Part shown: positions 1 through 64,000 of the stretch, piece after piece
Layout: every line of letters begins with the position of its first letter
How positions within the stretch are numbered: the first letter of the stretch is position 1
Assembly: GCA_002069765.1 (NCBI GenBank)
Contig: MWBZ01000006.1
Location: forward strand, 1-64,000
Source: a bacterium ADurb.Bin243
GTDB lineage: Bacteria; Muiribacteriota; UBA9980
DNA: 64,000 bases
Direction of reading: 5' to 3'
Program-made: the position numbers and the translations under genes
Notes under the pieces: model-generated
What the model was told of the DNA's origin: nothing
Database searches by the model: none
The model's input: the letters and a program-made list of their open reading frames with translations, nothing else

Positions 1-599
1 TACTGGTCGAACATTTTAACGCTAAATGCCGGAATGGCTGCGCCGGGCGTGAGCCCCGAAACGGGAAGCGCGGGTTCGAAAATTATTTTTGAAGGGACGA
101 TCTGGATGGTTTCGTATCTGCTGAATTGAAGCCCTACGTTGACCGTGTTTAGTTCGGGGTTTTTAATAAGATCGTCGTTGTCGTGCAGTTTGAAAGATGA
201 AACGCTCCCGGTCCATATTTCAAGAGTGTCGCCGGAAGAGGTTTTTAATCTGGCCGAAACCGAAACCGAATACGTATCGTTTGCCAGAAGCTCGTTTTCG
301 AAAACCATGTAACTCGAATTATATGAAGCGCTTTTAGTTACTTTGCGGGCGGGTTCTTTTATTGAAGCCACCGTAACGCTCACTTCGCCTGCCGCGGTGG
401 ACGGCATCGCATAGCCGGGAGCTTCAGAAGTGCTGCCGAGCATCTGCAGCTTTAATGAAAATGGCGCGTTCGCCCCTGAAGATTGATCGTTTATAAGAGC
501 CGAGCCGCCGCCACCGCCGCCGCAGCCCGATATTAAAAAGCAGAAAAGAATCGAAAAGATTAAATAAATAACGGCCTTCTTATTTTTTCCCGCGTTCAT
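1..599 (-). CDS. Surface lipoprotein, N-terminal part only (runs off the window)
   Basis: The ATG at 599 follows a good ribosome site (AAGGAGATTTAAA). The product opens with a basic N-terminus, a hydrophobic run and a lipobox (LISGC) followed by a glycine tract, so it should be lipid-anchored in the envelope. Residues about 40-195 resemble the N-terminal region of the lipoprotein at 10272-11435: both hold a PSKI(I/V)F(E/D)PALPV motif followed by a PxFxxxxxDQ motif. The 3' end lies outside the window, so size and C-terminal domains are unknown. No enzymatic motif is visible. It is probably a second member of the same surface-protein family. Confidence 0.8.
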   Translation of the reverse strand, partial: MNAGKNKKAVIYLIFSILFCFLISGCGGGGGGSALINDQSSGANAPFSLKLQMLGSTSEAPGYAMPSTAAGEVSVTVASIKEPARKVTKSASYNSSYMVFENELLANDTYSVSVSARLKTSSGDTLEIWTGSVSSFKLHDNDDLIKNPELNTVNVGLQFSRYETIQIVPSKIIFEPALPVSGLTPGAAIPAFSVKMFDQ

Positions 600-794
600 T
601 TTAAATCTCCTTATTATATAAAAATTTAGATTAGCTGATTTTTTTAAAGGCGTAAATTGCCGGCAAAAAGCGTGCAAATACAATAGAACCTTAATAATTA
701 AAGCTTTTTACCATCGTATTATACTATCAAACTATCTTTTAAATGTCAATCGCAGGCGGAAAAAAACGCTATATTTTTATAGTTCGGCCGCTTT

Positions 795-2153
795 CTACCT
801 TATATCGAGAACCTTCATTTTGTACCTGAGGACCCTTTCGGATATTCCGAGCTTTATAGCTGCTTCGGTTTGATTTTTAGACATTTTAAGCGCGTCGGCG
901 ATATAAATTTTTTCTAATTTAGCCGTCGCGGCGTTTAAGCCGCGGCCGAAAAAATTAAAAATATTTTCTATTTGAGTATCAGGTCTTAAGCCCGCGCCGG
1001 CAAGCGACAAATCTTCTGTTTTCAGAGCCGGAGAGTTTGAAAAAATTAGCGCGCGCTCGACCGCGTTGATCAATTCTCTTATGTTTCCGGGCCAATCGTA
1101 AGATTCTATAGCGCCGACCAATTCTTTATCCAGCGCCGGAGCTTCGCGGTTCATTTTTTTAGAGATTATTTTTACGAAGTGCTCGAAAATAATGGCTATA
1201 TCGGCTTTTCTTTCCCTGAGCGGCGGCATTTCTATGTTTACCACGTTTATTCTAAAATAAAGGTCTTCCCTGAATTCTTTTTTTTCCACCGCGCGCATGA
1301 GGTCGGTTTTGGTGGCGAATATCATTCTGATGTCAGCCCTGCCCGGCTTCGACGAACCCACGCGGTAATATTCGCGGGATTCAAGAAAACGCAAAAGCTT
1401 TGGCTGGACGGCCATTGGAAGATCGGCTATTTCGTCCATCAAAAGCGTGCCGCCGTTGGCCGCTTCTATGATGCCGGCTTTTTTTTCGACCGCTCCGGTA
1501 AAAGCGCCTTTTTCATGCCCGAACAACTCGCTTTCAAAAAGCGTTTCAGGTATCGATGCGCAGTTTATCTTTAGATATTGCCTGCCGTTTCTTTCAGACT
1601 GGCGCCATATGGCGGCGGCGGCGACTTCTTTTCCGCAGCCGGTCGGGCCTGTAATAAGAACGCTGGTATTAAGGGGAGCGACGGTTTGAATAATCCGTGA
1701 AATATTTTTTATTTTAGGGTCGTTGCCGAGAATGGCCGGCGCCGGGTCTATGGCGGAATTTTTCAGCACGTCCCTTTCAACGGCGACTTTTTTACCGTTA
1801 AGGATGTTTTGCGCCATAGCTTCGAGAAGTTCGAGATTTATAGGTTTTTCGAGAAAATTGTCCACGCCGTGCTTAATGGCTTCAACGGCTGTTTTTATGG
1901 TTCCGTACGCGGTTATTATGATAGCGGAGACCGAAGGCAATATTTTTTTCGCTTCTTTGACGAGCTCCAGGCCGGAGCCGTCGGGCATCGCAAAATCGGT
2001 TATTATCATGTCGGGGCTATAAAGCTCCGCTTTATTAAGCGCGTCTTTCATTGACGCGCAGGAGTGGACCGCATATTTTTTCGATTCGAAATATCTTGTT
2101 AAAAGGTTTAATTGAGCCTGCTCGTCATCGGCTATCAATATAGTCCATTTCAT
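795..2153 (-). CDS. NtrC-family sigma-54 response regulator (ZraR-like)
   Basis: A 452-residue transcription activator. Residues 1-120 form a receiver domain with the phosphoacceptor Asp at about D53 (IITDFAMPDG). Residues about 140-375 form the sigma-54 AAA+ domain with a Walker A (GPTGCGKE) and the sigma-54 contact loop GAFTGA. The C-terminus is a Fis-type helix-turn-helix (AAIKLGISERVLRYKMK). Its ATG overlaps the stop of the kinase gene (ATGA), so the two are one operon. It should bind upstream of a sigma-54 promoter; the nearest one is 4298-4313, in front of the divergent Cys-rich gene. It ends in TAG with TAA six codons further on. Confidence 0.93.
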   Translation of the reverse strand: MKWTILIADDEQAQLNLLTRYFESKKYAVHSCASMKDALNKAELYSPDMIITDFAMPDGSGLELVKEAKKILPSVSAIIITAYGTIKTAVEAIKHGVDNFLEKPINLELLEAMAQNILNGKKVAVERDVLKNSAIDPAPAILGNDPKIKNISRIIQTVAPLNTSVLITGPTGCGKEVAAAAIWRQSERNGRQYLKINCASIPETLFESELFGHEKGAFTGAVEKKAGIIEAANGGTLLMDEIADLPMAVQPKLLRFLESREYYRVGSSKPGRADIRMIFATKTDLMRAVEKKEFREDLYFRINVVNIEMPPLRERKADIAIIFEHFVKIISKKMNREAPALDKELVGAIESYDWPGNIRELINAVERALIFSNSPALKTEDLSLAGAGLRPDTQIENIFNFFGRGLNAATAKLEKIYIADALKMSKNQTEAAIKLGISERVLRYKMKVLDIR

Positions 2154-4114
2154 TTCAATTCTCCTTCACTTAGCGGGAACGATATTTTAACTTTGGTTTC
2201 GGTTCCGACGCTTTCTATACTTATTACCGCGCCGTGCTGTTTGACGATTTCCGATACTATGGCCAGCCCAAGGCCGCTTCCGCCTGATTTCGTGCTATAG
2301 CCGGCGTCGAAAATTCTTTCCAGCGCTTGCGGCGCTATTCCGCCGCCGTTGTCGGCGAAAGTTATATCTGCCGTTTTTTCTCCTAACGACTCGCTTATCG
2401 TTAATAAACCCATGTATTCGCCTGATTTTTCAATCATTTCAGAAACCGCCTGTACGCAATTCAGTAAAATATTATAAAACGCCTGTATCAGCAGGTCATA
2501 ATTGCCGTCGATCAAAACTCGCTGCTGATTTATTGACGACTTTAATTTGATTCTTTTCGAATAACTTCCGTCGGATATATATTTTTTTATTATCGAAACC
2601 GAATAAAGCAATATTTCATTCAAGTCGACTTTTCGGGTTTCAATCTCCAATGAACGCCGGCCCAGATAATTTTTAACAATGCGGTTGAGCCGATCTATTT
2701 CATCGAGGCAAAAATCTATCTGCTCGGCCGCCCGGCCCTGATATTCTTTATCGCACGGAAGCCCTTTCGCCATTTGCAGGCTCATGGATATAGAGTTTAG
2801 CGGATTGCGCAGCTCGTGGGCGAGTTTGGCCAGAAAAAGCGCGGCCATGTTATGCTCCGATGCTATGCCTATCTGGATTTCACGGTCTTTTTCACCGGCC
2901 GTATCTATAAAAAGCAATAGCGCCATGCCGCCGGATTTAACCAGCTGACAGCGGTACGGCCGAAACGACGAGTCGGGAGTTTTTATTAAAAGCTCGGTCT
3001 GGCTGAAACCCGTTGAATTTTCTATAAAATCCGCCAGCGCCTGGTTTTCTTTAAAGAAATCCAGCTCACCGGCGGCGCCGGAATCATAATATTTTCCCGC
3101 TCCGTCGTTTGAATAACTCTTTTCAACGCCTGTCCGGCCTGCATTGATTAAAGCTTCGCTGGCCGAATTCAACGGCCTGATTTTTTTATCGGGTTCGATC
3201 AAAACGGCCGGAAACGGAAAAATAGAGAGCGCTTTAAAACTGAATTCGCTGAGGCTTGAGTAATCGCTCTTAAGCGATGCCATAGAGGATTTCAACCGGC
3301 CGTATTTTTCGATAATCAGATATACTGAGAAAAATAAAAAAATCATAATGGAAAAAATTATTTTGCTTTGCGTTTTAAGCGCCGACAGCGGATCGGCGCG
3401 GCTGTAAGCCGCCATTTTCAAAAGCGAAAGGCCGTTTAGTTGAATGTAATATTCCGTTAAAACGCAATTTTTAACGTCATGATCGTTATTTTCATAATAA
3501 GCCGCTATAGGACCGTCCGTATCGGAGCCGTGAAGCACGACCGCCTTTAACGATTGATACTGCGCTATATTTTTCATGAGCGCAGTCAGCTTTTCCCGGT
3601 TGAAAAATTTTTCGAGTTTTTTGAGTTCGAACATGATCCTGACGGTTTTTCCGTCCGCGCGAAATGATACTCCGAATACATCCTGTTCGCAATGAACTTC
3701 GGGATCGATTCCGAAATAATGATATTCTTTTTTTCCTTCGGCGACGAGGTTGCATTGAAAGTGCGGATTCAGTTTAAGGCCTGTCATGGCTCCTGAAGCT
3801 GATGCGGTAATGGTGGAATCGTCCTGCATAAAGTAAACGTCTTTTGCGCCGTACTTTGCAGCAAGTTCTTCCGGCGTCAGGCCCGGCTTAAAAGCGGCTA
3901 TTATTTCGTCGAGATGCTTTTTCAGATTTGAACGGAATTCATTGTCGTTCCATATTATTTCACGCAAAAGGCCCCTGGTGGTGCCTGCTATAGTTTCGTC
4001 CTTGGACTTTTCTATGGCATAGAAAAATCTTTCATTAACCTGGAATGAAATTAATATAAAAATTATTATCAAAATAATTATTACCGGTTTACTTATATTT
4101 TTTCCTGAAGGCAT
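2150..4114 (-). CDS. Membrane sensor histidine kinase (ZraS/NtrB-like)
   Basis: Start taken at the ATG at 4114, which follows AAAGGAGCAGGC; the frame stays open up to 4255 but without such a site. The product of about 654 residues has a transmembrane segment at residues about 8-25, a periplasmic sensor region to about 255, a second membrane segment, a PAS-like linker, a HisKA H-box (AHELRNPLNS, His about 433) and an ATPase domain with N-box, DNGGGI and GGSGLGLAI motifs. The layout of one periplasmic loop between two membrane segments fits a sensor of an envelope signal. It is translationally coupled to the regulator at 795-2153. The ligand cannot be read from sequence; metal or redox stress is suggested only by the divergent Cys-rich gene. 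Confidence 0.92.
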   Translation of the reverse strand: MPSGKNISKPVIIILIIIFILISFQVNERFFYAIEKSKDETIAGTTRGLLREIIWNDNEFRSNLKKHLDEIIAAFKPGLTPEELAAKYGAKDVYFMQDDSTITASASGAMTGLKLNPHFQCNLVAEGKKEYHYFGIDPEVHCEQDVFGVSFRADGKTVRIMFELKKLEKFFNREKLTALMKNIAQYQSLKAVVLHGSDTDGPIAAYYENNDHDVKNCVLTEYYIQLNGLSLLKMAAYSRADPLSALKTQSKIIFSIMIFLFFSVYLIIEKYGRLKSSMASLKSDYSSLSEFSFKALSIFPFPAVLIEPDKKIRPLNSASEALINAGRTGVEKSYSNDGAGKYYDSGAAGELDFFKENQALADFIENSTGFSQTELLIKTPDSSFRPYRCQLVKSGGMALLLFIDTAGEKDREIQIGIASEHNMAALFLAKLAHELRNPLNSISMSLQMAKGLPCDKEYQGRAAEQIDFCLDEIDRLNRIVKNYLGRRSLEIETRKVDLNEILLYSVSIIKKYISDGSYSKRIKLKSSINQQRVLIDGNYDLLIQAFYNILLNCVQAVSEMIEKSGEYMGLLTISESLGEKTADITFADNGGGIAPQALERIFDAGYSTKSGGSGLGLAIVSEIVKQHGAVISIESVGTETKVKISFPLSEGELK

Positions 4115-4232
4115 GCCTGCTCCTTTCAATCTTAATATCGTTTTATTATTAAAGACGCAACTAACATGCCATGCGAAGATTGCCATAGCACGGGCCTGCT
4201 TAAGATTGATAAAGTTATTATAACATATTTGA

Positions 4233-4246
4233 CGACAATTTTGTCG
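4233..4246. promoter_or_regulatory. Palindrome, candidate activator site (UAS) for the NtrC-type regulator
   Basis: CGACAA TT TTGTCG is a perfect inverted repeat (six-base arms, two-base spacer). Its centre is about 85 bases before the predicted start of the sigma-54 transcript at about 4324, the usual range for an NtrC-class enhancer site. It lies between the divergent kinase and Cys-rich genes, so it could serve either. Assignment to this regulator is inference. Confidence 0.5.
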
Positions 4247-4297
4247 AAAAAACATTTTATTTTATAAAAAAATTCTATTTACTGGCCTTTTTAGGCC

Positions 4298-4313
4298 TGG
4301 CATTAAGATTGCT
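4298..4313 (+). promoter_or_regulatory. Sigma-54 promoter of the Cys-rich protein gene
   Basis: TGGCATTAAGATTGCT matches the -24/-12 consensus (TGGCAC-N5-TTGC) with GG and GC ten bases apart. Transcription would begin near 4324, giving a leader of about 70 bases before the ATG at 4393. An NtrC-class activator is encoded next door. Confidence 0.75.
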
Positions 4314-4392
4314 TTATGATTTGCAAAGCGAAATCCGGTCCGCATATTTAAAAAATGGAACCTTGTTTCGTTAAATTTAAGGAGGTATAGTT

Positions 4393-4908
4393 ATGTTCAA
4401 AAAATCAGGAGTTATGTTAATTGTTTTTATGGTGCTGGCGTTTTCTTTTACAGTGGCTTTCAGCGGCGAAAGAGGCTTCATGCGCTCGCCGGAAAAATCT
4501 TGCGTTTGTGCGGAAAATTCCGCCGCCGGATGCCTTTGCGAAAATATGAAGGCGTGCGGCGACTCTCAAAACTGTAAAGTAAAAGCCTCTGTAAAGTGCA
4601 CTATGGCCGATTGTAAATGCGAAAATTGCCTCTGCGGCGATAACTGCTCCATGAAAAAAGATGCGGCTTTGTGCGGTAAAAATGCGGAAGCTAAAAGCTG
4701 CGCATGCGAAAAATCTGCAGTGAAAAAAGCGGAAATTAAAAATTGCGCATGCTGCGCTTCCTGCGAATGCGCTAAAATCGGTGAATGCTCTAAATCAAAA
4801 ACTGCCTGCTGCATGAGCGATAACTCGAGCTGCAAAAACGGTTCCGGTTGCGCCGGCAAAGCTAAAGCTGCTAAAATGGGCTGCGAAGGCGGAAAATGCG
4901 GTAAATAA
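4393..4908 (+). CDS. Secreted Cys-rich, metallothionein-like protein
   Basis: A 171-residue protein with a clear Sec signal (about residues 1-25) and 27 cysteines in the mature part, many as CxC, CC and CxxC pairs with abundant Lys. Start ATG 4393 follows AAGGAGGTATAGTT. There is no known fold motif; the composition is that of a soft-metal-binding (Cu, Zn, Cd) or redox-buffering envelope protein. It stands alone behind a sigma-54 promoter, divergent from an NtrC-type two-component pair, the same arrangement as zraP with zraSR, although ZraP is not Cys-rich. Function is inferred from composition and context only. Confidence 0.85.
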   Translation: MFKKSGVMLIVFMVLAFSFTVAFSGERGFMRSPEKSCVCAENSAAGCLCENMKACGDSQNCKVKASVKCTMADCKCENCLCGDNCSMKKDAALCGKNAEAKSCACEKSAVKKAEIKNCACCASCECAKIGECSKSKTACCMSDNSSCKNGSGCAGKAKAAKMGCEGGKCGK

Positions 4909-4938
4909 CCGACGGCTTTATTAAATAGCCTATTCTTA

Positions 4939-5133
4939 TGATAAGGGAAGGCGAGGTGCCACGGCCCCTCCCTTCCCTTAAAATCCCTTCCAACCCCTGA
5001 TTAGCCTGACGCTTTATTTTTGTGGAGCGCCGGCTTTTCCACCGCCGCTTTAATCTCATTTTTTGTATTTTCTTTTCATATTTTCGCAAACGCGCTCATG
5101 CGCGCGTCTGCGCAGCAATAATGGTTTGATGGT
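4939..5133 (+). repeat. Dispersed non-coding repeat family 1, copy A
   Basis: About 195 bases closely similar to the reverse complement of 52348-52577. It begins with a long hairpin (4943-4979; arms AAGGGAAGG / CCTTCCCTT extended by GAGG/CCTC), passes through a shared block around GCCTGACGCTTTATTTTTGT and ends with a GC-rich hairpin around CGCGCGTCTGCG. It starts about 30 bases after the stop of the Cys-rich gene, between convergent genes. Reading frames are broken, so it is not coding. The remaining gap to 5195 shows nothing else. Confidence 0.8.
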
Positions 5134-5195
5134 AAGTCGAGATAAAGGTTTAATGTTTGGCGTTATGGTTGATCAGCTTTTATTTAATCGCTAAA

Positions 5196-8100
5196 CTATT
5201 GCACGTCTATTGCATTTGTTGTGTTTACCGGTATTAAAAGATAATTTCCGGCATCGTCTTTTATTATATTAGGCGTGAAATATATACCGGATGGCGATCC
5301 AGCGACTGTAATGGTATTATTATATGTGCCCGCTACTTTAATAATACCGTTGGTTCCAGAACCTAAAGCCTCGACCGATATTTTATTAGAAGTAATACCA
5401 AGCGTTGCCCCGGCACCAAAACTATCATTTACAACAGGGAATTTAATATCAGTTAATGCGAAACCGCTCGCAACTATATTTTCGTTGAAAGTGATCGTGA
5501 GTTTATCGGTTACATTATATGTAAATATTCCGTCTGTACTTAAATTAGCGATGATCGAAGAAACCATAGGAGCGGTTATATCGTATCTTATCGAGCCTGA
5601 AGCCGATGTAGAATATGATTCATTGCCAACCGCGTTTATAATCCATAAATTAGTAGTTAAGAAACTTACTCCGCCGTCCGCGCCGAGCGCGTCTTTTAAT
5701 TTTGTATCTAAAGCACCTGTTTTAAGTGTAAATTGACCTGTTTGATCGCCGGAAGATATTATGGGATATTCAAGCAATGCAGTTTTATTAGAATCGTTAG
5801 GGTTGATTATTTCGAAAATTGCGTTGCCTGAAGATGCAGTGGTAGTGAATGCAACCGCCAGCTGCTGGGTTGGTCCGGGCGCGGAAGCGTTTACAACCGA
5901 TTGCGCGAGCGAATCGTTTATAAAGTTTATACCGTTATTAGAGCCGTTATAGTTAGCGGGTATAATAGTGGCTTGATATGATATAGCGGGCGGTACCATT
6001 GTGGGCGTTGAAGGAACCGATGATGATTCGTGACCCGTAGCTACATCAACAAAGGTGAAAGTAAGATTGCCGCCGTTAAATTCGGGCGTTACGGCAAAAT
6101 CGGAATAGCCGCCTTGCCTATCAATTTTTACGTCCGCGCCTGAAGCCGTTCTCGATCCTCTATATACTGAATTTATATAAACGTTGAGCTTTTTACCGTC
6201 TGGAATGATAAAATCAGTGGACTCATTAATATTTTTAATTTTATAGATTTTTTGCCCATCGTAGACGGCCCTTAAAGATTCTGTATTTACAGGCGCTAAC
6301 GGCCCGGCCGCGCTGTCGCGGAGAACTGATTCATTGTGATATGAACTTTCTAATGAAAAAGCTATCATATTTCCGTCGTCCACAATAGGCGCGCTTCCGC
6401 TAAGAGCGTAAACTCCGTTTACGGCAAAGCCGTTCACTGCTGCGCCGCCTGTATAACCTCGCTTGAAGTAAGTTGATTCGACATATTCAAAAACGTTAAT
6501 TATATCATTTTCAGATCCTGTATTTGAATTAGTTATTTTTATCGTGTTAGTAGTATTAGAAAATAAAATGTTGTTAGACTCAGGTCGTGCCGGTACATAG
6601 TCGCTGATTCCTGGTGATGCACCATCCGACGCATAAGAAGATTCGTTGCCAGAAGAATTTATATAAGCAAATTTTAAAGTTCCTCCGTTTATGGCATCAG
6701 TTTTTAAGCTAGTTGCATTTTTACCTTCGGCGTAACTTTCTATATATTGATCCTGCCCGATTGTAGATTCGGAAGCTTTTCCGATAAGCATATCAACTGT
6801 TTGCGAATCTACGGAAGTACGAACTACGATTTTTAAGGTGTTTGAAAGTGTAATTGATGACTGCAACAAATTTACTGCCTGATAATTAAGCCCGTTGTTT
6901 TTAAGTTTTAATGCGGCCGCTGCCTCGATTGGAGCCGCCGGCACCATGCCTCCGTTTATGAAGTTTGATTCGTTGCCTGAATCGTTTGCCAGAACGTAAA
7001 AAATAGAATAATTAGATGTTATGGCGGTTCCGGAAAAATTTATAACCGTATTGGCTGCATAACCTCCGGCCGGAGCGGGGCTTGCCGCCTGGGCTTTGTA
7101 TTCGACGGTAGCGCTTAAATTTTGATAAGCTTTAAGGGTTTCGCCCTGAAGCCCCACTGTCGAACCGCCCGTGGTGGCTGTAATAGCCGCGTTGCTCCAG
7201 TATAAATTTTCGGCCGGCGGCGGCGATGGAATGGTGCCGTCCTGTATCCAATTTGTGGAATTACCCACATAGTCGACGAGCCGGTAAAAAACTTTATTGC
7301 CTGACAGATCCGGCGGTTGCGGAAAATAATTTACGCTGCGCTTGACGGATTTATCTTTCAATGAAGCTCGAGGCGTAAAACGAGGCGCTGCAATGCCGGA
7401 AATCGTTATCAAATCGGTGTTCGCCGGAACCGAATCCATAAAATCGGAAACATTCGCAGGAAGCGGCACTACGACAGGTTGTTCCGAACCGATATAAACT
7501 TCCAGCTTGGAGTATTCTGAAAGTGAAAAACTGCCAGTGCTGAATACTTTTAACCGCATATTGCTGAAACCTAAAAACGATAAATTTTGCGCGGAAAGAT
7601 CGTCCGGCGGGGTGGTGTCGCGCAATACGTCATTGCCGGCGGCCGAAGCCGCGGCTTCCGTGCCGGTACCGCTTCTAATGCCATTTGCTGCAAGAATTTT
7701 CAGGCCGGCATGCATTTCGCCGACTGTAATGCCGTCAGATTGGGCTGCGGGAAGAATATCGCTGAAATTACTGGTGCCGTTAACTGTTATGGTAATAGAC
7801 TGCCCGGAATATTCAAGAACATCTATGCCGGACTCGAAATATAAACCATCTAAAGTTATTTTAGAAAGCGTATCCTGCGGATTGGACACGCTGATATTAG
7901 TGCTGAAAGTCAACTTTATTTTTTTGCCCGAAACCATCTCTGCCTTATTTAAAACAGGCACCACTACCGGAGGCGGGACGTAATTATTGACGGCGAACGG
8001 CTGCGATACGTTAAAATTTTGAACATTGCCTTTGGAATCTATAGCGGCGAGTTTCAAGATAACCCCGGACGCGTTTTGATTAACTATATCTTTGGCGGAT

Positions 8101-10058
8101 TCCCATACCAGTTTTAAATTATTTGCGGGCGTTACGTTCGAAATCGAACCTGTTACGCTTGCGGTTTTTATGAATGAAACGCCGCCGTCGCGTGAATAAA
8201 ATACCTCTATAGTGGCAGCGTCGCCTTCAGCGTCGGTGAGATTAAAATCTACGGTTATGTTTTGCGAATTGCCGGCTACGGAGTTTATGAAAATTTCGCT
8301 GGACGCGTTGTTATAAACTTTGAACGGCTGCGAAATAGCCTCGCCGCCCGGTCCTCCGTCGTCGGAAACTATCAGCTTGACGCTCACGCTGTCGTAGTTT
8401 TCGGTGAAATCGCCTTTTGAGTTCCATAGCAAAGTTTTTCCGGCGCCCGGAAATACTTCGGCGGTTTCGCCCGTTACGAAAATAGAATTCAGATAGCCGC
8501 CCGAAGCTTCCGTGGCGTACTGAAACTGAACATGACATGTGCTCGCGTCTAAATCGTCCACGTCGTAAACTATCTCGACTTCGCCGGAATTTACTTTGGT
8601 TAAAAGATTGGCTATGGTAGGACGGTTTATATTGTTATTCACTTCGAACGCGATCGAAACCGCTTCGGTGCCGGCGCCGAAATCGTCTATGGGCAATAAT
8701 TTTATGACGACGCTTTTTTCGCTGGTGCGGAAGTCGCCGTAGGAGTTCCATTTAATTGATTTATTCGCGCCGGGCGCGACCGCGTGTATGTCTCCTTCTA
8801 CATATCCGCTCTGAACGAATGAAGAACCGCCGTCGCGTGAATAATACACTTCGACGGTGCACGGAGATGCGTCGATGTCTTTTAATTCATAAGAAATATC
8901 GATGATTTTTGAATTGCCTGAAACTGCGAGCTGCGATATTTCTGGCCTTCCGCCGCCGTTATAAACGGCGAACGGACCGAAAACGGCCTCTGTACCGTAA
9001 CCGTATTTATCCGAAGGCGCGGCTTTAATATAAACTGTTTTATTTACTGAAGTAAAATCCGAATACGAATGCCAGATAAGAGTTTTTCCCTGGCCGGCGG
9101 CCACGCTCGAAGTTTCGCCCGAAAGATTTACGGTGTTTATATAATTAAGCCCGCCGTCCAGCGAATACGACACTTCTACAGTGCATAAATGGCCGTCGAG
9201 TTCGATCAGATCGTAAGAAAGCGAGATATCTTTATAATTGCCTGAAACGCTTAAATTTTGTATGACCGGCGGAGTATTCTTAATGTTGTTGACGTAAAAT
9301 ACGCCCGATTCGCCGCTGGTGCCGCTGCTGCGCGAGTCGTTAGGCGTCAGCCTGATTTTTAGGTTTTTTTCCTCGCTCTGAAAATCGAGCGCGGAGTTCC
9401 ACACTAAAGAAAGTCCGGTCGCCGGAAATTCGCGCCGGCCGTATGACGAGTAATTTGCGCTGCGAGTGAACGTGGCCCCGCCGTCGATAGAATAATATAG
9501 TTCCACGGCGCAGCTGTCGCCGTCCTGGTCCATAAGGTCATATTTTACCGAAATATCGCCGCGTTCGCCGGAAACGATAACGCCCATTATCACAGGCGGG
9601 TTATTTTCGGGATCGGCTATTTTGTTGTTGACTGCGAAAACTCCGGATTCGCCGGCCTGGCCTGACGCGCGGTAATCGCGGGGAATAAGCTTGATGCGCA
9701 CGGAAGCCTGGTCGCTTAGAAAGTCCGACGCCGAAAACCATACCGCGCTTAAATTTGCGCCCGGATAGGCATTCGATAGCGCCCCGCTCGCGCTGGAAGT
9801 CGGCAGGTAAGAATAACCGCCGTTGAGCGAGTACTGAACGTCTATCTGGCAGGGATCGTTTTCTGCGTCGAAAAGGTCGAAAACGATCGAAATGTTCTGT
9901 GAAGAGCCGCTGACTGATTTTATGCTCAGCGAAGGCGGAGTGTTGGGCTTTTCTACCGCGTTAAAAATTATCGATTCTACGATGAAACCGTAATCGAAGG
10001 AAGAAACCGATACAGTTTGCGATTGAGGCCCATAGCCGCCGGCGGACATCGAAACCAT
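5196..10058 (-). CDS. Giant repeat surface protein, downstream part of a TAG-split frame
   Basis: 1620 residues from the first ATG, but the same frame runs open back to 10271, directly behind the TAG that ends the upstream lipoprotein gene. The residues before the ATG complete a carboxypeptidase-regulatory-like fold (SGRV...QTDQNGNFTL...AGDYMVSM), so the ATG at 10058 is not a natural start. Then come six Ig/Fn3-like repeats of about 100-110 residues (VSGN..I.I.YDL.D.D...C.VEV.YS.DGG...), an SbsA-like Ig domain near residue 700, and a long Ser/Asn/Gly-rich part with recurring ES(S/N)Y-type motifs ending in another Ig-like domain. There is no signal peptide of its own. Likely a broken or read-through cell-surface protein. 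Confidence 0.8.
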   Translation of the reverse strand: MVSMSAGGYGPQSQTVSVSSFDYGFIVESIIFNAVEKPNTPPSLSIKSVSGSSQNISIVFDLFDAENDPCQIDVQYSLNGGYSYLPTSSASGALSNAYPGANLSAVWFSASDFLSDQASVRIKLIPRDYRASGQAGESGVFAVNNKIADPENNPPVIMGVIVSGERGDISVKYDLMDQDGDSCAVELYYSIDGGATFTRSANYSSYGRREFPATGLSLVWNSALDFQSEEKNLKIRLTPNDSRSSGTSGESGVFYVNNIKNTPPVIQNLSVSGNYKDISLSYDLIELDGHLCTVEVSYSLDGGLNYINTVNLSGETSSVAAGQGKTLIWHSYSDFTSVNKTVYIKAAPSDKYGYGTEAVFGPFAVYNGGGRPEISQLAVSGNSKIIDISYELKDIDASPCTVEVYYSRDGGSSFVQSGYVEGDIHAVAPGANKSIKWNSYGDFRTSEKSVVIKLLPIDDFGAGTEAVSIAFEVNNNINRPTIANLLTKVNSGEVEIVYDVDDLDASTCHVQFQYATEASGGYLNSIFVTGETAEVFPGAGKTLLWNSKGDFTENYDSVSVKLIVSDDGGPGGEAISQPFKVYNNASSEIFINSVAGNSQNITVDFNLTDAEGDAATIEVFYSRDGGVSFIKTASVTGSISNVTPANNLKLVWESAKDIVNQNASGVILKLAAIDSKGNVQNFNVSQPFAVNNYVPPPVVVPVLNKAEMVSGKKIKLTFSTNISVSNPQDTLSKITLDGLYFESGIDVLEYSGQSITITVNGTSNFSDILPAAQSDGITVGEMHAGLKILAANGIRSGTGTEAAASAAGNDVLRDTTPPDDLSAQNLSFLGFSNMRLKVFSTGSFSLSEYSKLEVYIGSEQPVVVPLPANVSDFMDSVPANTDLITISGIAAPRFTPRASLKDKSVKRSVNYFPQPPDLSGNKVFYRLVDYVGNSTNWIQDGTIPSPPPAENLYWSNAAITATTGGSTVGLQGETLKAYQNLSATVEYKAQAASPAPAGGYAANTVINFSGTAITSNYSIFYVLANDSGNESNFINGGMVPAAPIEAAAALKLKNNGLNYQAVNLLQSSITLSNTLKIVVRTSVDSQTVDMLIGKASESTIGQDQYIESYAEGKNATSLKTDAINGGTLKFAYINSSGNESSYASDGASPGISDYVPARPESNNILFSNTTNTIKITNSNTGSENDIINVFEYVESTYFKRGYTGGAAVNGFAVNGVYALSGSAPIVDDGNMIAFSLESSYHNESVLRDSAAGPLAPVNTESLRAVYDGQKIYKIKNINESTDFIIPDGKKLNVYINSVYRGSRTASGADVKIDRQGGYSDFAVTPEFNGGNLTFTFVDVATGHESSSVPSTPTMVPPAISYQATIIPANYNGSNNGINFINDSLAQSVVNASAPGPTQQLAVAFTTTASSGNAIFEIINPNDSNKTALLEYPIISSGDQTGQFTLKTGALDTKLKDALGADGGVSFLTTNLWIINAVGNESYSTSASGSIRYDITAPMVSSIIANLSTDGIFTYNVTDKLTITFNENIVASGFALTDIKFPVVNDSFGAGATLGITSNKISVEALGSGTNGIIKVAGTYNNTITVAGSPSGIYFTPNIIKDDAGNYLLIPVNTTNAIDVQ

Positions 10059-10271
10059 ATAATCGCCGGCCGTTAAAACGCCCTGCGCCGCGCTAAGCGT
10101 AAAATTTCCGTTCTGGTCCGTTTGAACGGAAACGGAAAGCTTTTCTATCGTGAGCGACGCTCCGGCGACGGCTGCGCCAGTTCCGGCGGCCTGAACGCGG
10201 CCGCTAAACCCGGCAGCGCTTCCTGACGAAGCTTTTAAAGCGATTTCATCATCTACGGCTTTTTTTACCAG

Positions 10272-11435
10272 CTACGCGTCAAGCTTTGAATCATATGATG
10301 CCGCGAGCTCCGAAGTAATAAGCCGCGGTTCGCCGCCTGGGCCTATACGGATATTCGCGAGCTTGACTTTCGCCCCTTTTATGAAGGTCTGCAGCCTGAC
10401 GGCGGAGCCGGATGAGGTTAAAAATTCTATATAAACCGGGACTTCCGAAGGTCCGGCTTTTAAGTCGAGTTTGAAAAATCCGGAAGAATCCGTCACCGTA
10501 AAGTATTGCAGATTACCGCAAATCACCTTGATTTCTTTACCGGCCAGCGGCGCGTAAGACTTTTTCATGCCGGGAGCCGCCGCGGAATCATCGGTTAAAT
10601 AGCCCGCCAGCAAAGAATCCGGAATAACCGCCCCGCTGGATTTTATCGGCTGGCTGTATGCCGTAAGCGAACCGTAAACCGCTTTAAGTTTTATATAGCC
10701 GGCCTGGTCGGGAATTAAGCTGGATACCGCCAGATTTGAAAATACCGCGGAGCCGTTCGCCAGATTTTTAGAATTTATTGAATCTTTAAACGAACCATTT
10801 TCAAGGCTGACCGATATAAGGCCGTTTTCGGACGTCATAGTATTTCCGAACTGGTCTAGAACGCTTAATTTAAAAGACGGTATTATAGTGGAAGGCGTAA
10901 TTTCGCCGACAGGTAAAGCGGGATCGAAAACTATCTTAGACGGATAAAGCTTGATATATTCGATAGTTCTAAAAACAAGCGATACGGAAACTTCGTTTGC
11001 GCCGGGAGTTTTCAGGGCTTTTTCCGCGTTTAAAACGGTCACCGTTCCCGAGCCCTGCCATATAGATTCATAAATATCGTTGGCGCGTTCTTTCAGCCTG
11101 GCCGTTACTATTACCGAATAGGTGTCGCCTGCGGGAATCTGGTTGTCGAATGTGAAAACGTTTAAAGAATAATCGACGGTTTTATTGGCCACTTCTTTTT
11201 TGTCTTTAATGCTTATCACGCTTATATTAACCGTGCCCAGCGCGTTTTGCGGTATGCTTACATACGCCTGCGAAGGCGTCCGGTCGAGCATGTTAAGCTT
11301 TACAGATATGTTTTGCGGATTGTCGAAAAATATCGGCGAAGACGATCCGCCCCCGCCGCAGCCGCAAACGGCAAAAGATAAAACTAAAATGAAAAGCGCC
11401 GTACAAACCGCAGCGCCGCGTAAATTTATTTTCAT
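10272..11435 (-). CDS. Surface lipoprotein, upstream part of a TAG-split frame
   Basis: A 387-residue protein with a signal and lipobox (VCGC) followed by Gly and Ser, so lipid-anchored. Start ATG 11435 follows CGGAGACC. An Ig-like region with the PSKIVFDPALPV and PSFKLSVLDQ motifs is shared with the lipoprotein at 1-599. Residues about 275-365 form a carboxypeptidase-regulatory-like domain (LAGKEIKV...TVTDSSGFFKLDLKAG). The stop at 10274-10272 is TAG and the next gene continues in the same frame with no start codon, so the two were probably one protein of about 2080 residues. No catalytic motif is seen. Confidence 0.85.
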   Translation of the reverse strand: MKINLRGAAVCTALFILVLSFAVCGCGGGGSSSPIFFDNPQNISVKLNMLDRTPSQAYVSIPQNALGTVNISVISIKDKKEVANKTVDYSLNVFTFDNQIPAGDTYSVIVTARLKERANDIYESIWQGSGTVTVLNAEKALKTPGANEVSVSLVFRTIEYIKLYPSKIVFDPALPVGEITPSTIIPSFKLSVLDQFGNTMTSENGLISVSLENGSFKDSINSKNLANGSAVFSNLAVSSLIPDQAGYIKLKAVYGSLTAYSQPIKSSGAVIPDSLLAGYLTDDSAAAPGMKKSYAPLAGKEIKVICGNLQYFTVTDSSGFFKLDLKAGPSEVPVYIEFLTSSGSAVRLQTFIKGAKVKLANIRIGPGGEPRLITSELAASYDSKLDA

Positions 11436-11483
11436 GATATGGTCTCCGTTCTTTGTATTAAATTGAGGTGATATAATAAAGAC

Positions 11484-11512
11484 AATTTACTAAAAAAATA
11501 AGAAAAAGTCAA
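11484..11512 (-). promoter_or_regulatory. Sigma-70-type promoter of the surface lipoprotein
   Basis: On the minus strand TTGACT, 17-base spacer, TAAATT. The start point would fall about 40 bases before the ATG at 11435. Confidence 0.5.
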
Positions 11513-11549
11513 TAAAATTAGCCGGCCTTTATTTTTTTGTCTCAGTCCG

Positions 11550-12827
11550 TCAGCTTTGAAAGGAATCGAGAATTTTACATATCCTTTTCGACTGCTCTAT
11601 GCCTTCTAAGTACCAATCGGTACAGATGCCTCCGGAGCTGTATTTTTTGAGAAGATTTTCGGCTTTCGGCCCCAGTGGTGAAAAACGGCTGGAATATAAA
11701 GGAGTGCCGGGAAGCGGAAGAAAAAAATGAGTTTGAATGCGCGAGCCGTACCTGGTATGGATGTCTTTTATCGCGGCGAGCGTCGTAAGCTGCTCCTCCT
11801 GGGTCTCTTCGGGGAACCCGAAGATAAAATCCACTACGGCTGTAAGGCCGTGCCTTTTAAGCGTTTCGCAGGCGTTATGCACCGCGTCGAGCCCGTGCCC
11901 GCGCCCCAGCCTGGCTATACGCCCGCCGTCGCCCGATTGCGCGCCTATGGAAACCCTCTTATTACTGCAATATTTTTTTATGATGCCGGCCGTCTCGTCG
12001 CTTATGGTTTCAGGCCTGGCTTCGGAAGGGAATATTCCGTATTCGATATATTTGATTCCGTATTTTTCGCGCGCGGTTTCGAGCATCCATTCGATCGTGT
12101 CGGCCTTTATTTTAGAAGGCTTTTCGGCCGAATAGTGGAAAGCGGACGGGCAGATGAAGCAAAGGCGCTTGAACTGCCTGCGCCTGTATTCCGCAAAAAA
12201 CTCCTCTATGGAAGAAAGGCTGCGGTATTTAACTTCGCACGTAGCCGTCTGGCAGAAGCGGCAGTTGTAAAAGCAGCCGCGCATTATTTCGAGAGGCGGC
12301 ACCAGAGAGTAAATATCGCCGAAAGGAAGATAAAGATCCAGCGGGACCGGCCGTTCGTCTTTTACGATCGCTGAAGCGAAGCCCGACAGGACTTTTTCGC
12401 GGAAGCATGATTCGCCGGGCATTTCCACTGCAAGGCGCAGAAAATCCGGCCAGCTGCGTTCGGCCTCGCCTTTAAAAATCAAATCGAAACCCATTTTGAC
12501 GCCGGAATCAGGGTCGCCTGTAACATGGGCACCGCCCGCTATTAAAACGCAATTTTTATTCATGCCGGAAAGCTTAAATCCATTTTTTATTTCCGCGATA
12601 TTTTCGATCACTTCGCATAGAAGCGAGCTCATAAAAGAAAACATGAAAACGCAGGGGCCGTTTAAAATTGCCTGATTTTCAAGTAAAGCACGGATATCCG
12701 CGGGAGTTTTAAAAAAATGCAGGTTGAAATTGCCCGCAAACTTTTCCTTTTCGAGAATAAAAAGCAGGTAAGCCACGCTGAAGCGGTTTACATCGGTTTC
12801 GAAAATTATTAAATTAATTTTTTTCAT
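11550..12827 (-). CDS. B12-binding/radical SAM protein
   Basis: A 425-residue protein. Residues 1-140 look like a cobalamin-binding-type Rossmann domain, with a GGAH(V) stretch and phosphate-loop glycines but no clear DxHxxG motif. Residues about 165-380 form a radical SAM barrel whose cluster ligands are in MRGCFYNCRFC (CxxxCxxC). A glycine-rich SAM loop and a GFPEET motif follow. It resembles the MJ_1487-type B12/radical SAM group, whose substrates are unknown. The gene begins two bases after the DUF362 stop, so the two are co-transcribed and may act on one pathway. Confidence 0.82.
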   Translation of the reverse strand: MKKINLIIFETDVNRFSVAYLLFILEKEKFAGNFNLHFFKTPADIRALLENQAILNGPCVFMFSFMSSLLCEVIENIAEIKNGFKLSGMNKNCVLIAGGAHVTGDPDSGVKMGFDLIFKGEAERSWPDFLRLAVEMPGESCFREKVLSGFASAIVKDERPVPLDLYLPFGDIYSLVPPLEIMRGCFYNCRFCQTATCEVKYRSLSSIEEFFAEYRRRQFKRLCFICPSAFHYSAEKPSKIKADTIEWMLETAREKYGIKYIEYGIFPSEARPETISDETAGIIKKYCSNKRVSIGAQSGDGGRIARLGRGHGLDAVHNACETLKRHGLTAVVDFIFGFPEETQEEQLTTLAAIKDIHTRYGSRIQTHFFLPLPGTPLYSSRFSPLGPKAENLLKKYSSGGICTDWYLEGIEQSKRICKILDSFQS

Positions 12828-12829
12828 GA

Positions 12830-13912
12830 TTAATATTTTTTAAAGAGTTTTCCCCATTTGGACTCGCATAGCCATTTTTGATAGCTTTTGCTGTCCACGA
12901 ACGGCCAGCGCAGGTAATCGTGGTAAAACTCCGACGCGAATATGAAAAGGTTTACAAGCGGCGTTCTGAAGAAAAAATTCTGGAATTCCTTGAGCGCTCC
13001 GAACCACATGACATCTCCGACGCTGCTGGCGAAATTGTCTCCGACGCTGAAATTAAAATTGACGTTTTTAATGTCTTCTCCTACGATTTCTATGTTTTCA
13101 GGCCTGCCGTTGCCAAGGCCGTGTTCGTCGGCGAGCCTGATGTAAGCCAGATCCATGGGGTTGAATCCCATCATTTTGGCAGCTACCGCGTCTATCGCCA
13201 CCTGATCGTCGGAGGCGAGCATATAGTCTTTTTCTACCGGAAACATCGTGCGCGGCCCCGGCCCGTTGCCGCAGGTGGTTCCGTCCATGACGGCGAATAT
13301 GCCGGAATGTATTTCTTTCTGGATAGCGAGCAGGTCCACGAGCGTTTCGTGTATCCAGGAATGCGTATAATGCCGCCTGGTGTTTAAAAGCCCGCCGAAA
13401 GCGTTTTTCATGGCTCCGGTCGTGGTGGTGTAAATATGGCACTTGACGGTTGGAAGATGAATGACGTTTCTTCCGAAAAAATAATCCGGAACCATGATTC
13501 CTTCCGGAAAAATATCGTGCAGCACGAGAGTTTTAAACTTCGGTTTGTAAACGACCCATTTCATGTCTTCGTCTTTGAAATTATAAAGCACCGGCACTTT
13601 ATATTTTTTAAACAAAGGCACATATTTATTGAGATCTTCGCCTTTGAAAGCGTTGGTGACTACTGTTTTATTCTGCACGCATACGACGTCTTTGTAGCCG
13701 TGCATTTTAAGCGTACGCGTAACGCCTTCGAGCTGCCATGGGGTGGTATTAGCGCCGGGCATTGGAAAATGCCATGAAATGTTGTCTTTTAATATGGTGC
13801 CGGATTTTATATCCAGAGCGTTTTTAAAATCCGCAAGGCACATCAGGCGGTCTATATCGCTTAAAATTGTGCCCGGCTTAACTTTTAATACCGTAACTTT
13901 TGATTTTTTCAT
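12830..13912 (-). CDS. DUF362 family protein
   Basis: A 360-residue soluble protein with features of the DUF362 family: NxxVHLPTxKxH(I/T)-type segment (RNVIHLPTVKCHIYTTTTGAMKN) and a central VMDGTTCGNGPGP(R) loop, followed by DDQVAIDAVAAKMMGF. Unlike many DUF362 proteins it has no 2[4Fe-4S] ferredoxin module. The family is linked to redox or iron-sulfur chemistry, but its reaction is not established. Start ATG 13912 follows TGGAGAGATT. It is the first gene of an operon with the radical SAM gene. Confidence 0.85.
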   Translation of the reverse strand: MKKSKVTVLKVKPGTILSDIDRLMCLADFKNALDIKSGTILKDNISWHFPMPGANTTPWQLEGVTRTLKMHGYKDVVCVQNKTVVTNAFKGEDLNKYVPLFKKYKVPVLYNFKDEDMKWVVYKPKFKTLVLHDIFPEGIMVPDYFFGRNVIHLPTVKCHIYTTTTGAMKNAFGGLLNTRRHYTHSWIHETLVDLLAIQKEIHSGIFAVMDGTTCGNGPGPRTMFPVEKDYMLASDDQVAIDAVAAKMMGFNPMDLAYIRLADEHGLGNGRPENIEIVGEDIKNVNFNFSVGDNFASSVGDVMWFGALKEFQNFFFRTPLVNLFIFASEFYHDYLRWPFVDSKSYQKWLCESKWGKLFKKY

Positions 13913-13947
13913 AATCTCTCCACATATTTTTTTGTAAAAATTTACTT

Positions 13948-13977
13948 ATTTTAGCATAAACCGGGAAGCGGTGTCAA
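13948..13977 (-). promoter_or_regulatory. Sigma-70-type promoter of the DUF362/radical SAM operon
   Basis: Minus strand TTGACA, 18-base spacer, TAAAAT; about 35 bases before the ATG at 13912. Confidence 0.6.
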
Positions 13978-14001
13978 TAAATTAGCTCGCTTTTTCATTA
14001 A

Positions 14002-15561
14002 TTAACGCGCATCGGAACCGGCGGAGCTTTTCAATATGTTTGAAATATCTTTAAAATCCGGCGGCGAATACATATAATAGCTTTCATCTTTCAATAAGTC
14101 TATTTTAATTTTTAAATATTTACTCAGGAACGCCCTGAAAGTATTTACAGGAGATATTGAAGGATAAAGTTTTTCATAATCCATATCGTGAAAATAAAAA
14201 GCGTTGATTATTGAAAATTTTTCCTGAAAATATCTTTTTTCATCAGGTATTATTTTTTGGGCCATCGATGCGCCCGGATTTTTTTTTCTGATGATGGCCG
14301 TAGAATAAGAATCCGGTCCGTGATCGCTTTGAAGAAAAATTACGAAAGGGCGTTTGGATTTTGTAATTAATTTATTTATAAGCTCTTTCAACTTATTATT
14401 CAGAAATTGAATCTGTTTTTTATATGAGGATACATAACTTTGCGCAGAGCCTGAAAAAATTTCTTCATTGAGGGGCTTTCCTTCTTCGTCGAATAAAAAT
14501 GGAGCGTGCGGACTGTCAATTAAAATAAGAACGTAAGAAGGATTATTTTTTTCATTGATTTGCTTATAGGCCGATAAATTGAAAAGAATTTTTGAACGCT
14601 TTGCGGCGTATTTATCGATTTTAAAAGAACTATAAAGCCCTTCGAGCGGAGTGGCATCTATAAGCGCGTTACAGAAATTTTCATCATAAAAAATATTGCC
14701 GTCGGGAGCGATAATCTCGTCGACCGACCATTCGGGAAAATCTGTAAGCGAATCGCCGCTTTTAAAGACGGTGATATCATATCCGAAATTTTTTAATATT
14801 TTGAAAACTTTGTTTTTCCATAATAAATTCTGTGATAAGTAATTCGAATAACCGATGTTATTATTGAAATCGTGAAGATATCCAAAATTAAAAATGCTTA
14901 TATACGATGGAAGCGTGAATGAATAATTTGAAAAACTTTGCTCCGCCACATAAAAATTTTTTTCTTTAAGAAAGTTTATAAAATCGGAGTTATCATAGCC
15001 GTATATGTTTTTAAGGGCCTCAGAGGCGGCGTATGAATCGACCATAATATGGAATATGTCAGCTTTTGTTTGAAGGCCGCCGCCGTTAGAGCCAAATGAG
15101 CCGGCGGCCGGTTCTTCGCCTGCCAAACTATAATTGAGAGCATGAAAGGATAATATATTAATAATAGGCATTAAAATTAAAACGATAGAAAAATAAAAAA
15201 TAAAATTGCCGAAAATGTCTATTCCTATTTTTTTTAGCATAAAATAATAAAGGAATAGTGAAACTAAAATAGAAAGCGTCATATAAAAAAAGCCGTTAAG
15301 ATTTATAACTGTTGTGACCGGCTTAAATAAAAAAAATAGCGAAAGAATAAATGAACTCATAACCGCCGATATTTTCAAATCTTTAGTAAACGATAAAATG
15401 CCTGAAAGCAATGCGCAGGCAAATGACAATGCAACCAGAGACGGAAGCGCGAGATAAGAAAAACGGACCTCGGATAGGTTTATTGAGTATAAGAACAAAA
15501 CCGGGGACAAGGCTATTAAAAAAGGAGAAATTAAGGTAATTAAAATTTCTTTGAATCGCAT
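14002..15561 (-). CDS. Membrane-anchored sulfatase/alkaline-phosphatase-fold enzyme
   Basis: A 519-residue protein. Residues 1-160 hold about five membrane segments. The rest has the alkaline-phosphatase superfamily outline: HIMVDSYAAS at the start of the domain (the metal-binding Asp), a possible nucleophile in NYSFTLPSYIS, and the metal-site motif LQSDHGPDS near the C-terminus. This resembles LTA-synthase-like or phosphoethanolamine-transferase-like membrane enzymes that modify lipids or surface glycans. The exact substrate cannot be told. Upstream lies a strong hairpin that ends five bases before the ATG; no clear ribosome site is seen. Confidence 0.75.
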   Translation of the reverse strand: MRFKEILITLISPFLIALSPVLFLYSINLSEVRFSYLALPSLVALSFACALLSGILSFTKDLKISAVMSSFILSLFFLFKPVTTVINLNGFFYMTLSILVSLFLYYFMLKKIGIDIFGNFIFYFSIVLILMPIINILSFHALNYSLAGEEPAAGSFGSNGGGLQTKADIFHIMVDSYAASEALKNIYGYDNSDFINFLKEKNFYVAEQSFSNYSFTLPSYISIFNFGYLHDFNNNIGYSNYLSQNLLWKNKVFKILKNFGYDITVFKSGDSLTDFPEWSVDEIIAPDGNIFYDENFCNALIDATPLEGLYSSFKIDKYAAKRSKILFNLSAYKQINEKNNPSYVLILIDSPHAPFLFDEEGKPLNEEIFSGSAQSYVSSYKKQIQFLNNKLKELINKLITKSKRPFVIFLQSDHGPDSYSTAIIRKKNPGASMAQKIIPDEKRYFQEKFSIINAFYFHDMDYEKLYPSISPVNTFRAFLSKYLKIKIDLLKDESYYMYSPPDFKDISNILKSSAGSDAR

Positions 15562-15566
15562 ATTTA

Positions 15567-15610
15567 AAAGCGCGCTTCATGCCTATAAAAAAAGGCATAA
15601 AGCGCGCTTT
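15567..15610. terminator. Strong hairpin between superoxide reductase and sulfatase genes
   Basis: Two 17-base arms match at 16 positions around a 10-base A-rich loop (AAAGCGCGCTT...ATGCC / GGCAT...AAGCGCGCTTT). On the minus strand it is followed by TTTTAAAT, so it can act as a weak intrinsic terminator for the superoxide reductase gene. It also covers the region just before the sulfatase start and may limit its translation. Confidence 0.6.
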
Positions 15611-15627
15611 GTATTCTTAAAAAAAAA

Positions 15628-16002
15628 TTATGCTTTCCAGAGGCCGTGAAGGTTGCAATACTCTCTGGCTTCGACTTTGTCGGCTTTTATGCAGAATTCG
15701 GCTTCGGGTTTGTCGCCGGGTTTTAAATGTTTTCTGTATATTTTATTATCGGCAATTAATTCGATCCATTCGATGAAGTGCTTTTCTTCCATAGGATGAG
15801 CCACTGCGCCTACTTTTACCAGATATCCGTCCGCGGTTTTTTCTATAACAGGAACGTGTTTTTCACGGCTGGCGTCGACGGTGTTTTCGTTTAAAAGCCC
15901 CATGGCCTGGCCGCAGCAGGACAGTTCGCCGCCCGCTTCATGCAGCACTTCGACGATATTTCCGCAGAGAGCGCATTTATAAACCTGTTTTAATTTAGTC
16001 AT
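15628..16002 (-). CDS. dfx: Superoxide reductase (desulfoferrodoxin, two-iron type)
   Basis: 124 residues from the ATG at 16002, which follows GTGGAGGAAAAAGG; the frame is open 18 codons further up without a site. The N-terminal desulforedoxin-like centre has C10, C13, C29, C30. The catalytic centre has H49, H69, H75, C116 and H119, preceded by the E47-K48 pair conserved in active enzymes (EKHVPV). It reduces superoxide to hydrogen peroxide in the cytoplasm using electrons from rubredoxin-type donors. The presence of both iron sites marks the class typical of anaerobes. Length matches the family. Confidence 0.95.
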
Positions 16003-16048
16003 CCTTTTTCCTCCACTTTTAAATTTTAACCGTCTTACAAAAACTACA

Positions 16049-16115
16049 CCTATCAAAATCCTTGGACGATTTTAATAGGCATAAGTTTTTTTGCTCGGGC
16101 GGGGATCCCCGCCCG
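16049..16115. other. Two hairpins between rpsT and the superoxide reductase gene
   Basis: The first (16049-16079) has arms CCTATCAAAATC / GATTTTAATAGG with one mismatch and a 7-base loop. The second (16096-16115) is a perfect 20-base GC-rich palindrome centred on GGGGATCCCC. Neither is followed by a U-run on the minus strand, so they are not standard terminators; they may be a processing or regulatory structure in the rpsT 3' region. Confidence 0.5.
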
Positions 16116-16138
16116 GACGGTAATATTCGATAAAATAA

Positions 16139-16411
16139 TTATTTGTTGCTTACAGCTTTATTGATCTGCTTCTGGAGTCTCGATTTGGTGCGGGCAGCTT
16201 TGTTTCTGTGTATTGTTCCGGTACGAGCCGTAGAATCGATAATGCTTTCAACCTGCTTTGAAGCTTTTAATATTTCATCTTTATTGTTCGTAGCTAAAAC
16301 AGCTTCGAATTTTTTAATAGCGGTTTTTAACTGCGATTTTCTTGCTTTGTTTATTATGTTGTTTCTGTTGTTCGTTTTAAGACGCGCTATTTGCGATTTA
16401 ATACGTGGCAT
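16139..16411 (-). CDS. rpsT: 30S ribosomal protein S20
   Basis: A 90-residue basic helical protein with the S20 signature: MPRIKSQIARLKTNNRNNIINKARKSQLKTAIKKF, then the helix ending in IHRNKAARTKSRLQKQI. It binds 16S rRNA in the small subunit. Start ATG 16411 follows AGGAGGTGAACTA, and a -35/-10 pair lies just upstream. Length is normal. It is a single-gene unit as far as can be seen. Confidence 0.96.
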   Translation of the reverse strand: MPRIKSQIARLKTNNRNNIINKARKSQLKTAIKKFEAVLATNNKDEILKASKQVESIIDSTARTGTIHRNKAARTKSRLQKQINKAVSNK

Positions 16412-16453
16412 TAGTTCACCTCCTCGTCTTTTTATTTTTTAGTTTATCTTTTT

Positions 16454-16483
16454 ATTATAACATACCGGCTATACATTTTGCAA
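16454..16483 (-). promoter_or_regulatory. rpsT: Sigma-70-type promoter of rpsT
   Basis: Minus strand TTGCAA, 18-base spacer, TATAAT; start point about 35 bases before the rpsT ATG. Confidence 0.65.
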
Positions 16484-16519
16484 CTATTTTTTATAAATTT
16501 ATTAAATATAATTTTATAG

Positions 16520-16548
16520 TTGAATATAAAAGAAAAATATAGTATAAT
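16520..16548 (+). promoter_or_regulatory. Sigma-70-type promoter of the signalling operon
   Basis: TTGAAT, 17-base spacer, TATAAT, about 35 bases before the ATG at 16584. It faces away from the rpsT promoter. Confidence 0.7.
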
Positions 16549-16583
16549 CAGCTACAAAAAAACAGGTGGGTTGTGGCTAACTA

Positions 16584-18470
16584 ATGTCTGAATTCAATAA
16601 AATTTCTGAATTGATTCAGAAATTCGGCCTGATATCGGGTAAAAAGCAAATATTTAAAACGATACAATCGTTTCTGGGAGGCTTTGAAAAAGCTTCGCTC
16701 GCAGCCAGCGTTACGAGCGAACCTAACGGGCGCTTTCTGGTCGCGATAAATTCCCGCGGGCGCCTCACCGAAGACGTTTTCGTCAGCCTCACTCAGGCCC
16801 TCGAGCCTTTTATCTTAAAATATTTCGTGAACGACCGCTCGATAGTATCTGACAGCATAAGTATATCCGGGTTAATAGATTTCGAGCACTACGGATCCGG
16901 GCTCGAACAGGCCGCGGCTTATAACTCCAAAAAAAAGGCCGAACTTAAAGGCTCGCTTATTCTGCCGGTTTTCATAGAAAGCAAAGTATATTCTATTTTC
17001 GCTATATTCTCCGAAGACGAATTTTCTCTCACTCAGCAGGAACTGTTGTCATTCAACATACTCGCGCATATGACCGCGCTCGCGCTTAAAACGCTCGCCG
17101 TCAACCAGAAAATGCAGAAACTCATCGGCGATCTCAAGCTCGAAAAAAGCCAGGTCGTCGAAAAGGCTTGCAGAATAACTAAAATATTAGATTTAAGCCA
17201 TTCGCTCGTTTCAGTAGATTCTTACGAAAATCTACTCGGAGTGACTTTAAACGCATACTGCAGCGTATTTAACGTCGAACAGGCCATGATCCTCGGAATA
17301 AATCACCATAAAAAAGAGCTTTATGTCGAAACATGCCGCGGATTCAACGAAGATTTCGCCGCCAATTTCAAGCTCCCGTGCGGCTACGGCCTTATAGGCT
17401 CCGTCATAGAGAAAAACGAGCCCTACTTCCGTAAAAATTTATTCGATTCCGATGAAGAACTTGCGGTGATACCGTTTAACGGGGTTTCCGGAATCGTATG
17501 CGGCGCCATAGTTCTTTACGATAAATTCAACAGGCTTTCCTACGGCGACGACGAGTACGAGCTTATGTGGATGCTCGCCAACTTTTTCTCGCTTTCGCTA
17601 AATCTTATAAAAGTGCGCAGCGTTAACGAAACTTTTGAAAAAAAAGCCGAAGAAATTATACCGGCCGCTGATCCGGCTAATATAAAACCTTCCGATTTAA
17701 ATTTACATCCGTCAGACGGCGCAACCGAAAAAACTTCCGCACCCGCCGAATTTTTTAACGAATGCGCCGGAAGCATAAAAAAAATACTTTCGCCGTCCCT
17801 TAAAATCGAAACTCCGAAAATAACGCTTTCATGCGGATATATGCAGTCTGAAAGCCTGGGCTGCGACCTTATAGACGTCTTCAAGGCCGACAATAATTCT
17901 ATAATAGCTGCAGCAGCCGATGTCAGCGGCCGCGGAATAAACGCGGCGATGACCGCAGCCATGCTCCGGGCTCAGATAAGAGCGGTTTGCAGATACAACG
18001 GCGAGCTGCGCACGGTAATGTCGGAACTCAACAACCTCGTATGCGAAGATATCGATACGTATAATTTCATAACTCTTTTCTTGATGCAGATATCTCCTTC
18101 TGGCGGGCGCGCAGCGTTTTCAAACGCCGGGCATTGCCCCGTCATTCATTATATCAAAGACGGCGACAGCGCGGTAGTCCACGAATCCCGCAATTCGCCG
18201 CTCGGCGTAATGCGTAATTCCGATTTTAAAGAAGGCATCCTGCTTTTAAACAGCGGCGATATCCTTCTTATATACACCGACGGCCTCGTCGAAGCTAAAA
18301 ATTCCGCAGGCGAAGCTTTCGGCCGTGCCAGGCTGTGCGAGATAATAAAATCTTCGTCGCGCGGCGGCGCCGAAGAAATAAAAGAGGCCATAATCAGTCA
18401 ATTCACCTCTCATATGGCCGGTGAAGATTTAGAAGACGATATAGCGTTTATCGCGGTAAAGGTAGGTTAA
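16584..18470 (+). CDS. GAF-domain PP2C-type (SpoIIE/RsbU-like) serine phosphatase
   Basis: A 628-residue cytoplasmic protein. Two GAF-like regions (about 20-175 and 205-350) precede a PP2C/SpoIIE catalytic domain (about 430-625) with the metal-site motifs AAADVSGRGINAAM, FSNAGHCP and LLIYTDGLVEAKN. Such enzymes dephosphorylate anti-anti-sigma (STAS) proteins in partner-switching cascades; no STAS or anti-sigma gene is in the window, so its partner is elsewhere. It is the first gene of a three-gene operon, five bases before the diguanylate cyclase gene. The ribosome site (AGGTGGG) is unusually far from the ATG. Confidence 0.9.
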   Translation: MSEFNKISELIQKFGLISGKKQIFKTIQSFLGGFEKASLAASVTSEPNGRFLVAINSRGRLTEDVFVSLTQALEPFILKYFVNDRSIVSDSISISGLIDFEHYGSGLEQAAAYNSKKKAELKGSLILPVFIESKVYSIFAIFSEDEFSLTQQELLSFNILAHMTALALKTLAVNQKMQKLIGDLKLEKSQVVEKACRITKILDLSHSLVSVDSYENLLGVTLNAYCSVFNVEQAMILGINHHKKELYVETCRGFNEDFAANFKLPCGYGLIGSVIEKNEPYFRKNLFDSDEELAVIPFNGVSGIVCGAIVLYDKFNRLSYGDDEYELMWMLANFFSLSLNLIKVRSVNETFEKKAEEIIPAADPANIKPSDLNLHPSDGATEKTSAPAEFFNECAGSIKKILSPSLKIETPKITLSCGYMQSESLGCDLIDVFKADNNSIIAAAADVSGRGINAAMTAAMLRAQIRAVCRYNGELRTVMSELNNLVCEDIDTYNFITLFLMQISPSGGRAAFSNAGHCPVIHYIKDGDSAVVHESRNSPLGVMRNSDFKEGILLLNSGDILLIYTDGLVEAKNSAGEAFGRARLCEIIKSSSRGGAEEIKEAIISQFTSHMAGEDLEDDIAFIAVKVG

Positions 18471-18475
18471 TCATA

Positions 18476-19999
18476 ATGTCCGGTTTCGAAAAAATATTCA
18501 TTACTAACGAGCTGCTGAGCGCTCTGGCGGGTTCGCTGTCGCTTAACGAGGCGTTCAAAAAAATATTCATCATACTTGAAAATCATCTGAAAATCAAGGG
18601 CGCGTCGGTCGTCATATACAACCCTATCGATAAGGAATTCGATATCCAGCCAGGGTTTCAGTATAAACTCAGCAAATCCAGAATAGCGAAGCTTGTCGCC
18701 GAAAAAAAATTCGATCTCAAAACCGCCGGAATTTTCGATATTTCCCGGCATATAATCCCCGACGATCTAGACGGCGAAATGAGCTTCCTTTATTTTCCGC
18801 TTTTCGTCAATTCGCGCCTCAGCGCGATGCTTCTGCTTTATATTAAAAACAGCGACATCAGCGACACCAAAATCGACGCCAACCTCGTAGAAGCTATTTC
18901 CACGCCTATTTCCATAATATACGAGCGCGAGCTTTTGTTTAATGAAACCAAAGTGCAGAAAAACGGCTTCGAGTTTCTGCACAAGCTTTCAAATGCCGTT
19001 AATAAGACGCTCGACGTGGAAAGCATATTAAGGATATCGCTTAAAAGCATATGCCATAATTATGAAAATATCGTGGCCGTAATAGCGATTTCCCGTTCGC
19101 AGTTCAAAATAATCGCGGCCGGATCGCAAAAATGTTTCGATATAGAAAGTAATTTCCCCACTATACTCGAAGAATTAAAAGAAAACCTCAACGAAGATAT
19201 CTCGAATTTTACCATAATAAAAGAAATGCCAAAATTCAAGGACGAAGAATCGGAAAAAAAGCTTAAAATAAATATCGAATCATCCATGTGGCTCTCGCTT
19301 AACTACAATAACAATATCTACGGCTATCTGGGGCTTTTCTCTTCAGGCCGCGAGCTCGAAAAGCTCAGCGTAAGCGCCATCCGCTTTCTCACGCTGGCTT
19401 CCAACCATATAATTTCAGCCGTCGAAAACGCCAGATTATACAACGAAGTGGAAAGGCTCGCTTCTATAGATGGAATGACGGGCGTTTTTAACTACCGTTA
19501 TTTTTACTCGCATCTCACCACCGAAATTCAGCGCGCGAAACGTTATTCGCTGGCGCTTTCAATAATTATGCTCGATATAGATCATTTCAAATCGTTCAAC
19601 GACATTTACGGCCATCAGGCCGGCGACGACGTGCTAAGGGCCGTAGGCAGGATTTTGATGGACGAAGCCAGAAAAATCGATATAGTCGCGAGGTACGGCG
19701 GCGAAGAATTTATACTTGTGGCGCCTGAAACCGACCTTCCGGGCGCGCTCGGGCTCGCTGAACGAATACGGGAAAAAATAGAGAAAAATAATTTTAAGGT
19801 CAAATCTAAAAACGATACTTTAAGCTTAAAAGTTACGGTTTCGGTAGGCGTAAGCACGTTCGCCGAAAACATCCCGTGTGAGAACGATTCTCTTATAAAA
19901 GCCGCCGACGATTCCCTGTATCACGCCAAACACAGCGGCCGTAACAGAGTTTGCTACAACGAATCGGGAGACTTGAAACAGTTCAGGAGAAATCAATGA
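18476..19999 (+). CDS. GAF-GAF-GGDEF diguanylate cyclase
   Basis: A 507-residue soluble protein. Two GAF-like sensor regions (about 1-150 and 165-325) are followed by a GGDEF domain. The active-site loop is GGEEF at about 408-412, a catalytically competent form. An RxxD product-inhibition site (RKID, about 399-402) lies exactly five residues before it. The enzyme should make c-di-GMP from two GTP and be subject to feedback. Its stop overlaps the ATG of the next gene by four bases, coupling it to an HD-GYP protein that should break the same messenger down. Confidence 0.94.
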   Translation: MSGFEKIFITNELLSALAGSLSLNEAFKKIFIILENHLKIKGASVVIYNPIDKEFDIQPGFQYKLSKSRIAKLVAEKKFDLKTAGIFDISRHIIPDDLDGEMSFLYFPLFVNSRLSAMLLLYIKNSDISDTKIDANLVEAISTPISIIYERELLFNETKVQKNGFEFLHKLSNAVNKTLDVESILRISLKSICHNYENIVAVIAISRSQFKIIAAGSQKCFDIESNFPTILEELKENLNEDISNFTIIKEMPKFKDEESEKKLKINIESSMWLSLNYNNNIYGYLGLFSSGRELEKLSVSAIRFLTLASNHIISAVENARLYNEVERLASIDGMTGVFNYRYFYSHLTTEIQRAKRYSLALSIIMLDIDHFKSFNDIYGHQAGDDVLRAVGRILMDEARKIDIVARYGGEEFILVAPETDLPGALGLAERIREKIEKNNFKVKSKNDTLSLKVTVSVGVSTFAENIPCENDSLIKAADDSLYHAKHSGRNRVCYNESGDLKQFRRNQ

Positions 20000-22920
20000 A
20001 AGACAATTTTAAAAAAACTTTAGAAATTCTCCATGAAAACGAACAGCTGAAAAAAGAGGTTGAAACCTTAAGGGCCGCGCTTTCCGACCGTGAGCTCGAT
20101 CTCGGCCGCAATAAAAAGGGCAAGATGCTGCTTTCGCTTTTAAATCATGAACTCGAAGACAAAATAACCAACATCAACCTTGTAAACGACGTTATAGCCA
20201 ATATTAAAACCGTCGAAGATCCCGGCATCATCTGGCGTGAAATGTATAAAATCATTCAGAAGACAATAGATTACGATTACGCCGCGCTGTTTCTGACGCA
20301 TAAAAATTCGGTCTTTTTTCATTCCAAGCGCCGCGTCGAAAATTATTTCCTGAATAATATGCTCGATATGATCCGCGAAAGATACGCCGGCATAGATCCC
20401 GAATTCGATCTAACTCATAAATTGAAAGTGGTTAATTCGGCGGAGCTTCAAAACGCCGTGCTGCCCGCGTCAAAGATAGATTTTGTCACGGAACTGATTT
20501 CGACTCCGCTTACGATTAAAAATCACAACATTGGCCTGGTTTACCTTTTTTCGCACAAAGTGCGCAAACTCCAGCCGGAACAGATCACAAACTTTTCGGT
20601 TATCGTTAATAACGTCGTGGCTTTTATTTATAACGCCATATTATATGAAAATATTCTAACGGCGCAGACTTCTCTTGCCAGAAACGTCCAGTCGCTTAAA
20701 AGCCTGCTGGACGTTACGCGCGCGATGAGTTCGGGCCAGATGAGCTATGAAAAACTTATCGAATATATACTCGATATGGCCATCCACGAAGTAGGCGGCG
20801 ACGGCGGCGCGCTTTTGCTTCTCGATAAAAAGAGCGACGAACTTTATATCGAGGCCGCCCGTAATCTGCCGGAAGAGATAGATCCAAAAAAAATGCGCAT
20901 AAAACGCGGCAAAGGGACAGCCGGTTCGGCCGCGAACGAATGTTCGCCTATCATATCCATACATGAATCTTATAAAAATACGATAACTCAGACCGAATAC
21001 GCTAATTATACGGTGAAATTCTTCCCGCCTTTCGGCGATTATTCCGAACGCGCCAATGTCCGCTCAGGCATATCGGTTCCGCTCGTTTCCGCAAACGAGC
21101 CGGTCGGCGTCATTAACGTCACATCGTCCGCTAAAGTTTTCGACGAGGCAGATCTGGAAACGCTTATGTTATTCGGAAGCCAGGCGGCCAACGCCATAAC
21201 GGTTTCACAGCTTAACGTCGTAGAAAAGCAGCGTATAAACGAACTTTTAAAATTGAACGAGATAGGCAAGGCGCTCAATTCAACGCTCAAGCATACCGAA
21301 ATATTCAGGCTCGTAATGGACGCGCTTTCCGACCTTATGAACTTTTCAGTCGGCGCGTTTTTTATCGAAGAAGATATAAACAACTTCAAACTCAATATAA
21401 TATCGAGCGAAAACCTTAGCAATTCAACTATAGACAGCGTCTGCGACATAGTGATAAATTCTTACAGCGATATGACCAAGAAAAACGTCGCGCGCGACCA
21501 CATTTCAATAGATTATGAAGTCAGCGAAGGATACGAAGATATCGAAGTTAAATCGCACCAGATAAAGTCTTACCTCGTTCTTCCGCTATTCATCAAGGGC
21601 CAGATAAAAGGCCTTCTGAACGTCAGCTCTACTACGGAAACGGGCTTCAGCGAAGATAATATGCGCACGCTATCCACTTTCGCCTCGCAGGTGGCTATCG
21701 CCATCGAGAATTCCCGCTCGTACGAGCTCATGGAGCGTAAAGTCAAAGAAATGTCGATGCTGTTCGAAGTTTCGCGCACGCTGACTTCCACTCTCGATCT
21801 TGACAAAGTCCTCGAGCTTATAGTCTCGATCTCGGCGCAGCTGATAGACGCTAAAGTCGCATTCCTGAGACTTCTCGACGAAGACACCAACGACCTTGTT
21901 ATAAAAGCCTCATACGGCGTTACGGACCACTATTTTAAGACGCAGAGAATAAAGATAAACGAAGGAATTTCCGGCCAGGCTATCGCTAAACGCGAGCCTG
22001 TAACCGTTTTTAATATAGCCGAAAACAACGACGTTAAAGACAAAAATTATATAAAATCCCTGGGGCTGGTTTCGATAGTGGCCGTCCCGTTAATTATTAA
22101 AGGACGCGGGCGCGGGGTAATTCTTTGCTTTTTCAATAAATACCATTATTTTTCGCAATCTGAAATAACCCTTCTTCAGACGCTTGCGTCCCACGCGTCC
22201 ATAGCCATAGAAAACGCCCGCCTGTACGGCGATATGCAGAAAAACTATACCAGCACGATAACGGCGCTTTCCGCCGCCATAGACGCCAAAGACCATTACA
22301 CGCACGGCCATTCCAAAAACGTTATGGAATATTCGGTCGCCATTGCCAAGGAATTGAGGCTGTCTAAAGAAGAAATCGAAACCATCAGGTTCGCCGGCCT
22401 TCTGCACGATATCGGCAAAATAGGCATACCCGAAGTTATTCTGCAGAAAAAAGGCTCGCTCACCAACGACGAGTTCGACATGATATCGAGCCATCCCAAG
22501 CTCGGCCTTACCATCATGAATCAGGTGGACTTTCTCAAGAAGATAGCGCCTCTAACGTATCATCACCATGAAAAATACGACGGCACCGGTTATCCTGACG
22601 CCCTTAAAGGCGAAGAAATCCCGCTTGGCGCAAGGATTATAACGCTATCCGACAGCTTCGACGTTATGACGACCGCCCGCGTTTATAAAACGGCGCTTTC
22701 ATTCGAAGAGGCGCTTCGCGAAGTGGACAAATGCTCGGGCAAGCAGTTCGATCCAAAAGTGGTCGAAGCGTTTAAAAGGGTGGTCAGCAAGATAAGGCCT
22801 AAAATTAATTCGGAAACTTCCAGCATAGCCAATTTAATCGCGTTATCCAACATGAATAACGCCAGCGAAGACATCGAAGATTATTTCAATGAAGACGCTT
22901 CGCTTTCGGCGGGAACATAA
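19996..22920 (+). CDS. Multi-GAF HD-GYP phosphodiesterase
   Basis: 974 residues from the ATG at 19996, which follows CAGGAGAAATCA and overlaps the previous stop (ATGA). A short coiled coil at the N-terminus is followed by about four GAF or GAF-like domains (to about 745) and a C-terminal HD-GYP domain with HDIGKIGIP and the HHHEKYDGTGYP loop. The catalytic residues are intact, so it should hydrolyse c-di-GMP. Pairing with a cyclase in one operon suggests that the many GAF domains set the balance between synthesis and breakdown. Ligands are not readable. Confidence 0.93.
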   Translation: MKDNFKKTLEILHENEQLKKEVETLRAALSDRELDLGRNKKGKMLLSLLNHELEDKITNINLVNDVIANIKTVEDPGIIWREMYKIIQKTIDYDYAALFLTHKNSVFFHSKRRVENYFLNNMLDMIRERYAGIDPEFDLTHKLKVVNSAELQNAVLPASKIDFVTELISTPLTIKNHNIGLVYLFSHKVRKLQPEQITNFSVIVNNVVAFIYNAILYENILTAQTSLARNVQSLKSLLDVTRAMSSGQMSYEKLIEYILDMAIHEVGGDGGALLLLDKKSDELYIEAARNLPEEIDPKKMRIKRGKGTAGSAANECSPIISIHESYKNTITQTEYANYTVKFFPPFGDYSERANVRSGISVPLVSANEPVGVINVTSSAKVFDEADLETLMLFGSQAANAITVSQLNVVEKQRINELLKLNEIGKALNSTLKHTEIFRLVMDALSDLMNFSVGAFFIEEDINNFKLNIISSENLSNSTIDSVCDIVINSYSDMTKKNVARDHISIDYEVSEGYEDIEVKSHQIKSYLVLPLFIKGQIKGLLNVSSTTETGFSEDNMRTLSTFASQVAIAIENSRSYELMERKVKEMSMLFEVSRTLTSTLDLDKVLELIVSISAQLIDAKVAFLRLLDEDTNDLVIKASYGVTDHYFKTQRIKINEGISGQAIAKREPVTVFNIAENNDVKDKNYIKSLGLVSIVAVPLIIKGRGRGVILCFFNKYHYFSQSEITLLQTLASHASIAIENARLYGDMQKNYTSTITALSAAIDAKDHYTHGHSKNVMEYSVAIAKELRLSKEEIETIRFAGLLHDIGKIGIPEVILQKKGSLTNDEFDMISSHPKLGLTIMNQVDFLKKIAPLTYHHHEKYDGTGYPDALKGEEIPLGARIITLSDSFDVMTTARVYKTALSFEEALREVDKCSGKQFDPKVVEAFKRVVSKIRPKINSETSSIANLIALSNMNNASEDIEDYFNEDASLSAGT

Positions 22921-22929
22921 AAATATAAT

Positions 22930-22963
22930 AAAAAAGAAGCGTCAAAATAAACGCTTCTTTTTT
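22930..22963. terminator. Bidirectional intrinsic terminator
   Basis: Arms AAAAAAGAAGCGT / ACGCTTCTTTTTT around an 8-base loop, between the convergent HD-GYP and gpmI genes; a T-run follows on both strands. Confidence 0.9.
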
Positions 22964-22990
22964 GTTAATTAATCGTAACAAAGCCGTGAA

Positions 22991-24553
22991 TTAAGAAATC
23001 AAGCTTTCGCCTTCCATTTCGGCAGGTTTTTCAATATTCATTAATTTTAATATCGTCGGGGCGATGTCGCATAGCTTTCCGCCCTGGCGGAGCTTTATGT
23101 TTTTATTTTCTGCGTCGAATACTATGAAAGGCACTTCGAATGTGGTATGCTCCGTGAACGGCTGCCTGGTTTCGTAATCTATCATTTTTTCGCTGTTGCC
23201 GTGATCGGCCGTGACCAATACCACTCCGCCCGAAACTTTCTGGAAGCGTTCTATAACGCGCGGCAGGCATTTATCGATAGTTTCCACCGCTTTTTCTGCC
23301 GCGGCAAGGATTCCAGTATGGCCGACCATATCGCAGTTGGCGTAATTCAACACTATGAGGTCGAATTTATTTTCGTCGATCTTTTTAAGAAGCTCTTCGG
23401 TCACTTCATATGCGCTCATCTCAGGCTTGAGATCGTATGTGGCTACTTTTGGAGACTGCACCAGCACGCGTTCTTCGCCGTTAAAGACCTTCTCCTCGCC
23501 GCCGTTGAAAAAGTAGGTGACGTGGGCGTATTTTTCGGTTTCGGCTATCCTGAGCTGCTTAAAGCCCCGGCCGGAGACTATTTCGCCGAGGATATTTTTC
23601 AGCGCGCGCGGCCTGTAAGCCACCGGGAAACTATACTTTTCATCGTACTGGGTCATAGTGACGTAAAAGAGATTTTTAACCACGGTTTTTCTCTGGAATT
23701 CGCCGAAGCCGTCCGCGGGTTTGGTTAACGCCAGCGTCATCTGGCGGGTGCGGTCGGCCCTGAAATTAAAAAAGAAGACCGAGTCGCCGTCTTTTATCTT
23801 TGCCACGGGATTTCCGGCGCCGTCAACTATAACTTTAGGCTTTATGAATTCGTCGGTTTCGTTTTTATCGTAGCATGCCTGGATGGCCGCCTGAATATCG
23901 CTATCTTTTACTGTTTCGCCGGCGCCTTCTACGAGCGCATTATACGCGAGTTCGATTCTGTCCCAGCGTTTGTCGCGGTCCATAGCGTAGTAACGGCCGG
24001 TTATGGTGGCTATTCTGCCGGCGCCGTTTGCCGCCATAAAATCCTGCGTTTGCTTGAGATAGCCTTTTCCTTCGGTGGGCGAAGTGTCGCGGCCGTCCAT
24101 AAATGCGTGCAGGAATACGTTTTTCAGGTTTTTACGCGCGCAGAGGCGAAGAATGGCGAACAGATGCTCGATGTGCGAGTGTACGCCGCCGTCGGACAGT
24201 AATCCCATTAAGTGAAGGCCGCCGCCGCTTTTAACGGCATTGTCTATGGCCGAATTCAGGGCAGGATTATCATAGAAATCTCCGTCGCTGATGCTTTTAT
24301 TTATAAGCGTGAAGTCCTGATATACCACGCGGCCGGCGCCTATGTTCATGTGCCCGACCTCGGAATTGCCCATCTGCCCATCGGGAAGGCCGACAGCCAT
24401 TCCGGAAGTTTTTATGAGAGTAAAAGGATATTCTTTTTTATCGTATATTTTAGAAATGAATTCGGTTTTAGCCGACCTTACCGCGTTGAAATCGCTCGAA
24501 TCGGAATATCCGAAACCGTCCAGTATGGCGAGGAGTACTTTTCTGCCGCTCAT
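22991..24553 (-). CDS. gpmI: 2,3-bisphosphoglycerate-independent phosphoglycerate mutase
   Basis: 520 residues from the ATG at 24553, preceded by AAAGGTGATGCATCG; an ATG six codons upstream lies inside that site and is less likely. The two-manganese alkaline-phosphatase-type domain is clear: AILDGFG at the start, the catalytic serine in GNSEVGHMNIGAGR, the DGRDTSP loop of the transferase domain, and late metal ligands NYANCDMVGHTG and TADHGNSEKM. It interconverts 3- and 2-phosphoglycerate in glycolysis. Length is normal. It is the last gene of the HIT-TamB-gpmI operon, 32 bases after the TamB-like gene. Confidence 0.97.
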   Translation of the reverse strand: MSGRKVLLAILDGFGYSDSSDFNAVRSAKTEFISKIYDKKEYPFTLIKTSGMAVGLPDGQMGNSEVGHMNIGAGRVVYQDFTLINKSISDGDFYDNPALNSAIDNAVKSGGGLHLMGLLSDGGVHSHIEHLFAILRLCARKNLKNVFLHAFMDGRDTSPTEGKGYLKQTQDFMAANGAGRIATITGRYYAMDRDKRWDRIELAYNALVEGAGETVKDSDIQAAIQACYDKNETDEFIKPKVIVDGAGNPVAKIKDGDSVFFFNFRADRTRQMTLALTKPADGFGEFQRKTVVKNLFYVTMTQYDEKYSFPVAYRPRALKNILGEIVSGRGFKQLRIAETEKYAHVTYFFNGGEEKVFNGEERVLVQSPKVATYDLKPEMSAYEVTEELLKKIDENKFDLIVLNYANCDMVGHTGILAAAEKAVETIDKCLPRVIERFQKVSGGVVLVTADHGNSEKMIDYETRQPFTEHTTFEVPFIVFDAENKNIKLRQGGKLCDIAPTILKLMNIEKPAEMEGESLIS

Positions 24554-24585
24554 CGATGCATCACCTTTCATATTGTATTAATTTA

Positions 24586-27500
24586 TTAAAAATTTCTTTT
24601 GACTTTAACGCCGACCGAAGAACCGTCGCTGTTGCTTTCTTTGATGTCCAGATCGGTGTTTTTGTTCAGCTTGTAGTTGAATTTATAGCTTTTGACTTTA
24701 TCGTCGTTATTTTCTTCCTTGGTTTCGGTATAGTTTACGAAAAGCTTGTCGTTGACGTATTTGCCGACGGTGACGCTGTTGTCGATGCGGCGGCCTTTTT
24801 CGTCGGTGCCGCTGGTTTTGACCGACAGTTCGTCCAGGTCGAGCCCTTTTTTAAGGGATTTTTTCAGGCCGCCGAGAACTTTTTCTTTTTGATAGTCGGC
24901 GTACATTTTAGCAGACATGGAAGCCGCTTCTTTTGAGTTGAGATCGTTTTGAGCGCGCCCGGTCGTAAGAAGCGCGGTTATTTCAGGCTGGGTGAGGGCC
25001 GGCTGGCTCGAAAGCTGAAAATTCGGTTTTGAAGTGCTTCCCGATATCTGGAGAAGTATTTTAAAAATATCTATATTGGTGTGGGCGTCAATATTAAAAA
25101 GCGGATCGAATGCCGGATTATCGTTGAACTGCAGTTTGCCGTTGTCGATCTGAAACTCATGGCCGTTGAAATTTACGACGCCGCGCACGGTGGCGATATC
25201 GCCGGTATACGCGAGATTTTCCTTCACCGTTTTGATATTGAATTTTCCTTTGAGCTCCGCGTTTATAAAGTTATTTGTCAGCCAGACGTTTTTATCCGCG
25301 AAAATAATTATGTCGAGTTCTACGGGGCCGACTTTAACCGGTTCTTTTTTAGTTTTGAACATTTCCTGGGTCAGCTCGATCTTGGCTTTAGTGACCCTGC
25401 ATGAACCGTAAAGGCGCGGTTTCGTGATTTCGCCCTTGAGTCCAAGCCTGGAACTGCCTTCTACCAAAGCTTTTTGATTGCCGATATCCAGTTTCATATT
25501 CTTGCATTCGAATATTAAATCTAAAAAGAGCGGAGATTCTTTATAGTTGATAATGGCTTTGCCGCCGATTTCCCAGTCGGTGCCGCCGAATTTGAACGAT
25601 CCTTTTTTTACCGCGATGTCGTAATTTTTAGATTCGAGTTGAATATTAAAGTCTGAGACCGGTTCGCTGAAGCCTTTAAATTTAACGCTTTTAGCGTTAA
25701 GGCCGACGGCCCCGTCGAATTTCACGTCGCTGAGAGCGCCGTTGAGCTTGCCTTCTATATCGCACTTGCCGCTGATATCGTCTATATATTCTCCGGCGTA
25801 AAGTTTTAACATTTTAAGGTCCGTGTCATCGAGCTTTAATTTAAGCGCTACCTCGCCCGAGCCGGCGTAATCGACGAAGCCGTCTATTTTAACCGAATGG
25901 CCGTTTACCGCGATGTTAAAGCTATCGAAATCCAGGCGGGTTTTATGGTTTTTTATTTTAACGCCGGATATGTTGTTGATTTTTATTTTATCGTAAGCGA
26001 AAGCGATCTTTTTAAGTTCGGTCGTAGTGGTGACTTTATCCAGTTCATAAAGATTTCCTGAAGCGCTTATTTTGCCGGACGCCGTACCCGTAAGCTTAGC
26101 GAAGCTTTCGCCGGCCACGAAGTTTTTAATCTGGCCGACCGATACTTCATAAAGCGAAGCGTCCAGATTAAAATTGCTGTTTTTATCGATAGTTCCGTTT
26201 TTTATAGTTATGCAGTCGTCGATCGCGATGTCGTTTATCGAATACGTATCGCCGGACTTTCCTATCCGGCCGGATAATTTTGCAAAGTTTACAGGCTTGC
26301 CGTTAAATTTGAGCTGGCGTATATTGGCGTTGAAATCTATTTTATATTTTTTCATTCCGCCTTCGCATGAAACGTTTACCGCATACATTCCGCTGAGGTT
26401 TTTAATTTTTTCGTTATGCGCGAGATCTACTAAAAAGTCTTTAGATTTAAAGGAATACTCGCCGCTTGAAACGTCGTATGAACCTCTGGCTGTATTTTCG
26501 CGGCCGGCAAGAGGCGAGGCGAATCGGATCGCCGCAAACGACAATACCGGCGGCTTATATTCATAATCGAAGCTTTCTAACGCCACTCCGTCTGCCAGCT
26601 GGTATCCTGAAAGTTCTCCGGCCCCCTTTATAAGCGATTTGCCGGAATCCTTAAAATCGAGTTTAAAATCTGAATCGATTTTCTTGATTGCGAGCCTGCG
26701 GTCTATGGCGATTTCGAAATGCCTCAATAGCTCGTCGACATCGTCAATAGAAATGTTTTTTGCCTCGGCGTTGCCGGACATTTTGTCGGCCTGCGTGTCA
26801 TAGCTGAATGACGCGGCCATGGAGCCGTTTTTTATGGAGCCTTTAAATCTATCGAGTTTGAAAAGGTTTTTTGCCGGTTCGATAATTATTTCGCCGGATA
26901 CGTCGGTAAGGTTGGTTAATATTTTGCGCTTGAAATTTAATACGCTGAGTTTCGGAGCGGCTGAAACTATTGAATAACGGCCGTTACCATAATCGCCGTT
27001 AAGCCTAACGTCCGCGTTAAGAGCGACTTCGAGCGTTTCGAATTTTTTAACGGCGACAGGCGCCATAAATTCGGGAGATTTAAAAGTCATATCGATTTTC
27101 CGGCCGGCAAGATCCACTTCGCCGCTGACGTCGATGTGCGAGTTATATGCGCGCGCTGAAAAATCATTAAAAGAAATAGTTGATCTGGCGGGGTTAAAGT
27201 TAATGGCGCCGCCGGCCGCATTAAAAACCAATTCGCCGTAAAAAGGAATTTTAAGCCTTACATTTCCGCCTGAAACCTTGATATTAGCCTGTCCCGATAA
27301 ATATTCGGATATTTTTTTGCCGAGCATCGAGATGTAAAGCGTGAAATCGTAGTCGCAGGAAAATTTGGCGTTGAATATCAGGGGCGAATTTTTAAATATC
27401 GAGTTTGAAATCGTGCTTTCGTTGATTTTAAGCCGGCCGTCGAGGACCATGTTATTTACATTAAGCGCGCCTTCGTAGCTGACGTTTTCGAGCTTTACCA

Positions 27501-28125
27501 TTTCGTCGTTATATTCGAAATTGCTCAAAATCTTGAATTTAAGGTTTTGCCTGTCGGCGAGCCACATATCTGCGCTGAATTTATTGAGCGAGAGGGACTT
27601 TTGCAACTCCTTGAAACCGGCGTCGTAAACTTCGACAGTGATGTCGCATTTTTCAAATTTTATCATTTTAAAGAAATTTAAAAAAGCGCTGTTGCCGCCG
27701 GCATTGATATCCAGTTCGTTTATGCCGAGGCAGTCGGGGAAAAAGATTTTTTTGCCGTCCGATTTTAAGGTTAGTTTTAATCCGGAAAAATGAAGCGCCA
27801 TATCGGCTTTTTTGGCGATTGCGTCAAAAACCGAGCCGGTGAGCGAAAGCGAGTCGAAGGAGACTTCGCATGTATTGCCGGCAGTGCCGGTAAGAGTTTT
27901 ACCGGGTTGATTGCGAAACGATACTTTTTTCATGGAAATATATGAAAAAAGGTCTGACGCTATATAACCGGCTTTTAAATCGGCCGGAAATATTTTATTG
28001 AGCTCGCTTATCAGGTAATGTTTCAAAAAAGTGTTCGCGAAAATATAAGCCGAGAGCACTACCGTTAAAAACGTGAACAGCAAAGTTCCGAAAAAAAGTT
28101 TTATAAGTTGTTTTGGCGTTTTCAT
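24586..28125 (-). CDS. TamB/AsmA-type lipid-transport protein
   Basis: A 1179-residue protein with one N-terminal membrane anchor followed by a long beta-rich periplasmic part of repeated short strands, as in AsmA-like bridge proteins. The last 270 residues match the TamB (DUF490) end: RGVVNFNGHEFQIDNGKLQFND..., ALLTTGRAQND, and a beta-signal-like close. These proteins span the periplasm and are thought to move phospholipids to the outer membrane. No BamA/TamA partner is adjacent. One base separates it from the HIT gene stop. It is strong evidence for a diderm cell. Confidence 0.88.
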   Translation of the reverse strand: MKTPKQLIKLFFGTLLFTFLTVVLSAYIFANTFLKHYLISELNKIFPADLKAGYIASDLFSYISMKKVSFRNQPGKTLTGTAGNTCEVSFDSLSLTGSVFDAIAKKADMALHFSGLKLTLKSDGKKIFFPDCLGINELDINAGGNSAFLNFFKMIKFEKCDITVEVYDAGFKELQKSLSLNKFSADMWLADRQNLKFKILSNFEYNDEMVKLENVSYEGALNVNNMVLDGRLKINESTISNSIFKNSPLIFNAKFSCDYDFTLYISMLGKKISEYLSGQANIKVSGGNVRLKIPFYGELVFNAAGGAINFNPARSTISFNDFSARAYNSHIDVSGEVDLAGRKIDMTFKSPEFMAPVAVKKFETLEVALNADVRLNGDYGNGRYSIVSAAPKLSVLNFKRKILTNLTDVSGEIIIEPAKNLFKLDRFKGSIKNGSMAASFSYDTQADKMSGNAEAKNISIDDVDELLRHFEIAIDRRLAIKKIDSDFKLDFKDSGKSLIKGAGELSGYQLADGVALESFDYEYKPPVLSFAAIRFASPLAGRENTARGSYDVSSGEYSFKSKDFLVDLAHNEKIKNLSGMYAVNVSCEGGMKKYKIDFNANIRQLKFNGKPVNFAKLSGRIGKSGDTYSINDIAIDDCITIKNGTIDKNSNFNLDASLYEVSVGQIKNFVAGESFAKLTGTASGKISASGNLYELDKVTTTTELKKIAFAYDKIKINNISGVKIKNHKTRLDFDSFNIAVNGHSVKIDGFVDYAGSGEVALKLKLDDTDLKMLKLYAGEYIDDISGKCDIEGKLNGALSDVKFDGAVGLNAKSVKFKGFSEPVSDFNIQLESKNYDIAVKKGSFKFGGTDWEIGGKAIINYKESPLFLDLIFECKNMKLDIGNQKALVEGSSRLGLKGEITKPRLYGSCRVTKAKIELTQEMFKTKKEPVKVGPVELDIIIFADKNVWLTNNFINAELKGKFNIKTVKENLAYTGDIATVRGVVNFNGHEFQIDNGKLQFNDNPAFDPLFNIDAHTNIDIFKILLQISGSTSKPNFQLSSQPALTQPEITALLTTGRAQNDLNSKEAASMSAKMYADYQKEKVLGGLKKSLKKGLDLDELSVKTSGTDEKGRRIDNSVTVGKYVNDKLFVNYTETKEENNDDKVKSYKFNYKLNKNTDLDIKESNSDGSSVGVKVKRNF

Positions 28126-28126
28126 C

Positions 28127-28627
28127 TTACGTTAATTTCCTTTTTTGAAAAGCTTCCTTCAATTTTTTGGTGGTAACTTCGGGATGCTCAACGACGAGCT
28201 TCGCGCCGCCAAGAATATCTATGAAACCGAGTTCGCGCGAGTAGCGGGGCACGATGTGCATGTGCAGATGTTCTATAGACGCGCCGGAGCAGGCGCCGAT
28301 GTTATAGCCTACGTTAAAGCCGCCGGGCGAATAAACTTCGCTCAGAACGTCCATAGCTTCGTTGGTGAGTTCGTGCAGTTGAAGGGCTTCTTCTTTAGTG
28401 AGCTGTTTGGTGGATTCGACATGGCGAAGCGGAAAGATTAAAAGGTGTCCTACGTTGAAAGGATACAGGTTCACGCACACCAGAAAATCGGCGCTCCTGT
28501 GCACTTCAAGCAGGTCTACGCGTTTGTCTCTTTCGGCGATCGCGCAAAGTATGCACCTGACGTCCGGTTTTTTTTTGCCGGTTACGTATTCAAGCTTGTT
28601 GAACGAAAAAAGGTTATTATAATGCAT
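28127..28627 (-). CDS. HIT-family nucleotide hydrolase/phosphorylase
   Basis: A 166-residue protein with the histidine triad SIEHLHMHIVPR near residue 120 and a CxxC pair at the N-terminus (RCILCAIAER) as in Ap4A-phosphorylase-like HIT proteins. It probably splits dinucleoside polyphosphates or nucleotide adducts. No ribosome site is visible, and the promoter at 28642-28670 puts the start point only about eight bases before the ATG, so the mRNA may be nearly leaderless. It is first in an operon with the TamB-like gene and gpmI. Confidence 0.92.
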   Translation of the reverse strand: MHYNNLFSFNKLEYVTGKKKPDVRCILCAIAERDKRVDLLEVHRSADFLVCVNLYPFNVGHLLIFPLRHVESTKQLTKEEALQLHELTNEAMDVLSEVYSPGGFNVGYNIGACSGASIEHLHMHIVPRYSRELGFIDILGGAKLVVEHPEVTTKKLKEAFQKRKLT

Positions 28628-28641
28628 AATAATTCAAGGTT

Positions 28642-28670
28642 ATTATCACATATTTTTAATAAAATGTCAA
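28642..28670 (-). promoter_or_regulatory. Sigma-70-type promoter of the HIT-TamB-gpmI operon
   Basis: Minus strand TTGACA, 17-base spacer, GATAAT. The start point would be near 28635, giving a leader of about eight bases. Confidence 0.65.
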
Positions 28671-28857
28671 GAATCTTTATTCCGGATATAAACGTTTGAA
28701 AAAATATTCCGAAATAAGAATATATAAAAAGCTGTTTTCCGGCTTTCAAAACTTCATAAAATTCGTAGATAGTATAAAACACAATATTTGCAATAATATT
28801 CACGCAGTATCGAGACGTAACATTAGTCGAAGCAATAAACAAAGGAAGTGATCTAGC

Positions 28858-29706
28858 ATGTCAAATATCGACAGGGCCGGTTATTACGATTCCCTGGTGG
28901 AAAATTATTTCACCGACATCAGGCATACCGAAGTCATTTCGGAAGACGAAATGGCCAATCTTTTCACACTAGCCCAGAACGGCGACGCTAAAGCTTATAG
29001 AAAAATAATCGAATCGAATTTAAAACTCGTAGTTTCAATAGCGAAACATTACGCTCATAATAAATTGATGTTTCTCGACCTGGTCCAGGAAGGAAATATC
29101 GGACTTATCAAAAGCATCAAAAAATTCGACACTTCGTTAGGGTTCAAATTTTCTACGTTTTCATCCTTCTGGATAAAGCAGGAAATAATACGTTCCATTG
29201 AAAACAAAGGGCGTATGATAAGAATTCCCGTGAATGTATCAAAAACGGTAAATCGTCTGAAAAAGGCCGTCAATGAGGAAATCAATGTGCACGGCGAGCT
29301 CGACACCGAAAAAGTAGCGGCCGTAGTTAAAATCAAGGAAGATAAAGTCGAGGATTTAATGCAATTTTTTGACGACAGCTGTTCGATCGAAAAATTGATC
29401 GATAAAAACTGCTTTAATGTTTTTATAACAGATCAGGATAATCTGGAACCCGAAGACGTGGCCGTTTCGTATATAGCTTCCGAACAGATACAAAACCTGT
29501 TATCGACTAATTTAACGCCGCGCGAACAGGAAACTATAACGCTGCGATACGGGCTTTGCGATAACGTATATAAGACTCATCAGCAGGTGGCCGATATGCT
29601 TCAAATTTCACGCGAGCGCGTGAGACAGTTAGAAACCTCGGCTATCGACAAGCTCAGAAATATTTTAATTTCGAATCCCGAATATAAAATGCTTTTTTCG
29701 GCATAA
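28858..29706 (+). CDS. Sigma-70-family factor (RpoD/RpoS-like, group 2-3)
   Basis: A 282-residue protein with sigma regions in order: a short region 1.2 (YFTDIRHTEVISEDEM), region 2 (NLKLVVSIAKHYAH...DLVQEGNIGLIKSIKKFD...FSTFSSFWIKQEIIRSI), region 3, and region 4 ending in the helix-turn-helix THQQVADMLQISRERVRQLE. There is no long region 1.1, so it is not the main housekeeping factor; an RpoS-like alternative factor is most likely. Start ATG 28858 follows AAAGGAAGTGATCTAGC. It stands alone, convergent with the membrane GAF gene. The 215-base upstream stretch shows only AT-rich sequence. Confidence 0.92.
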   Translation: MSNIDRAGYYDSLVENYFTDIRHTEVISEDEMANLFTLAQNGDAKAYRKIIESNLKLVVSIAKHYAHNKLMFLDLVQEGNIGLIKSIKKFDTSLGFKFSTFSSFWIKQEIIRSIENKGRMIRIPVNVSKTVNRLKKAVNEEINVHGELDTEKVAAVVKIKEDKVEDLMQFFDDSCSIEKLIDKNCFNVFITDQDNLEPEDVAVSYIASEQIQNLLSTNLTPREQETITLRYGLCDNVYKTHQQVADMLQISRERVRQLETSAIDKLRNILISNPEYKMLFSA

Positions 29707-29730
29707 GCGGCGGGAAGAAAGCCGTAATGA

Positions 29731-30669
29731 TTATTTTTCTTTTTGAACGTAATTTTCGATAGCTACCGATGAAATTTCGGCTATCTTAGATATATACTGC
29801 ACGTCTTCCTGCGAAAGCAGGCCGATCGTACGGCAGCGGGCCACCGCCACGACCGCGTGAAGGCTGTTATGGACCACCAGCGGTATTGCCAGCTGCCAAT
29901 CCACCGTTTTATCAGAAACGTCGTTAAGGATAACCTGATAATTGACGGCGGATTTGCCTATTATTCCCTCGCCGAAATTAATTGAGACATCTTCTATTTT
30001 TTCGATATGCGTAAGATTTTTTTTCAAAGCGCCCGCAAGCGTTCTGCCTTTTTCGGCAACCGTAAAAAGGGCGGCTTCCTTCATGGCGTAGTCGATAGCG
30101 ATGGACTTGAAAAGCGTTTCGTACACGTCTTCTAAAGATTTGGTCGAGGCCAGATTCCTGCTGAATTTCAGCAAAAAATTATAATATTTTATAGAAGTAT
30201 CGATCTGCTGGACGGGCGCGGCCGCGGGTTCGGCTCCCGGATGGGCCGAAGCCTGCTGCTGGGCTATCTGAAGCTTTTTACTGAGCTCCTGGACCGACTT
30301 GTTGAGGTTTACGCATTGCTTTCCCGTTATTTCATAGCTCAAACCCGAAACGAGCCCCATAAGAGTGAAAAAAACCAGTTGAAAATTATAATGCACCGGC
30401 GCGGAATTGTTCGTATAATAAGAAGGGTTGACGTTAAGGCCTATGACGTGAAGCATGCAGATGAGCGTGGAAGTGAAAAACCCGCCTACCATGCCGTATT
30501 GGATGCCGGCGAAAGTGATAACCAGAACGTAAAGATACTGGTAATAAGCCAGAGCGAAAGAAACCGCCTGGTACTTGTTTCCGAAGAAACCCACGATAAA
30601 GGCTATTATTACAAGTAAAACGCCTATTTTCAGGGAGTAGTTGTAAACTGAAAATTTCATCATGGACAT
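29731..30669 (-). CDS. Membrane protein with cytoplasmic GAF domain
   Basis: 312 residues: about four membrane segments (residues 10-120), a coiled coil with an Ala/Pro/Gln linker (about 120-165), then a GAF-like domain (about 170-310). There is no kinase, cyclase or DNA-binding output domain, so it probably senses a signal and acts on a partner protein. It is monocistronic and converges on the sigma factor gene, 24 bases apart. No clear ribosome site precedes its ATG. Not recognised as a named family. Confidence 0.75.
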   Translation of the reverse strand: MSMMKFSVYNYSLKIGVLLVIIAFIVGFFGNKYQAVSFALAYYQYLYVLVITFAGIQYGMVGGFFTSTLICMLHVIGLNVNPSYYTNNSAPVHYNFQLVFFTLMGLVSGLSYEITGKQCVNLNKSVQELSKKLQIAQQQASAHPGAEPAAAPVQQIDTSIKYYNFLLKFSRNLASTKSLEDVYETLFKSIAIDYAMKEAALFTVAEKGRTLAGALKKNLTHIEKIEDVSINFGEGIIGKSAVNYQVILNDVSDKTVDWQLAIPLVVHNSLHAVVAVARCRTIGLLSQEDVQYISKIAEISSVAIENYVQKEK

Positions 30670-30740
30670 TATTATAAATTTAAAACGCCGAAAATGTCAA
30701 TAAATTTTATTGTTAAATAAAAAATAAGTATAAAAATATC

Positions 30741-30769
30741 TTGAAGTTTTAGTAAAATTATTTTATAAT
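30741..30769 (+). promoter_or_regulatory. clpC: Sigma-70-type promoter of clpC
   Basis: TTGAAG, 17-base spacer, TATAAT; leader of about 80 bases. No CtsR-type operator is evident. Confidence 0.65.
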
Positions 30770-30858
30770 GTCATGATTTTTTATTTGTTAAACATTTTTA
30801 ATTTTTTATTAAATCATTTGTAAATATTATTTAAATAGAAAAGGTGATTAATTTAATT

Positions 30859-33339
30859 ATGTATGATTTTTTTACTGAAGAAACTAAAAAGTTGCTAAAT
30901 TGTTCGGAAGACGAGGCGCGTAATTTAAAGCACGGTTATATCGGCACCGAGCATCTGCTGCTTGCCATCGTTAAAAATGAGCATTTTATAGCGGCTAAGA
31001 TACTTAAAATGTTCCAGATAGATTATAAAATCGTTCTGGACGAGGTCAATCATATCGTCGAGGAACGCTCTCAGCAATACAACGCTTCGCTCGATCTCAC
31101 TCCGCTGGCAAAACTGGTAATCAGGCTCGCCGTAGAAGAAGCGCAGGCGCTCGGACAGCGTTTTATAAGCCCCGAACACATACTGCTCGGACTTTTAAAA
31201 TGCGAAGAAGGGATTGCGGCACGCATATTTTCAAAGTTAAAAGTCAACGTAGTACAGGTGCAGAAAAAAATCAGGCCCATACTACTTTCTCACCGCGCCA
31301 CCACCATAACCAACCGCGAAAACATATCGGTTTCCAAAACCCCCATGTGCGATATTTACGGCGTGGACCTTACGCAAAAAGCAGTCCAGAAAAAGCTCGA
31401 CCCGGTCATCGGCCGCGAAGACGAAATATCCCGCGTCATACATATCCTTTCCAGGCGCACTAAAAACAATCCGTGCCTCATAGGCGATCCCGGCGTTGGA
31501 AAAACCGCCATAGTCGAAGGGCTTGCCATCAAGATAATAAACGGCCAGGTCCCGGAAACTCTCGTAGATAAAAGGGTCCTTCTTCTCAACTTTTCGTCTA
31601 TAATCGCCGGGGCTAAATTCCGCGGCGAATTCGAAGAACGCCTTAAAACCATTATAGACGAGATACGCGAATCGTCTAACATAATATTATTTATCGATGA
31701 AATCCACACCATAGTCGGCACCGGGTCTTCCGAAGGCTCTATGGACGCCGCTAACATATTAAAGCCGGTTCTGGCGCGCGGCGAGCTTCAGGTAATAGGC
31801 GCCACCACTCTCGACGAGTATAGAAAACACATAGAAAAAGATACGGCCCTCGAGCGCCGTTTCCAGACTATTCTGGTTTCGGAGCCTTCTATAAGCGAAA
31901 CCATTCAGATTTTACACGGCCTGCGCGACCGTTATGAAATGTATCACAGAGTAAAAATATCAGACGACGCCGTCGAAAGCGCCGCCCGCCTTTCCGCGCG
32001 CTATATTTCAGGCAGGTTCCTGCCCGACAAAGCCATAGATTTAATAGACGAAGCGGGCGCATATGTAAGGCTGCAGAACCTTGTCACGCCCCCCGACATA
32101 CACGAAATAGAGGCCGAGCTGGCTAACGTCAGGCTCGAAGAGGAGCAGGCCATAACAAGGCAGGATTACGAACGCGCGGCTAAAATGCACTGCCGCGATC
32201 TCGAACTTCAGGCCAAGCTGAAATCCATAAAATCATCGTGGGAAGCCCATAAGGCCCAGATAACCGAATCGGCGGTAGTTACCGCCAACGACGTGGCGGC
32301 CGTGGTTGCGCGCTGGTCGGGCATCCCCATAGGCACGCTTACGGAGCGCGAAACTACCAGGCTCATTAAACTCGAAGAATATATCCAGAAACGCGTTATC
32401 GGCCAGGAAGAAGCCATACATTCAATAGCGCAGGCTATTCGGCGCGCGCGCACCGGCCTTTCCGATCCCAACCGCCCTTACGGGTCGTTCATATTCCTCG
32501 GATTGACCGGCGTGGGAAAAACAGAACTCGCCAAGGCGCTCGCCGAATTTATTTACGGCAACGAAACGGCCATAATCCGCGTTGACATGTCCGAATTCCA
32601 GGAACGGCACGCCGTTTCGCGCCTAGTGGGAGCGCCCCCGGGCTATGTGGGCTACGACGAGGCCGGCCAGCTCACGGAGCGCATCAGGCGCAGGCCTTAT
32701 TCGGTAGTGCTGCTGGATGAAATCGAAAAAGCGCATCCCGACATATTCAACATACTTTTACAGGTGCTCGAAGACGGCCGCCTTACCGATTCTCACGGCC
32801 GCGTGGTAGATTTTAAAAACACTATAATAATCATGACTTCCAATATCGGCGCAAAAGAATTTACCGACATCGCAAAAATAGGTTTTGTTGAAGTAGAGAA
32901 AAAGATCGAATACGAAAAACTTAAAAATAAAATAATGGTGGAACTGCCCAAGCTGTTCAGGCCTGAATTTCTTAACAGAATAGACGACACTATAGTTTTC
33001 CAGCCTCTGCAGGTTGAACACGTCAGAAAAATATGCGTGAATCTAATTAACGAGCTTCAAAAAAGGCTCTCTAATAAAAAAATCAATCTCGACGTCAGCG
33101 AAAAAGCTATCGACTACCTTACAAATCTCGGTTACGATATTCACTACGGCGCGCGCCCGTTAAAACGCGTAATTCAGAAAAATCTCGATAACGAAATCGC
33201 TAATAAAATTCTTGCAGGCGAATTTAAAGAAGACGTCACGATAAAAATCGACTTCGACGATAATAAGCTTGTTTTTGACCTGATTCCGGTTAAATCGGCG
33301 GAACTGGTTTTAGAAGAGGCGCAGCCGCAGAACGCTTAA
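30859..33339 (+). CDS. clpC: ATP-dependent Clp protease ATP-binding subunit ClpC
   Basis: 826 residues from ATG 30859; an in-frame GTG at 30844 sits inside the AAGGTGA site and is unlikely. Two Clp-N repeats (to about 150), AAA+ domain 1 with GDPGVGKTAIVEGLA, a UVR motif in the middle domain (EEEQAITRQDYERAAKMH), AAA+ domain 2 with GLTGVGKTELAKALAE, and a C-terminal ClpB-D2 region. It unfolds substrates for ClpP. McsAB adaptors and ctsR are not adjacent. It may be the first gene of a run continuing into the permease and PilSR-like genes. Confidence 0.96.
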   Translation: MYDFFTEETKKLLNCSEDEARNLKHGYIGTEHLLLAIVKNEHFIAAKILKMFQIDYKIVLDEVNHIVEERSQQYNASLDLTPLAKLVIRLAVEEAQALGQRFISPEHILLGLLKCEEGIAARIFSKLKVNVVQVQKKIRPILLSHRATTITNRENISVSKTPMCDIYGVDLTQKAVQKKLDPVIGREDEISRVIHILSRRTKNNPCLIGDPGVGKTAIVEGLAIKIINGQVPETLVDKRVLLLNFSSIIAGAKFRGEFEERLKTIIDEIRESSNIILFIDEIHTIVGTGSSEGSMDAANILKPVLARGELQVIGATTLDEYRKHIEKDTALERRFQTILVSEPSISETIQILHGLRDRYEMYHRVKISDDAVESAARLSARYISGRFLPDKAIDLIDEAGAYVRLQNLVTPPDIHEIEAELANVRLEEEQAITRQDYERAAKMHCRDLELQAKLKSIKSSWEAHKAQITESAVVTANDVAAVVARWSGIPIGTLTERETTRLIKLEEYIQKRVIGQEEAIHSIAQAIRRARTGLSDPNRPYGSFIFLGLTGVGKTELAKALAEFIYGNETAIIRVDMSEFQERHAVSRLVGAPPGYVGYDEAGQLTERIRRRPYSVVLLDEIEKAHPDIFNILLQVLEDGRLTDSHGRVVDFKNTIIIMTSNIGAKEFTDIAKIGFVEVEKKIEYEKLKNKIMVELPKLFRPEFLNRIDDTIVFQPLQVEHVRKICVNLINELQKRLSNKKINLDVSEKAIDYLTNLGYDIHYGARPLKRVIQKNLDNEIANKILAGEFKEDVTIKIDFDDNKLVFDLIPVKSAELVLEEAQPQNA

Positions 33340-33371
33340 GTCCTGACAACAACTGATTCAGGGGTGCCGTC

Positions 33372-34196
33372 ATTTTACGAACGCTGAAAACGATAGTCAA
33401 TAAAAAAGAAGGCCTTTTCTGGCTGGTCATAATCGTCTCGCTTTTTATCTGCGCGGTTTTATCCGATTATGTTATTCCGCATAAGGTAGACGTTAGCAAC
33501 CGGGCTAAAATTCTCGCACCTCCGGATCTTTCTAATCTTGCCGGAACCGACCGGCTCGGCCGCGACGTATTTTCGCGGACGCTTATAGGCATAAAAATCT
33601 CGCTTTATATAGGATTTGCAGCCAGGGGCGTGGCCCTTGTAATCGGCGTGATTCTCGGCATAATAGCGGCATACTACGGCGGTTTTATAGATAATTTAAT
33701 TTCCAGGCTGATCGATTCTACTCTGGCGTTTCCTTCGCTTCTTCTTGCGATCGCGATTTCAATATCTATAGGTCAGGGCTACACCACTATCGTAATATCT
33801 CTTTTTCTGGTCAGCTGGGCGCCTATCGCGCGGCTTATCAGGAGTTCGGCCATTCAGCTTATAAATATGCCGTATATAGAAGCAGCCCGCTCTTATGGCG
33901 CCAGCGATTGGCGTATTTTATTTCATCATATCCTGCCCAACTGTTCTTCCACTATAATAGTCGCTTTTACTTCAGGAATAGCAACGACCATTATGAGCGA
34001 ATCTTCTCTCACATTTTTAGGGCTGGGGCCTGACGCTTCGGTTCCTACGATCGGCCAGATGATTTATTCGGGCGTACACGACTTTAACGCGCCGTGGGTT
34101 ATTTTATTTCCGTCATTCTTCCTTCTTCTGTTGATAGTGTCATTCAATATTTTTGGCGACATATTAAGGGACGCGCTCGATCCGCGTGAAAATTAA
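33372..34196 (+). CDS. OppC/DppC-type ABC transporter permease, no normal start codon
   Basis: The open frame begins after a stop at 33354. It encodes a full permease of about 274 residues: N-terminal anchor, GTDRLGRDVFSRTLIG, five core membrane segments and the EAA loop (EAARSYGASDWRILFHHILPN). No ATG, GTG or TTG occurs in this frame before the first two membrane regions; the first GTG (33630) would delete them. An ATT at 33372, eight bases after AGGGG, is the best guess at a start. There is no partner permease, ATPase or binding protein nearby. It ends two bases before the kinase gene. Peptide or nickel-type substrates are usual for the family. Confidence 0.8.
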   Translation: MLRTLKTIVNKKEGLFWLVIIVSLFICAVLSDYVIPHKVDVSNRAKILAPPDLSNLAGTDRLGRDVFSRTLIGIKISLYIGFAARGVALVIGVILGIIAAYYGGFIDNLISRLIDSTLAFPSLLLAIAISISIGQGYTTIVISLFLVSWAPIARLIRSSAIQLINMPYIEAARSYGASDWRILFHHILPNCSSTIIVAFTSGIATTIMSESSLTFLGLGPDASVPTIGQMIYSGVHDFNAPWVILFPSFFLLLLIVSFNIFGDILRDALDPREN

Positions 34197-34198
34197 TT

Positions 34199-36295
34199 AT
34201 GTTTATTTTTGAAAATATAATTCCGTTTATAGCGTTTATTATTTCCTATTCGTTCGGCTCCTATATTTTCATCAGGGAGCCGAATCTTGTAATTAACAGG
34301 CTGTTCATACTTATAATACTTTCGCCGTTCATTAAAGATCTCGTAAGCATGCTTTACTGGCAAAACTTTATTCAAAGCGAAAATCTCGCTTACTTCAGCG
34401 ATATTTCCATATGGGTATTGCCGCCGTTATACTTTCACTTTATTGAAAGTTTCAGGGAAAATAAAATTTCATGGCTGCGTTTTTTCGGGCTTTATTCCGC
34501 AGCCGCTTTGTTTTACGCCGCTTATTATAAATTCGAATCCCGCGGCGTACTGCATCTTTACATAGTTCTCTGCTGCGTCAGGCTTTTAATAATGTGGATC
34601 CATACTTCTTCAGCGAACCCGTATATAAGCCGTTATTACCAAAAAATGCAGTACACGCTTATATATTCCGGATTTGTAATGAACTACGCCCTATTATGCT
34701 TTATAGGCATGGCCGATGATTCCGGCATGGAAAAACTGAAGCTTTTATCGCCTTTGATAATAGTTTCGTTCATTGCGAGCGCTCTTTTAAAGGTCAGAAT
34801 AGCCAATATTTTTTATATTTTAAAAAAATCCACCATCTATTCCATTTTTTTATTTATATTTGTTTTTTCCTATATAGCTCTTACTGTTTACCTGTTCAAT
34901 TATTTTCAGATAATCGATAACATTTACGCCATTTATTATATGGCTTTGTTTTTCATCCTTTTCGCCATAATATTTCGGCCGATAGTCGATTACATACGCA
35001 ATTTCATCGATTCGCATATTTTTAAAATAGCTTTCAATTATAAACTGATCGTCGAGAACTTTTCACAAAAAATATCGTCGCTCGTGCAGTTTCAAGATAT
35101 TATTCATCTCGTGGCCCTTACTTTCGCCGAAACTTTCAAATCGAACGCCGTTATGTTTTATAATCTTTCTTCAAATTCGCCGGCTATAGAAGTGCTTTAC
35201 GGCGATAAAAACGTCTGCGCGCCTCAAAAAATAGACGACGTTATTTCATACTTCAGGCAGCTTTATCCTATCAACGTAAATATTCAAAAATTCGAACCGT
35301 TGTTCGTCAATTATCTTTCAAGCGATAAAATCTCGGCCGAGTTTTCCGAGTTTTTGGTTCAGGCTAAAATTTCTTTGATTTTCGCGGTATATCACGAAAA
35401 TATTATTCTCGGATTTTATTTTCTTGGGTATAAATTTATGAAAGACGAATATAACGACGATGACATCCAGCTGATAACGACTATATTAAACCAGGCGCAG
35501 GTGGCCTTCAGCAACGCGAAAATTTATAATAACCTTGTCAGCTCCAACAGCATGCTTGAAAAAACCATTATAGAGCTGAAAAACACTCAAACCGAGCTCG
35601 CTAAAAAAGAAAAACTCGCGGCCCTCGGCCATCTTGCCGCCAACGTCGCCCATGAAGTTAAAAATCCTCTTGGAATAATGAAGGTAGCGGCTTCGACGCT
35701 GGAAAATTCTCTGGATGAAAAGCCTAAATTAAAAGACCTTGCGTCTTTTATAAATAAAGAAATCGACAGGCTTAACACTTTCGTTTCCGAGCTTCTGGAT
35801 TTCACGAAAAATAAAGAGTTAAAGCCTTCAGAGATACTTATTCAGAACCTTCTCACCGAAGTCGTTGAAAAAACTTCTTTATACGCCGTAAGTGAAAATA
35901 AAAATATAGAAATCGGCAAAAACGATTCAGCCTTCGCTTCGCTGAAAATTAAAATCGACTACGATCAGGTTTTAAGGGCGCTTATAAACATAACTTTTAA
36001 CGCCGTGGATTCCATAGGCGCGCAGTGCCCCAGGCCGGCCGTATCCGTTAACGCTTCAATAGATTCAACTGGCGGCGCGTTGAAGATATCGATAGAAGAT
36101 AACGGTTCGGGAATTAATGAATCTCAGTTAAAAAATGTAACTCAGCCTTTCTTCACTACCAAGAAAAAAGGCACAGGCCTGGGGCTTGCCGTCGCATCGC
36201 AAATAATCGAAAAGCACGGCGGAAAACTTGAAATTAATTCCGCTGAAAATATTGGTACAAAAGTTGCTGTTTATTTGCCATTGAAAGGGGTTTAA
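34199..36295 (+). CDS. Membrane sensor histidine kinase (PilS-like)
   Basis: A 698-residue protein. About seven to eight membrane segments (residues 1-265), a GAF-like domain (about 285-430), a coiled linker, HisKA with H485 (ANVAHEVKNPLGIMK), and an ATPase domain with DNGSGI and KKGTGLGLAVA. It shares a one-base gap with the sigma-54 regulator gene and is followed by two pilin genes, the second with a sigma-54 promoter, so a PilS role is likely. Polytopic sensors of this kind can sense pilin level in the membrane; here that is inference. Confidence 0.9.
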   Translation: MFIFENIIPFIAFIISYSFGSYIFIREPNLVINRLFILIILSPFIKDLVSMLYWQNFIQSENLAYFSDISIWVLPPLYFHFIESFRENKISWLRFFGLYSAAALFYAAYYKFESRGVLHLYIVLCCVRLLIMWIHTSSANPYISRYYQKMQYTLIYSGFVMNYALLCFIGMADDSGMEKLKLLSPLIIVSFIASALLKVRIANIFYILKKSTIYSIFLFIFVFSYIALTVYLFNYFQIIDNIYAIYYMALFFILFAIIFRPIVDYIRNFIDSHIFKIAFNYKLIVENFSQKISSLVQFQDIIHLVALTFAETFKSNAVMFYNLSSNSPAIEVLYGDKNVCAPQKIDDVISYFRQLYPINVNIQKFEPLFVNYLSSDKISAEFSEFLVQAKISLIFAVYHENIILGFYFLGYKFMKDEYNDDDIQLITTILNQAQVAFSNAKIYNNLVSSNSMLEKTIIELKNTQTELAKKEKLAALGHLAANVAHEVKNPLGIMKVAASTLENSLDEKPKLKDLASFINKEIDRLNTFVSELLDFTKNKELKPSEILIQNLLTEVVEKTSLYAVSENKNIEIGKNDSAFASLKIKIDYDQVLRALINITFNAVDSIGAQCPRPAVSVNASIDSTGGALKISIEDNGSGINESQLKNVTQPFFTTKKKGTGLGLAVASQIIEKHGGKLEINSAENIGTKVAVYLPLKGV

Positions 36296-36296
36296 T

Positions 36297-37715
36297 ATGG
36301 CTTTAGTTTTTATAGTCGACGATGAAGAAAATATGTGCAAAGTGTTAAAATTCTGTCTTGAAGAAGACGGGCACGAAGTGCGGTACTTTACCGATCCCAT
36401 CGACGCGCTCGCAAAGCTTCGCGATTTATATTCGATCGCCAGCGTTCGTCCCAGGCCTGAAATCATTATTTCCGACCTGAAAATGCCTAAAATGGACGGC
36501 ATAGTGTTTTTAAGCGAGCTGAAAAAAATAGACAGCCAGACGCCTCTTATAATCATGACCGCGTACGCGAGCGTTCAAAACGCTGTAGAAGCAATGAAAG
36601 AGGGGGCTTTCGATTATATATTGAAGCCTTTTGAACCTGACGAACTCAAGCTTTTGATAAAAAAAGCGCTCGAGCACACCCGGCTTATCGAAGAAAACGC
36701 GTCGCTTAAGTCCAATTCCGATGAAGTGGATTTCATAGGTTCCAGTCCGGCTATTAAAAATGTTTTAGACATGATAACGAGCGTCGCCAACTCCAAAACC
36801 ACCGTTTTAATAACCGGCGAATCCGGCACCGGCAAAGAGCTCGTTGCCAGATTAATTCATAACAGCAGCGACAGGAAGAAAAACCCGTTTATAAAAATCA
36901 ACTGCGCCGCGATACCAGATACGCTTCTGGAGTCCGAACTTTTCGGCCATAAAAAAGGAGCGTTCACCGGCGCTACGAGCGACAAAATAGGAAAATTCGA
37001 GCTTGCCGATAACGGCACTATTTTTCTTGACGAGATCGGCGACATGAACTTGAATCTGCAATCAAAACTTCTCAGAATAATACAGGAAAGGCAATTCGAA
37101 AAGGTCGGCTGCAACAAGTCTATAACCGTCGATGTAAGGATAATCGCCGCTACCAACCAGAATCTTCAAAAAATGATTACAGAAGGCGCCTTCAGGGAAG
37201 ATCTTTATTACAGGCTGAATGTTTTTCCGATCAAAATACCGCCGCTGCGCGAGCGGAAAGAAGATATTCTTCCGATAGCGGAGCACTTCGTAAAGGAATT
37301 CAACTGCGAATTCAAGAAAAACGTTTTGAAAATAAGCGATGAGATGAAAGCGTTCATGCTGAACTATTCTTTTCCGGGCAATGTCAGAGAGCTTTCCAAT
37401 ATGATCGAGCGCGCCATGATACTTGCCAGAGGCAATGAAATAAATATCAGCCACTTCGATAAAAATGATTTTTATTCTTCCGTTCCGGCCGAACATGCCG
37501 GAGAAAGCCAGCCTCATACGGCAGGCGAAGCGCATTTCAAATCCGGCGACGGTGAAATGTCCGACGCTTCGCTGGAGCAGATCGAGCGGCAGCATATAAT
37601 AGATATTTTAAAGTCAACAAACTGGCACAAAGGCCGCGCCGCTGAAATATTAAAGATTGACCGCTCCACGCTTTACAGGATGCTGAAAAAATATAATATA
37701 ACCCTTAAGGAATAA
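36297..37715 (+). CDS. NtrC-family sigma-54 response regulator (PilR-like)
   Basis: A 472-residue protein. Receiver domain with D60 (IIISDLKMPKMDG), AAA+ domain with GESGTGKELVARLIH and the sigma-54 loop GAFTGA, and a Fis-type helix-turn-helix at the C-terminus (GRAAEILKIDRSTLYRMLKKY). It is coupled to the PilS-like kinase. The sigma-54 promoter at 38963-38978 lies in front of the second pilin gene, and repeated TTGCAT sites upstream of it are likely binding sites. It is a clean match to the PilR group by context as well as by domains. Confidence 0.93.
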   Translation: MALVFIVDDEENMCKVLKFCLEEDGHEVRYFTDPIDALAKLRDLYSIASVRPRPEIIISDLKMPKMDGIVFLSELKKIDSQTPLIIMTAYASVQNAVEAMKEGAFDYILKPFEPDELKLLIKKALEHTRLIEENASLKSNSDEVDFIGSSPAIKNVLDMITSVANSKTTVLITGESGTGKELVARLIHNSSDRKKNPFIKINCAAIPDTLLESELFGHKKGAFTGATSDKIGKFELADNGTIFLDEIGDMNLNLQSKLLRIIQERQFEKVGCNKSITVDVRIIAATNQNLQKMITEGAFREDLYYRLNVFPIKIPPLRERKEDILPIAEHFVKEFNCEFKKNVLKISDEMKAFMLNYSFPGNVRELSNMIERAMILARGNEINISHFDKNDFYSSVPAEHAGESQPHTAGEAHFKSGDGEMSDASLEQIERQHIIDILKSTNWHKGRAAEILKIDRSTLYRMLKKYNITLKE

Positions 37716-37744
37716 GATAATTAATATGCATTAAAAAAATTGCG

Positions 37745-37773
37745 TTGCTTAATTCATATGCTTGTGATATAAT
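37745..37773 (+). promoter_or_regulatory. Sigma-70-type promoter of the first pilin gene
   Basis: TTGCTT, 17-base spacer, TATAAT, about 40 bases before the ATG at 37816. No sigma-54 element is present here, unlike the second pilin gene. Confidence 0.65.
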
Positions 37774-37815
37774 TAATTTATAGATATAAAAAAATAAAAA
37801 AAGTTTGGTAAGTGC

Positions 37816-38754
37816 ATGAAAAGAAACAAGTTTATTTCCTCTAAAAAATCAGGGTTTTCATTGATCGAGCTTATGATCGTTATAGCGATTATAGGCATTC
37901 TTGTTGCGGTAGCGCTTCCGCAGTTCGCAAAAATGAGCGAAGACGCAAAACGTTCTAAAGCAAAGCAGGATTGTCAGGTTATCGTAGATGCTATCAATAA
38001 ATTTAATAATCTTGAAAAAGCAAGGTTGAGCAGCCTTTCTCAACTGAAAGGCAAATATATCGCCAATCTTGATACGCTGAGGGACCCGTGGGGAAAATCT
38101 TATGCAATAGACACCGGCGCGGGCATTGTTTTATCTTTCGGGCCGGATGGAAAGCATTCTGCCAAACGCGATAAAACATGGAATGACGATGTCTCGATCC
38201 AGTACATAGGCCCGCTGACTTTAACTGGTGCGATGCTTGCGGTTAATCCTGAAAACCTTCCCGACACGGAAGCTTTCGATATTTTAATTTTAAAATTCAA
38301 CCGTTCGTTAAAACCGATTCAAACCGGAGAAATAGAGATCGATTTTTCACCTGCAACTGCGGCGATGAATGATATCGGGAATTCATCTTCCGATAGCGAT
38401 GCAAAAGCAGGTAAAATTTTTCGCTGGTATGAAAAAAGCCCTAAAAATTTTCTTAAGGGCGATAGTCCCGTTAAGAAAAATTTTATTGCCAAATGTAAAT
38501 TGTCTTATCCGGGCGACGAGCTATACTGCCGTTTTCCAGAAGGCAGTTTTGGCCAGCTTACAACTAATTTTTTTATAAATATCACCGGCTCCAAAAACGA
38601 TCCTAATCCTATATTCTTTGCCGAAGACGGTTCTGCCGCCGAATCAGCCGGAGCATGCTGCCAACTAAAAAAATACGACGGCATGCCGCCGGATTATGCA
38701 ATGATAGATAATTACATGGGCAACAAAAAGCCTAATATCATTGTGCTTCAGTGA
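37816..38754 (+). CDS. Type IV pilin/pseudopilin-like protein with C-terminal extra domain
   Basis: 312 residues. Short basic leader cut at G|F, then the classic N-helix SLIELMIVIAIIGILVAVALPQF. Residues 35-115 carry a GspG-like core with DPWGKSY and FGPDGKH. An added region (about 130-312) has the outline of an SbsA-like Ig domain (D.LILKFN...., W..., ..CKLSYPG..L.CRFP, INITGSKND). Usual pilins have 130-170 residues, so this one is about twice as long. It is a paralogue of the next gene. It may be a minor pilin or a second major pilin. Confidence 0.88.
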   Translation: MKRNKFISSKKSGFSLIELMIVIAIIGILVAVALPQFAKMSEDAKRSKAKQDCQVIVDAINKFNNLEKARLSSLSQLKGKYIANLDTLRDPWGKSYAIDTGAGIVLSFGPDGKHSAKRDKTWNDDVSIQYIGPLTLTGAMLAVNPENLPDTEAFDILILKFNRSLKPIQTGEIEIDFSPATAAMNDIGNSSSDSDAKAGKIFRWYEKSPKNFLKGDSPVKKNFIAKCKLSYPGDELYCRFPEGSFGQLTTNFFINITGSKNDPNPIFFAEDGSAAESAGACCQLKKYDGMPPDYAMIDNYMGNKKPNIIVLQ

Positions 38755-38776
38755 TTTACTTCAATTTTTAATATTA

Positions 38777-38855
38777 ATGTCGCAGCAATATTTGCGAATG
38801 TTGCATAATGCTACAAAAAAATGTTGCATTATGCAATTGTTTTTAAATGTTGCAT
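38777..38855 (+). promoter_or_regulatory. TTGCAT repeats, candidate PilR binding sites
   Basis: ATGTTGCAT occurs at 38798, 38821 and 38847, with a weaker form (ATGTCGCAG) at 38777; spacings are 21, 23 and 26 bases. The middle one is part of a perfect inverted repeat TTGCAT-T-ATGCAA (38824-38836). They lie roughly 135-210 bases before the predicted sigma-54 start point, as expected for enhancer sites. Confidence 0.6.
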
Positions 38856-38879
38856 TTTTTAATGTAGGTGTGCTATAAT
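38850..38879 (+). promoter_or_regulatory. Possible second, sigma-70-type promoter of the second pilin gene
   Basis: TTGCAT, 18-base spacer, TATAAT. The -35 hexamer is the third TTGCAT repeat, so regulator binding there would compete with this promoter. Confidence 0.4.
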
Positions 38880-38962
38880 TATCTCTGAATTTTGTATTAA
38901 GTATAGCAAGCCTATCAAGCGATTCAGAAAAACGCAAGATTTGGTGACTGGTCAGAAAAAAA

Positions 38963-38978
38963 TGGCACATAACTTGCC
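38963..38978 (+). promoter_or_regulatory. Sigma-54 promoter of the second pilin gene
   Basis: TGGCACATAACTTGCC is a full match to TGGCAC-N5-TTGC. The start point would be near 38989, giving a leader of about 60 bases to the ATG at 39052. Confidence 0.88.
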
Positions 38979-39051
38979 TTTAATTTATTTGTTGTTAGAA
39001 GTTGTTCTCAAAAAAATATATAGTGTTCCCAAAAAAATAAGGAGGAGTTTT

Positions 39052-40011
39052 ATGTTATTTAGAAACAGGAAAGGTTTCTCGTTAATCGAGCTCATGATCG
39101 TTATCGCCATCATCGGTATCCTCGTTGCGGTCGCATTGCCACAGTTCGCGGCAATGACCGAAGACGCAAAGAAAACCAAAGCAAAACAGGACTGCGATAC
39201 TTTCGTTCAGGCAATCCAGAAGTTCAACTCGCTTGAAGGCACCACGGTTCAGAACAAATACATGTCAGAACTTAAAGGTAAATACATAACAAACTTAGAT
39301 ACAATGAAAGACCCCTGGGGCAACCGTTACGAGCAGGACTACAAAAAAGGCATCGTTTATTCTAAAGGTCCCGACGGCAAACATGCTGACGGCCAGCCGG
39401 CAACTCACGCAAGCAATAAAGACGACATATTCGTTCCTTACATAGGCGCGCTCACATTAGTTGACGCAAAACTCGAAGTTAACCCGGAGGGCGGTAACTT
39501 CCAGGACTCAGCAGAAGCTGATAAATGTTATGATGTTCTGCATCTTTATTTCAACAAAGAAGCCACGGCAAACACTACTACTACAGTAACCACGACTTCA
39601 GAAATTGCATTCACATTTTCGGCCGTTAAACAAGGTAATTCAACTACGGCAGACGCCGACGGCTCAGGTTCCGGCTCATGCGCTAACACCTTCAGGGTTT
39701 TTAACACAGCAAGACCTGATGCTACACCGCTTGACGCTAATGCGGCCGGCAGTGAAATCGCTTCTTTAAAAAGTTTAGCTACAACCTGGAAATATGGCAC
39801 AGATAATAAAGAAATCGTAATCAAATTTCCCAGCGGTATGACAAGCGCTAATCCTAACAATGCGTTATTAATTCCCGGTACGCATTATATCAATCTCACC
39901 GGCGCAAAAAGGAATAAGAACCCAATATTCATAGAAGCCGGATCCACAGACCGTGTTAACGACGGCGCCGAAGCTTCGGGTTCACAGATCCAGATCAAAA
40001 ACTACGAATAA
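39052..40011 (+). CDS. Major type IV pilin-like protein with C-terminal Ig-like domain
   Basis: 319 residues from the ATG at 39052, preceded by AAGGAGGAGTTTT; an upstream in-frame start would run through the sigma-54 promoter and is rejected. Leader MLFRNRKG|FSLIELMIVIAIIGILVAVALPQF is typical prepilin. A GspG-like core follows (DPWGNRY, KGPDGKH). The C-terminal half (about 140-319) is Thr/Ser/Asn-rich with an Ig-like outline (VLHLYFNKEA..., TWKYGTDNKEIVIKFPSGM, HYINLTGAKRNKNPI). Codon choice (GAC, AAC, GGC, GCA) looks more regular than in neighbours, as in abundant proteins. Strong ribosome site, sigma-54 promoter and strong terminator fit a major pilin. Confidence 0.92.
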   Translation: MLFRNRKGFSLIELMIVIAIIGILVAVALPQFAAMTEDAKKTKAKQDCDTFVQAIQKFNSLEGTTVQNKYMSELKGKYITNLDTMKDPWGNRYEQDYKKGIVYSKGPDGKHADGQPATHASNKDDIFVPYIGALTLVDAKLEVNPEGGNFQDSAEADKCYDVLHLYFNKEATANTTTTVTTTSEIAFTFSAVKQGNSTTADADGSGSGSCANTFRVFNTARPDATPLDANAAGSEIASLKSLATTWKYGTDNKEIVIKFPSGMTSANPNNALLIPGTHYINLTGAKRNKNPIFIEAGSTDRVNDGAEASGSQIQIKNYE

Positions 40012-40048
40012 TATAGCTTACCGCAAAAAGCTAATTTAATACTTTAAT

Positions 40049-40084
40049 AAAAACAGGAGGCTTTTTCAAAGGCCTCCTGTTTTT
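40049..40084 (+). terminator. Intrinsic terminator after the second pilin gene
   Basis: Arms AAAAACAGGAGGC / GCCTCCTGTTTTT with a loop of about ten bases, then T-run, 40 bases after the stop. Confidence 0.93.
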
Positions 40085-40209
40085 AATTTCGCAATATAAT
40101 CGCAAATGAATAAAAGCCGATATATTCTATACCAATACTGACCGCAGAACTTAATTTAGCCAAAAGATTTTTATCGATAAATTTAAAATTAAATTTAAAA
40201 AGGTGAAAA

Positions 40210-41358
40210 ATGAAAAAAATCAAAAAAATATATATAGCGATTTTATTGTTAAGCGCCCTGTTGGCTTTTATTTATGGCCAGCCGCCTTTAAATCGTATTA
40301 ACGGCGAAAAGGCAGGACACGTTGCTGAAAATATCTCAAAATCAACTTCTTCTCCAAAGCCTCCTGCGCCGGATTATTCTTTTACGCTTCGCGCGGCAGG
40401 GGTAAGCTCGATGCCTGTTTATTCGCTGTATGACGTAAAAATTTTCGGCGATACTATAAAAACCGAAAAGCGGTTCGAATGCGTCCTGGGATTCGGCGCA
40501 CGCGAAATTATCAACCTTAAAAACATTCAAAAAACATTGCTTATAAGCGATAATGAGCGCGAAATTTATATTTTCGATGAAAAAGAAAGAAAAATAAGCG
40601 GCAGGGTAATATCGTTTCCAGCGGGCGGCGGCTTAAACGGCGCTGAAAAAGACTCTATTACCGCTATCGCTAAAAGCCCCGACGAAAAGTTGATAGCTGC
40701 CGCTTTAAAAAATAAAAAAACAGTAGAACTGCTTACTGCGGACAATTTTCAAACAGTTTTATCCGTAGAGCATGACGCCGGCAATATAATTTTTTTATAT
40801 TTTGACGCTAAAAATAATCTCTATATGGTTTCCGGCGGCCGCGACGGGAAACGCACAGGGCTTTATATGGCGGCCGGCGGGCTTTCATATTCTAAAATTG
40901 AAAAAATAAGCGATTTCTCGCTTGCGGCCGATTCTTTTGCGGTAGACGCTTCCGCGCCGCGTCCGGTTTTTATATTTTATAACCGCTCCAGCGGCACGGT
41001 TTTTTCTATCGATTCAGCTTCGGCCCAGAGCGGGGTTATCGTGAGCGCAACGCCGCAGCGAGAAGCTTTGCAGGGCAGGCCCGTTCAGATTATCGCGGAT
41101 AAAGGGGAAATAAAGCTTATCAGAAGCGACATAAAAAAGATATCGATCGTCAAAGGCGGAAAGTTAACTTCTGAAATAGATTGCCCGGAACTGGACGGCG
41201 CTGAAATTGCGGCGGGCGGCGGAAATTTGAAATACTTTCTTGCCGCATCGGGCGGCAGCTGCAAATTCGGCCTTTTAGAAAAGTCCGAAAATAAGCTTAT
41301 CAGAGGCGGAATTCTCGAAGGATTGAGCTCACTCGGCTGCGCCGATATCTGTGAATGA
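40210..41358 (+). CDS. Secreted protein of unknown function, possible beta-propeller
   Basis: A 382-residue protein with an N-terminal signal or anchor (residues 6-22). The rest is rich in short beta strands with repeated patterns of the type ISDNEREIYIFDEKERK and SPDEKLIAAALKNKKTVELLTADNF, which recall WD40/YVTN-like propeller blades. No catalytic motif. Start ATG 40210 follows AAAAAGGTGAAAA. It lies downstream of the pilin terminator, so it is a separate unit. Its last 30 bases overlap the end of the convergent TPR gene on the other strand. I do not recognise a named family. Confidence 0.75.
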   Translation: MKKIKKIYIAILLLSALLAFIYGQPPLNRINGEKAGHVAENISKSTSSPKPPAPDYSFTLRAAGVSSMPVYSLYDVKIFGDTIKTEKRFECVLGFGAREIINLKNIQKTLLISDNEREIYIFDEKERKISGRVISFPAGGGLNGAEKDSITAIAKSPDEKLIAAALKNKKTVELLTADNFQTVLSVEHDAGNIIFLYFDAKNNLYMVSGGRDGKRTGLYMAAGGLSYSKIEKISDFSLAADSFAVDASAPRPVFIFYNRSSGTVFSIDSASAQSGVIVSATPQREALQGRPVQIIADKGEIKLIRSDIKKISIVKGGKLTSEIDCPELDGAEIAAGGGNLKYFLAASGGSCKFGLLEKSENKLIRGGILEGLSSLGCADICE

Positions 41359-42651
41359 ATCCATTAATCCGTAGAAGTCTTTTACCGCTTTAGAGAATGT
41401 GGACGGCGTGGCGTTAAGCCATATCAGCACGGCGTATCCGTTAGTTATAAACGCGGCCGTGGCGCCTTTTATGCCGACTTTATTGTATTGAGCGCCATAC
41501 TCCCATATCAGCCCCGGCTTTGCTCCGCGCCCTACGCTCATTTCTTTTTCAGATATCAATTCGAAATTCTGGCCGCTCGAAGCCTGGTTTTTCTGCCATT
41601 CTTTAGCGAAACGCTTATAGTCCTGAGGCTCGGCGAGGGCCTGGGCCGAAACCGAAAGCGAAATTTCAGCCGTATTTTTATTGGTTTCGTCATAAATATG
41701 CGAGCTGAGCATAAAGATTGAATTTTCTGTGCTTTCCGAAAATTTAGCGACATAAAAATTAGCGGGCTTCAGGAACGCAAAATTCATAAGTTTGCATTCG
41801 ATGGTTTCAGCCATTAATTTAGCGCTCGTATCGACGCTCACTTTAAGTTCCGACAGCCAGTCTTTTGAAATCCGGCCGAACTTAGATTCAGGTTCGCGTT
41901 CGGCGATCGCCTTCCATATCTTAATAGCTTCGTCCGCTTTGTTCTGCTTATAGTAAACAGAGCCTAGATTGAAAAGTATTTCGCTGTTTTCCGGATAGAA
42001 TTTGGCGAGTTCGGTGAGTATTTTACCGGCTTCGTTAAAATTTTCCATGGTATAATGGCATTCTACGATTTTAAGGCTCGAGGAAATATCCGACGGATCG
42101 AGCGCCAGGGCCTTTTGAAAATTATCGAGCGCTTTCAGCGGCTCGCCTTTTTGTTTAAGCGCGTCACCCAGGTTATAATAAAGCCACGAAAGCCCGGCCG
42201 ACCTTTTGAGCCCGAGCTGGCAGGCGTTGATGGCGTCGTCGTATTTTTCGAGGCTCACGAAGCATTTTGAAAGATTGTTATATACGTGCGCAAGCAGTTC
42301 CGCTTCGACGGTGTCGTGCTTTGCGGCGAGTTTTTTTTCGAGCAGCGCGGAGCATTTAGAAAGCACTTCCACCGCGCGCGTCTGCTCGTTTACGAAGTTA
42401 AGCGAAGTGCCGTAATTGAAAAGCAAATGAACGTTGTCGGTATCGTCCTGTAAAAGTTTCGAATAAACTTCGGCCGCTTTAGAATATTCCTGCTTTTGCA
42501 TATACTCTTCCGCGGGATCGGAAGGGGCGGCTGCGGCCGCGAACGATTCCGTGGCCGGCATAACCAGAGCCAGAGCGGCCGTTATGAAAAACAAAGCGAA
42601 CTTAAGCGCCGCCTGGCGATAATGCGGCATCAGGCTATTATTTAATGTCAT
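41329..42651 (-). CDS. Secreted TPR protein, last gene of the LuxC/LuxE operon
   Basis: 440 residues with a Sec signal (to about residue 38, ATESFA|A). Residues 45-255 contain about six TPR units (e.g. WLYYNLGDALKQKGEPLKALDNFQKALALDPSD). The C-terminal 170 residues are a separate beta-rich domain without known motif. Start ATG 42651 follows AAGGAGTATTTTA. It is 27 bases after the stop of the large TPR gene and in the same frame, so read-through of that TAG would join them, but the signal peptide argues for a separate protein. Likely a periplasmic scaffold. Confidence 0.82.
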   Translation of the reverse strand: MTLNNSLMPHYRQAALKFALFFITAALALVMPATESFAAAAAPSDPAEEYMQKQEYSKAAEVYSKLLQDDTDNVHLLFNYGTSLNFVNEQTRAVEVLSKCSALLEKKLAAKHDTVEAELLAHVYNNLSKCFVSLEKYDDAINACQLGLKRSAGLSWLYYNLGDALKQKGEPLKALDNFQKALALDPSDISSSLKIVECHYTMENFNEAGKILTELAKFYPENSEILFNLGSVYYKQNKADEAIKIWKAIAEREPESKFGRISKDWLSELKVSVDTSAKLMAETIECKLMNFAFLKPANFYVAKFSESTENSIFMLSSHIYDETNKNTAEISLSVSAQALAEPQDYKRFAKEWQKNQASSGQNFELISEKEMSVGRGAKPGLIWEYGAQYNKVGIKGATAAFITNGYAVLIWLNATPSTFSKAVKDFYGLMDSFTDIGAAE

Positions 42652-42678
42652 TAAAATACTCCTTCGAATATTATTAAG

Positions 42679-45600
42679 CTATTCTATCATGTGCCGCCTT
42701 TTAAGGGTGGCTATGGATTTTTTGCATTCCTGGGCGTACGCGCCGTTGGGTTCGAGATCGTAAGTAATTCCGTAGTGCAGTATGGCTTTTTCAAAATCTT
42801 TTTTTATGCGGTAAATGGAAGCCATTTTAAAATGCGCCTCGGTGAAGTCGGGCTTGTGCAGCACGGCTTTTTTATAATATTCGAGCGCGTCGTTTTTAAA
42901 GTCCTGGGCGTAGTAATAATAGTAGCAATCGCCCAACTCGATGTTCAGGTATGGATTTTTATTATCTATGAAGTCGGCCGCCTTTTTAACGGTTTCAAGA
43001 GCGAGCGCGTACATTTTTTTATCTTTGGCGCCCATTTTTTGAAACACCGCTCGTAATACCGCGTACGCCGGAATATATTTATTGTCTATGGCCACGCAGT
43101 GTTTCAGCTCCATTACCACGTTTTCCAGAGTCGAGCCGAGCACGTCCAGATCGTCCGGAAGCTTGAAATAAAGGTAGCCGAGCTGGAACTTCAAATCGGC
43201 CCTGGAAGTATCGCTGGCGGCGTCTTTCTTCAGGTTTTTTATCATGGCGGAAACTTTTGATATTTTAAGGTTTTTATCGCTCAGCGCCGCGTTGAGCTGC
43301 AGGTCTATAGTTTTCATGGCGGCGGCCGGGTTGTCTTTATCGAGCTTCGAAGCTTTTGAATAGAAATGCGCCGCGTCTTCGAAATTGCCTCTGGTTTCTT
43401 CGTAATAAGCCACTTTATTGACGGCCCCGCTTATGAAATTGACGAGATTCAAGTTCTGCAGCAAATTAAAATCATAAAATGAAATCGAATAATTCTGGTA
43501 ATTATTCAAAAGCGAATATTTTTCTTTGGTATGATTGACTTCCGGCCCGGCGTTATGGTCGAACGACGCGATGCGCGTGTAAATTTCGAATGCCGGTTCG
43601 ATTTCTCCGGCTTTTTCAAGCGCGAACGCGTATGAATAAGCGGCGTAGATATCGTCGGTATCGCTTTCGAATGCCATTTTAGCCGCATTTAGCGATTCCT
43701 TGAAAATAGCCTGGTCTTCGAAAAGCCATCCTGGAATATTATTGATTATATATCCGAGCGAAAAATTATTTATAAAATCGTCGGGCGCTTCGTGTTTTTT
43801 GAGCATAAGCTCGTCGAGCAGGTTGTTGAAATCGGGCGACGCGCCGAATATCAAAAAAGAAGTCTTATGCAGGTATAAAAGCATAAGCGCTATGGACGCG
43901 TCGGATGAAATATGCGAGAGGCTGTAAAGCGATTCGCGGCATTTGTCTATTTTGGATATTTCATAAGAAATCAACGCCATGGCAAGATACACTTCGGCCG
44001 TTTTATCGTAGGATTTATAATTGTAATCGAATATGCGTTCCAGTTCGAAGAGCGCGCGGTCAAAATTCTTTTGCCTTATGAGGTTTTTAGCGAGCCTGAA
44101 ATGGGCGTCGATGAACTGCGGGTCTATTTCGATGACGTTTTCATATAGATGCATCGCGGTGGTGTAGTCCTGCTGAGCTTCTTTTTCATCAGCCTCGCGC
44201 AGCAGAAACATTATCTGCTTGTCCTGGCGGCTCTGTTTTAATTTATTGAGCAGTTCGAACGCTTTTTCATTTTCGGGATTTACGTTAATGACGGAGTTGA
44301 GATAAATAATGGTATTTTCTTTATTGCCTTCTCTGTAGGCTATCTGGGCCAGTATAAAGCAGGTTTTTTCGTAAATTTCGCGCAATTCCGGCGCGAGCGA
44401 TTCCAGACGGCTGGTTTTGAGTTCCGATTCTATGCGCACGGCGATATGCTTCAAAAATTCATCGGCTTCTTTGAGATTGGAATTATTAAAAAGGTATTCG
44501 CCTATAAAATATCTGGAAATAATATCGGCCGGGTCCAGCGCGAGTATCTGCCGGCATTCGGATATAAATTTATCGTAATGGCCGAGGCCCATGTAAATTT
44601 CGGAAGTGCGCCTGTAGGCGTCTATATTGGCCGGCGCCAGCTTTTTGATCGCCGAATAGGCGTTAAGCGCTTTAGCGGTTTGATCGGTCAATACATAACT
44701 TTCGCCCAGCATTGCCAGTATTTCTAAGTCTTCGGGGGCGTAAGAAGCGGCTTTTTCGAAGCATAAAACCGCGCTGGAAAGGTTGGCGGATTTTATGTGC
44801 AGGCAGCCCGCGGATTTCATCTTCAGCGCTTCGGATTTGTTTTTATTCTGCCGCGCCAGCGAATAGATGTTGTTGAACTCTTCGAAATCAAAGACGGCGA
44901 AGTCCTCGGACTCGTATGAGCTTCCGGCGCCGCAGACTTTTTCGGCATATTGCTGCATTTTTTCGTAATCGCGCTTTTTCATGTAATAAGCCGCCATGGC
45001 GAAATTTCTGTAAAGATCATAGACCGGGTCGTTCATGCGGGAAACGTCGTCGCCGTACTTTTTAAGAATGGAAAAAGCTTCGTCCAGATATTGATCGGCG
45101 TAATTGGAGCGGGCAGCGAACGAAAATAAAAAAGCCGTCATGAAATCAAGTATATAGCGCCGCGGGGCGTTTTCGTTTTCGCCGCTCAGCGAGTGGGCGT
45201 AGATAACGGAAAACGCGCGGTCGTACTTTTCTACGTTGGAAAGCTGATAGGCGTAAATGGCCGGAAATAAAGGCGACTTTTCGCCGGATTTAAGCAGCGA
45301 CTCCAGATATGCGGCGGCCGATTCGAACCCGCCGGAGTAATAATAGCCTTTGGCGATATACAGCTTTGCTATAACGCCATACAGCGGATGATTTTGATAG
45401 AACTCGAAAAGTTTCTGGGCTTTTTCGTACTGCCTGGCTTTTAGAAAAATCCTGGCCAGCAGCAGGCGGCCTTCATCGTAATTCGGCTGTATTTCGAGAC
45501 ATTTTATTATGGGGTACTGCGCTTCTTTGAGGGAGCCGTTCATGTAATAACAGCGGGCGAGAAGGTAATGCGCCCTGTAATTGGCGCTGTCGGCGTCTAT

Positions 45601-45810
45601 TATGCCGTGAAGCGCTTCGGCGGCCCTTTCGTAAAGGCCGGAGCATATAAGAAATTCGGCATATTCAACCTTGTCGATAGATTCCGCGCCCGGCCCGTTA
45701 ACCAGCATATCTATTTCGCCGGCGATTTTTTCGGGGCCCAGAATTTTTATAAAGGCCGGATTGGCCTTTATGAATTTAATAAGTCGTTCGTAACCGTTAG
45801 TCGAGCTCAT
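42679..45810 (-). CDS. Large TPR protein
   Basis: 1043 residues with no signal peptide or membrane segment, built nearly throughout of TPR-like helical pairs (examples: ANYRAHYLLARCYYMNGSLKEAQ, DFTEAHFKMASIYRIKKDFEKAI). More than fifteen units can be seen, with a less regular middle part. It should be a cytoplasmic scaffold. It is 19 bases downstream of the LuxC-PaaK gene and 27 upstream of the secreted TPR gene. The stop is TAG. What it binds is unknown; operon context points to the acyl-reductase proteins. Confidence 0.85.
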   Translation of the reverse strand: MSSTNGYERLIKFIKANPAFIKILGPEKIAGEIDMLVNGPGAESIDKVEYAEFLICSGLYERAAEALHGIIDADSANYRAHYLLARCYYMNGSLKEAQYPIIKCLEIQPNYDEGRLLLARIFLKARQYEKAQKLFEFYQNHPLYGVIAKLYIAKGYYYSGGFESAAAYLESLLKSGEKSPLFPAIYAYQLSNVEKYDRAFSVIYAHSLSGENENAPRRYILDFMTAFLFSFAARSNYADQYLDEAFSILKKYGDDVSRMNDPVYDLYRNFAMAAYYMKKRDYEKMQQYAEKVCGAGSSYESEDFAVFDFEEFNNIYSLARQNKNKSEALKMKSAGCLHIKSANLSSAVLCFEKAASYAPEDLEILAMLGESYVLTDQTAKALNAYSAIKKLAPANIDAYRRTSEIYMGLGHYDKFISECRQILALDPADIISRYFIGEYLFNNSNLKEADEFLKHIAVRIESELKTSRLESLAPELREIYEKTCFILAQIAYREGNKENTIIYLNSVINVNPENEKAFELLNKLKQSRQDKQIMFLLREADEKEAQQDYTTAMHLYENVIEIDPQFIDAHFRLAKNLIRQKNFDRALFELERIFDYNYKSYDKTAEVYLAMALISYEISKIDKCRESLYSLSHISSDASIALMLLYLHKTSFLIFGASPDFNNLLDELMLKKHEAPDDFINNFSLGYIINNIPGWLFEDQAIFKESLNAAKMAFESDTDDIYAAYSYAFALEKAGEIEPAFEIYTRIASFDHNAGPEVNHTKEKYSLLNNYQNYSISFYDFNLLQNLNLVNFISGAVNKVAYYEETRGNFEDAAHFYSKASKLDKDNPAAAMKTIDLQLNAALSDKNLKISKVSAMIKNLKKDAASDTSRADLKFQLGYLYFKLPDDLDVLGSTLENVVMELKHCVAIDNKYIPAYAVLRAVFQKMGAKDKKMYALALETVKKAADFIDNKNPYLNIELGDCYYYYYAQDFKNDALEYYKKAVLHKPDFTEAHFKMASIYRIKKDFEKAILHYGITYDLEPNGAYAQECKKSIATLKRRHMIE

Positions 45811-45829
45811 TCAAACCTCTTATAAGCAT

Positions 45830-48529
45830 TTATTTACGCATATCTTTAATATTTACGACCTTGCCGGTGCGTTCTACGCGTTCGATTTTGCCGGCCGGCT
45901 GGATGAAAATTTCAAAAGAGCTGAGCCAGCCGGATTCGAGCATGGTTTTTACCTTGAAAGAACCGGCTTTAAGATCGCCGATAATTTTTTCTTTAAGAGC
46001 GGCGGTCTGTTCGCTATTTAACGCGGCCCCTTCTTTTAGTTCCAAAAACAGCTCCAGCGCGTCGAAACCGTTTTTAGTCAAAGCGATAAGCTGAAATATA
46101 GATGAAAGCTGGGGGTTTTTCGCGATAGCGTCCTCGAAATCGCGCGGGGTTAAATTTGCCCCGCCGGCCACGAGAATGTCGTCGCAGCGGCCGAGCAGTT
46201 CGAAAACAGGGTTTTTTCTTCCGCAGGGGCATTCATAGTCGAGCGGCGCGCCCATATCTCCGGTGCGAAACCTTATAACCGGCATTCTGGAGCGGTTCAA
46301 GTTGGTCACGATTATTTCGCCGGCCTCGCCCGGTTTCGCGTCGCGGCCTTCCGGCGTTATGAATTCGGCGTGCTGGTAACCCGATAATACATGGTGGAGG
46401 GCTCCGCCGCTTAAATGAGAGCATTGAAAACCTACGGGTCCGCAATCTACGGCGGCGTATCCGGCCGATACAATTTCTTCTGCGCCCAGGACTTTTTTAA
46501 GGTATTCGCGCGCCGGGGTTCTCATGTGTTCGCCGCCGTAAAGGATCAGGCCTATTTTTATATCGGCCTTCTCCTTCTCGCAGTATTCGGCGAATTTAAG
46601 GATAATGGAAGGCAGCCCGACGACGGCGTCGGGGCGGAGTTTTTTGAAAAATTTGAGCGTGGTCGGAAAATCGGTATTGCCGCCCAGCGCAAGATTGGTG
46701 ACGCCTATCTTTTCGAGCGCCATATTAGCCACTATAAATGAAGTCCACAATCCTCCCGCGATAAAAAGGTTTGCCGTGCGGTGTTTCGGCCTGATACCGG
46801 CCGCGCGGTAAATATCGGCTAAAACGTCGGTTACATACTCCAGCTCGTCGTTTGAGTACACGGAAAATTTAGCTTCGCCGGTGGAGCCGCCCGACGCGAA
46901 AATATAAGCTTTTTCAAGGCCGCCGCCTGAAATTATCCCGGTGGAATCCGGAAGGCAGTTTTCATAAATTTCTTTTTTGCCGAGCGCCGGCAGTTTTTTA
47001 AAAGCGGCGATAAATTCTTCGCCCGAAAGCTCCAGAATTTGAGGCGGGATTACAGTGCGGTAATATTCGGTTTCATAATATGCGTTTTTAAGAATGTTTT
47101 TGATCATGGAAATTTCAGCGGCCTGCGGTATATTGTTCAGCAGCAAGGGCACCTGCTCTTCGTCCTGGATTTCGAGCATCGAATAACGGACCAGGTCGTT
47201 GAGAAGATATTTTGAATCGTGAGACGCGCCGGCGAGGGGTTCGCTGTGCCTGCCGGGCGAGAGCACGCGGCTCGCGCCCAGAGAGTGAAGTTTTTCGGCG
47301 GCGCCGGGAATTTGCGAACCGTCGATAGCTATGGAAACGGCCTGCAGGTAAAATCCGACGCCGGAAACCGCTTCGTAAAAATCAGAAATGCCGCTTACAG
47401 CCTTTACAATTATGTTTCGAAATAGCACGGACGGCTCGCAATCTGAATTATCGCTCAGGACAACGGAGCAGGGCATAGAATCGCCGTCGTAATATATCCT
47501 GGTGTTATCGCCGGCTATGTATTTAGAGTATGCTTTCTCGCGGAATTTTAAAATTTCGATCTGCTCGTCGAGCGAAAGCGTTTTAGGCGGCAGGCTCGAT
47601 TCTTTTCTTTTAAGCGCGTAAAATAAAAATTTACAGAATTCTTCGGCTTTATGCGCCGCGGATTCTACTATGTAAACGTTTTGCGGCGAAGAGCAGGCGG
47701 TCTGTTCCCACATTGAAATATCGGATGCGATCTTATCGCAGAGGGTTTCGAGTTCGCTAATGGTTTTAACGGTATTAAGGTCGGCGAATGCGAAGCTCAT
47801 TTTAGGGCCGTATTCTATAAGCCTGGTTTTTATTGAAACGCCGGCGCGCCATGCAGCTACGGCCTGTGCCCCGCCCCAGACGACGACCGCGTCCATGGAT
47901 TCTTTGAAGATTTTTTCGGTTTTTTCATCGCCGCCCCTGTAATAAAAAACCGAAAAGCAATCGGCCATAACCGAATTTACGTCCATCTCCTGAACGGAGC
48001 GCGCGAACAGCACGGGAAAGAGGATATCGGCATGGCTCAGCTTCAAAAAATTTACGTTCTTCGTAATAAAACCTGAAACAAGCGAATCCACAGCTGAAAT
48101 GAAGACATTAGACGCCGAAACGTGAAGTATATTTCCGAGCGGGTTTAATTTGATCATGCCGCCCGATTTTTTATCGTAGGAGAGCCGGTCGAGCTTTTCA
48201 AAAGCGTGCTCGCAGTTGAGTTCGCTCGCGAGCCTTTCGTTCAGAATTTTTTTGGAGCAGATGTAAGATATGGTCTGGAAGCCGGCTTCGAGCATTTCGT
48301 CGGAATAGCCGGTCTGTTCTTTAAGATAGTCCCATGCTATTTTTCTGAGGTGATAGCCTTTATCGGCCCACGCTCTTGAAACCGAGTCCAGCACGTTGAT
48401 TATATCGTTAATGGGCGCGGCGGCGAGCTTTTTTTTCTTACCGGCCGCTTGTTTTATTATTTCGGAAAATTTTTCCGGGTATGGTTCGAAATTTTTTATG
48501 ATTTCACCGAAGATATATGCGTCAGACAT
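45830..48529 (-). CDS. LuxC-type acyl reductase fused to a PaaK-like adenylate-forming ligase
   Basis: An 899-residue two-domain protein. The N-terminal 440 residues match LuxC acyl-CoA reductase: LGNILHVSASNVFISAVDSLVSG, WGGAQAVAAWR, IEYGPKMSFAF and the catalytic cysteine in WEQTACSSPQNVYIVE. The C-terminal 450 residues match phenylacetate-CoA ligase/LuxE-type adenylate formers: ASGGSTGEAK, LYGGEHMR, NLNRSRMPVIRFRTGD and a late GGANLTPRDFED. The ligase may activate an acid that the reductase turns into an aldehyde. Start follows GGGGTGAAAAG. There is no luciferase near. A fusion of these two families is unusual. Confidence 0.88.
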   Translation of the reverse strand: MSDAYIFGEIIKNFEPYPEKFSEIIKQAAGKKKKLAAAPINDIINVLDSVSRAWADKGYHLRKIAWDYLKEQTGYSDEMLEAGFQTISYICSKKILNERLASELNCEHAFEKLDRLSYDKKSGGMIKLNPLGNILHVSASNVFISAVDSLVSGFITKNVNFLKLSHADILFPVLFARSVQEMDVNSVMADCFSVFYYRGGDEKTEKIFKESMDAVVVWGGAQAVAAWRAGVSIKTRLIEYGPKMSFAFADLNTVKTISELETLCDKIASDISMWEQTACSSPQNVYIVESAAHKAEEFCKFLFYALKRKESSLPPKTLSLDEQIEILKFREKAYSKYIAGDNTRIYYDGDSMPCSVVLSDNSDCEPSVLFRNIIVKAVSGISDFYEAVSGVGFYLQAVSIAIDGSQIPGAAEKLHSLGASRVLSPGRHSEPLAGASHDSKYLLNDLVRYSMLEIQDEEQVPLLLNNIPQAAEISMIKNILKNAYYETEYYRTVIPPQILELSGEEFIAAFKKLPALGKKEIYENCLPDSTGIISGGGLEKAYIFASGGSTGEAKFSVYSNDELEYVTDVLADIYRAAGIRPKHRTANLFIAGGLWTSFIVANMALEKIGVTNLALGGNTDFPTTLKFFKKLRPDAVVGLPSIILKFAEYCEKEKADIKIGLILYGGEHMRTPAREYLKKVLGAEEIVSAGYAAVDCGPVGFQCSHLSGGALHHVLSGYQHAEFITPEGRDAKPGEAGEIIVTNLNRSRMPVIRFRTGDMGAPLDYECPCGRKNPVFELLGRCDDILVAGGANLTPRDFEDAIAKNPQLSSIFQLIALTKNGFDALELFLELKEGAALNSEQTAALKEKIIGDLKAGSFKVKTMLESGWLSSFEIFIQPAGKIERVERTGKVVNIKDMRK

Positions 48530-48554
48530 CTTTTCACCCCGCGGATCGTTTTTA

Positions 48555-49685
48555 CTATTTTTTATTCAGCAGAAGCTCCGCGGCGTGCACCGCGCAGCCT
48601 TTATGTTTGGTTATTCCGCCCCGGCCCAGAAGCTCTATGTAATCGCCTTCGATTCCGCAGGCGCAGTTTTTTCTTAAAACCGCCTTGTCGGTGCATAAAA
48701 GAGATATGGAAGGCACCGAATTTATATACGGCGTATAAAGATGAAGAACTCCGGCCGAATCGTATCCCAGGTCGCGGTGTGAAAGCGGGTGCCGCACGAG
48801 CGCGCGGCTGTAAACCGGAACGTGCATATTAGAATGAGAGCATTCAACATAAGGAATGCCGTGTTCTACCATGCCGAACAGATCGCGGACGTTTTGCGGA
48901 GGCATCCCGAGTATTTCACCGACTTCCCTTTTAAAGCGGTGTTTTTCTATTTCCTTATCGGCCTCGCCCTTCCAGCCGCCGCCGGTCATAACGAATGAGC
49001 GGCCGCCGAAGTTAAAAGTCCTGCCGGTTTCATTTTTAAGTTCGGCGAGTATTTTATAGATGAACGCCGGAAAGCCGAGAATTCTTATAGGTCGTTTCTT
49101 ATCGCGCGAGTATTTTAATATTTGATTTTTAACGCCTTCCTCGTTCAAGAAAAAGTCGTTTTTAGATTTATCGAACTGAATGGCGTAATATATTTCATTA
49201 GCCGGCGCGAGCGATGTGAGTGCCTTATCGGAAAAAGCGGAACCCAGATTTTTGGCCACGCGCGGGTCGTATGTGAAGCACAGATAATTGACTTCGTTTT
49301 CAGGGTCCACCATTCCGAGGGCGCCGTAAACGCCGCGCACTATTTTAAGTATGCGGTCGAGGGATAATTTATCGAGCACGATCCTGCTTTTCTGGCCGCC
49401 GGTGCCGGAAGAAGTGAGTTCCAGCTTTATTTTTTCTTCGGGCACGGATATCAATTCGCGTTCTTTGAACGTATTTACGAAAATATAAGGTATGCGGTAA
49501 ATATCGTTGAATTCTCTTAAATCGTCAGCGCAAAATTTTTTATCGTCGCAGAGCCGGCGGTAAAAGGCGCAGCCGTTGTAATGGCTTATAAAAGCTTCCT
49601 TCATGGCGTCGAAAAACAGCGCTGAAGCCGTTTCATCGAATAAGAAAGGCGATTTTAAATTATACAAACTTTTCTTTAAAGGCAT
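48555..49685 (-). CDS. LuxE-type acyl-protein synthetase
   Basis: A 376-residue protein of the LuxE group: the ATP loop LTSSGTGGQKSRIVLD, the GFPAFIYKIL segment, the TGGGWKGE motif and LFGMVEHGIPYVEC. A C-terminal LLCTDKAVLRKNCACG...DYIELLGRGG resembles the adenylate-former hinge. It should activate a fatty acid as acyl-AMP and pass it to a thiol, feeding the LuxC-type reductase encoded 25 bases downstream. Start ATG 49685 follows TAAGGTGGAGT. It ends TAG-TAA. Substrate unknown; luxAB are absent, so light production is not implied. Confidence 0.9.
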   Translation of the reverse strand: MPLKKSLYNLKSPFLFDETASALFFDAMKEAFISHYNGCAFYRRLCDDKKFCADDLREFNDIYRIPYIFVNTFKERELISVPEEKIKLELTSSGTGGQKSRIVLDKLSLDRILKIVRGVYGALGMVDPENEVNYLCFTYDPRVAKNLGSAFSDKALTSLAPANEIYYAIQFDKSKNDFFLNEEGVKNQILKYSRDKKRPIRILGFPAFIYKILAELKNETGRTFNFGGRSFVMTGGGWKGEADKEIEKHRFKREVGEILGMPPQNVRDLFGMVEHGIPYVECSHSNMHVPVYSRALVRHPLSHRDLGYDSAGVLHLYTPYINSVPSISLLCTDKAVLRKNCACGIEGDYIELLGRGGITKHKGCAVHAAELLLNKK

Positions 49686-49713
49686 ACTCCACCTTATATC
49701 GTTTAAGTTTTTA

Positions 49714-50910
49714 TCAGTCTTGAAAAATGCCCGGCTCTTCGTCGAACGGCTTGTTGAAGCGCAGCACCATGCTGTACCAGCATTCCATGAAAGCTTCCAG
49801 GAATTTCTGGTTGTTTTTCACCAGGTGAATTTCGGTGAAATCGAGTCCTACGAAGGAGCGCGACATAGCCATATAATCTATGCGCTCGCCGTTGGAGTTC
49901 TGCCTCATGGCCGGAAAATACGAGCACGGAAGGAAACGGGCTTCCAGCGCTTGTTTTTGCATGGTCGGATCGAAGGCGGAAACCAGAAGTTCGACGTATT
50001 CGGCGCCGGCCACGGCTTTAGCCGCGCGGCAGAAAGAGTTGAGAAGGTTGGTGAAGTTGCGCGCCTCGCATTTAAAAGCGATTATCGCCATATGGCCGTC
50101 CTGGCGGTTCATGTTGCAGAATATTTCGTTTTTGAGGTCTTTTGAGTAGAAGCGCATATTAGGCGCGTGGAAAGGGAAAAATCCCGACATTTTATTGGCT
50201 TCGGAAGAAAGGTGTTCGTTGTAAACGCGCTCTACTTCTTTTGCGTTATCGTCGTAAATGAACCATATCGTATCTTCCTGCGGAACATCTTCGAGTTTAT
50301 CGAGTATAAGAGCGTCTTCGAAAGAGAATATTTCCTGCGCGATCCTGTATAATTTTTTGAGTTCGGGAATAAGGGTCGGCATTAAGAGGCGGTTCTCGAA
50401 AGCGGTTTTGGAGAAAAAAACTTCGAGCCCGTGGCTTTCGTGCTTCTGTACGCGGCGCACGTTAGGAAAAATACCCAGGCTTATAAAGCCGATATGTTCA
50501 AGCACTATCTGCGACGCGAAAGAAACCGTTCTGGTGGTGGCGTATATGGCGTCGCAAAGGCGGCTTATATTGCAAAGATCTTCCACCACTTCTTTTACCA
50601 TGTAATGCATTATATTTTTGCCCTGATATTCAGGATGAACGGCCGCGGCGTAAACTTTGCCGAGTCTGTTAGCTTCGTCGATTCTAAAAATTACGGACCC
50701 GATCACCTGATTTTTCTTGACGCAGATATACCATCTGCAATCATCGCTTGCAATTTTTTCCGCGGCGGCTTCTTTCTGGGTGGCTTCCGGCAGAGTATAT
50801 TTTGAAGAGTAAACAATATCGTAAAGTTTAAGAATTTGATCGATGTCGCTCAATTCGGCTCTTTTGAGCCTCACTCGAGTGTTATCGGGAAGAACTATCT
50901 GTTTTCTCAT
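49714..50910 (-). CDS. GNAT-family acetyltransferase with extra C-terminal domain
   Basis: 398 residues from ATG 50910, which follows AAAAGGGATGTTT; an ATG six bases earlier lies directly on that site. Residues about 8-160 are a GNAT fold with the acetyl-CoA loop (AAAVHPEYQGKNIMHYM) and SVIFRIDEANRLGKVYAAAV strand. The remaining 230 residues have no recognised motif but keep an alpha/beta pattern and could be a degenerate second GNAT. It is the first gene of the LuxE/LuxC-PaaK/TPR operon, so an acyl or amine substrate linked to that pathway is likely. Confidence 0.85.
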   Translation of the reverse strand: MRKQIVLPDNTRVRLKRAELSDIDQILKLYDIVYSSKYTLPEATQKEAAAEKIASDDCRWYICVKKNQVIGSVIFRIDEANRLGKVYAAAVHPEYQGKNIMHYMVKEVVEDLCNISRLCDAIYATTRTVSFASQIVLEHIGFISLGIFPNVRRVQKHESHGLEVFFSKTAFENRLLMPTLIPELKKLYRIAQEIFSFEDALILDKLEDVPQEDTIWFIYDDNAKEVERVYNEHLSSEANKMSGFFPFHAPNMRFYSKDLKNEIFCNMNRQDGHMAIIAFKCEARNFTNLLNSFCRAAKAVAGAEYVELLVSAFDPTMQKQALEARFLPCSYFPAMRQNSNGERIDYMAMSRSFVGLDFTEIHLVKNNQKFLEAFMECWYSMVLRFNKPFDEEPGIFQD

Positions 50911-50979
50911 AAACATCCCTTGAAAAGTGACTTTATATAATAAAAAACTTTACCACGCATGTTTTTAAACTATTACATA

Positions 50980-51008
50980 AATATACCATATACCTCGTTA
51001 ATATTCAA
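50980..51008 (-). promoter_or_regulatory. Sigma-70-type promoter of the LuxC/LuxE operon
   Basis: Minus strand TTGAAT, 17-base spacer, TATATT; start near 50973, leader of about 60 bases. It lies just below the divIVA terminator, so the five-gene operon is an independent unit. Confidence 0.65.
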
Positions 51009-51034
51009 TACAATTAATATAAAAAAATTAAAAT

Positions 51035-51068
51035 AAAAAAGGACCGTCTTGCCGGACGGCCCTTTTTT
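51035..51068 (-). terminator. Intrinsic terminator of divIVA
   Basis: Minus strand hairpin AAAAAAGG-CCGTC / GACGG-CCTTTTTT with a short loop and T-run, 27 bases after the divIVA stop. Confidence 0.9.
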
Positions 51069-51094
51069 ATTTATTTTTTATGGCTTTTTATTAT

Positions 51095-51583
51095 TTATTC
51101 TTCGTTAGCTTTAAGCCTTGCGCTGCGTTTATTATTATTTTCCTCGTCGGACCTTAGAATTTCAGCGAAGGATTCGAGCAGGTTTTTCATTTCGAGTTTC
51201 AAAACGCGTTTATTTTTTTTGAGTTCCTGAATTTCGCGCATTAGTTCTTTCGCTTCCACGCGGGCGTCTTCGATTATTTTTTCGGCGCGGAGTTCCGCTT
51301 CTTTTAAAAGAAGTTCGGATTCGCGTTCTGCGTTGACTTTCAGGTCCGTAGAAGTCCTTTGCGCAGACACCAGAGTCTGTTTGAGCGTTTTTTCGAGTTC
51401 GAGATAATCTTTGAGCTGGGCTTTAAAGCGTTCGGCCTGTTCGGTCAGATTGCGGTTTTCGGCGTAAACCACCTCATATTCTTTAGATATTTTCGCTATA
51501 AACTCGTTGACGTCGTTTTCGTCATAGCCGCGGAAAGATCTTTGAAATACATGCTGCTGGATATCTAAAGGCGTTAATCTCAT
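51095..51583 (-). CDS. divIVA: DivIVA-family cell division/polarity protein
   Basis: 162 residues from the ATG at 51583, giving the typical start MRLTPLDIQQHVF; an ATG three codons earlier lies on the AGGGG ribosome site. The N-terminal lipid-binding motif (FRGYDENDVNEFI) is followed by a long coiled coil and a charged tail. It binds curved membranes and guides septum or pole proteins. It follows yggT by 55 bases, and yggS is further upstream, the known ylmE-ylmG-divIVA order. SepF is not seen. Confidence 0.93.
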   Translation of the reverse strand: MRLTPLDIQQHVFQRSFRGYDENDVNEFIAKISKEYEVVYAENRNLTEQAERFKAQLKDYLELEKTLKQTLVSAQRTSTDLKVNAERESELLLKEAELRAEKIIEDARVEAKELMREIQELKKNKRVLKLEMKNLLESFAEILRSDEENNNKRSARLKANEE

Positions 51584-51638
51584 AACACACATCCCCTTTT
51601 TTCGTTTAATAAAGATTAATTTTTATTTTAATAAATAG

Positions 51639-51905
51639 TTAAAGTCTCAATAAATTAAGCACCAGCATTTCGATCTGGTACAGTATGAAAAGCGCTATTA
51701 TCGGCGACAAATCCAGGCCCATGCCCGGAGCCAGATGCAGCGCCACTCTGAACGGCTTTAAAACCGGATCGGTGAAGTCTCTCAAAAAGTTCGTAAATAA
51801 GGTCCCCCGTCCGATCGATATCCATGAAGTCAATATTCTTAACAATATCATAACTTCGACGGTTTTAAAAATTATAACTACTATTTCGTTCAAAGTGTAA
51901 AACAT
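51639..51905 (-). CDS. yggT: YggT/YlmG family membrane protein
   Basis: An 88-residue protein with two membrane segments and the family pattern LRILTSWISIG...NFLRDFTDPVLKPFRVALHLAPGMGLDLSPIIALFIL. Start ATG 51905 follows GAAGGAAGATT. The family acts in division or membrane organisation near FtsZ. It lies between divIVA and yggS, but about 690 bases of repeats separate it from yggS. Confidence 0.93.
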   Translation of the reverse strand: MFYTLNEIVVIIFKTVEVMILLRILTSWISIGRGTLFTNFLRDFTDPVLKPFRVALHLAPGMGLDLSPIIALFILYQIEMLVLNLLRL

Positions 51906-51969
51906 AATCTTCCTTCAAACAATAGTATCGGCATATTATTAATTATCATTAACGTTGCATATAAAAAAA

Positions 51970-52072
51970 GCTCTTATTCATTTCATGTGGGTAAGTTTAT
52001 CAGTGAATAGTGTATAGTGTATAGTGAATAGTTAAGGCTGGGGCTCGCTTTGCGAGCTTTATTTTTTATAAA
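51970..52072 (+). repeat. Dispersed non-coding repeat family 2, copy 1 (heptad element)
   Basis: About 100 bases shared with 63364-63470 in the same orientation. It starts GCTCTTATTCATTTCAT, has five tandem heptads (52002-52036: AGTGAAT, AGTGTAT, AGTGTAT, AGTGAAT, AGTTAAG) and ends in a GC hairpin (GCTCGC TTT GCGAGC, 52043-52057) followed by TTTATTTTTT, which looks like an intrinsic terminator. Confidence 0.85.
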
Positions 52073-52114
52073 ATATTTAAGAATGCATTTTAAGCGGGTA
52101 GTATTGGGCAGGGC

Positions 52115-52241
52115 GCCAGACAAGTTTTTTCGGGGACGCGTTCTAAAATCCCTCCGGGATTTTTGCCGCTTGAGCTCAGCGCCTACCGCCCCTCCCTGGG
52201 CTCCGGCGCTTCCGCTACACCCCTCAAAAATTTTGTCTGGC
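52115..52241. repeat. Inverted-repeat element of about 127 bases
   Basis: Imperfect terminal inverted repeats of about 21 bases (GCCAGACAAGTTTTTT at the left, AAAAATTTTGTCTGGC at the right) enclose a GC-rich core with an inner hairpin AAAATCCC/GGGATTTT. There is no open frame worth reporting. It resembles a small non-autonomous mobile element or a structured RNA. No second copy is in the window. Confidence 0.6.
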
Positions 52242-52347
52242 CCCTGCTACGAGCTTAAAGACAACTTAAACAATGGATTAAGACCTGAAAGCACTTTTAT
52301 AGGCTGGTTAACTCCAAAGCCTGTTATAAAACCATAATCTTGGCTAA

Positions 52348-52577
52348 CCAGCAAGCCATTATTGCAGCGCAGACGCGAGCGTAAGCGCGCGTCTGCAAAC
52401 GAACGAAAGGCAGTGGAGAAATTTGAGGCAGTTGCCGAAAAGATCATAACTGAATTAAATTAAAGCCACTGCAGAAAAGCCGGCAATCCACAAAAATAAA
52501 GCGTCAGGCGAATTCGGGGTTGGAAGGGTTTTTAAGGGAAGGGAGGGGCCTTCGGCACCTCGCCTTCCCTTATCAAA
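52348..52577 (-). repeat. Dispersed non-coding repeat family 1, copy B
   Basis: Reverse-strand copy of 4939-5133 with about four of five bases alike in the best 120 bases. It has the same leading hairpin (52534-52571, arms AAGGGAAGG/CCTTCCCTT) and a trailing hairpin with perfect arms GCAGACGCG/CGCGTCTGC (about 52371-52398). It begins about 20 bases after the yggS stop, the same place relative to its upstream gene as copy A. Confidence 0.85.
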
Positions 52578-52595
52578 AAAGCGTTAAAAAGCGGT

Positions 52596-53321
52596 TTACT
52601 TAAAAAGTATGCGGCCTGGCCTTATGATGTTGGCGCCGCGTTCGATTGCCAGTTCGAAATCTTCGCTCATGCCCATTGAGAGGTATTTACAGCCGGGGCC
52701 GTATTTATCTTTAAGAACCTTGAAAAAAGAATATGCTTTATCGAAGCAGGCGCGTATTTCGTCGGCGGTTCCATCGAAAAGGGCCATGGTCATAACTCCC
52801 GCCAGCACGAGAGCGCCGCAGCCGTTAACAGCCGAAGCGAGTTCCATAGCTTCTTCAGGCCGTATGCCTGTTTTGGATTCTTCTTCAGACGTTTTGATTT
52901 CTATGAGCACTTCCATTTTTTTACCGGCCTTTTCGCATTGCTCGTTGAGCTTATGAGCGAGTTTGATAGAATCGACGCTCTGGATCATAGTTGCGCAGGC
53001 GACGGCGTCGCGCGTTTTATTGGTTTGCAGATGGCCTATTACGTGGAATTTGATATCTTTTAAGATATCCGGCCTGTGATTTTTAATATATTCGTGTTTA
53101 GTTTTGAGGTCCTGTATTTTATTTTCGCCAAAAACTCTGACGCCGGCATCCCATGCGTCTATAATGGCTTGTGCGCCGACGTATTTAGAAGCCGCCACGA
53201 CCATGACATCGTAACCGGCGGCGCATTCATCGCTTCCGCCGCGCCCGAAAAATTCGCGCCTCCTTCGAACCGCCTCTGCGATTTTCTGGTTAACATAACT
53301 TAAATTATCTTTGATATTCAT
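52596..53321 (-). CDS. yggS: YggS-type pyridoxal-phosphate homeostasis protein
   Basis: A 241-residue alanine-racemase-fold protein. The PLP lysine is in VMVVAASKYVG, followed by GENKIQDLKTK, FHVIGHLQTNK, SVDSIKLA, IEIKTSEEESKTGI and a C-terminal LSMGMSEDFELAIERGANIIRPGR. It binds PLP and keeps its level balanced; no enzymatic activity is known. Start ATG 53321 follows AGGGTGATAAA. It is 32 bases after the MacB-type gene, so it may be read from the export operon as well as with yggT-divIVA. Confidence 0.96.
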   Translation of the reverse strand: MNIKDNLSYVNQKIAEAVRRRREFFGRGGSDECAAGYDVMVVAASKYVGAQAIIDAWDAGVRVFGENKIQDLKTKHEYIKNHRPDILKDIKFHVIGHLQTNKTRDAVACATMIQSVDSIKLAHKLNEQCEKAGKKMEVLIEIKTSEEESKTGIRPEEAMELASAVNGCGALVLAGVMTMALFDGTADEIRACFDKAYSFFKVLKDKYGPGCKYLSMGMSEDFELAIERGANIIRPGRILFK

Positions 53322-53353
53322 TTTATCACCCTGAAACGAGTATTATTATATTT

Positions 53354-54628
53354 TTATTCGTATCTTAAAGCGTCGATAATGTTTTTAGTCGACGCTATAT
53401 AGGCCGGATAGTATCCGAAGAATATGCCGGTGAACACTGAAAATGAAAACGACAGCAGGATCGAGCCGCCAGTGGTATAGGTGCTCCAGCCGGTGTAGAA
53501 CGAAACGCCGTAGCTTATAACCAGCCCGCAGAATATTCCGATAACTCCGCCGATGACGGATATAATGGTGGCTTCGGCCACGAACTGGAAAAGTATGATT
53601 TTAGCGGTAGCTCCGATCGCTCGTCTGAGGCCTATTTCGCGTGTCCTTTCGGTGACGGTGGCGAGCATGATGTTCATGATGCCGATACCGCCGACTATAA
53701 GTGAAAGGCTTGCGATTAAAACCATGACGAGATTGAATATTTCTACCGCTTTTTTACTCTGTTCGAGCACTTCGAGCGGAACTATAATTTCGAAATCGTC
53801 CACTCCGAAGTGGCGGCGTTTTAAAATCGAAGATATCATGTTTTTAGCGAACGCCAGGCAGTCGGTCGACTTGACTTCCACGTAAAGTTCCGAAACGCCG
53901 TTATAAAGCATTTTAGAGTGCGTTTCACCCTGCTTGACGGGCCTGGCGAATTTCTTTTGCGATACGCTTATGGGTATGTAAATATCCGTTTCGGCGTCGC
54001 GCGTTTTAATCTGGAGTTTTTTTTCGGAAGCGGAGCCTTTTTCGGCCAGTTTTTCTTCGGTAACGCCGATAACGCTGAACTGCTGGTTATCGATTTTAAT
54101 AACCGCGCCTATGGCGGGTTCGTTAAAGAAAAGCTCTTTTCTTATTTTAGGCCCGATAACGCATACTCTGTTGTAATTTTTAAGATCGAGCGAATCGATG
54201 AAGCGTCCTTCTGCCAGTTTGAGATTGACGACGCGGGCGTAATTTTCGTCGATGCCGACCACGTTGGATTTAGGCTCGATCGAGTTATATTTGACTTTAG
54301 CTTCTTTCATTTCGAACGACGAGGCGACGTTGGCGACGAACGGCAGCACTTCTTTGATATAATCGGCGTCGGCCACGGTAAGGCCTTCCGAAAGTTTTCT
54401 GATAGCCTGCTCGAGCTTTTCGTTGCTGAGCGTAACGGGGCGTATTATTATATTGGTAGCGCCGAATAATTCTATCTGGCGGACCGTTTCGAGTTTAGCG
54501 CCGTTTCCGATCGCGAGCATCGCGATAACGGCCGCCACTCCGAAAATAATGCCCAGCATGGTTAAAAACGTTCTCAGTTTATTTCGCCAGAAATTGAGAA
54601 TGCCGTCTATCAATATTTCAATAAGCAA
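53354..54628 (-). CDS. MacB/FtsX-type ABC transporter permease
   Basis: A 424-residue protein: first membrane segment LRTFLTMLGIIFGVAAVIAMLAIGNGA, a large periplasmic MacB-type domain (about 45-300), then three FtsX membrane segments (SLSLIVGGIGIMNIMLATVTERTREIGLRRAIGA...). Start is TTG 54628, supported by AAGGTGACGTAA and overlapping the adaptor stop by 11 bases. MacB proper carries an N-terminal ATPase; this form lacks it and no ATPase gene is in the operon, so the ATPase must act in trans. It is likely to drive export of a lipid, peptide or lipoprotein. Confidence 0.92.
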   Translation of the reverse strand: MLIEILIDGILNFWRNKLRTFLTMLGIIFGVAAVIAMLAIGNGAKLETVRQIELFGATNIIIRPVTLSNEKLEQAIRKLSEGLTVADADYIKEVLPFVANVASSFEMKEAKVKYNSIEPKSNVVGIDENYARVVNLKLAEGRFIDSLDLKNYNRVCVIGPKIRKELFFNEPAIGAVIKIDNQQFSVIGVTEEKLAEKGSASEKKLQIKTRDAETDIYIPISVSQKKFARPVKQGETHSKMLYNGVSELYVEVKSTDCLAFAKNMISSILKRRHFGVDDFEIIVPLEVLEQSKKAVEIFNLVMVLIASLSLIVGGIGIMNIMLATVTERTREIGLRRAIGATAKIILFQFVAEATIISVIGGVIGIFCGLVISYGVSFYTGWSTYTTGGSILLSFSFSVFTGIFFGYYPAYIASTKNIIDALRYE

Positions 54629-57437
54629 TTACGTCACCTTCTTTAAGGCCTTCGGTTATTTCGACGTCTTCGAGGCTCTTTATTCCGCACTTAACTCTTT
54701 GTTTGACGCCGTTTTTCAAATATACGAAATCGCCTTCCCTGTCTTTGAACAAGAATTTACGGTCGATAACGATGACGCCGGCCTTTGATTCGAGAGGTAT
54801 TTCAAAATTCACTGAAATGCCGGGCTGAAATTTAGGGTTTTTCTCGCCGGTCTCGATTTCGATATCGAAGTATTTAGGCGCTTCAGTAACCGCCTCGCCG
54901 CGGTTGAACGAAAACATATCGCTTTCTTCGCGCTCTCTTGCAAAAAGGCCGATAGACTTTATTTTACCCTGATATTTTTTATCCGGCGCCGAAGGCAGGT
55001 AAAATGTTACCGGCTGTCCGACCCTGATTTTATTGAAATATTCTTCGGGCACGCTGGCTTTTATGTAAAAGCTGTCGAGATTGGCCAGTTCCAGAAAGGT
55101 CATGTTTTCCCGGGTAATATCGCCTTCTTTAATTTTTTTCATGCCTTCGGAAGACCATTTTTTAACGTAAACCGCGGTTCCTGAAATAGGCGCTTTTACG
55201 TTCGCGCCTTCGACTATTTTTTTGATCTCTTTAAGCGAATAATTATTGGATCTTATTTCGATTCCTTTTTTTTCAAGATCGTAACCGAGTTTCTGCCGTC
55301 GTTTCGAAAGTTTGAACTGTTCCAGTTCGAAATCCAGTTTGGCCTTCTGCAGCTCCATTTTTGATTTCGCCACCTGGCTGGGCAGCGGGAGCGATTTTTC
55401 ATAATCGTATCTGTATCGGGCCACGTCGAGAGCGGCCCTGGCTTTATTGAGGCTGACCTTTATTTTATTTATCTCGTTAGCGGAAATATAGCCTTTTTTA
55501 GCCATTTCCTTTTTAAGTTCGAATTCGTTTTCGGTGCCTTTTAGAGAATTTTCGCATAACTTGATCGATATTTCAAACTCTTTGCGTTTTTGTTTCTTCA
55601 ACGGCATTATTAAGATTTCATAATCCAGCTGGAGGATTTCGAGGTCTATTTTTTTAATTTTTATATTATTTTCGATAGCGCGGATATCCGCCGCCGCGCG
55701 TTCTTCAATGATCTTCTTCTCTTTATTGAGGACTTTTTCACGCAGCTGCTTTTCCTTGAGCTTATCTTCGCGTTCTTTAACGTCGATGAGGGCGATTTCA
55801 TAACCTTTTTCAACAAAAGTCCCCTCGGGGACGATTTTATTGATTTTACCGGAAAATGCGACTGAAACGTTAGTTTTATTCGAAGGCGCCAGCTCGCCCA
55901 TTTCTTTTATGAAATCCGCAATGCCGCCTCTGGACGCCGTATGAAATTCGCTCAGCGTCCGCTCGCGCCGCGCGGTTTCTCCGCTTGCCGTTATTTTATC
56001 GCCGCGCGCGAGTCCTGAAATCACTTCGATATTGAACAGGTCGTAAACGCCGGTCGCCACTTTTTTCAATTCGCCGGCGGCGGTCATTACCGAATCGCCG
56101 TTGATGAGCGCCGCGCGAGGGATGAAGAGCGCGTCTTTTTTCACGCCGGTAAGAATTCTTGCGTTAACCGAAACGCCGGGTTTTAAATCCAGATTTTTAG
56201 CGTCTCCCTCTATTTTAGCTTTGACCAGTATATTGCACACTCCGTTGGCGTCGCTTTCTGAAACGGCGGCCACGTTGGCGATGTCGTAAATTTCGGCCTT
56301 CAAAATCTTTCCGGGGTCGGAAGTGAGGCTGAATTCGACGGCCTGCCCTATTTTCACCCTGGAAATGTCCACCTCGTTGACTCTGAAATGAACGTCCATG
56401 GCGTTAAGCGACGCCACGCTCATAAAAGACCAGCCCTGCCATACGTTTATTCCGATTTTGACTTTTTCACGTTCGCCTTCGGTTATCCAGGTTTTTCCGT
56501 AGATAACGATGCCGTCGATAGGCGCTTTGATCGAGACCGCGTCTATTATTGTCTGGAGGCGGCTAATGCTTTTATTTATATTCGACAGCCTGTTTTTAAG
56601 GCCTTTTTTTATGGCGGCTCTGGTGGAAAAAGACACTTCGTAGGCTTTTTGCGTAAGCTCGACCGAAAGCGAGTCGCTTTTTATTTCGGTTTCCTTTTCG
56701 GCGAGTTGTTTGATATCGGCGCCGCGCAGCAATTTTTCGAGATTAAGCGCGACCGCTTCGCAGCTCTTTTTTTTAGAAAATATCTGCTGTTTGAGATCGT
56801 TTATTTCGGCCTGCGAGATAAAGCCTCTGGATTTGAGGATTTCTTTTTCGCCGAGTTCGCCTTCCAGATTTTTAATTTCGATCTGCGCGTTGGCGAGTTC
56901 GTATTCGAGCTCTATTTTGCGGTCGTAGTCGAGGCCGTATTTAAGCTGCCTGTAAATTACCTTGTTCTTGTCCATGTTGATGGCCTCGTATAGGCTGCGG
57001 TTGCGCTTTTCGATGACCTTCTGCTCGTGCTCGTCTTCTTTGACGAGCGAGTCGATATCGATCATGCGTTTGTTCAGCACGAGATCTTCGAGCATGTCTT
57101 TTAACTCGGTGGTTTCGAGTTTAGCGATCAGCTCGCCTTTTTTTACGTAATCGCCTTCCGGTTTCAAATACTCGATTATTCCGGAATGGAGCGCCGAAAT
57201 TTCGGCTTTTTCGCGCGATTCGATAACGCCGTGCAATTCCAGATATGTTTTAAGTTCGCCCGGTTCCAGCGTGTAATAACCGTTGCCGTTAGTAACGCTT
57301 ACCTGCGAGCAGGCGAAGATGAGCGCGAACGGAACGAGCGCGGCTAAAATGGCAGCGAGTTTTAAATACGCCAGATTGTTAAATCTTCGTTTCAACGGTA
57401 TCAAGTCCTTTTTCGGGTATAAGAACGCCGAATTCAT
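54618..57437 (-). CDS. Double-length HlyD/MacA-type adaptor (two modules in tandem)
   Basis: 939 residues. After an N-terminal membrane or lipid anchor (LIFACS) comes one full adaptor module (lipoyl halves around a coiled hairpin, ALHSGIIEYL...IDAVSIKAPIDGIVIYGKTW, then beta-barrel), and then a second one from about residue 510 (VAFSGKINKIVPEGTFVEKG...ANVKAPISGTAVYVKKW). Usual adaptors have 330-480 residues and one module. The ATG at 57437 has no ribosome site and overlaps the previous gene by 59 bases; TTG 57395 after AAAAGGA is an alternative. It links the MacB-type permease to the TolC channel. Confidence 0.88.
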   Translation of the reverse strand: MNSAFLYPKKDLIPLKRRFNNLAYLKLAAILAALVPFALIFACSQVSVTNGNGYYTLEPGELKTYLELHGVIESREKAEISALHSGIIEYLKPEGDYVKKGELIAKLETTELKDMLEDLVLNKRMIDIDSLVKEDEHEQKVIEKRNRSLYEAINMDKNKVIYRQLKYGLDYDRKIELEYELANAQIEIKNLEGELGEKEILKSRGFISQAEINDLKQQIFSKKKSCEAVALNLEKLLRGADIKQLAEKETEIKSDSLSVELTQKAYEVSFSTRAAIKKGLKNRLSNINKSISRLQTIIDAVSIKAPIDGIVIYGKTWITEGEREKVKIGINVWQGWSFMSVASLNAMDVHFRVNEVDISRVKIGQAVEFSLTSDPGKILKAEIYDIANVAAVSESDANGVCNILVKAKIEGDAKNLDLKPGVSVNARILTGVKKDALFIPRAALINGDSVMTAAGELKKVATGVYDLFNIEVISGLARGDKITASGETARRERTLSEFHTASRGGIADFIKEMGELAPSNKTNVSVAFSGKINKIVPEGTFVEKGYEIALIDVKEREDKLKEKQLREKVLNKEKKIIEERAAADIRAIENNIKIKKIDLEILQLDYEILIMPLKKQKRKEFEISIKLCENSLKGTENEFELKKEMAKKGYISANEINKIKVSLNKARAALDVARYRYDYEKSLPLPSQVAKSKMELQKAKLDFELEQFKLSKRRQKLGYDLEKKGIEIRSNNYSLKEIKKIVEGANVKAPISGTAVYVKKWSSEGMKKIKEGDITRENMTFLELANLDSFYIKASVPEEYFNKIRVGQPVTFYLPSAPDKKYQGKIKSIGLFAREREESDMFSFNRGEAVTEAPKYFDIEIETGEKNPKFQPGISVNFEIPLESKAGVIVIDRKFLFKDREGDFVYLKNGVKQRVKCGIKSLEDVEITEGLKEGDVIAY

Positions 57438-58929
57438 CGAAATCGTTTAAAAAATAAAAATAGTTTTCGTCTTCCGCGCCCATTATAAATCCGCCGCCGG
57501 CGGGCGCGCTTTCTTTGCCGGCTCCGGCCGGAGCGCCGGAGAGTTTTTTAATATTTTTAAGGTCAATGGTTTGCTTTACCGGAGAGACTATTTGAACGAG
57601 CCCGCCGTCGGCGAAATCTTTCGGCACCCTGGCTGCGTTTTTAAAAGCGCGGCATACGATGCTGACGTCGGCGGACATATTGGGCAGCAGCTTTATTTCG
57701 GATGTTTCGCTGAAATAAATGGTGACGTCGAATTCCTTGGGCCCTTTAGGGTCGCGTTCGTCCTTGAGCTTCGCCAGTTTTGAGACCGACTTTACGAACC
57801 CGTTCAATGTCCTGGCGGGATCGCAGCTGAGCGATATTTTAGCGCCCGAACCCTCGCTGAATTCGTCGATATATTTTTCGTTGACTTTGACTATTATTTT
57901 CATATTTTTAAGATCGACTATTTTGAGTATATCGAGGCCCGACCACACTTCCATACCGACGCGCGTTTTGCCTATCCAGCTGTTGGAATAAAGCAGCGTG
58001 CCGGAAATCGGCGCCTTCACCTGCGCTTTATCTATCATGGATTGCGCCTGCTGCACTTTATGTTTCTTTTCGTTTATATTGAGTTCTTTCTTTTCTTCTT
58101 CTATGGTATTGAGTTTTGCGGCGGTTTCATGCTCTTTCGCCGTGAGTTTCCGGTCGAAAGAAAGTTTCAGCACGCCGGTCTCGTTTTTTTTCACTTCTTC
58201 AGCCAGCGGAAGCTCGTCGAGCATTTCCAGCTTGTTGTAGTTCTGCTCGAGTTCAAGAAGGTTGCGCTGGTAGTCTAGTTCGAGTTCGCCGAACTGGAAA
58301 GAACTCAAAAATCCTTTTTTAAGGAGTTCTTCCTGCGATTTTAACTTGGACTGAAAATTCTCTATGAAGGCGCGGTTTTTTTCGATGCCGATCTTGCTGA
58401 TAGCCACTTCGATCGTATCCGCGCCTTTTTTGATTTCGCCGAGTTTAAAAAGGCTCACTTCGTACTGCAGGTCTTTTTTGGCAAGCTCCGTTTTTTTGCT
58501 CATGTCTTCGAGTTCGTTTTGCATCTTGAAATCTTCGAGTTCGTTTTCTGAATTGCTGAGCTCGGTCATGGCACGGTTCAGGTTTTCTTCTATGGCGCTG
58601 GTATTCAGCGAGCATATAACCTCGCCCGATTCGACTATGCTGCCTTCCGCGGCGAGTTTTTCGATGCGCGCGCCCCAGATGCCGTCGGGGACGGAAATGC
58701 CTAGTTCGTTGATGCATTCGAGTTTTCCCGAAGTTTTAAGAGTAACGTCGCAGGGCGTTTTTTTGACGGGGTAAATTCTATATTCATACGGCATGGCCGA
58801 CACGGCCGGTTTCGAGGCGCCGAAATAAGACAGCAGTTTTTCGGGATAGATGGAGCAGCCTGCGGCTAAAAGCAGCATAAAAGCCGCCGCGGTATAAACG
58901 AGTTTTTTTCTGCCGTTGGGTATAATCAT
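57379..58929 (-). CDS. HlyD/MacA-type adaptor lipoprotein
   Basis: 516 residues from ATG 58929 (site TTAAGGATTTTT). Signal with lipobox LLAAGC. Lipoyl halves (SVPDGIWGARIEKLAAEGSIVESGEVICSL and AQVKAPISGTLLYSNSW) flank a long coiled hairpin, followed by a beta-barrel (SEIKLLPNMSADVSIVC). A periplasmic adaptor between permease and outer-membrane channel. It lies between the TolC gene (33 bases) and the double adaptor (overlap). Two different adaptors in one operon suggest a mixed hexamer or two alternative pumps. Confidence 0.9.
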   Translation of the reverse strand: MIIPNGRKKLVYTAAAFMLLLAAGCSIYPEKLLSYFGASKPAVSAMPYEYRIYPVKKTPCDVTLKTSGKLECINELGISVPDGIWGARIEKLAAEGSIVESGEVICSLNTSAIEENLNRAMTELSNSENELEDFKMQNELEDMSKKTELAKKDLQYEVSLFKLGEIKKGADTIEVAISKIGIEKNRAFIENFQSKLKSQEELLKKGFLSSFQFGELELDYQRNLLELEQNYNKLEMLDELPLAEEVKKNETGVLKLSFDRKLTAKEHETAAKLNTIEEEKKELNINEKKHKVQQAQSMIDKAQVKAPISGTLLYSNSWIGKTRVGMEVWSGLDILKIVDLKNMKIIVKVNEKYIDEFSEGSGAKISLSCDPARTLNGFVKSVSKLAKLKDERDPKGPKEFDVTIYFSETSEIKLLPNMSADVSIVCRAFKNAARVPKDFADGGLVQIVSPVKQTIDLKNIKKLSGAPAGAGKESAPAGGGFIMGAEDENYFYFLNDFDEFGVLIPEKGLDTVETKI

Positions 58930-58962
58930 AAAAATCCTTAACGTCAAGGTTTTAAATAAATG

Positions 58963-60519
58963 TTAAAGGTCTCTGCCCATGGCGAAATAAAATTTATGGC
59001 AAGCCAGTTTGTGTTGAATTATAAGAGAGACCACGCTGCGCTTCGCGCTTGTGAGCTTGTCCTGGGCGTCGCGCAAATCGATGTTGGATATGAGCCCTTT
59101 TTGAAAGCTCAGCCTGGAAAATTCGAAGTTTTCGTACGCCTGACGCAGGCTTTTAGAAGCGATTTCATAAGCTTTTTCGATATATTCGATCTTCCTGAGA
59201 GCGTCGCGCTGCTCGATAGCTACGCCGGTTTCCATTTCGTCGAGCGCTATCTTTTTAAGCTCGTAATTGTTGCGTTCGACCCATTCCGAAACGGCGTTCT
59301 CCTGACGGCCCATATTGAAGCGGTACGTGAGTGAAGAGCTGAAATCTGATTCGCGGGCGGCGTTTTCATATTCGGTTTTCATAATGCTCAGATTGAGTTT
59401 AGGGGCTGCGTGCTTTTTAGCCTTCAGGTATTTGATATGGGCCATGCGCAGGGAAACTTTTTCGGCTTCGACGTCTTCCCTGACGCATTTTTTATCTTTA
59501 TTCGAAAGTATGCTTTCTATTTCGGACGTGGCCATCTGTTCGAACGAGATATTGTAGCGCAGGCTGTTTTCGTAGCTTTCAGGCGAGGCCGGCTTGAAGC
59601 CGATAAGGTCGAAGAACTGTTCCTTCTGCGTCTGGATGTTCTGTTCCTGCTGCAGCAGGGCATTTTGTGCGCTGGCCAGGTTCACTTCGGCGTTGAGATA
59701 GTCTATTTTATTGGCGAGCCCGAGCTCGTATTTAGACTTTGCGTAATCGAGCATTTCGCGCCAGCGGTCGCAGGAGTTGCTTAAAACTTTATACTCTTCG
59801 ACGGACAGGACCAGATCGTAAAACTGGCGTATGACGCGGAGTTTGAAATTTTCGCGCGCGGTAACGTAACCGAGCAGGTCGCGGTTGCATGAAAGGCGGG
59901 CCAGTGTGAGGTCGCTGTCGTCGAGGCGCCTCAAATCGAGCGACATGGAATAATTAACGCTCGAATCGTTACTCTGTTTTACGTTATCTTTTTTTGTGAC
60001 GGAAAGGTTTACCAGGTCGGCCACTTTCTGGCTGAGCGAGTAATTATAGTTATGGTCGTTATCTACGGAAACCGAAAAATTGGGTTTGTATGCGATTTCG
60101 TCAAGCAGAAGGGAATTTTCGGTGTTTTTGATATTGAGGCCTATTTTTTTTATATCTCGCGATCCGCTGAGGGCGAAGCTCATTATTTTTTCGTAATCTA
60201 TGGCGCCTTCAGAAACGAGCACTTCAGGCGTCATTTGCGCCGCGTAAATTTCGGCGCTCTCCGCGGATGCGGCCGGATCGGAAATCAGCGAGTCTTCAAA
60301 GCTATCTTCTTCGAAATCTACGAAAAATGAAATTTCGGCAGTGTCGGGCTGTTTTACGCGCGCCGTTTCGGAGCCGCCTTTGCCCCGTTCTGGAAGGTTT
60401 TTCTCCGATGAATTAACGGCAGGTTGAGCCGAAAGAATTCCGGAGGTAAATAGAAGCGATAAAACAAAAATTAAAACAAGAGGTGAAGTTTTTAATAAGC
60501 CCCGCATAAAATTTTTCAT
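58963..60519 (-). CDS. TolC-family outer membrane efflux protein
   Basis: A 518-residue protein with a signal sequence, a poorly conserved N-terminal part to about 115, and then the outer-membrane-factor fold: two long helical hairpin repeats (e.g. YELGLANKIDYLNAEVNLASAQNALLQQEQNIQ and FQKGLISNIDLRDAQDKLTSAKRSVV) around beta strands. The second repeat carries the family GLISNIDLRDAQ-type motif. It is the exit channel for the pump encoded downstream and first in the operon. The ribosome site AAGGAG is rather far from the ATG. Confidence 0.92.
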   Translation of the reverse strand: MKNFMRGLLKTSPLVLIFVLSLLFTSGILSAQPAVNSSEKNLPERGKGGSETARVKQPDTAEISFFVDFEEDSFEDSLISDPAASAESAEIYAAQMTPEVLVSEGAIDYEKIMSFALSGSRDIKKIGLNIKNTENSLLLDEIAYKPNFSVSVDNDHNYNYSLSQKVADLVNLSVTKKDNVKQSNDSSVNYSMSLDLRRLDDSDLTLARLSCNRDLLGYVTARENFKLRVIRQFYDLVLSVEEYKVLSNSCDRWREMLDYAKSKYELGLANKIDYLNAEVNLASAQNALLQQEQNIQTQKEQFFDLIGFKPASPESYENSLRYNISFEQMATSEIESILSNKDKKCVREDVEAEKVSLRMAHIKYLKAKKHAAPKLNLSIMKTEYENAARESDFSSSLTYRFNMGRQENAVSEWVERNNYELKKIALDEMETGVAIEQRDALRKIEYIEKAYEIASKSLRQAYENFEFSRLSFQKGLISNIDLRDAQDKLTSAKRSVVSLIIQHKLACHKFYFAMGRDL

Positions 60520-60642
60520 TTTGATAAACGTGCTCCTTGGAAAAAATTGAACTCAAAATAAAAAAACGCCTTTTAGACGTCCTGGAAAATCATTTTTTTA
60601 AAAAACTTTTTGGGAAAATGGCGGAAATAATAATCGATGCTC

Positions 60643-60671
60643 TTGACTATTCGCGAATCATAATGTAACAT
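60643..60671 (+). promoter_or_regulatory. Sigma-70-type promoter of the chorismate-mutase-like gene
   Basis: TTGACT, 17-base spacer, TAACAT. Its -10 overlaps the -10 of the opposing export promoter. Confidence 0.55.
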
Positions 60672-60691
60672 ATTAGAGGATTATTTGTCAA
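60662..60691 (-). promoter_or_regulatory. Sigma-70-type promoter of the export operon
   Basis: Minus strand TTGACA, 18-base spacer, TACATT (or 17 and TTACAT). Divergent from, and overlapping, the promoter at 60643-60671. The leader to the TolC start would be about 135 bases. Confidence 0.5.
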
Positions 60692-60709
60692 CAGATAAAA
60701 AGTTATTAT

Positions 60710-60724
60710 TTTACATAATGTAAA
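60710..60724. promoter_or_regulatory. Perfect palindrome, candidate operator
   Basis: TTTACAT-A-ATGTAAA, a 15-base perfect inverted repeat in the divergent region; a second ATAATGTAA half-copy sits at the overlapping -10 elements near 60661. The binding protein is unknown. Confidence 0.5.
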
Positions 60725-60759
60725 CTAAACGGTCAAAAATTAAAGGGACGGTGAAATCC

Positions 60760-61305
60760 ATGCAGAGCGCGGTTAAAAAGCTAAGGCTGGTCATAGACAA
60801 TATAGATTCGCTGATAATAAAGCTTCTCAATAAGCGCCTTAAAACATCAGCGGGCATTCAAAAAATCAAAAACGCCGCCCTGCCGTTTTCTCCTTCGCGC
60901 GAAAAGCAGATTTTAGCGAAATGCCCGGCCGGAGAAATTTTTTCGATATATCTGTCGGTGCTTATGAATTCGAGAAAATTCGCTAAAAACATAAAGTGGT
61001 ATTACATTTCCGGCGCCGATCAAAAAGCCGATCAAAAAGCTCTGGCGCTTTTTTCAAAAATTTTTGGCCCCGCTATCGCGCCAGCCGTTATCGTCGGCGA
61101 AAAAAATCTTAAAGAAGCTCTCGCCGGAAAGAGCGTAATTATTTCCCCGCACGGCGATTTAAGCGAGTCCGAGAAATGCGGTTATAAAATAAAACTTTAT
61201 AAATATTGCGACTATAAGATAAAGTCCAGAACTGTTTTCTCTTTTTATTCCACTATCGAACCGGCTTTCGAAAGCGACCTCGACGCGGTAATAGAAATAA
61301 AATAA
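60760..61305 (+). CDS. Chorismate-mutase-like (AroQ) protein with extra C-terminal domain
   Basis: About 181 residues from ATG 60760 (site GACGGTGAAATCC; a GTG at 60751 is an alternative). Residues 1-80 show the all-helical chorismate mutase pattern: LRLVIDNIDSLIIKLLNKR, a K in GIQKIK, SREKQIL and an SR-containing last helix. The last 100 residues (KWYYISGADQ...VIVGEKNLKEAL...VIISPHGDL) have an alpha/beta look but no prephenate dehydratase or dehydrogenase motif. It could make prephenate, or be a regulatory relative. It stands alone, divergent from the export operon. Confidence 0.7.
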   Translation: MQSAVKKLRLVIDNIDSLIIKLLNKRLKTSAGIQKIKNAALPFSPSREKQILAKCPAGEIFSIYLSVLMNSRKFAKNIKWYYISGADQKADQKALALFSKIFGPAIAPAVIVGEKNLKEALAGKSVIISPHGDLSESEKCGYKIKLYKYCDYKIKSRTVFSFYSTIEPAFESDLDAVIEIK

Positions 61306-61337
61306 AAAATCCGCGACGCCGCTAAATCGCTGAAAAT

Positions 61338-62177
61338 CTAATCCTTGAAGTAAAGCATCACTTTTACATTTTTCAAAAGATATGCGAACCTGGAATTTTC
61401 GACGCTGAGCGTAAGTATGTTCGCTCCGGCTTTGGAAAGGTTGGTTATATCGTATTCCGTGGAATCGAGCTTATTGCCGAGTTTGACGGAATCGTAGTTT
61501 ACCTTGTTTTCGTTAAGCTCGATCAGAAGAGGGGCTGCTGAAAGGAAACGGTCCTTTTTCACCAGCCTGTGGTTGAGGATCAGTTTAACTTTTTTTGGAA
61601 ATTTAGAAATATTAAATGAAAACGATACTCCGGCGTTTTTATCTTTGGGGCGGGCTATGAGAAAAGAATCGCCGTCCACTGAAACGAATTTGAACGTTTC
61701 GTTGAGCAGGCACGCCAGATCGCCGGCCGCCGTTCCGCCGGAAAAATCGGCTTCCAGAATAGTGCAGTCTATATCCTTTTCCGTCGGCGCCGGGCTATTT
61801 TTTCCGGCGAGGGCCGCTTCCGAAGTGGCCGCCCCGGGCGAGGCTTTAACTTCCGCCGCCGCGTCAGGCCCGGCTTCCGCCGGAGGTTCCGAATTATTTA
61901 CAGGCCGCGGCGAATCGCTTTTAGACAGCATTTCGCTTCTAACGCAGCTGTCGTATGAAACCCATAAAAGCTCGTTGGCCGGGTCTTTCTGAATGGCCTC
62001 TTTTAGCATTTTTCTGGCTTCGCCGAATTTCTGCGAGTTCATAAGCTCCATCGCGTCGCCGAGAACGTTAGGCTGAGCGTTTAAGCGGGGCGCGAAAGCC
62101 GAAATTCCGGCCAGAAAAGCTGAAACGATAAAAACGATAACCAATAAGCGACCGGTTTTCCCGATATGTTTTTTCAT
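61338..62177 (-). CDS. Secreted protein with TPR-like start and C-terminal beta domain
   Basis: 279 residues with a Sec signal (to about LNA|Q). One TPR-like pair (AMELMNSQKFGEARKMLKEAIQKDPANELLWVSY) is followed by a Pro/Ala/Ser-rich linker (about 85-130) and a domain of about 145 residues with beta strands (VKLILNHRLVKKDRFLSAAPLLIELNENKVNYDS...). The last part resembles carbohydrate-binding jelly-roll ends but is not certain. It follows the TPR gene at 62223 by 45 bases and probably shares its promoter. Stop is TAG. Unknown function. Confidence 0.72.
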   Translation of the reverse strand: MKKHIGKTGRLLVIVFIVSAFLAGISAFAPRLNAQPNVLGDAMELMNSQKFGEARKMLKEAIQKDPANELLWVSYDSCVRSEMLSKSDSPRPVNNSEPPAEAGPDAAAEVKASPGAATSEAALAGKNSPAPTEKDIDCTILEADFSGGTAAGDLACLLNETFKFVSVDGDSFLIARPKDKNAGVSFSFNISKFPKKVKLILNHRLVKKDRFLSAAPLLIELNENKVNYDSVKLGNKLDSTEYDITNLSKAGANILTLSVENSRFAYLLKNVKVMLYFKD

Positions 62178-62222
62178 TTATTCATCAATCCTTTTCAACC
62201 ATTATATAAAAATTAAACGGAG

Positions 62223-63203
62223 TTATTTTCCGCCTGAAAGCTGTTTTATATAGGGCTCCAGTTCGGCCGCATACGATGCGTCGCGTTCGAGAGCGGCTTT
62301 AAATTCGGCGAGCGCCTTTTGATTTTCGTTTTTCATGCTGTATATGACGCCCAGATTATAATAAGCCCTGGCGTCGGCGGGGTTGAGAAGCTTATTTTTA
62401 GCGAGCCTTGCTTCGCCCGATATTAAATTGCCGGATTCCGCTTCGAGTATGGCCAGATTGAGCTGGGCGTCATAATGGTCCGGTTTGATCTCGAGGGCTT
62501 TTTTATAATTTTCCATCGCCGCTTTGGGTTCGCCGGCCTTCTCGTAATATGTGCCGAGGTTAAAAAAAGCGGTTTCGTTTTTAGGGTTTATAAGCGCCGC
62601 CGTCTGCGCGCATTTGATGGCCTCCTGAGCGTTCGACGTATTAAAAAGAGCGTTTCCGAGGTTGTTATGCAGCCTGTCGTGGACCGGGTTTGCGGCCAGC
62701 CCGCGCCGGCAGGCGTCTATAGCTTCGGCATATTTTTTCTGGGCGAGGTATATATTTGAAAGGTTGTAATAAGCCTCGAAACGGCCGGGCTCCAGAGACG
62801 CCGCTTTCAAAAGGTACGTAAGCGCGTCGCCTGTTTTACCCATATCGTCCGAAGCGATTCCGGCGTTTAAATTTGCCGCGTAGTGGCGCGGATCGGCGGC
62901 AAGGGCTTTTTCATAGCAGCGCATTGCGGCCTGGTTGTCTTTTTTATACTGAAAGCAAAGGCCCATGTTGTAAAGAGCATCCACATCGGCCGGCCTTATT
63001 TTAAGGGCTTTTTCATATTCGCTTATCGCCTGGTCGAAATTATTTTTTGAAAATTGCTCGAGGCCGTTTTTCATAAAAAATTCAAAAGTCCCGGGCTTGA
63101 TTTCGATCGGCGGCTTGCCGCCGTTTATGCCCTGGGCGGCCGCCGGGCCCGCATAAATTGAAAATAGCGTTAAAACGGTTATCAGTAAAGCGATATTTTT
63201 CAT
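62223..63203 (-). CDS. Secreted TPR protein
   Basis: 326 residues with a Sec signal (AAA|Q at about 24). The rest is eight or more regular TPR units (e.g. YYNLSNIYLAQKKYAEAIDACRRGLAANPVH). Start ATG 63203 follows GAGGAGCTTTTAAA. A periplasmic scaffold, possibly for envelope assembly. It has its own promoter and is followed by the gene at 61338. Confidence 0.85.
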   Translation of the reverse strand: MKNIALLITVLTLFSIYAGPAAAQGINGGKPPIEIKPGTFEFFMKNGLEQFSKNNFDQAISEYEKALKIRPADVDALYNMGLCFQYKKDNQAAMRCYEKALAADPRHYAANLNAGIASDDMGKTGDALTYLLKAASLEPGRFEAYYNLSNIYLAQKKYAEAIDACRRGLAANPVHDRLHNNLGNALFNTSNAQEAIKCAQTAALINPKNETAFFNLGTYYEKAGEPKAAMENYKKALEIKPDHYDAQLNLAILEAESGNLISGEARLAKNKLLNPADARAYYNLGVIYSMKNENQKALAEFKAALERDASYAAELEPYIKQLSGGK

Positions 63204-63269
63204 TTTAAAAGCTCCTCGATCGTTTTTGAATCTTCAACTCGCGTTATAAGCGGGCGTGAAATCCTTTTT

Positions 63270-63298
63270 ATCTTATCAAAACTCGCCCGCAAAGTCAA
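63270..63298 (-). promoter_or_regulatory. Sigma-70-type promoter of the secreted TPR gene
   Basis: Minus strand TTGACT, 17-base spacer, TAAGAT, about 65 bases before the ATG at 63203. Confidence 0.6.
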
Positions 63299-63326
63299 TA
63301 AAATTAGAGAAAATCGATATTTTATC

Positions 63327-63355
63327 TTGACTTTGCGCATCGCCGGATATATAAT
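63327..63355 (+). promoter_or_regulatory. Strong sigma-70-type promoter reading into the heptad element
   Basis: TTGACT, 17-base spacer, TATAAT. The start point (about 63362) coincides with the first base of repeat family 2, copy 2; the next gene starts only at 63636. Confidence 0.7.
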
Positions 63356-63363
63356 TATATTTG

Positions 63364-63470
63364 GCTCTTATTCATTTCATATGAGTAAGTTTATTAGTGA
63401 ATAGTGTAGAGTGGATAGTGAATAGTTAAGGCTGGGGCTCGCCCTGCGAGCTTTATATATAAAATATTAA
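63364..63470 (+). repeat. Dispersed non-coding repeat family 2, copy 2 (heptad element)
   Basis: Same element as 51970-52072: CTCTTATTCATTTCAT, five heptads (63396-63430: AGTGAAT, AGTGTAG, AGTGGAT, AGTGAAT, AGTTAAG), then GCTCGC CCT GCGAGC (63437-63451) followed by an AT-rich stretch. Confidence 0.85.
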
Positions 63471-63506
63471 AAACGCCTTATCGAAATTTCCAAAAGTCCT
63501 TTAGTT

Positions 63507-63534
63507 CTCAACTCTCCACTCTAAACTCTTAACT
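63507..63534 (-). repeat. Inverted array of four heptads
   Basis: CTCAACT, CTCCACT, CTAAACT, CTTAACT: the reverse complements are AGT-type heptads like those at 63396-63430. The two arrays face each other and could pair imperfectly. The remaining gap to 63635 holds no other signal. Confidence 0.7.
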
Positions 63535-63635
63535 TAATTTTAATATTTTACCCATTACGATATGAAAAAGACCCTTATGTTTCAATAAAGAAACCGGGGG
63601 CGATTACGTCCCTAATAATTGTAACCGGACCGGCC

Positions 63636-64000
63636 ATGAGACAATTCCTTATACTCGCAAAATACAGCCTGCTGGAGATAATAAACCTGCTCAGATACGA
63701 CAAAAAACGCACCATTTTCTGGGTTTTACTGTTGATGTCGCCGCTTATAATCATCGGCAGCGCGGCTTCGGCGATTTCTCTTTTTAAAGACGCGGCCAAA
63801 CATGTTCCTATAACTCCGCTTTTAAACTCATTCGCGCTGGCGTTATTCGTTTTATTCGGATTCACCGCTTCCGCCAATTTATTCGTAACCATGAAATCAG
63901 TCTTCAATTCATCGTTCATAGAAAAACTCGCGCCTTTGCCTATAAACAATGCGACGCTTTTTTTCGCTAAAATTTTCGATATGATTTTTTTTAATTATTT
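63636..64000 (+). CDS. Membrane protein, N-terminal part (possible ABC-2-type permease)
   Basis: The frame opens at ATG 63636 and runs off the window (121 residues seen). Two hydrophobic segments (WVLLLMSPLIIIGSA and LALFVLFGFTASANLFV) lie between charged loops; a following LAPLPINNATLFFAKI stretch recalls the permease subunits of ABC-2-type exporters. No strong ribosome site (GGAC eight bases before). Too short for a firm family call. Confidence 0.65.
   Translation, partial: MRQFLILAKYSLLEIINLLRYDKKRTIFWVLLLMSPLIIIGSAASAISLFKDAAKHVPITPLLNSFALALFVLFGFTASANLFVTMKSVFNSSFIEKLAPLPINNATLFFAKIFDMIFFNY

Follow-up and report, generated by a model that had tools for sequence, protein, structure and literature searches.

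We find that a gene for a giant modular surface lipoprotein on the minus strand of the window (the whole 64,000-nucleotide stretch of DNA analysed) is interrupted by a single in-frame TAG, which we interpret as probably a recent nonsense allele yielding a 387-residue truncated lipoprotein. The frame begins with ATG at 11435, runs for 387 codons to the TAG at 10274-10272, and continues for 1691 open codons, with no second stop or gross break among them, to a second TAG at 5198-5196. A sequence-only reading of this DNA had described the frame as uninterrupted from 11435 to 5196 apart from this one TAG, and as lacking any start codon between the TAG and ATG 10058; both descriptions are borne out by the sequence, the second for ATG, GTG and TTG, with ATG 10058 lying 71 codons downstream of the stop. 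The features are as follows.

10275-11435, minus strand: pre-stop part, 387 codons, with an N-terminal signal and a lipobox-like Cys (lipobox by eye), then conserved domains; conserved in GWC2_49_35 and UBA6123
10272-10274, minus strand: internal in-frame TAG, from the sequence; a sense codon in 3 of 3 relatives
5196-10271, minus strand: post-stop part, 1691 codons plus terminal TAG, from the open frame, Pfam and orthologue alignments
10392-10556, minus strand: weak PF13620-like match 5' of the TAG, E 0.012, under the curated cut-off
10002-10205, minus strand: PF13620 carboxypeptidase regulatory-like domain, entirely 3' of the TAG, 38.9 bits against a cut-off of 32.3
10056-10058, minus strand: first ATG/GTG/TTG after the internal TAG, with a poor ribosome site (-2.8 kcal/mol)
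2150-4255, minus strand: histidine kinase, syntenic in two relatives
795-2153, minus strand: sigma-54 response regulator, syntenic in two relatives

A dicodon model gives a coding score in this frame on either side of the TAG, and alignments with orthologues extend through the frame both 5' and 3' of it, which together indicate that the split frame is not due to chance. A search of 56 genomes returned same-genus orthologues in two, and a follow-up scan gave five loci, from which three orthologues were retained (Ca. Wallbacteria GWC2_49_35, bacterium JPNA_metabat.86 and UBP16 UBA6123) and two short, weak matches were dropped. All three carry a sense codon at the TAG site, each for a different amino acid. 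The sequence-only reading had suggested looking for an intact gene in relatives, and two of the three orthologues indeed consist of one open frame, of 2385 codons in GWC2_49_35 and 1841 codons in UBA6123, while the third is frameshifted elsewhere. The two uninterrupted orthologues have the same modules as the window gene and no internal stop, with 67% (GWC2_49_35) and 65% (UBA6123) identity in the N-terminal part, and differ from it in length and in the C-terminal end; gene order in GWC2_49_35 is as in the window, with two-component system and radical SAM neighbours. The JPNA_metabat.86 copy, on a contig that begins inside the gene, is ≈86% identical to the window gene up to its own frameshift, a one-base lesion near window residue 1288 (about 7574-7572), ≈900 codons beyond the TAG site; it likewise has a single lesion, but a frameshift rather than a stop, the codon facing the window TAG being sense in JPNA. 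Counting the window, broken copies are thus found in two of four genomes, with lesions at different places.

The post-stop part contains one carboxypeptidase-regulatory-like domain, repeats of ≈108 residues and a variable C-terminal region. The PF13620 match occupies residues 23-90 of the piece that follows the TAG, and a weak match to the same family precedes the TAG. The stop therefore sits in an inter-domain linker; that it cuts the carboxypeptidase-regulatory-like domain is ruled out, as the match lies wholly downstream. The sequence-only reading had this domain completed before ATG 10058, which does not hold: the ATG is residue 72 of the downstream piece and falls within the domain (10205-10002). 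A structure prediction for residues 28-612, made with four sequences, was poor (mean pLDDT 43.2, pTM 0.28) and hints at a helix beginning about the TAG site, flanked by two beta regions. A search of NCBIfam assigned no family, and Rfam gave no match in the window at gathering scores.

These positions bear on whether the locus holds two genes, or re-initiates, with the post-TAG part translated from a start of its own. An ATG is available 71 codons past the TAG, but it lies inside a conserved domain, its ribosome-site energy (-2.8 kcal/mol) compares with a random median of -2.4 and with -6.6 for the gene's own start, and no signal peptide is seen at it by eye, in agreement with the earlier claim that the downstream part has no signal of its own. 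CTG and ATC codons near the TAG, at -0.1, are no improvement, and ATA 10148 has an energy of -6.4 but would be unusual as a start codon. Since relatives show one uninterrupted frame here as well, we regard translation from a separate start as scarcely credible.

Comparison with JPNA shows purifying selection before the TAG and strong purifying selection after it, with dN/dS of 0.172 before it (95% interval 0.085-0.315, 113 codons) and 0.129 after it (0.101-0.160, 899 codons). Over 578 post-TAG columns in which GWC2 and UBA6123 agree, 15 amino-acid changes are found only in the window and 22 only in JPNA, so that no acceleration is seen on the window lineage. A simple binomial bound on the unconstrained share of the window branch gives P of 0.030 at 5% and 0.005 at 10%, and it is unlikely that more than about 5% of that branch was unconstrained. 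An old pseudogene is rejected because dN/dS past the stop is low and no second lesion is present. Either the break is young, or it is absent from cells, or full-length protein continues to be made in some amount; the sense codon in the relatives, taken with continued purifying selection without acceleration, argues that the stop is private and very young, or else a consensus error.

The last of these, an assembly or consensus error with a sense codon in the cells and full-length lipoprotein made, is the main rival to the nonsense allele, and we consider it a real though distinctly lesser possibility. The base is known from one genome of the species and so may be such an error: the lesion is a single base in a draft genome of 317 contigs (96% complete), it is accompanied by no other lesion and no relaxed selection, and the JPNA copy also has one lesion, as draft genomes can. 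Short-read substitution errors are rare, however, and only one other clear split was found in the sample of this genome that we scanned (1,297,695 of 5,007,425 bases). That scan used a dicodon model whose training set was these same contigs and contained this gene; a scan by single-codon score was too weak and missed this TAG, and a plain length scan, superseded by the dicodon scan, chiefly picked up pairs likely to be antisense shadow frames. Among 1785 same-frame neighbours, 83 score as coding on both sides of the stop; a start lies within 10 codons in 60 of them, leaving 23. At least 40 codons precede a start in only two cases, this TAG and a TGA on another contig (G000:C8:51572). Four of the 23 besides this one were read as protein: the TGA case reads on as protein, and each of the other three looks like the end of one gene with a new gene after it. 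The apparent TGA split lies near the end of a 625-codon frame. The 1.30 Mb thus contain two clear splits by an in-frame stop, this TAG and the TGA. A lone split is therefore uncommon, though a few can be expected in a genome as large as this one, and the phenomenon is not confined to TAG.

We find no support for a UAG-decoding system in this genome. The 858 non-overlapping ORFs of at least 150 codons in the sample end in TAA (570), TGA (174) or TAG (107, this gene among them), with 7 open at sequence ends, and reassignment of UAG (codes 15/16) is rejected, TAG being a normal terminator with one clear internal occurrence in 1.30 Mb. The search for a CUA-anticodon tRNA that the sequence-only reading had proposed found none among the 46 tRNA genes identified, as their anticodons are read by ARAGORN. 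The pyrrolysyl-tRNA synthetase model TIGR02367 matches once, at 20.7 bits where the cut-off is 178.15; the same model also matched 13 of 14 control genomes, one of them above the cut-off. RF2 is present (named by eye from the sequence), and the RF1 gene (L083 1483-2097) runs into a contig end once about 203 of the 361 model positions are covered, with the rest of the gene not found; the assembled part looks normal and contains a P-x-T motif, the UAG-reading motif. Stop usage, tRNAs, the synthetase search and the assembled part of RF1 thus all speak against genome-wide UAG recoding.

Functional read-through at this one site, in which UAG is decoded often enough for some full-length protein and the TAG serves as an expression throttle, we regard as improbable. 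Purifying selection past the stop is what read-through would leave, and Belinky et al. (2021, PMC7918605) propose such cases to be widespread in bacteria. Against it, the stop is found in none of the three orthologues, there is no CUA tRNA among the 46, and the synthetase match is under its cut-off. The downstream RNA has an ordinary folding energy (z -0.51): a stretch reaching from 6 bases on the 5' side of the TAG to 92 bases on its 3' side shows no folding advantage over shuffled versions, and a structured read-through signal is rejected on this ground. The stop being so young, the selection signal needs no read-through. It is highly doubtful that the young amber codon in the linker acts as a leaky throttle, giving mostly the short anchored lipoprotein with a small share at full length and tolerated thanks to read-through.

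With a recent nonsense allele, the preferred reading, a normal orthologue encoding a giant modular surface lipoprotein would, in the population or strain that was sampled, have recently acquired a single-base substitution that made a linker codon TAG. Ribosomes would stop there and release a truncated lipoprotein of 387 residues, with the signal and the N-terminal domains but without the repeat array, and there would be no useful expression of the 1691 codons downstream. The TAG base would then be real in cells and the truncated product made, and the allele may be polymorphic. Among the causes listed in the sequence-only reading, nonsense mutation, population polymorphism and assembly error fit these results; efficient UAG read-through is not supported, given normal TAG use, no CUA tRNA and the absence of the stop from orthologues. 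For phase variation, also on that list, no local repeat that could drive it is seen by eye near the stop, the only run being an A7 after the TAG, which cannot bypass it.

No precedent for this locus appeared among the papers listed for Wallbacteria, stop reassignment and read-through, surface-protein in-frame stops, or stop artefacts in MAGs; the nine listed for Wallbacteria lack that name in title and abstract. In-frame stops in bacterial genes are described in PMC7918605 as widespread, usually short-lived and accompanied by dN/dS below 1, and its authors suggest read-through, yet assume most stops to be without functional recoding; this picture fits the present case, and for that reason read-through is kept as a minor rival. 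Like the cases in that paper, the window gene has one in-frame stop, a dN/dS far below 1 around it and an apparently short-lived lesion on the scale of population polymorphism; unlike them, being shared by two or more species, the window stop is in a single genome and may be an artefact. If read-through were true, the locus would be one more short-lived in-frame stop of the kind described in bacteria; it offers no evidence for recoding in Wallbacteria. A private premature stop in a giant surface lipoprotein gene of an uncultured environmental bacterium is an ordinary event, and its main value is caution, as an annotator would split one conserved gene at the internal stop, and the second of the two resulting proteins would have no signal.

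Further observations concern the C-terminal end and the neighbouring genes. Over the C-terminal part at 5196-6887 (residues 1517-2079), identity to JPNA falls abruptly from 91% at residues 1400-1500 to about 19-32% past residue 1500, and that to GWC2_49_35 is 44% over most of the part. Past about residue 1516 JPNA has a different sequence; judged from these alignments, the C-terminal end looks mosaic or swapped. Synteny with both JPNA and GWC2 covers the histidine kinase, the response regulator and a small ORF, and with GWC2 it takes in the radical SAM and DUF362 genes upstream. At 3-599 lies the N-terminal part of a paralogous second lipoprotein, cut by the contig end and 70% identical to the gene at the same position in GWC2_49_35.
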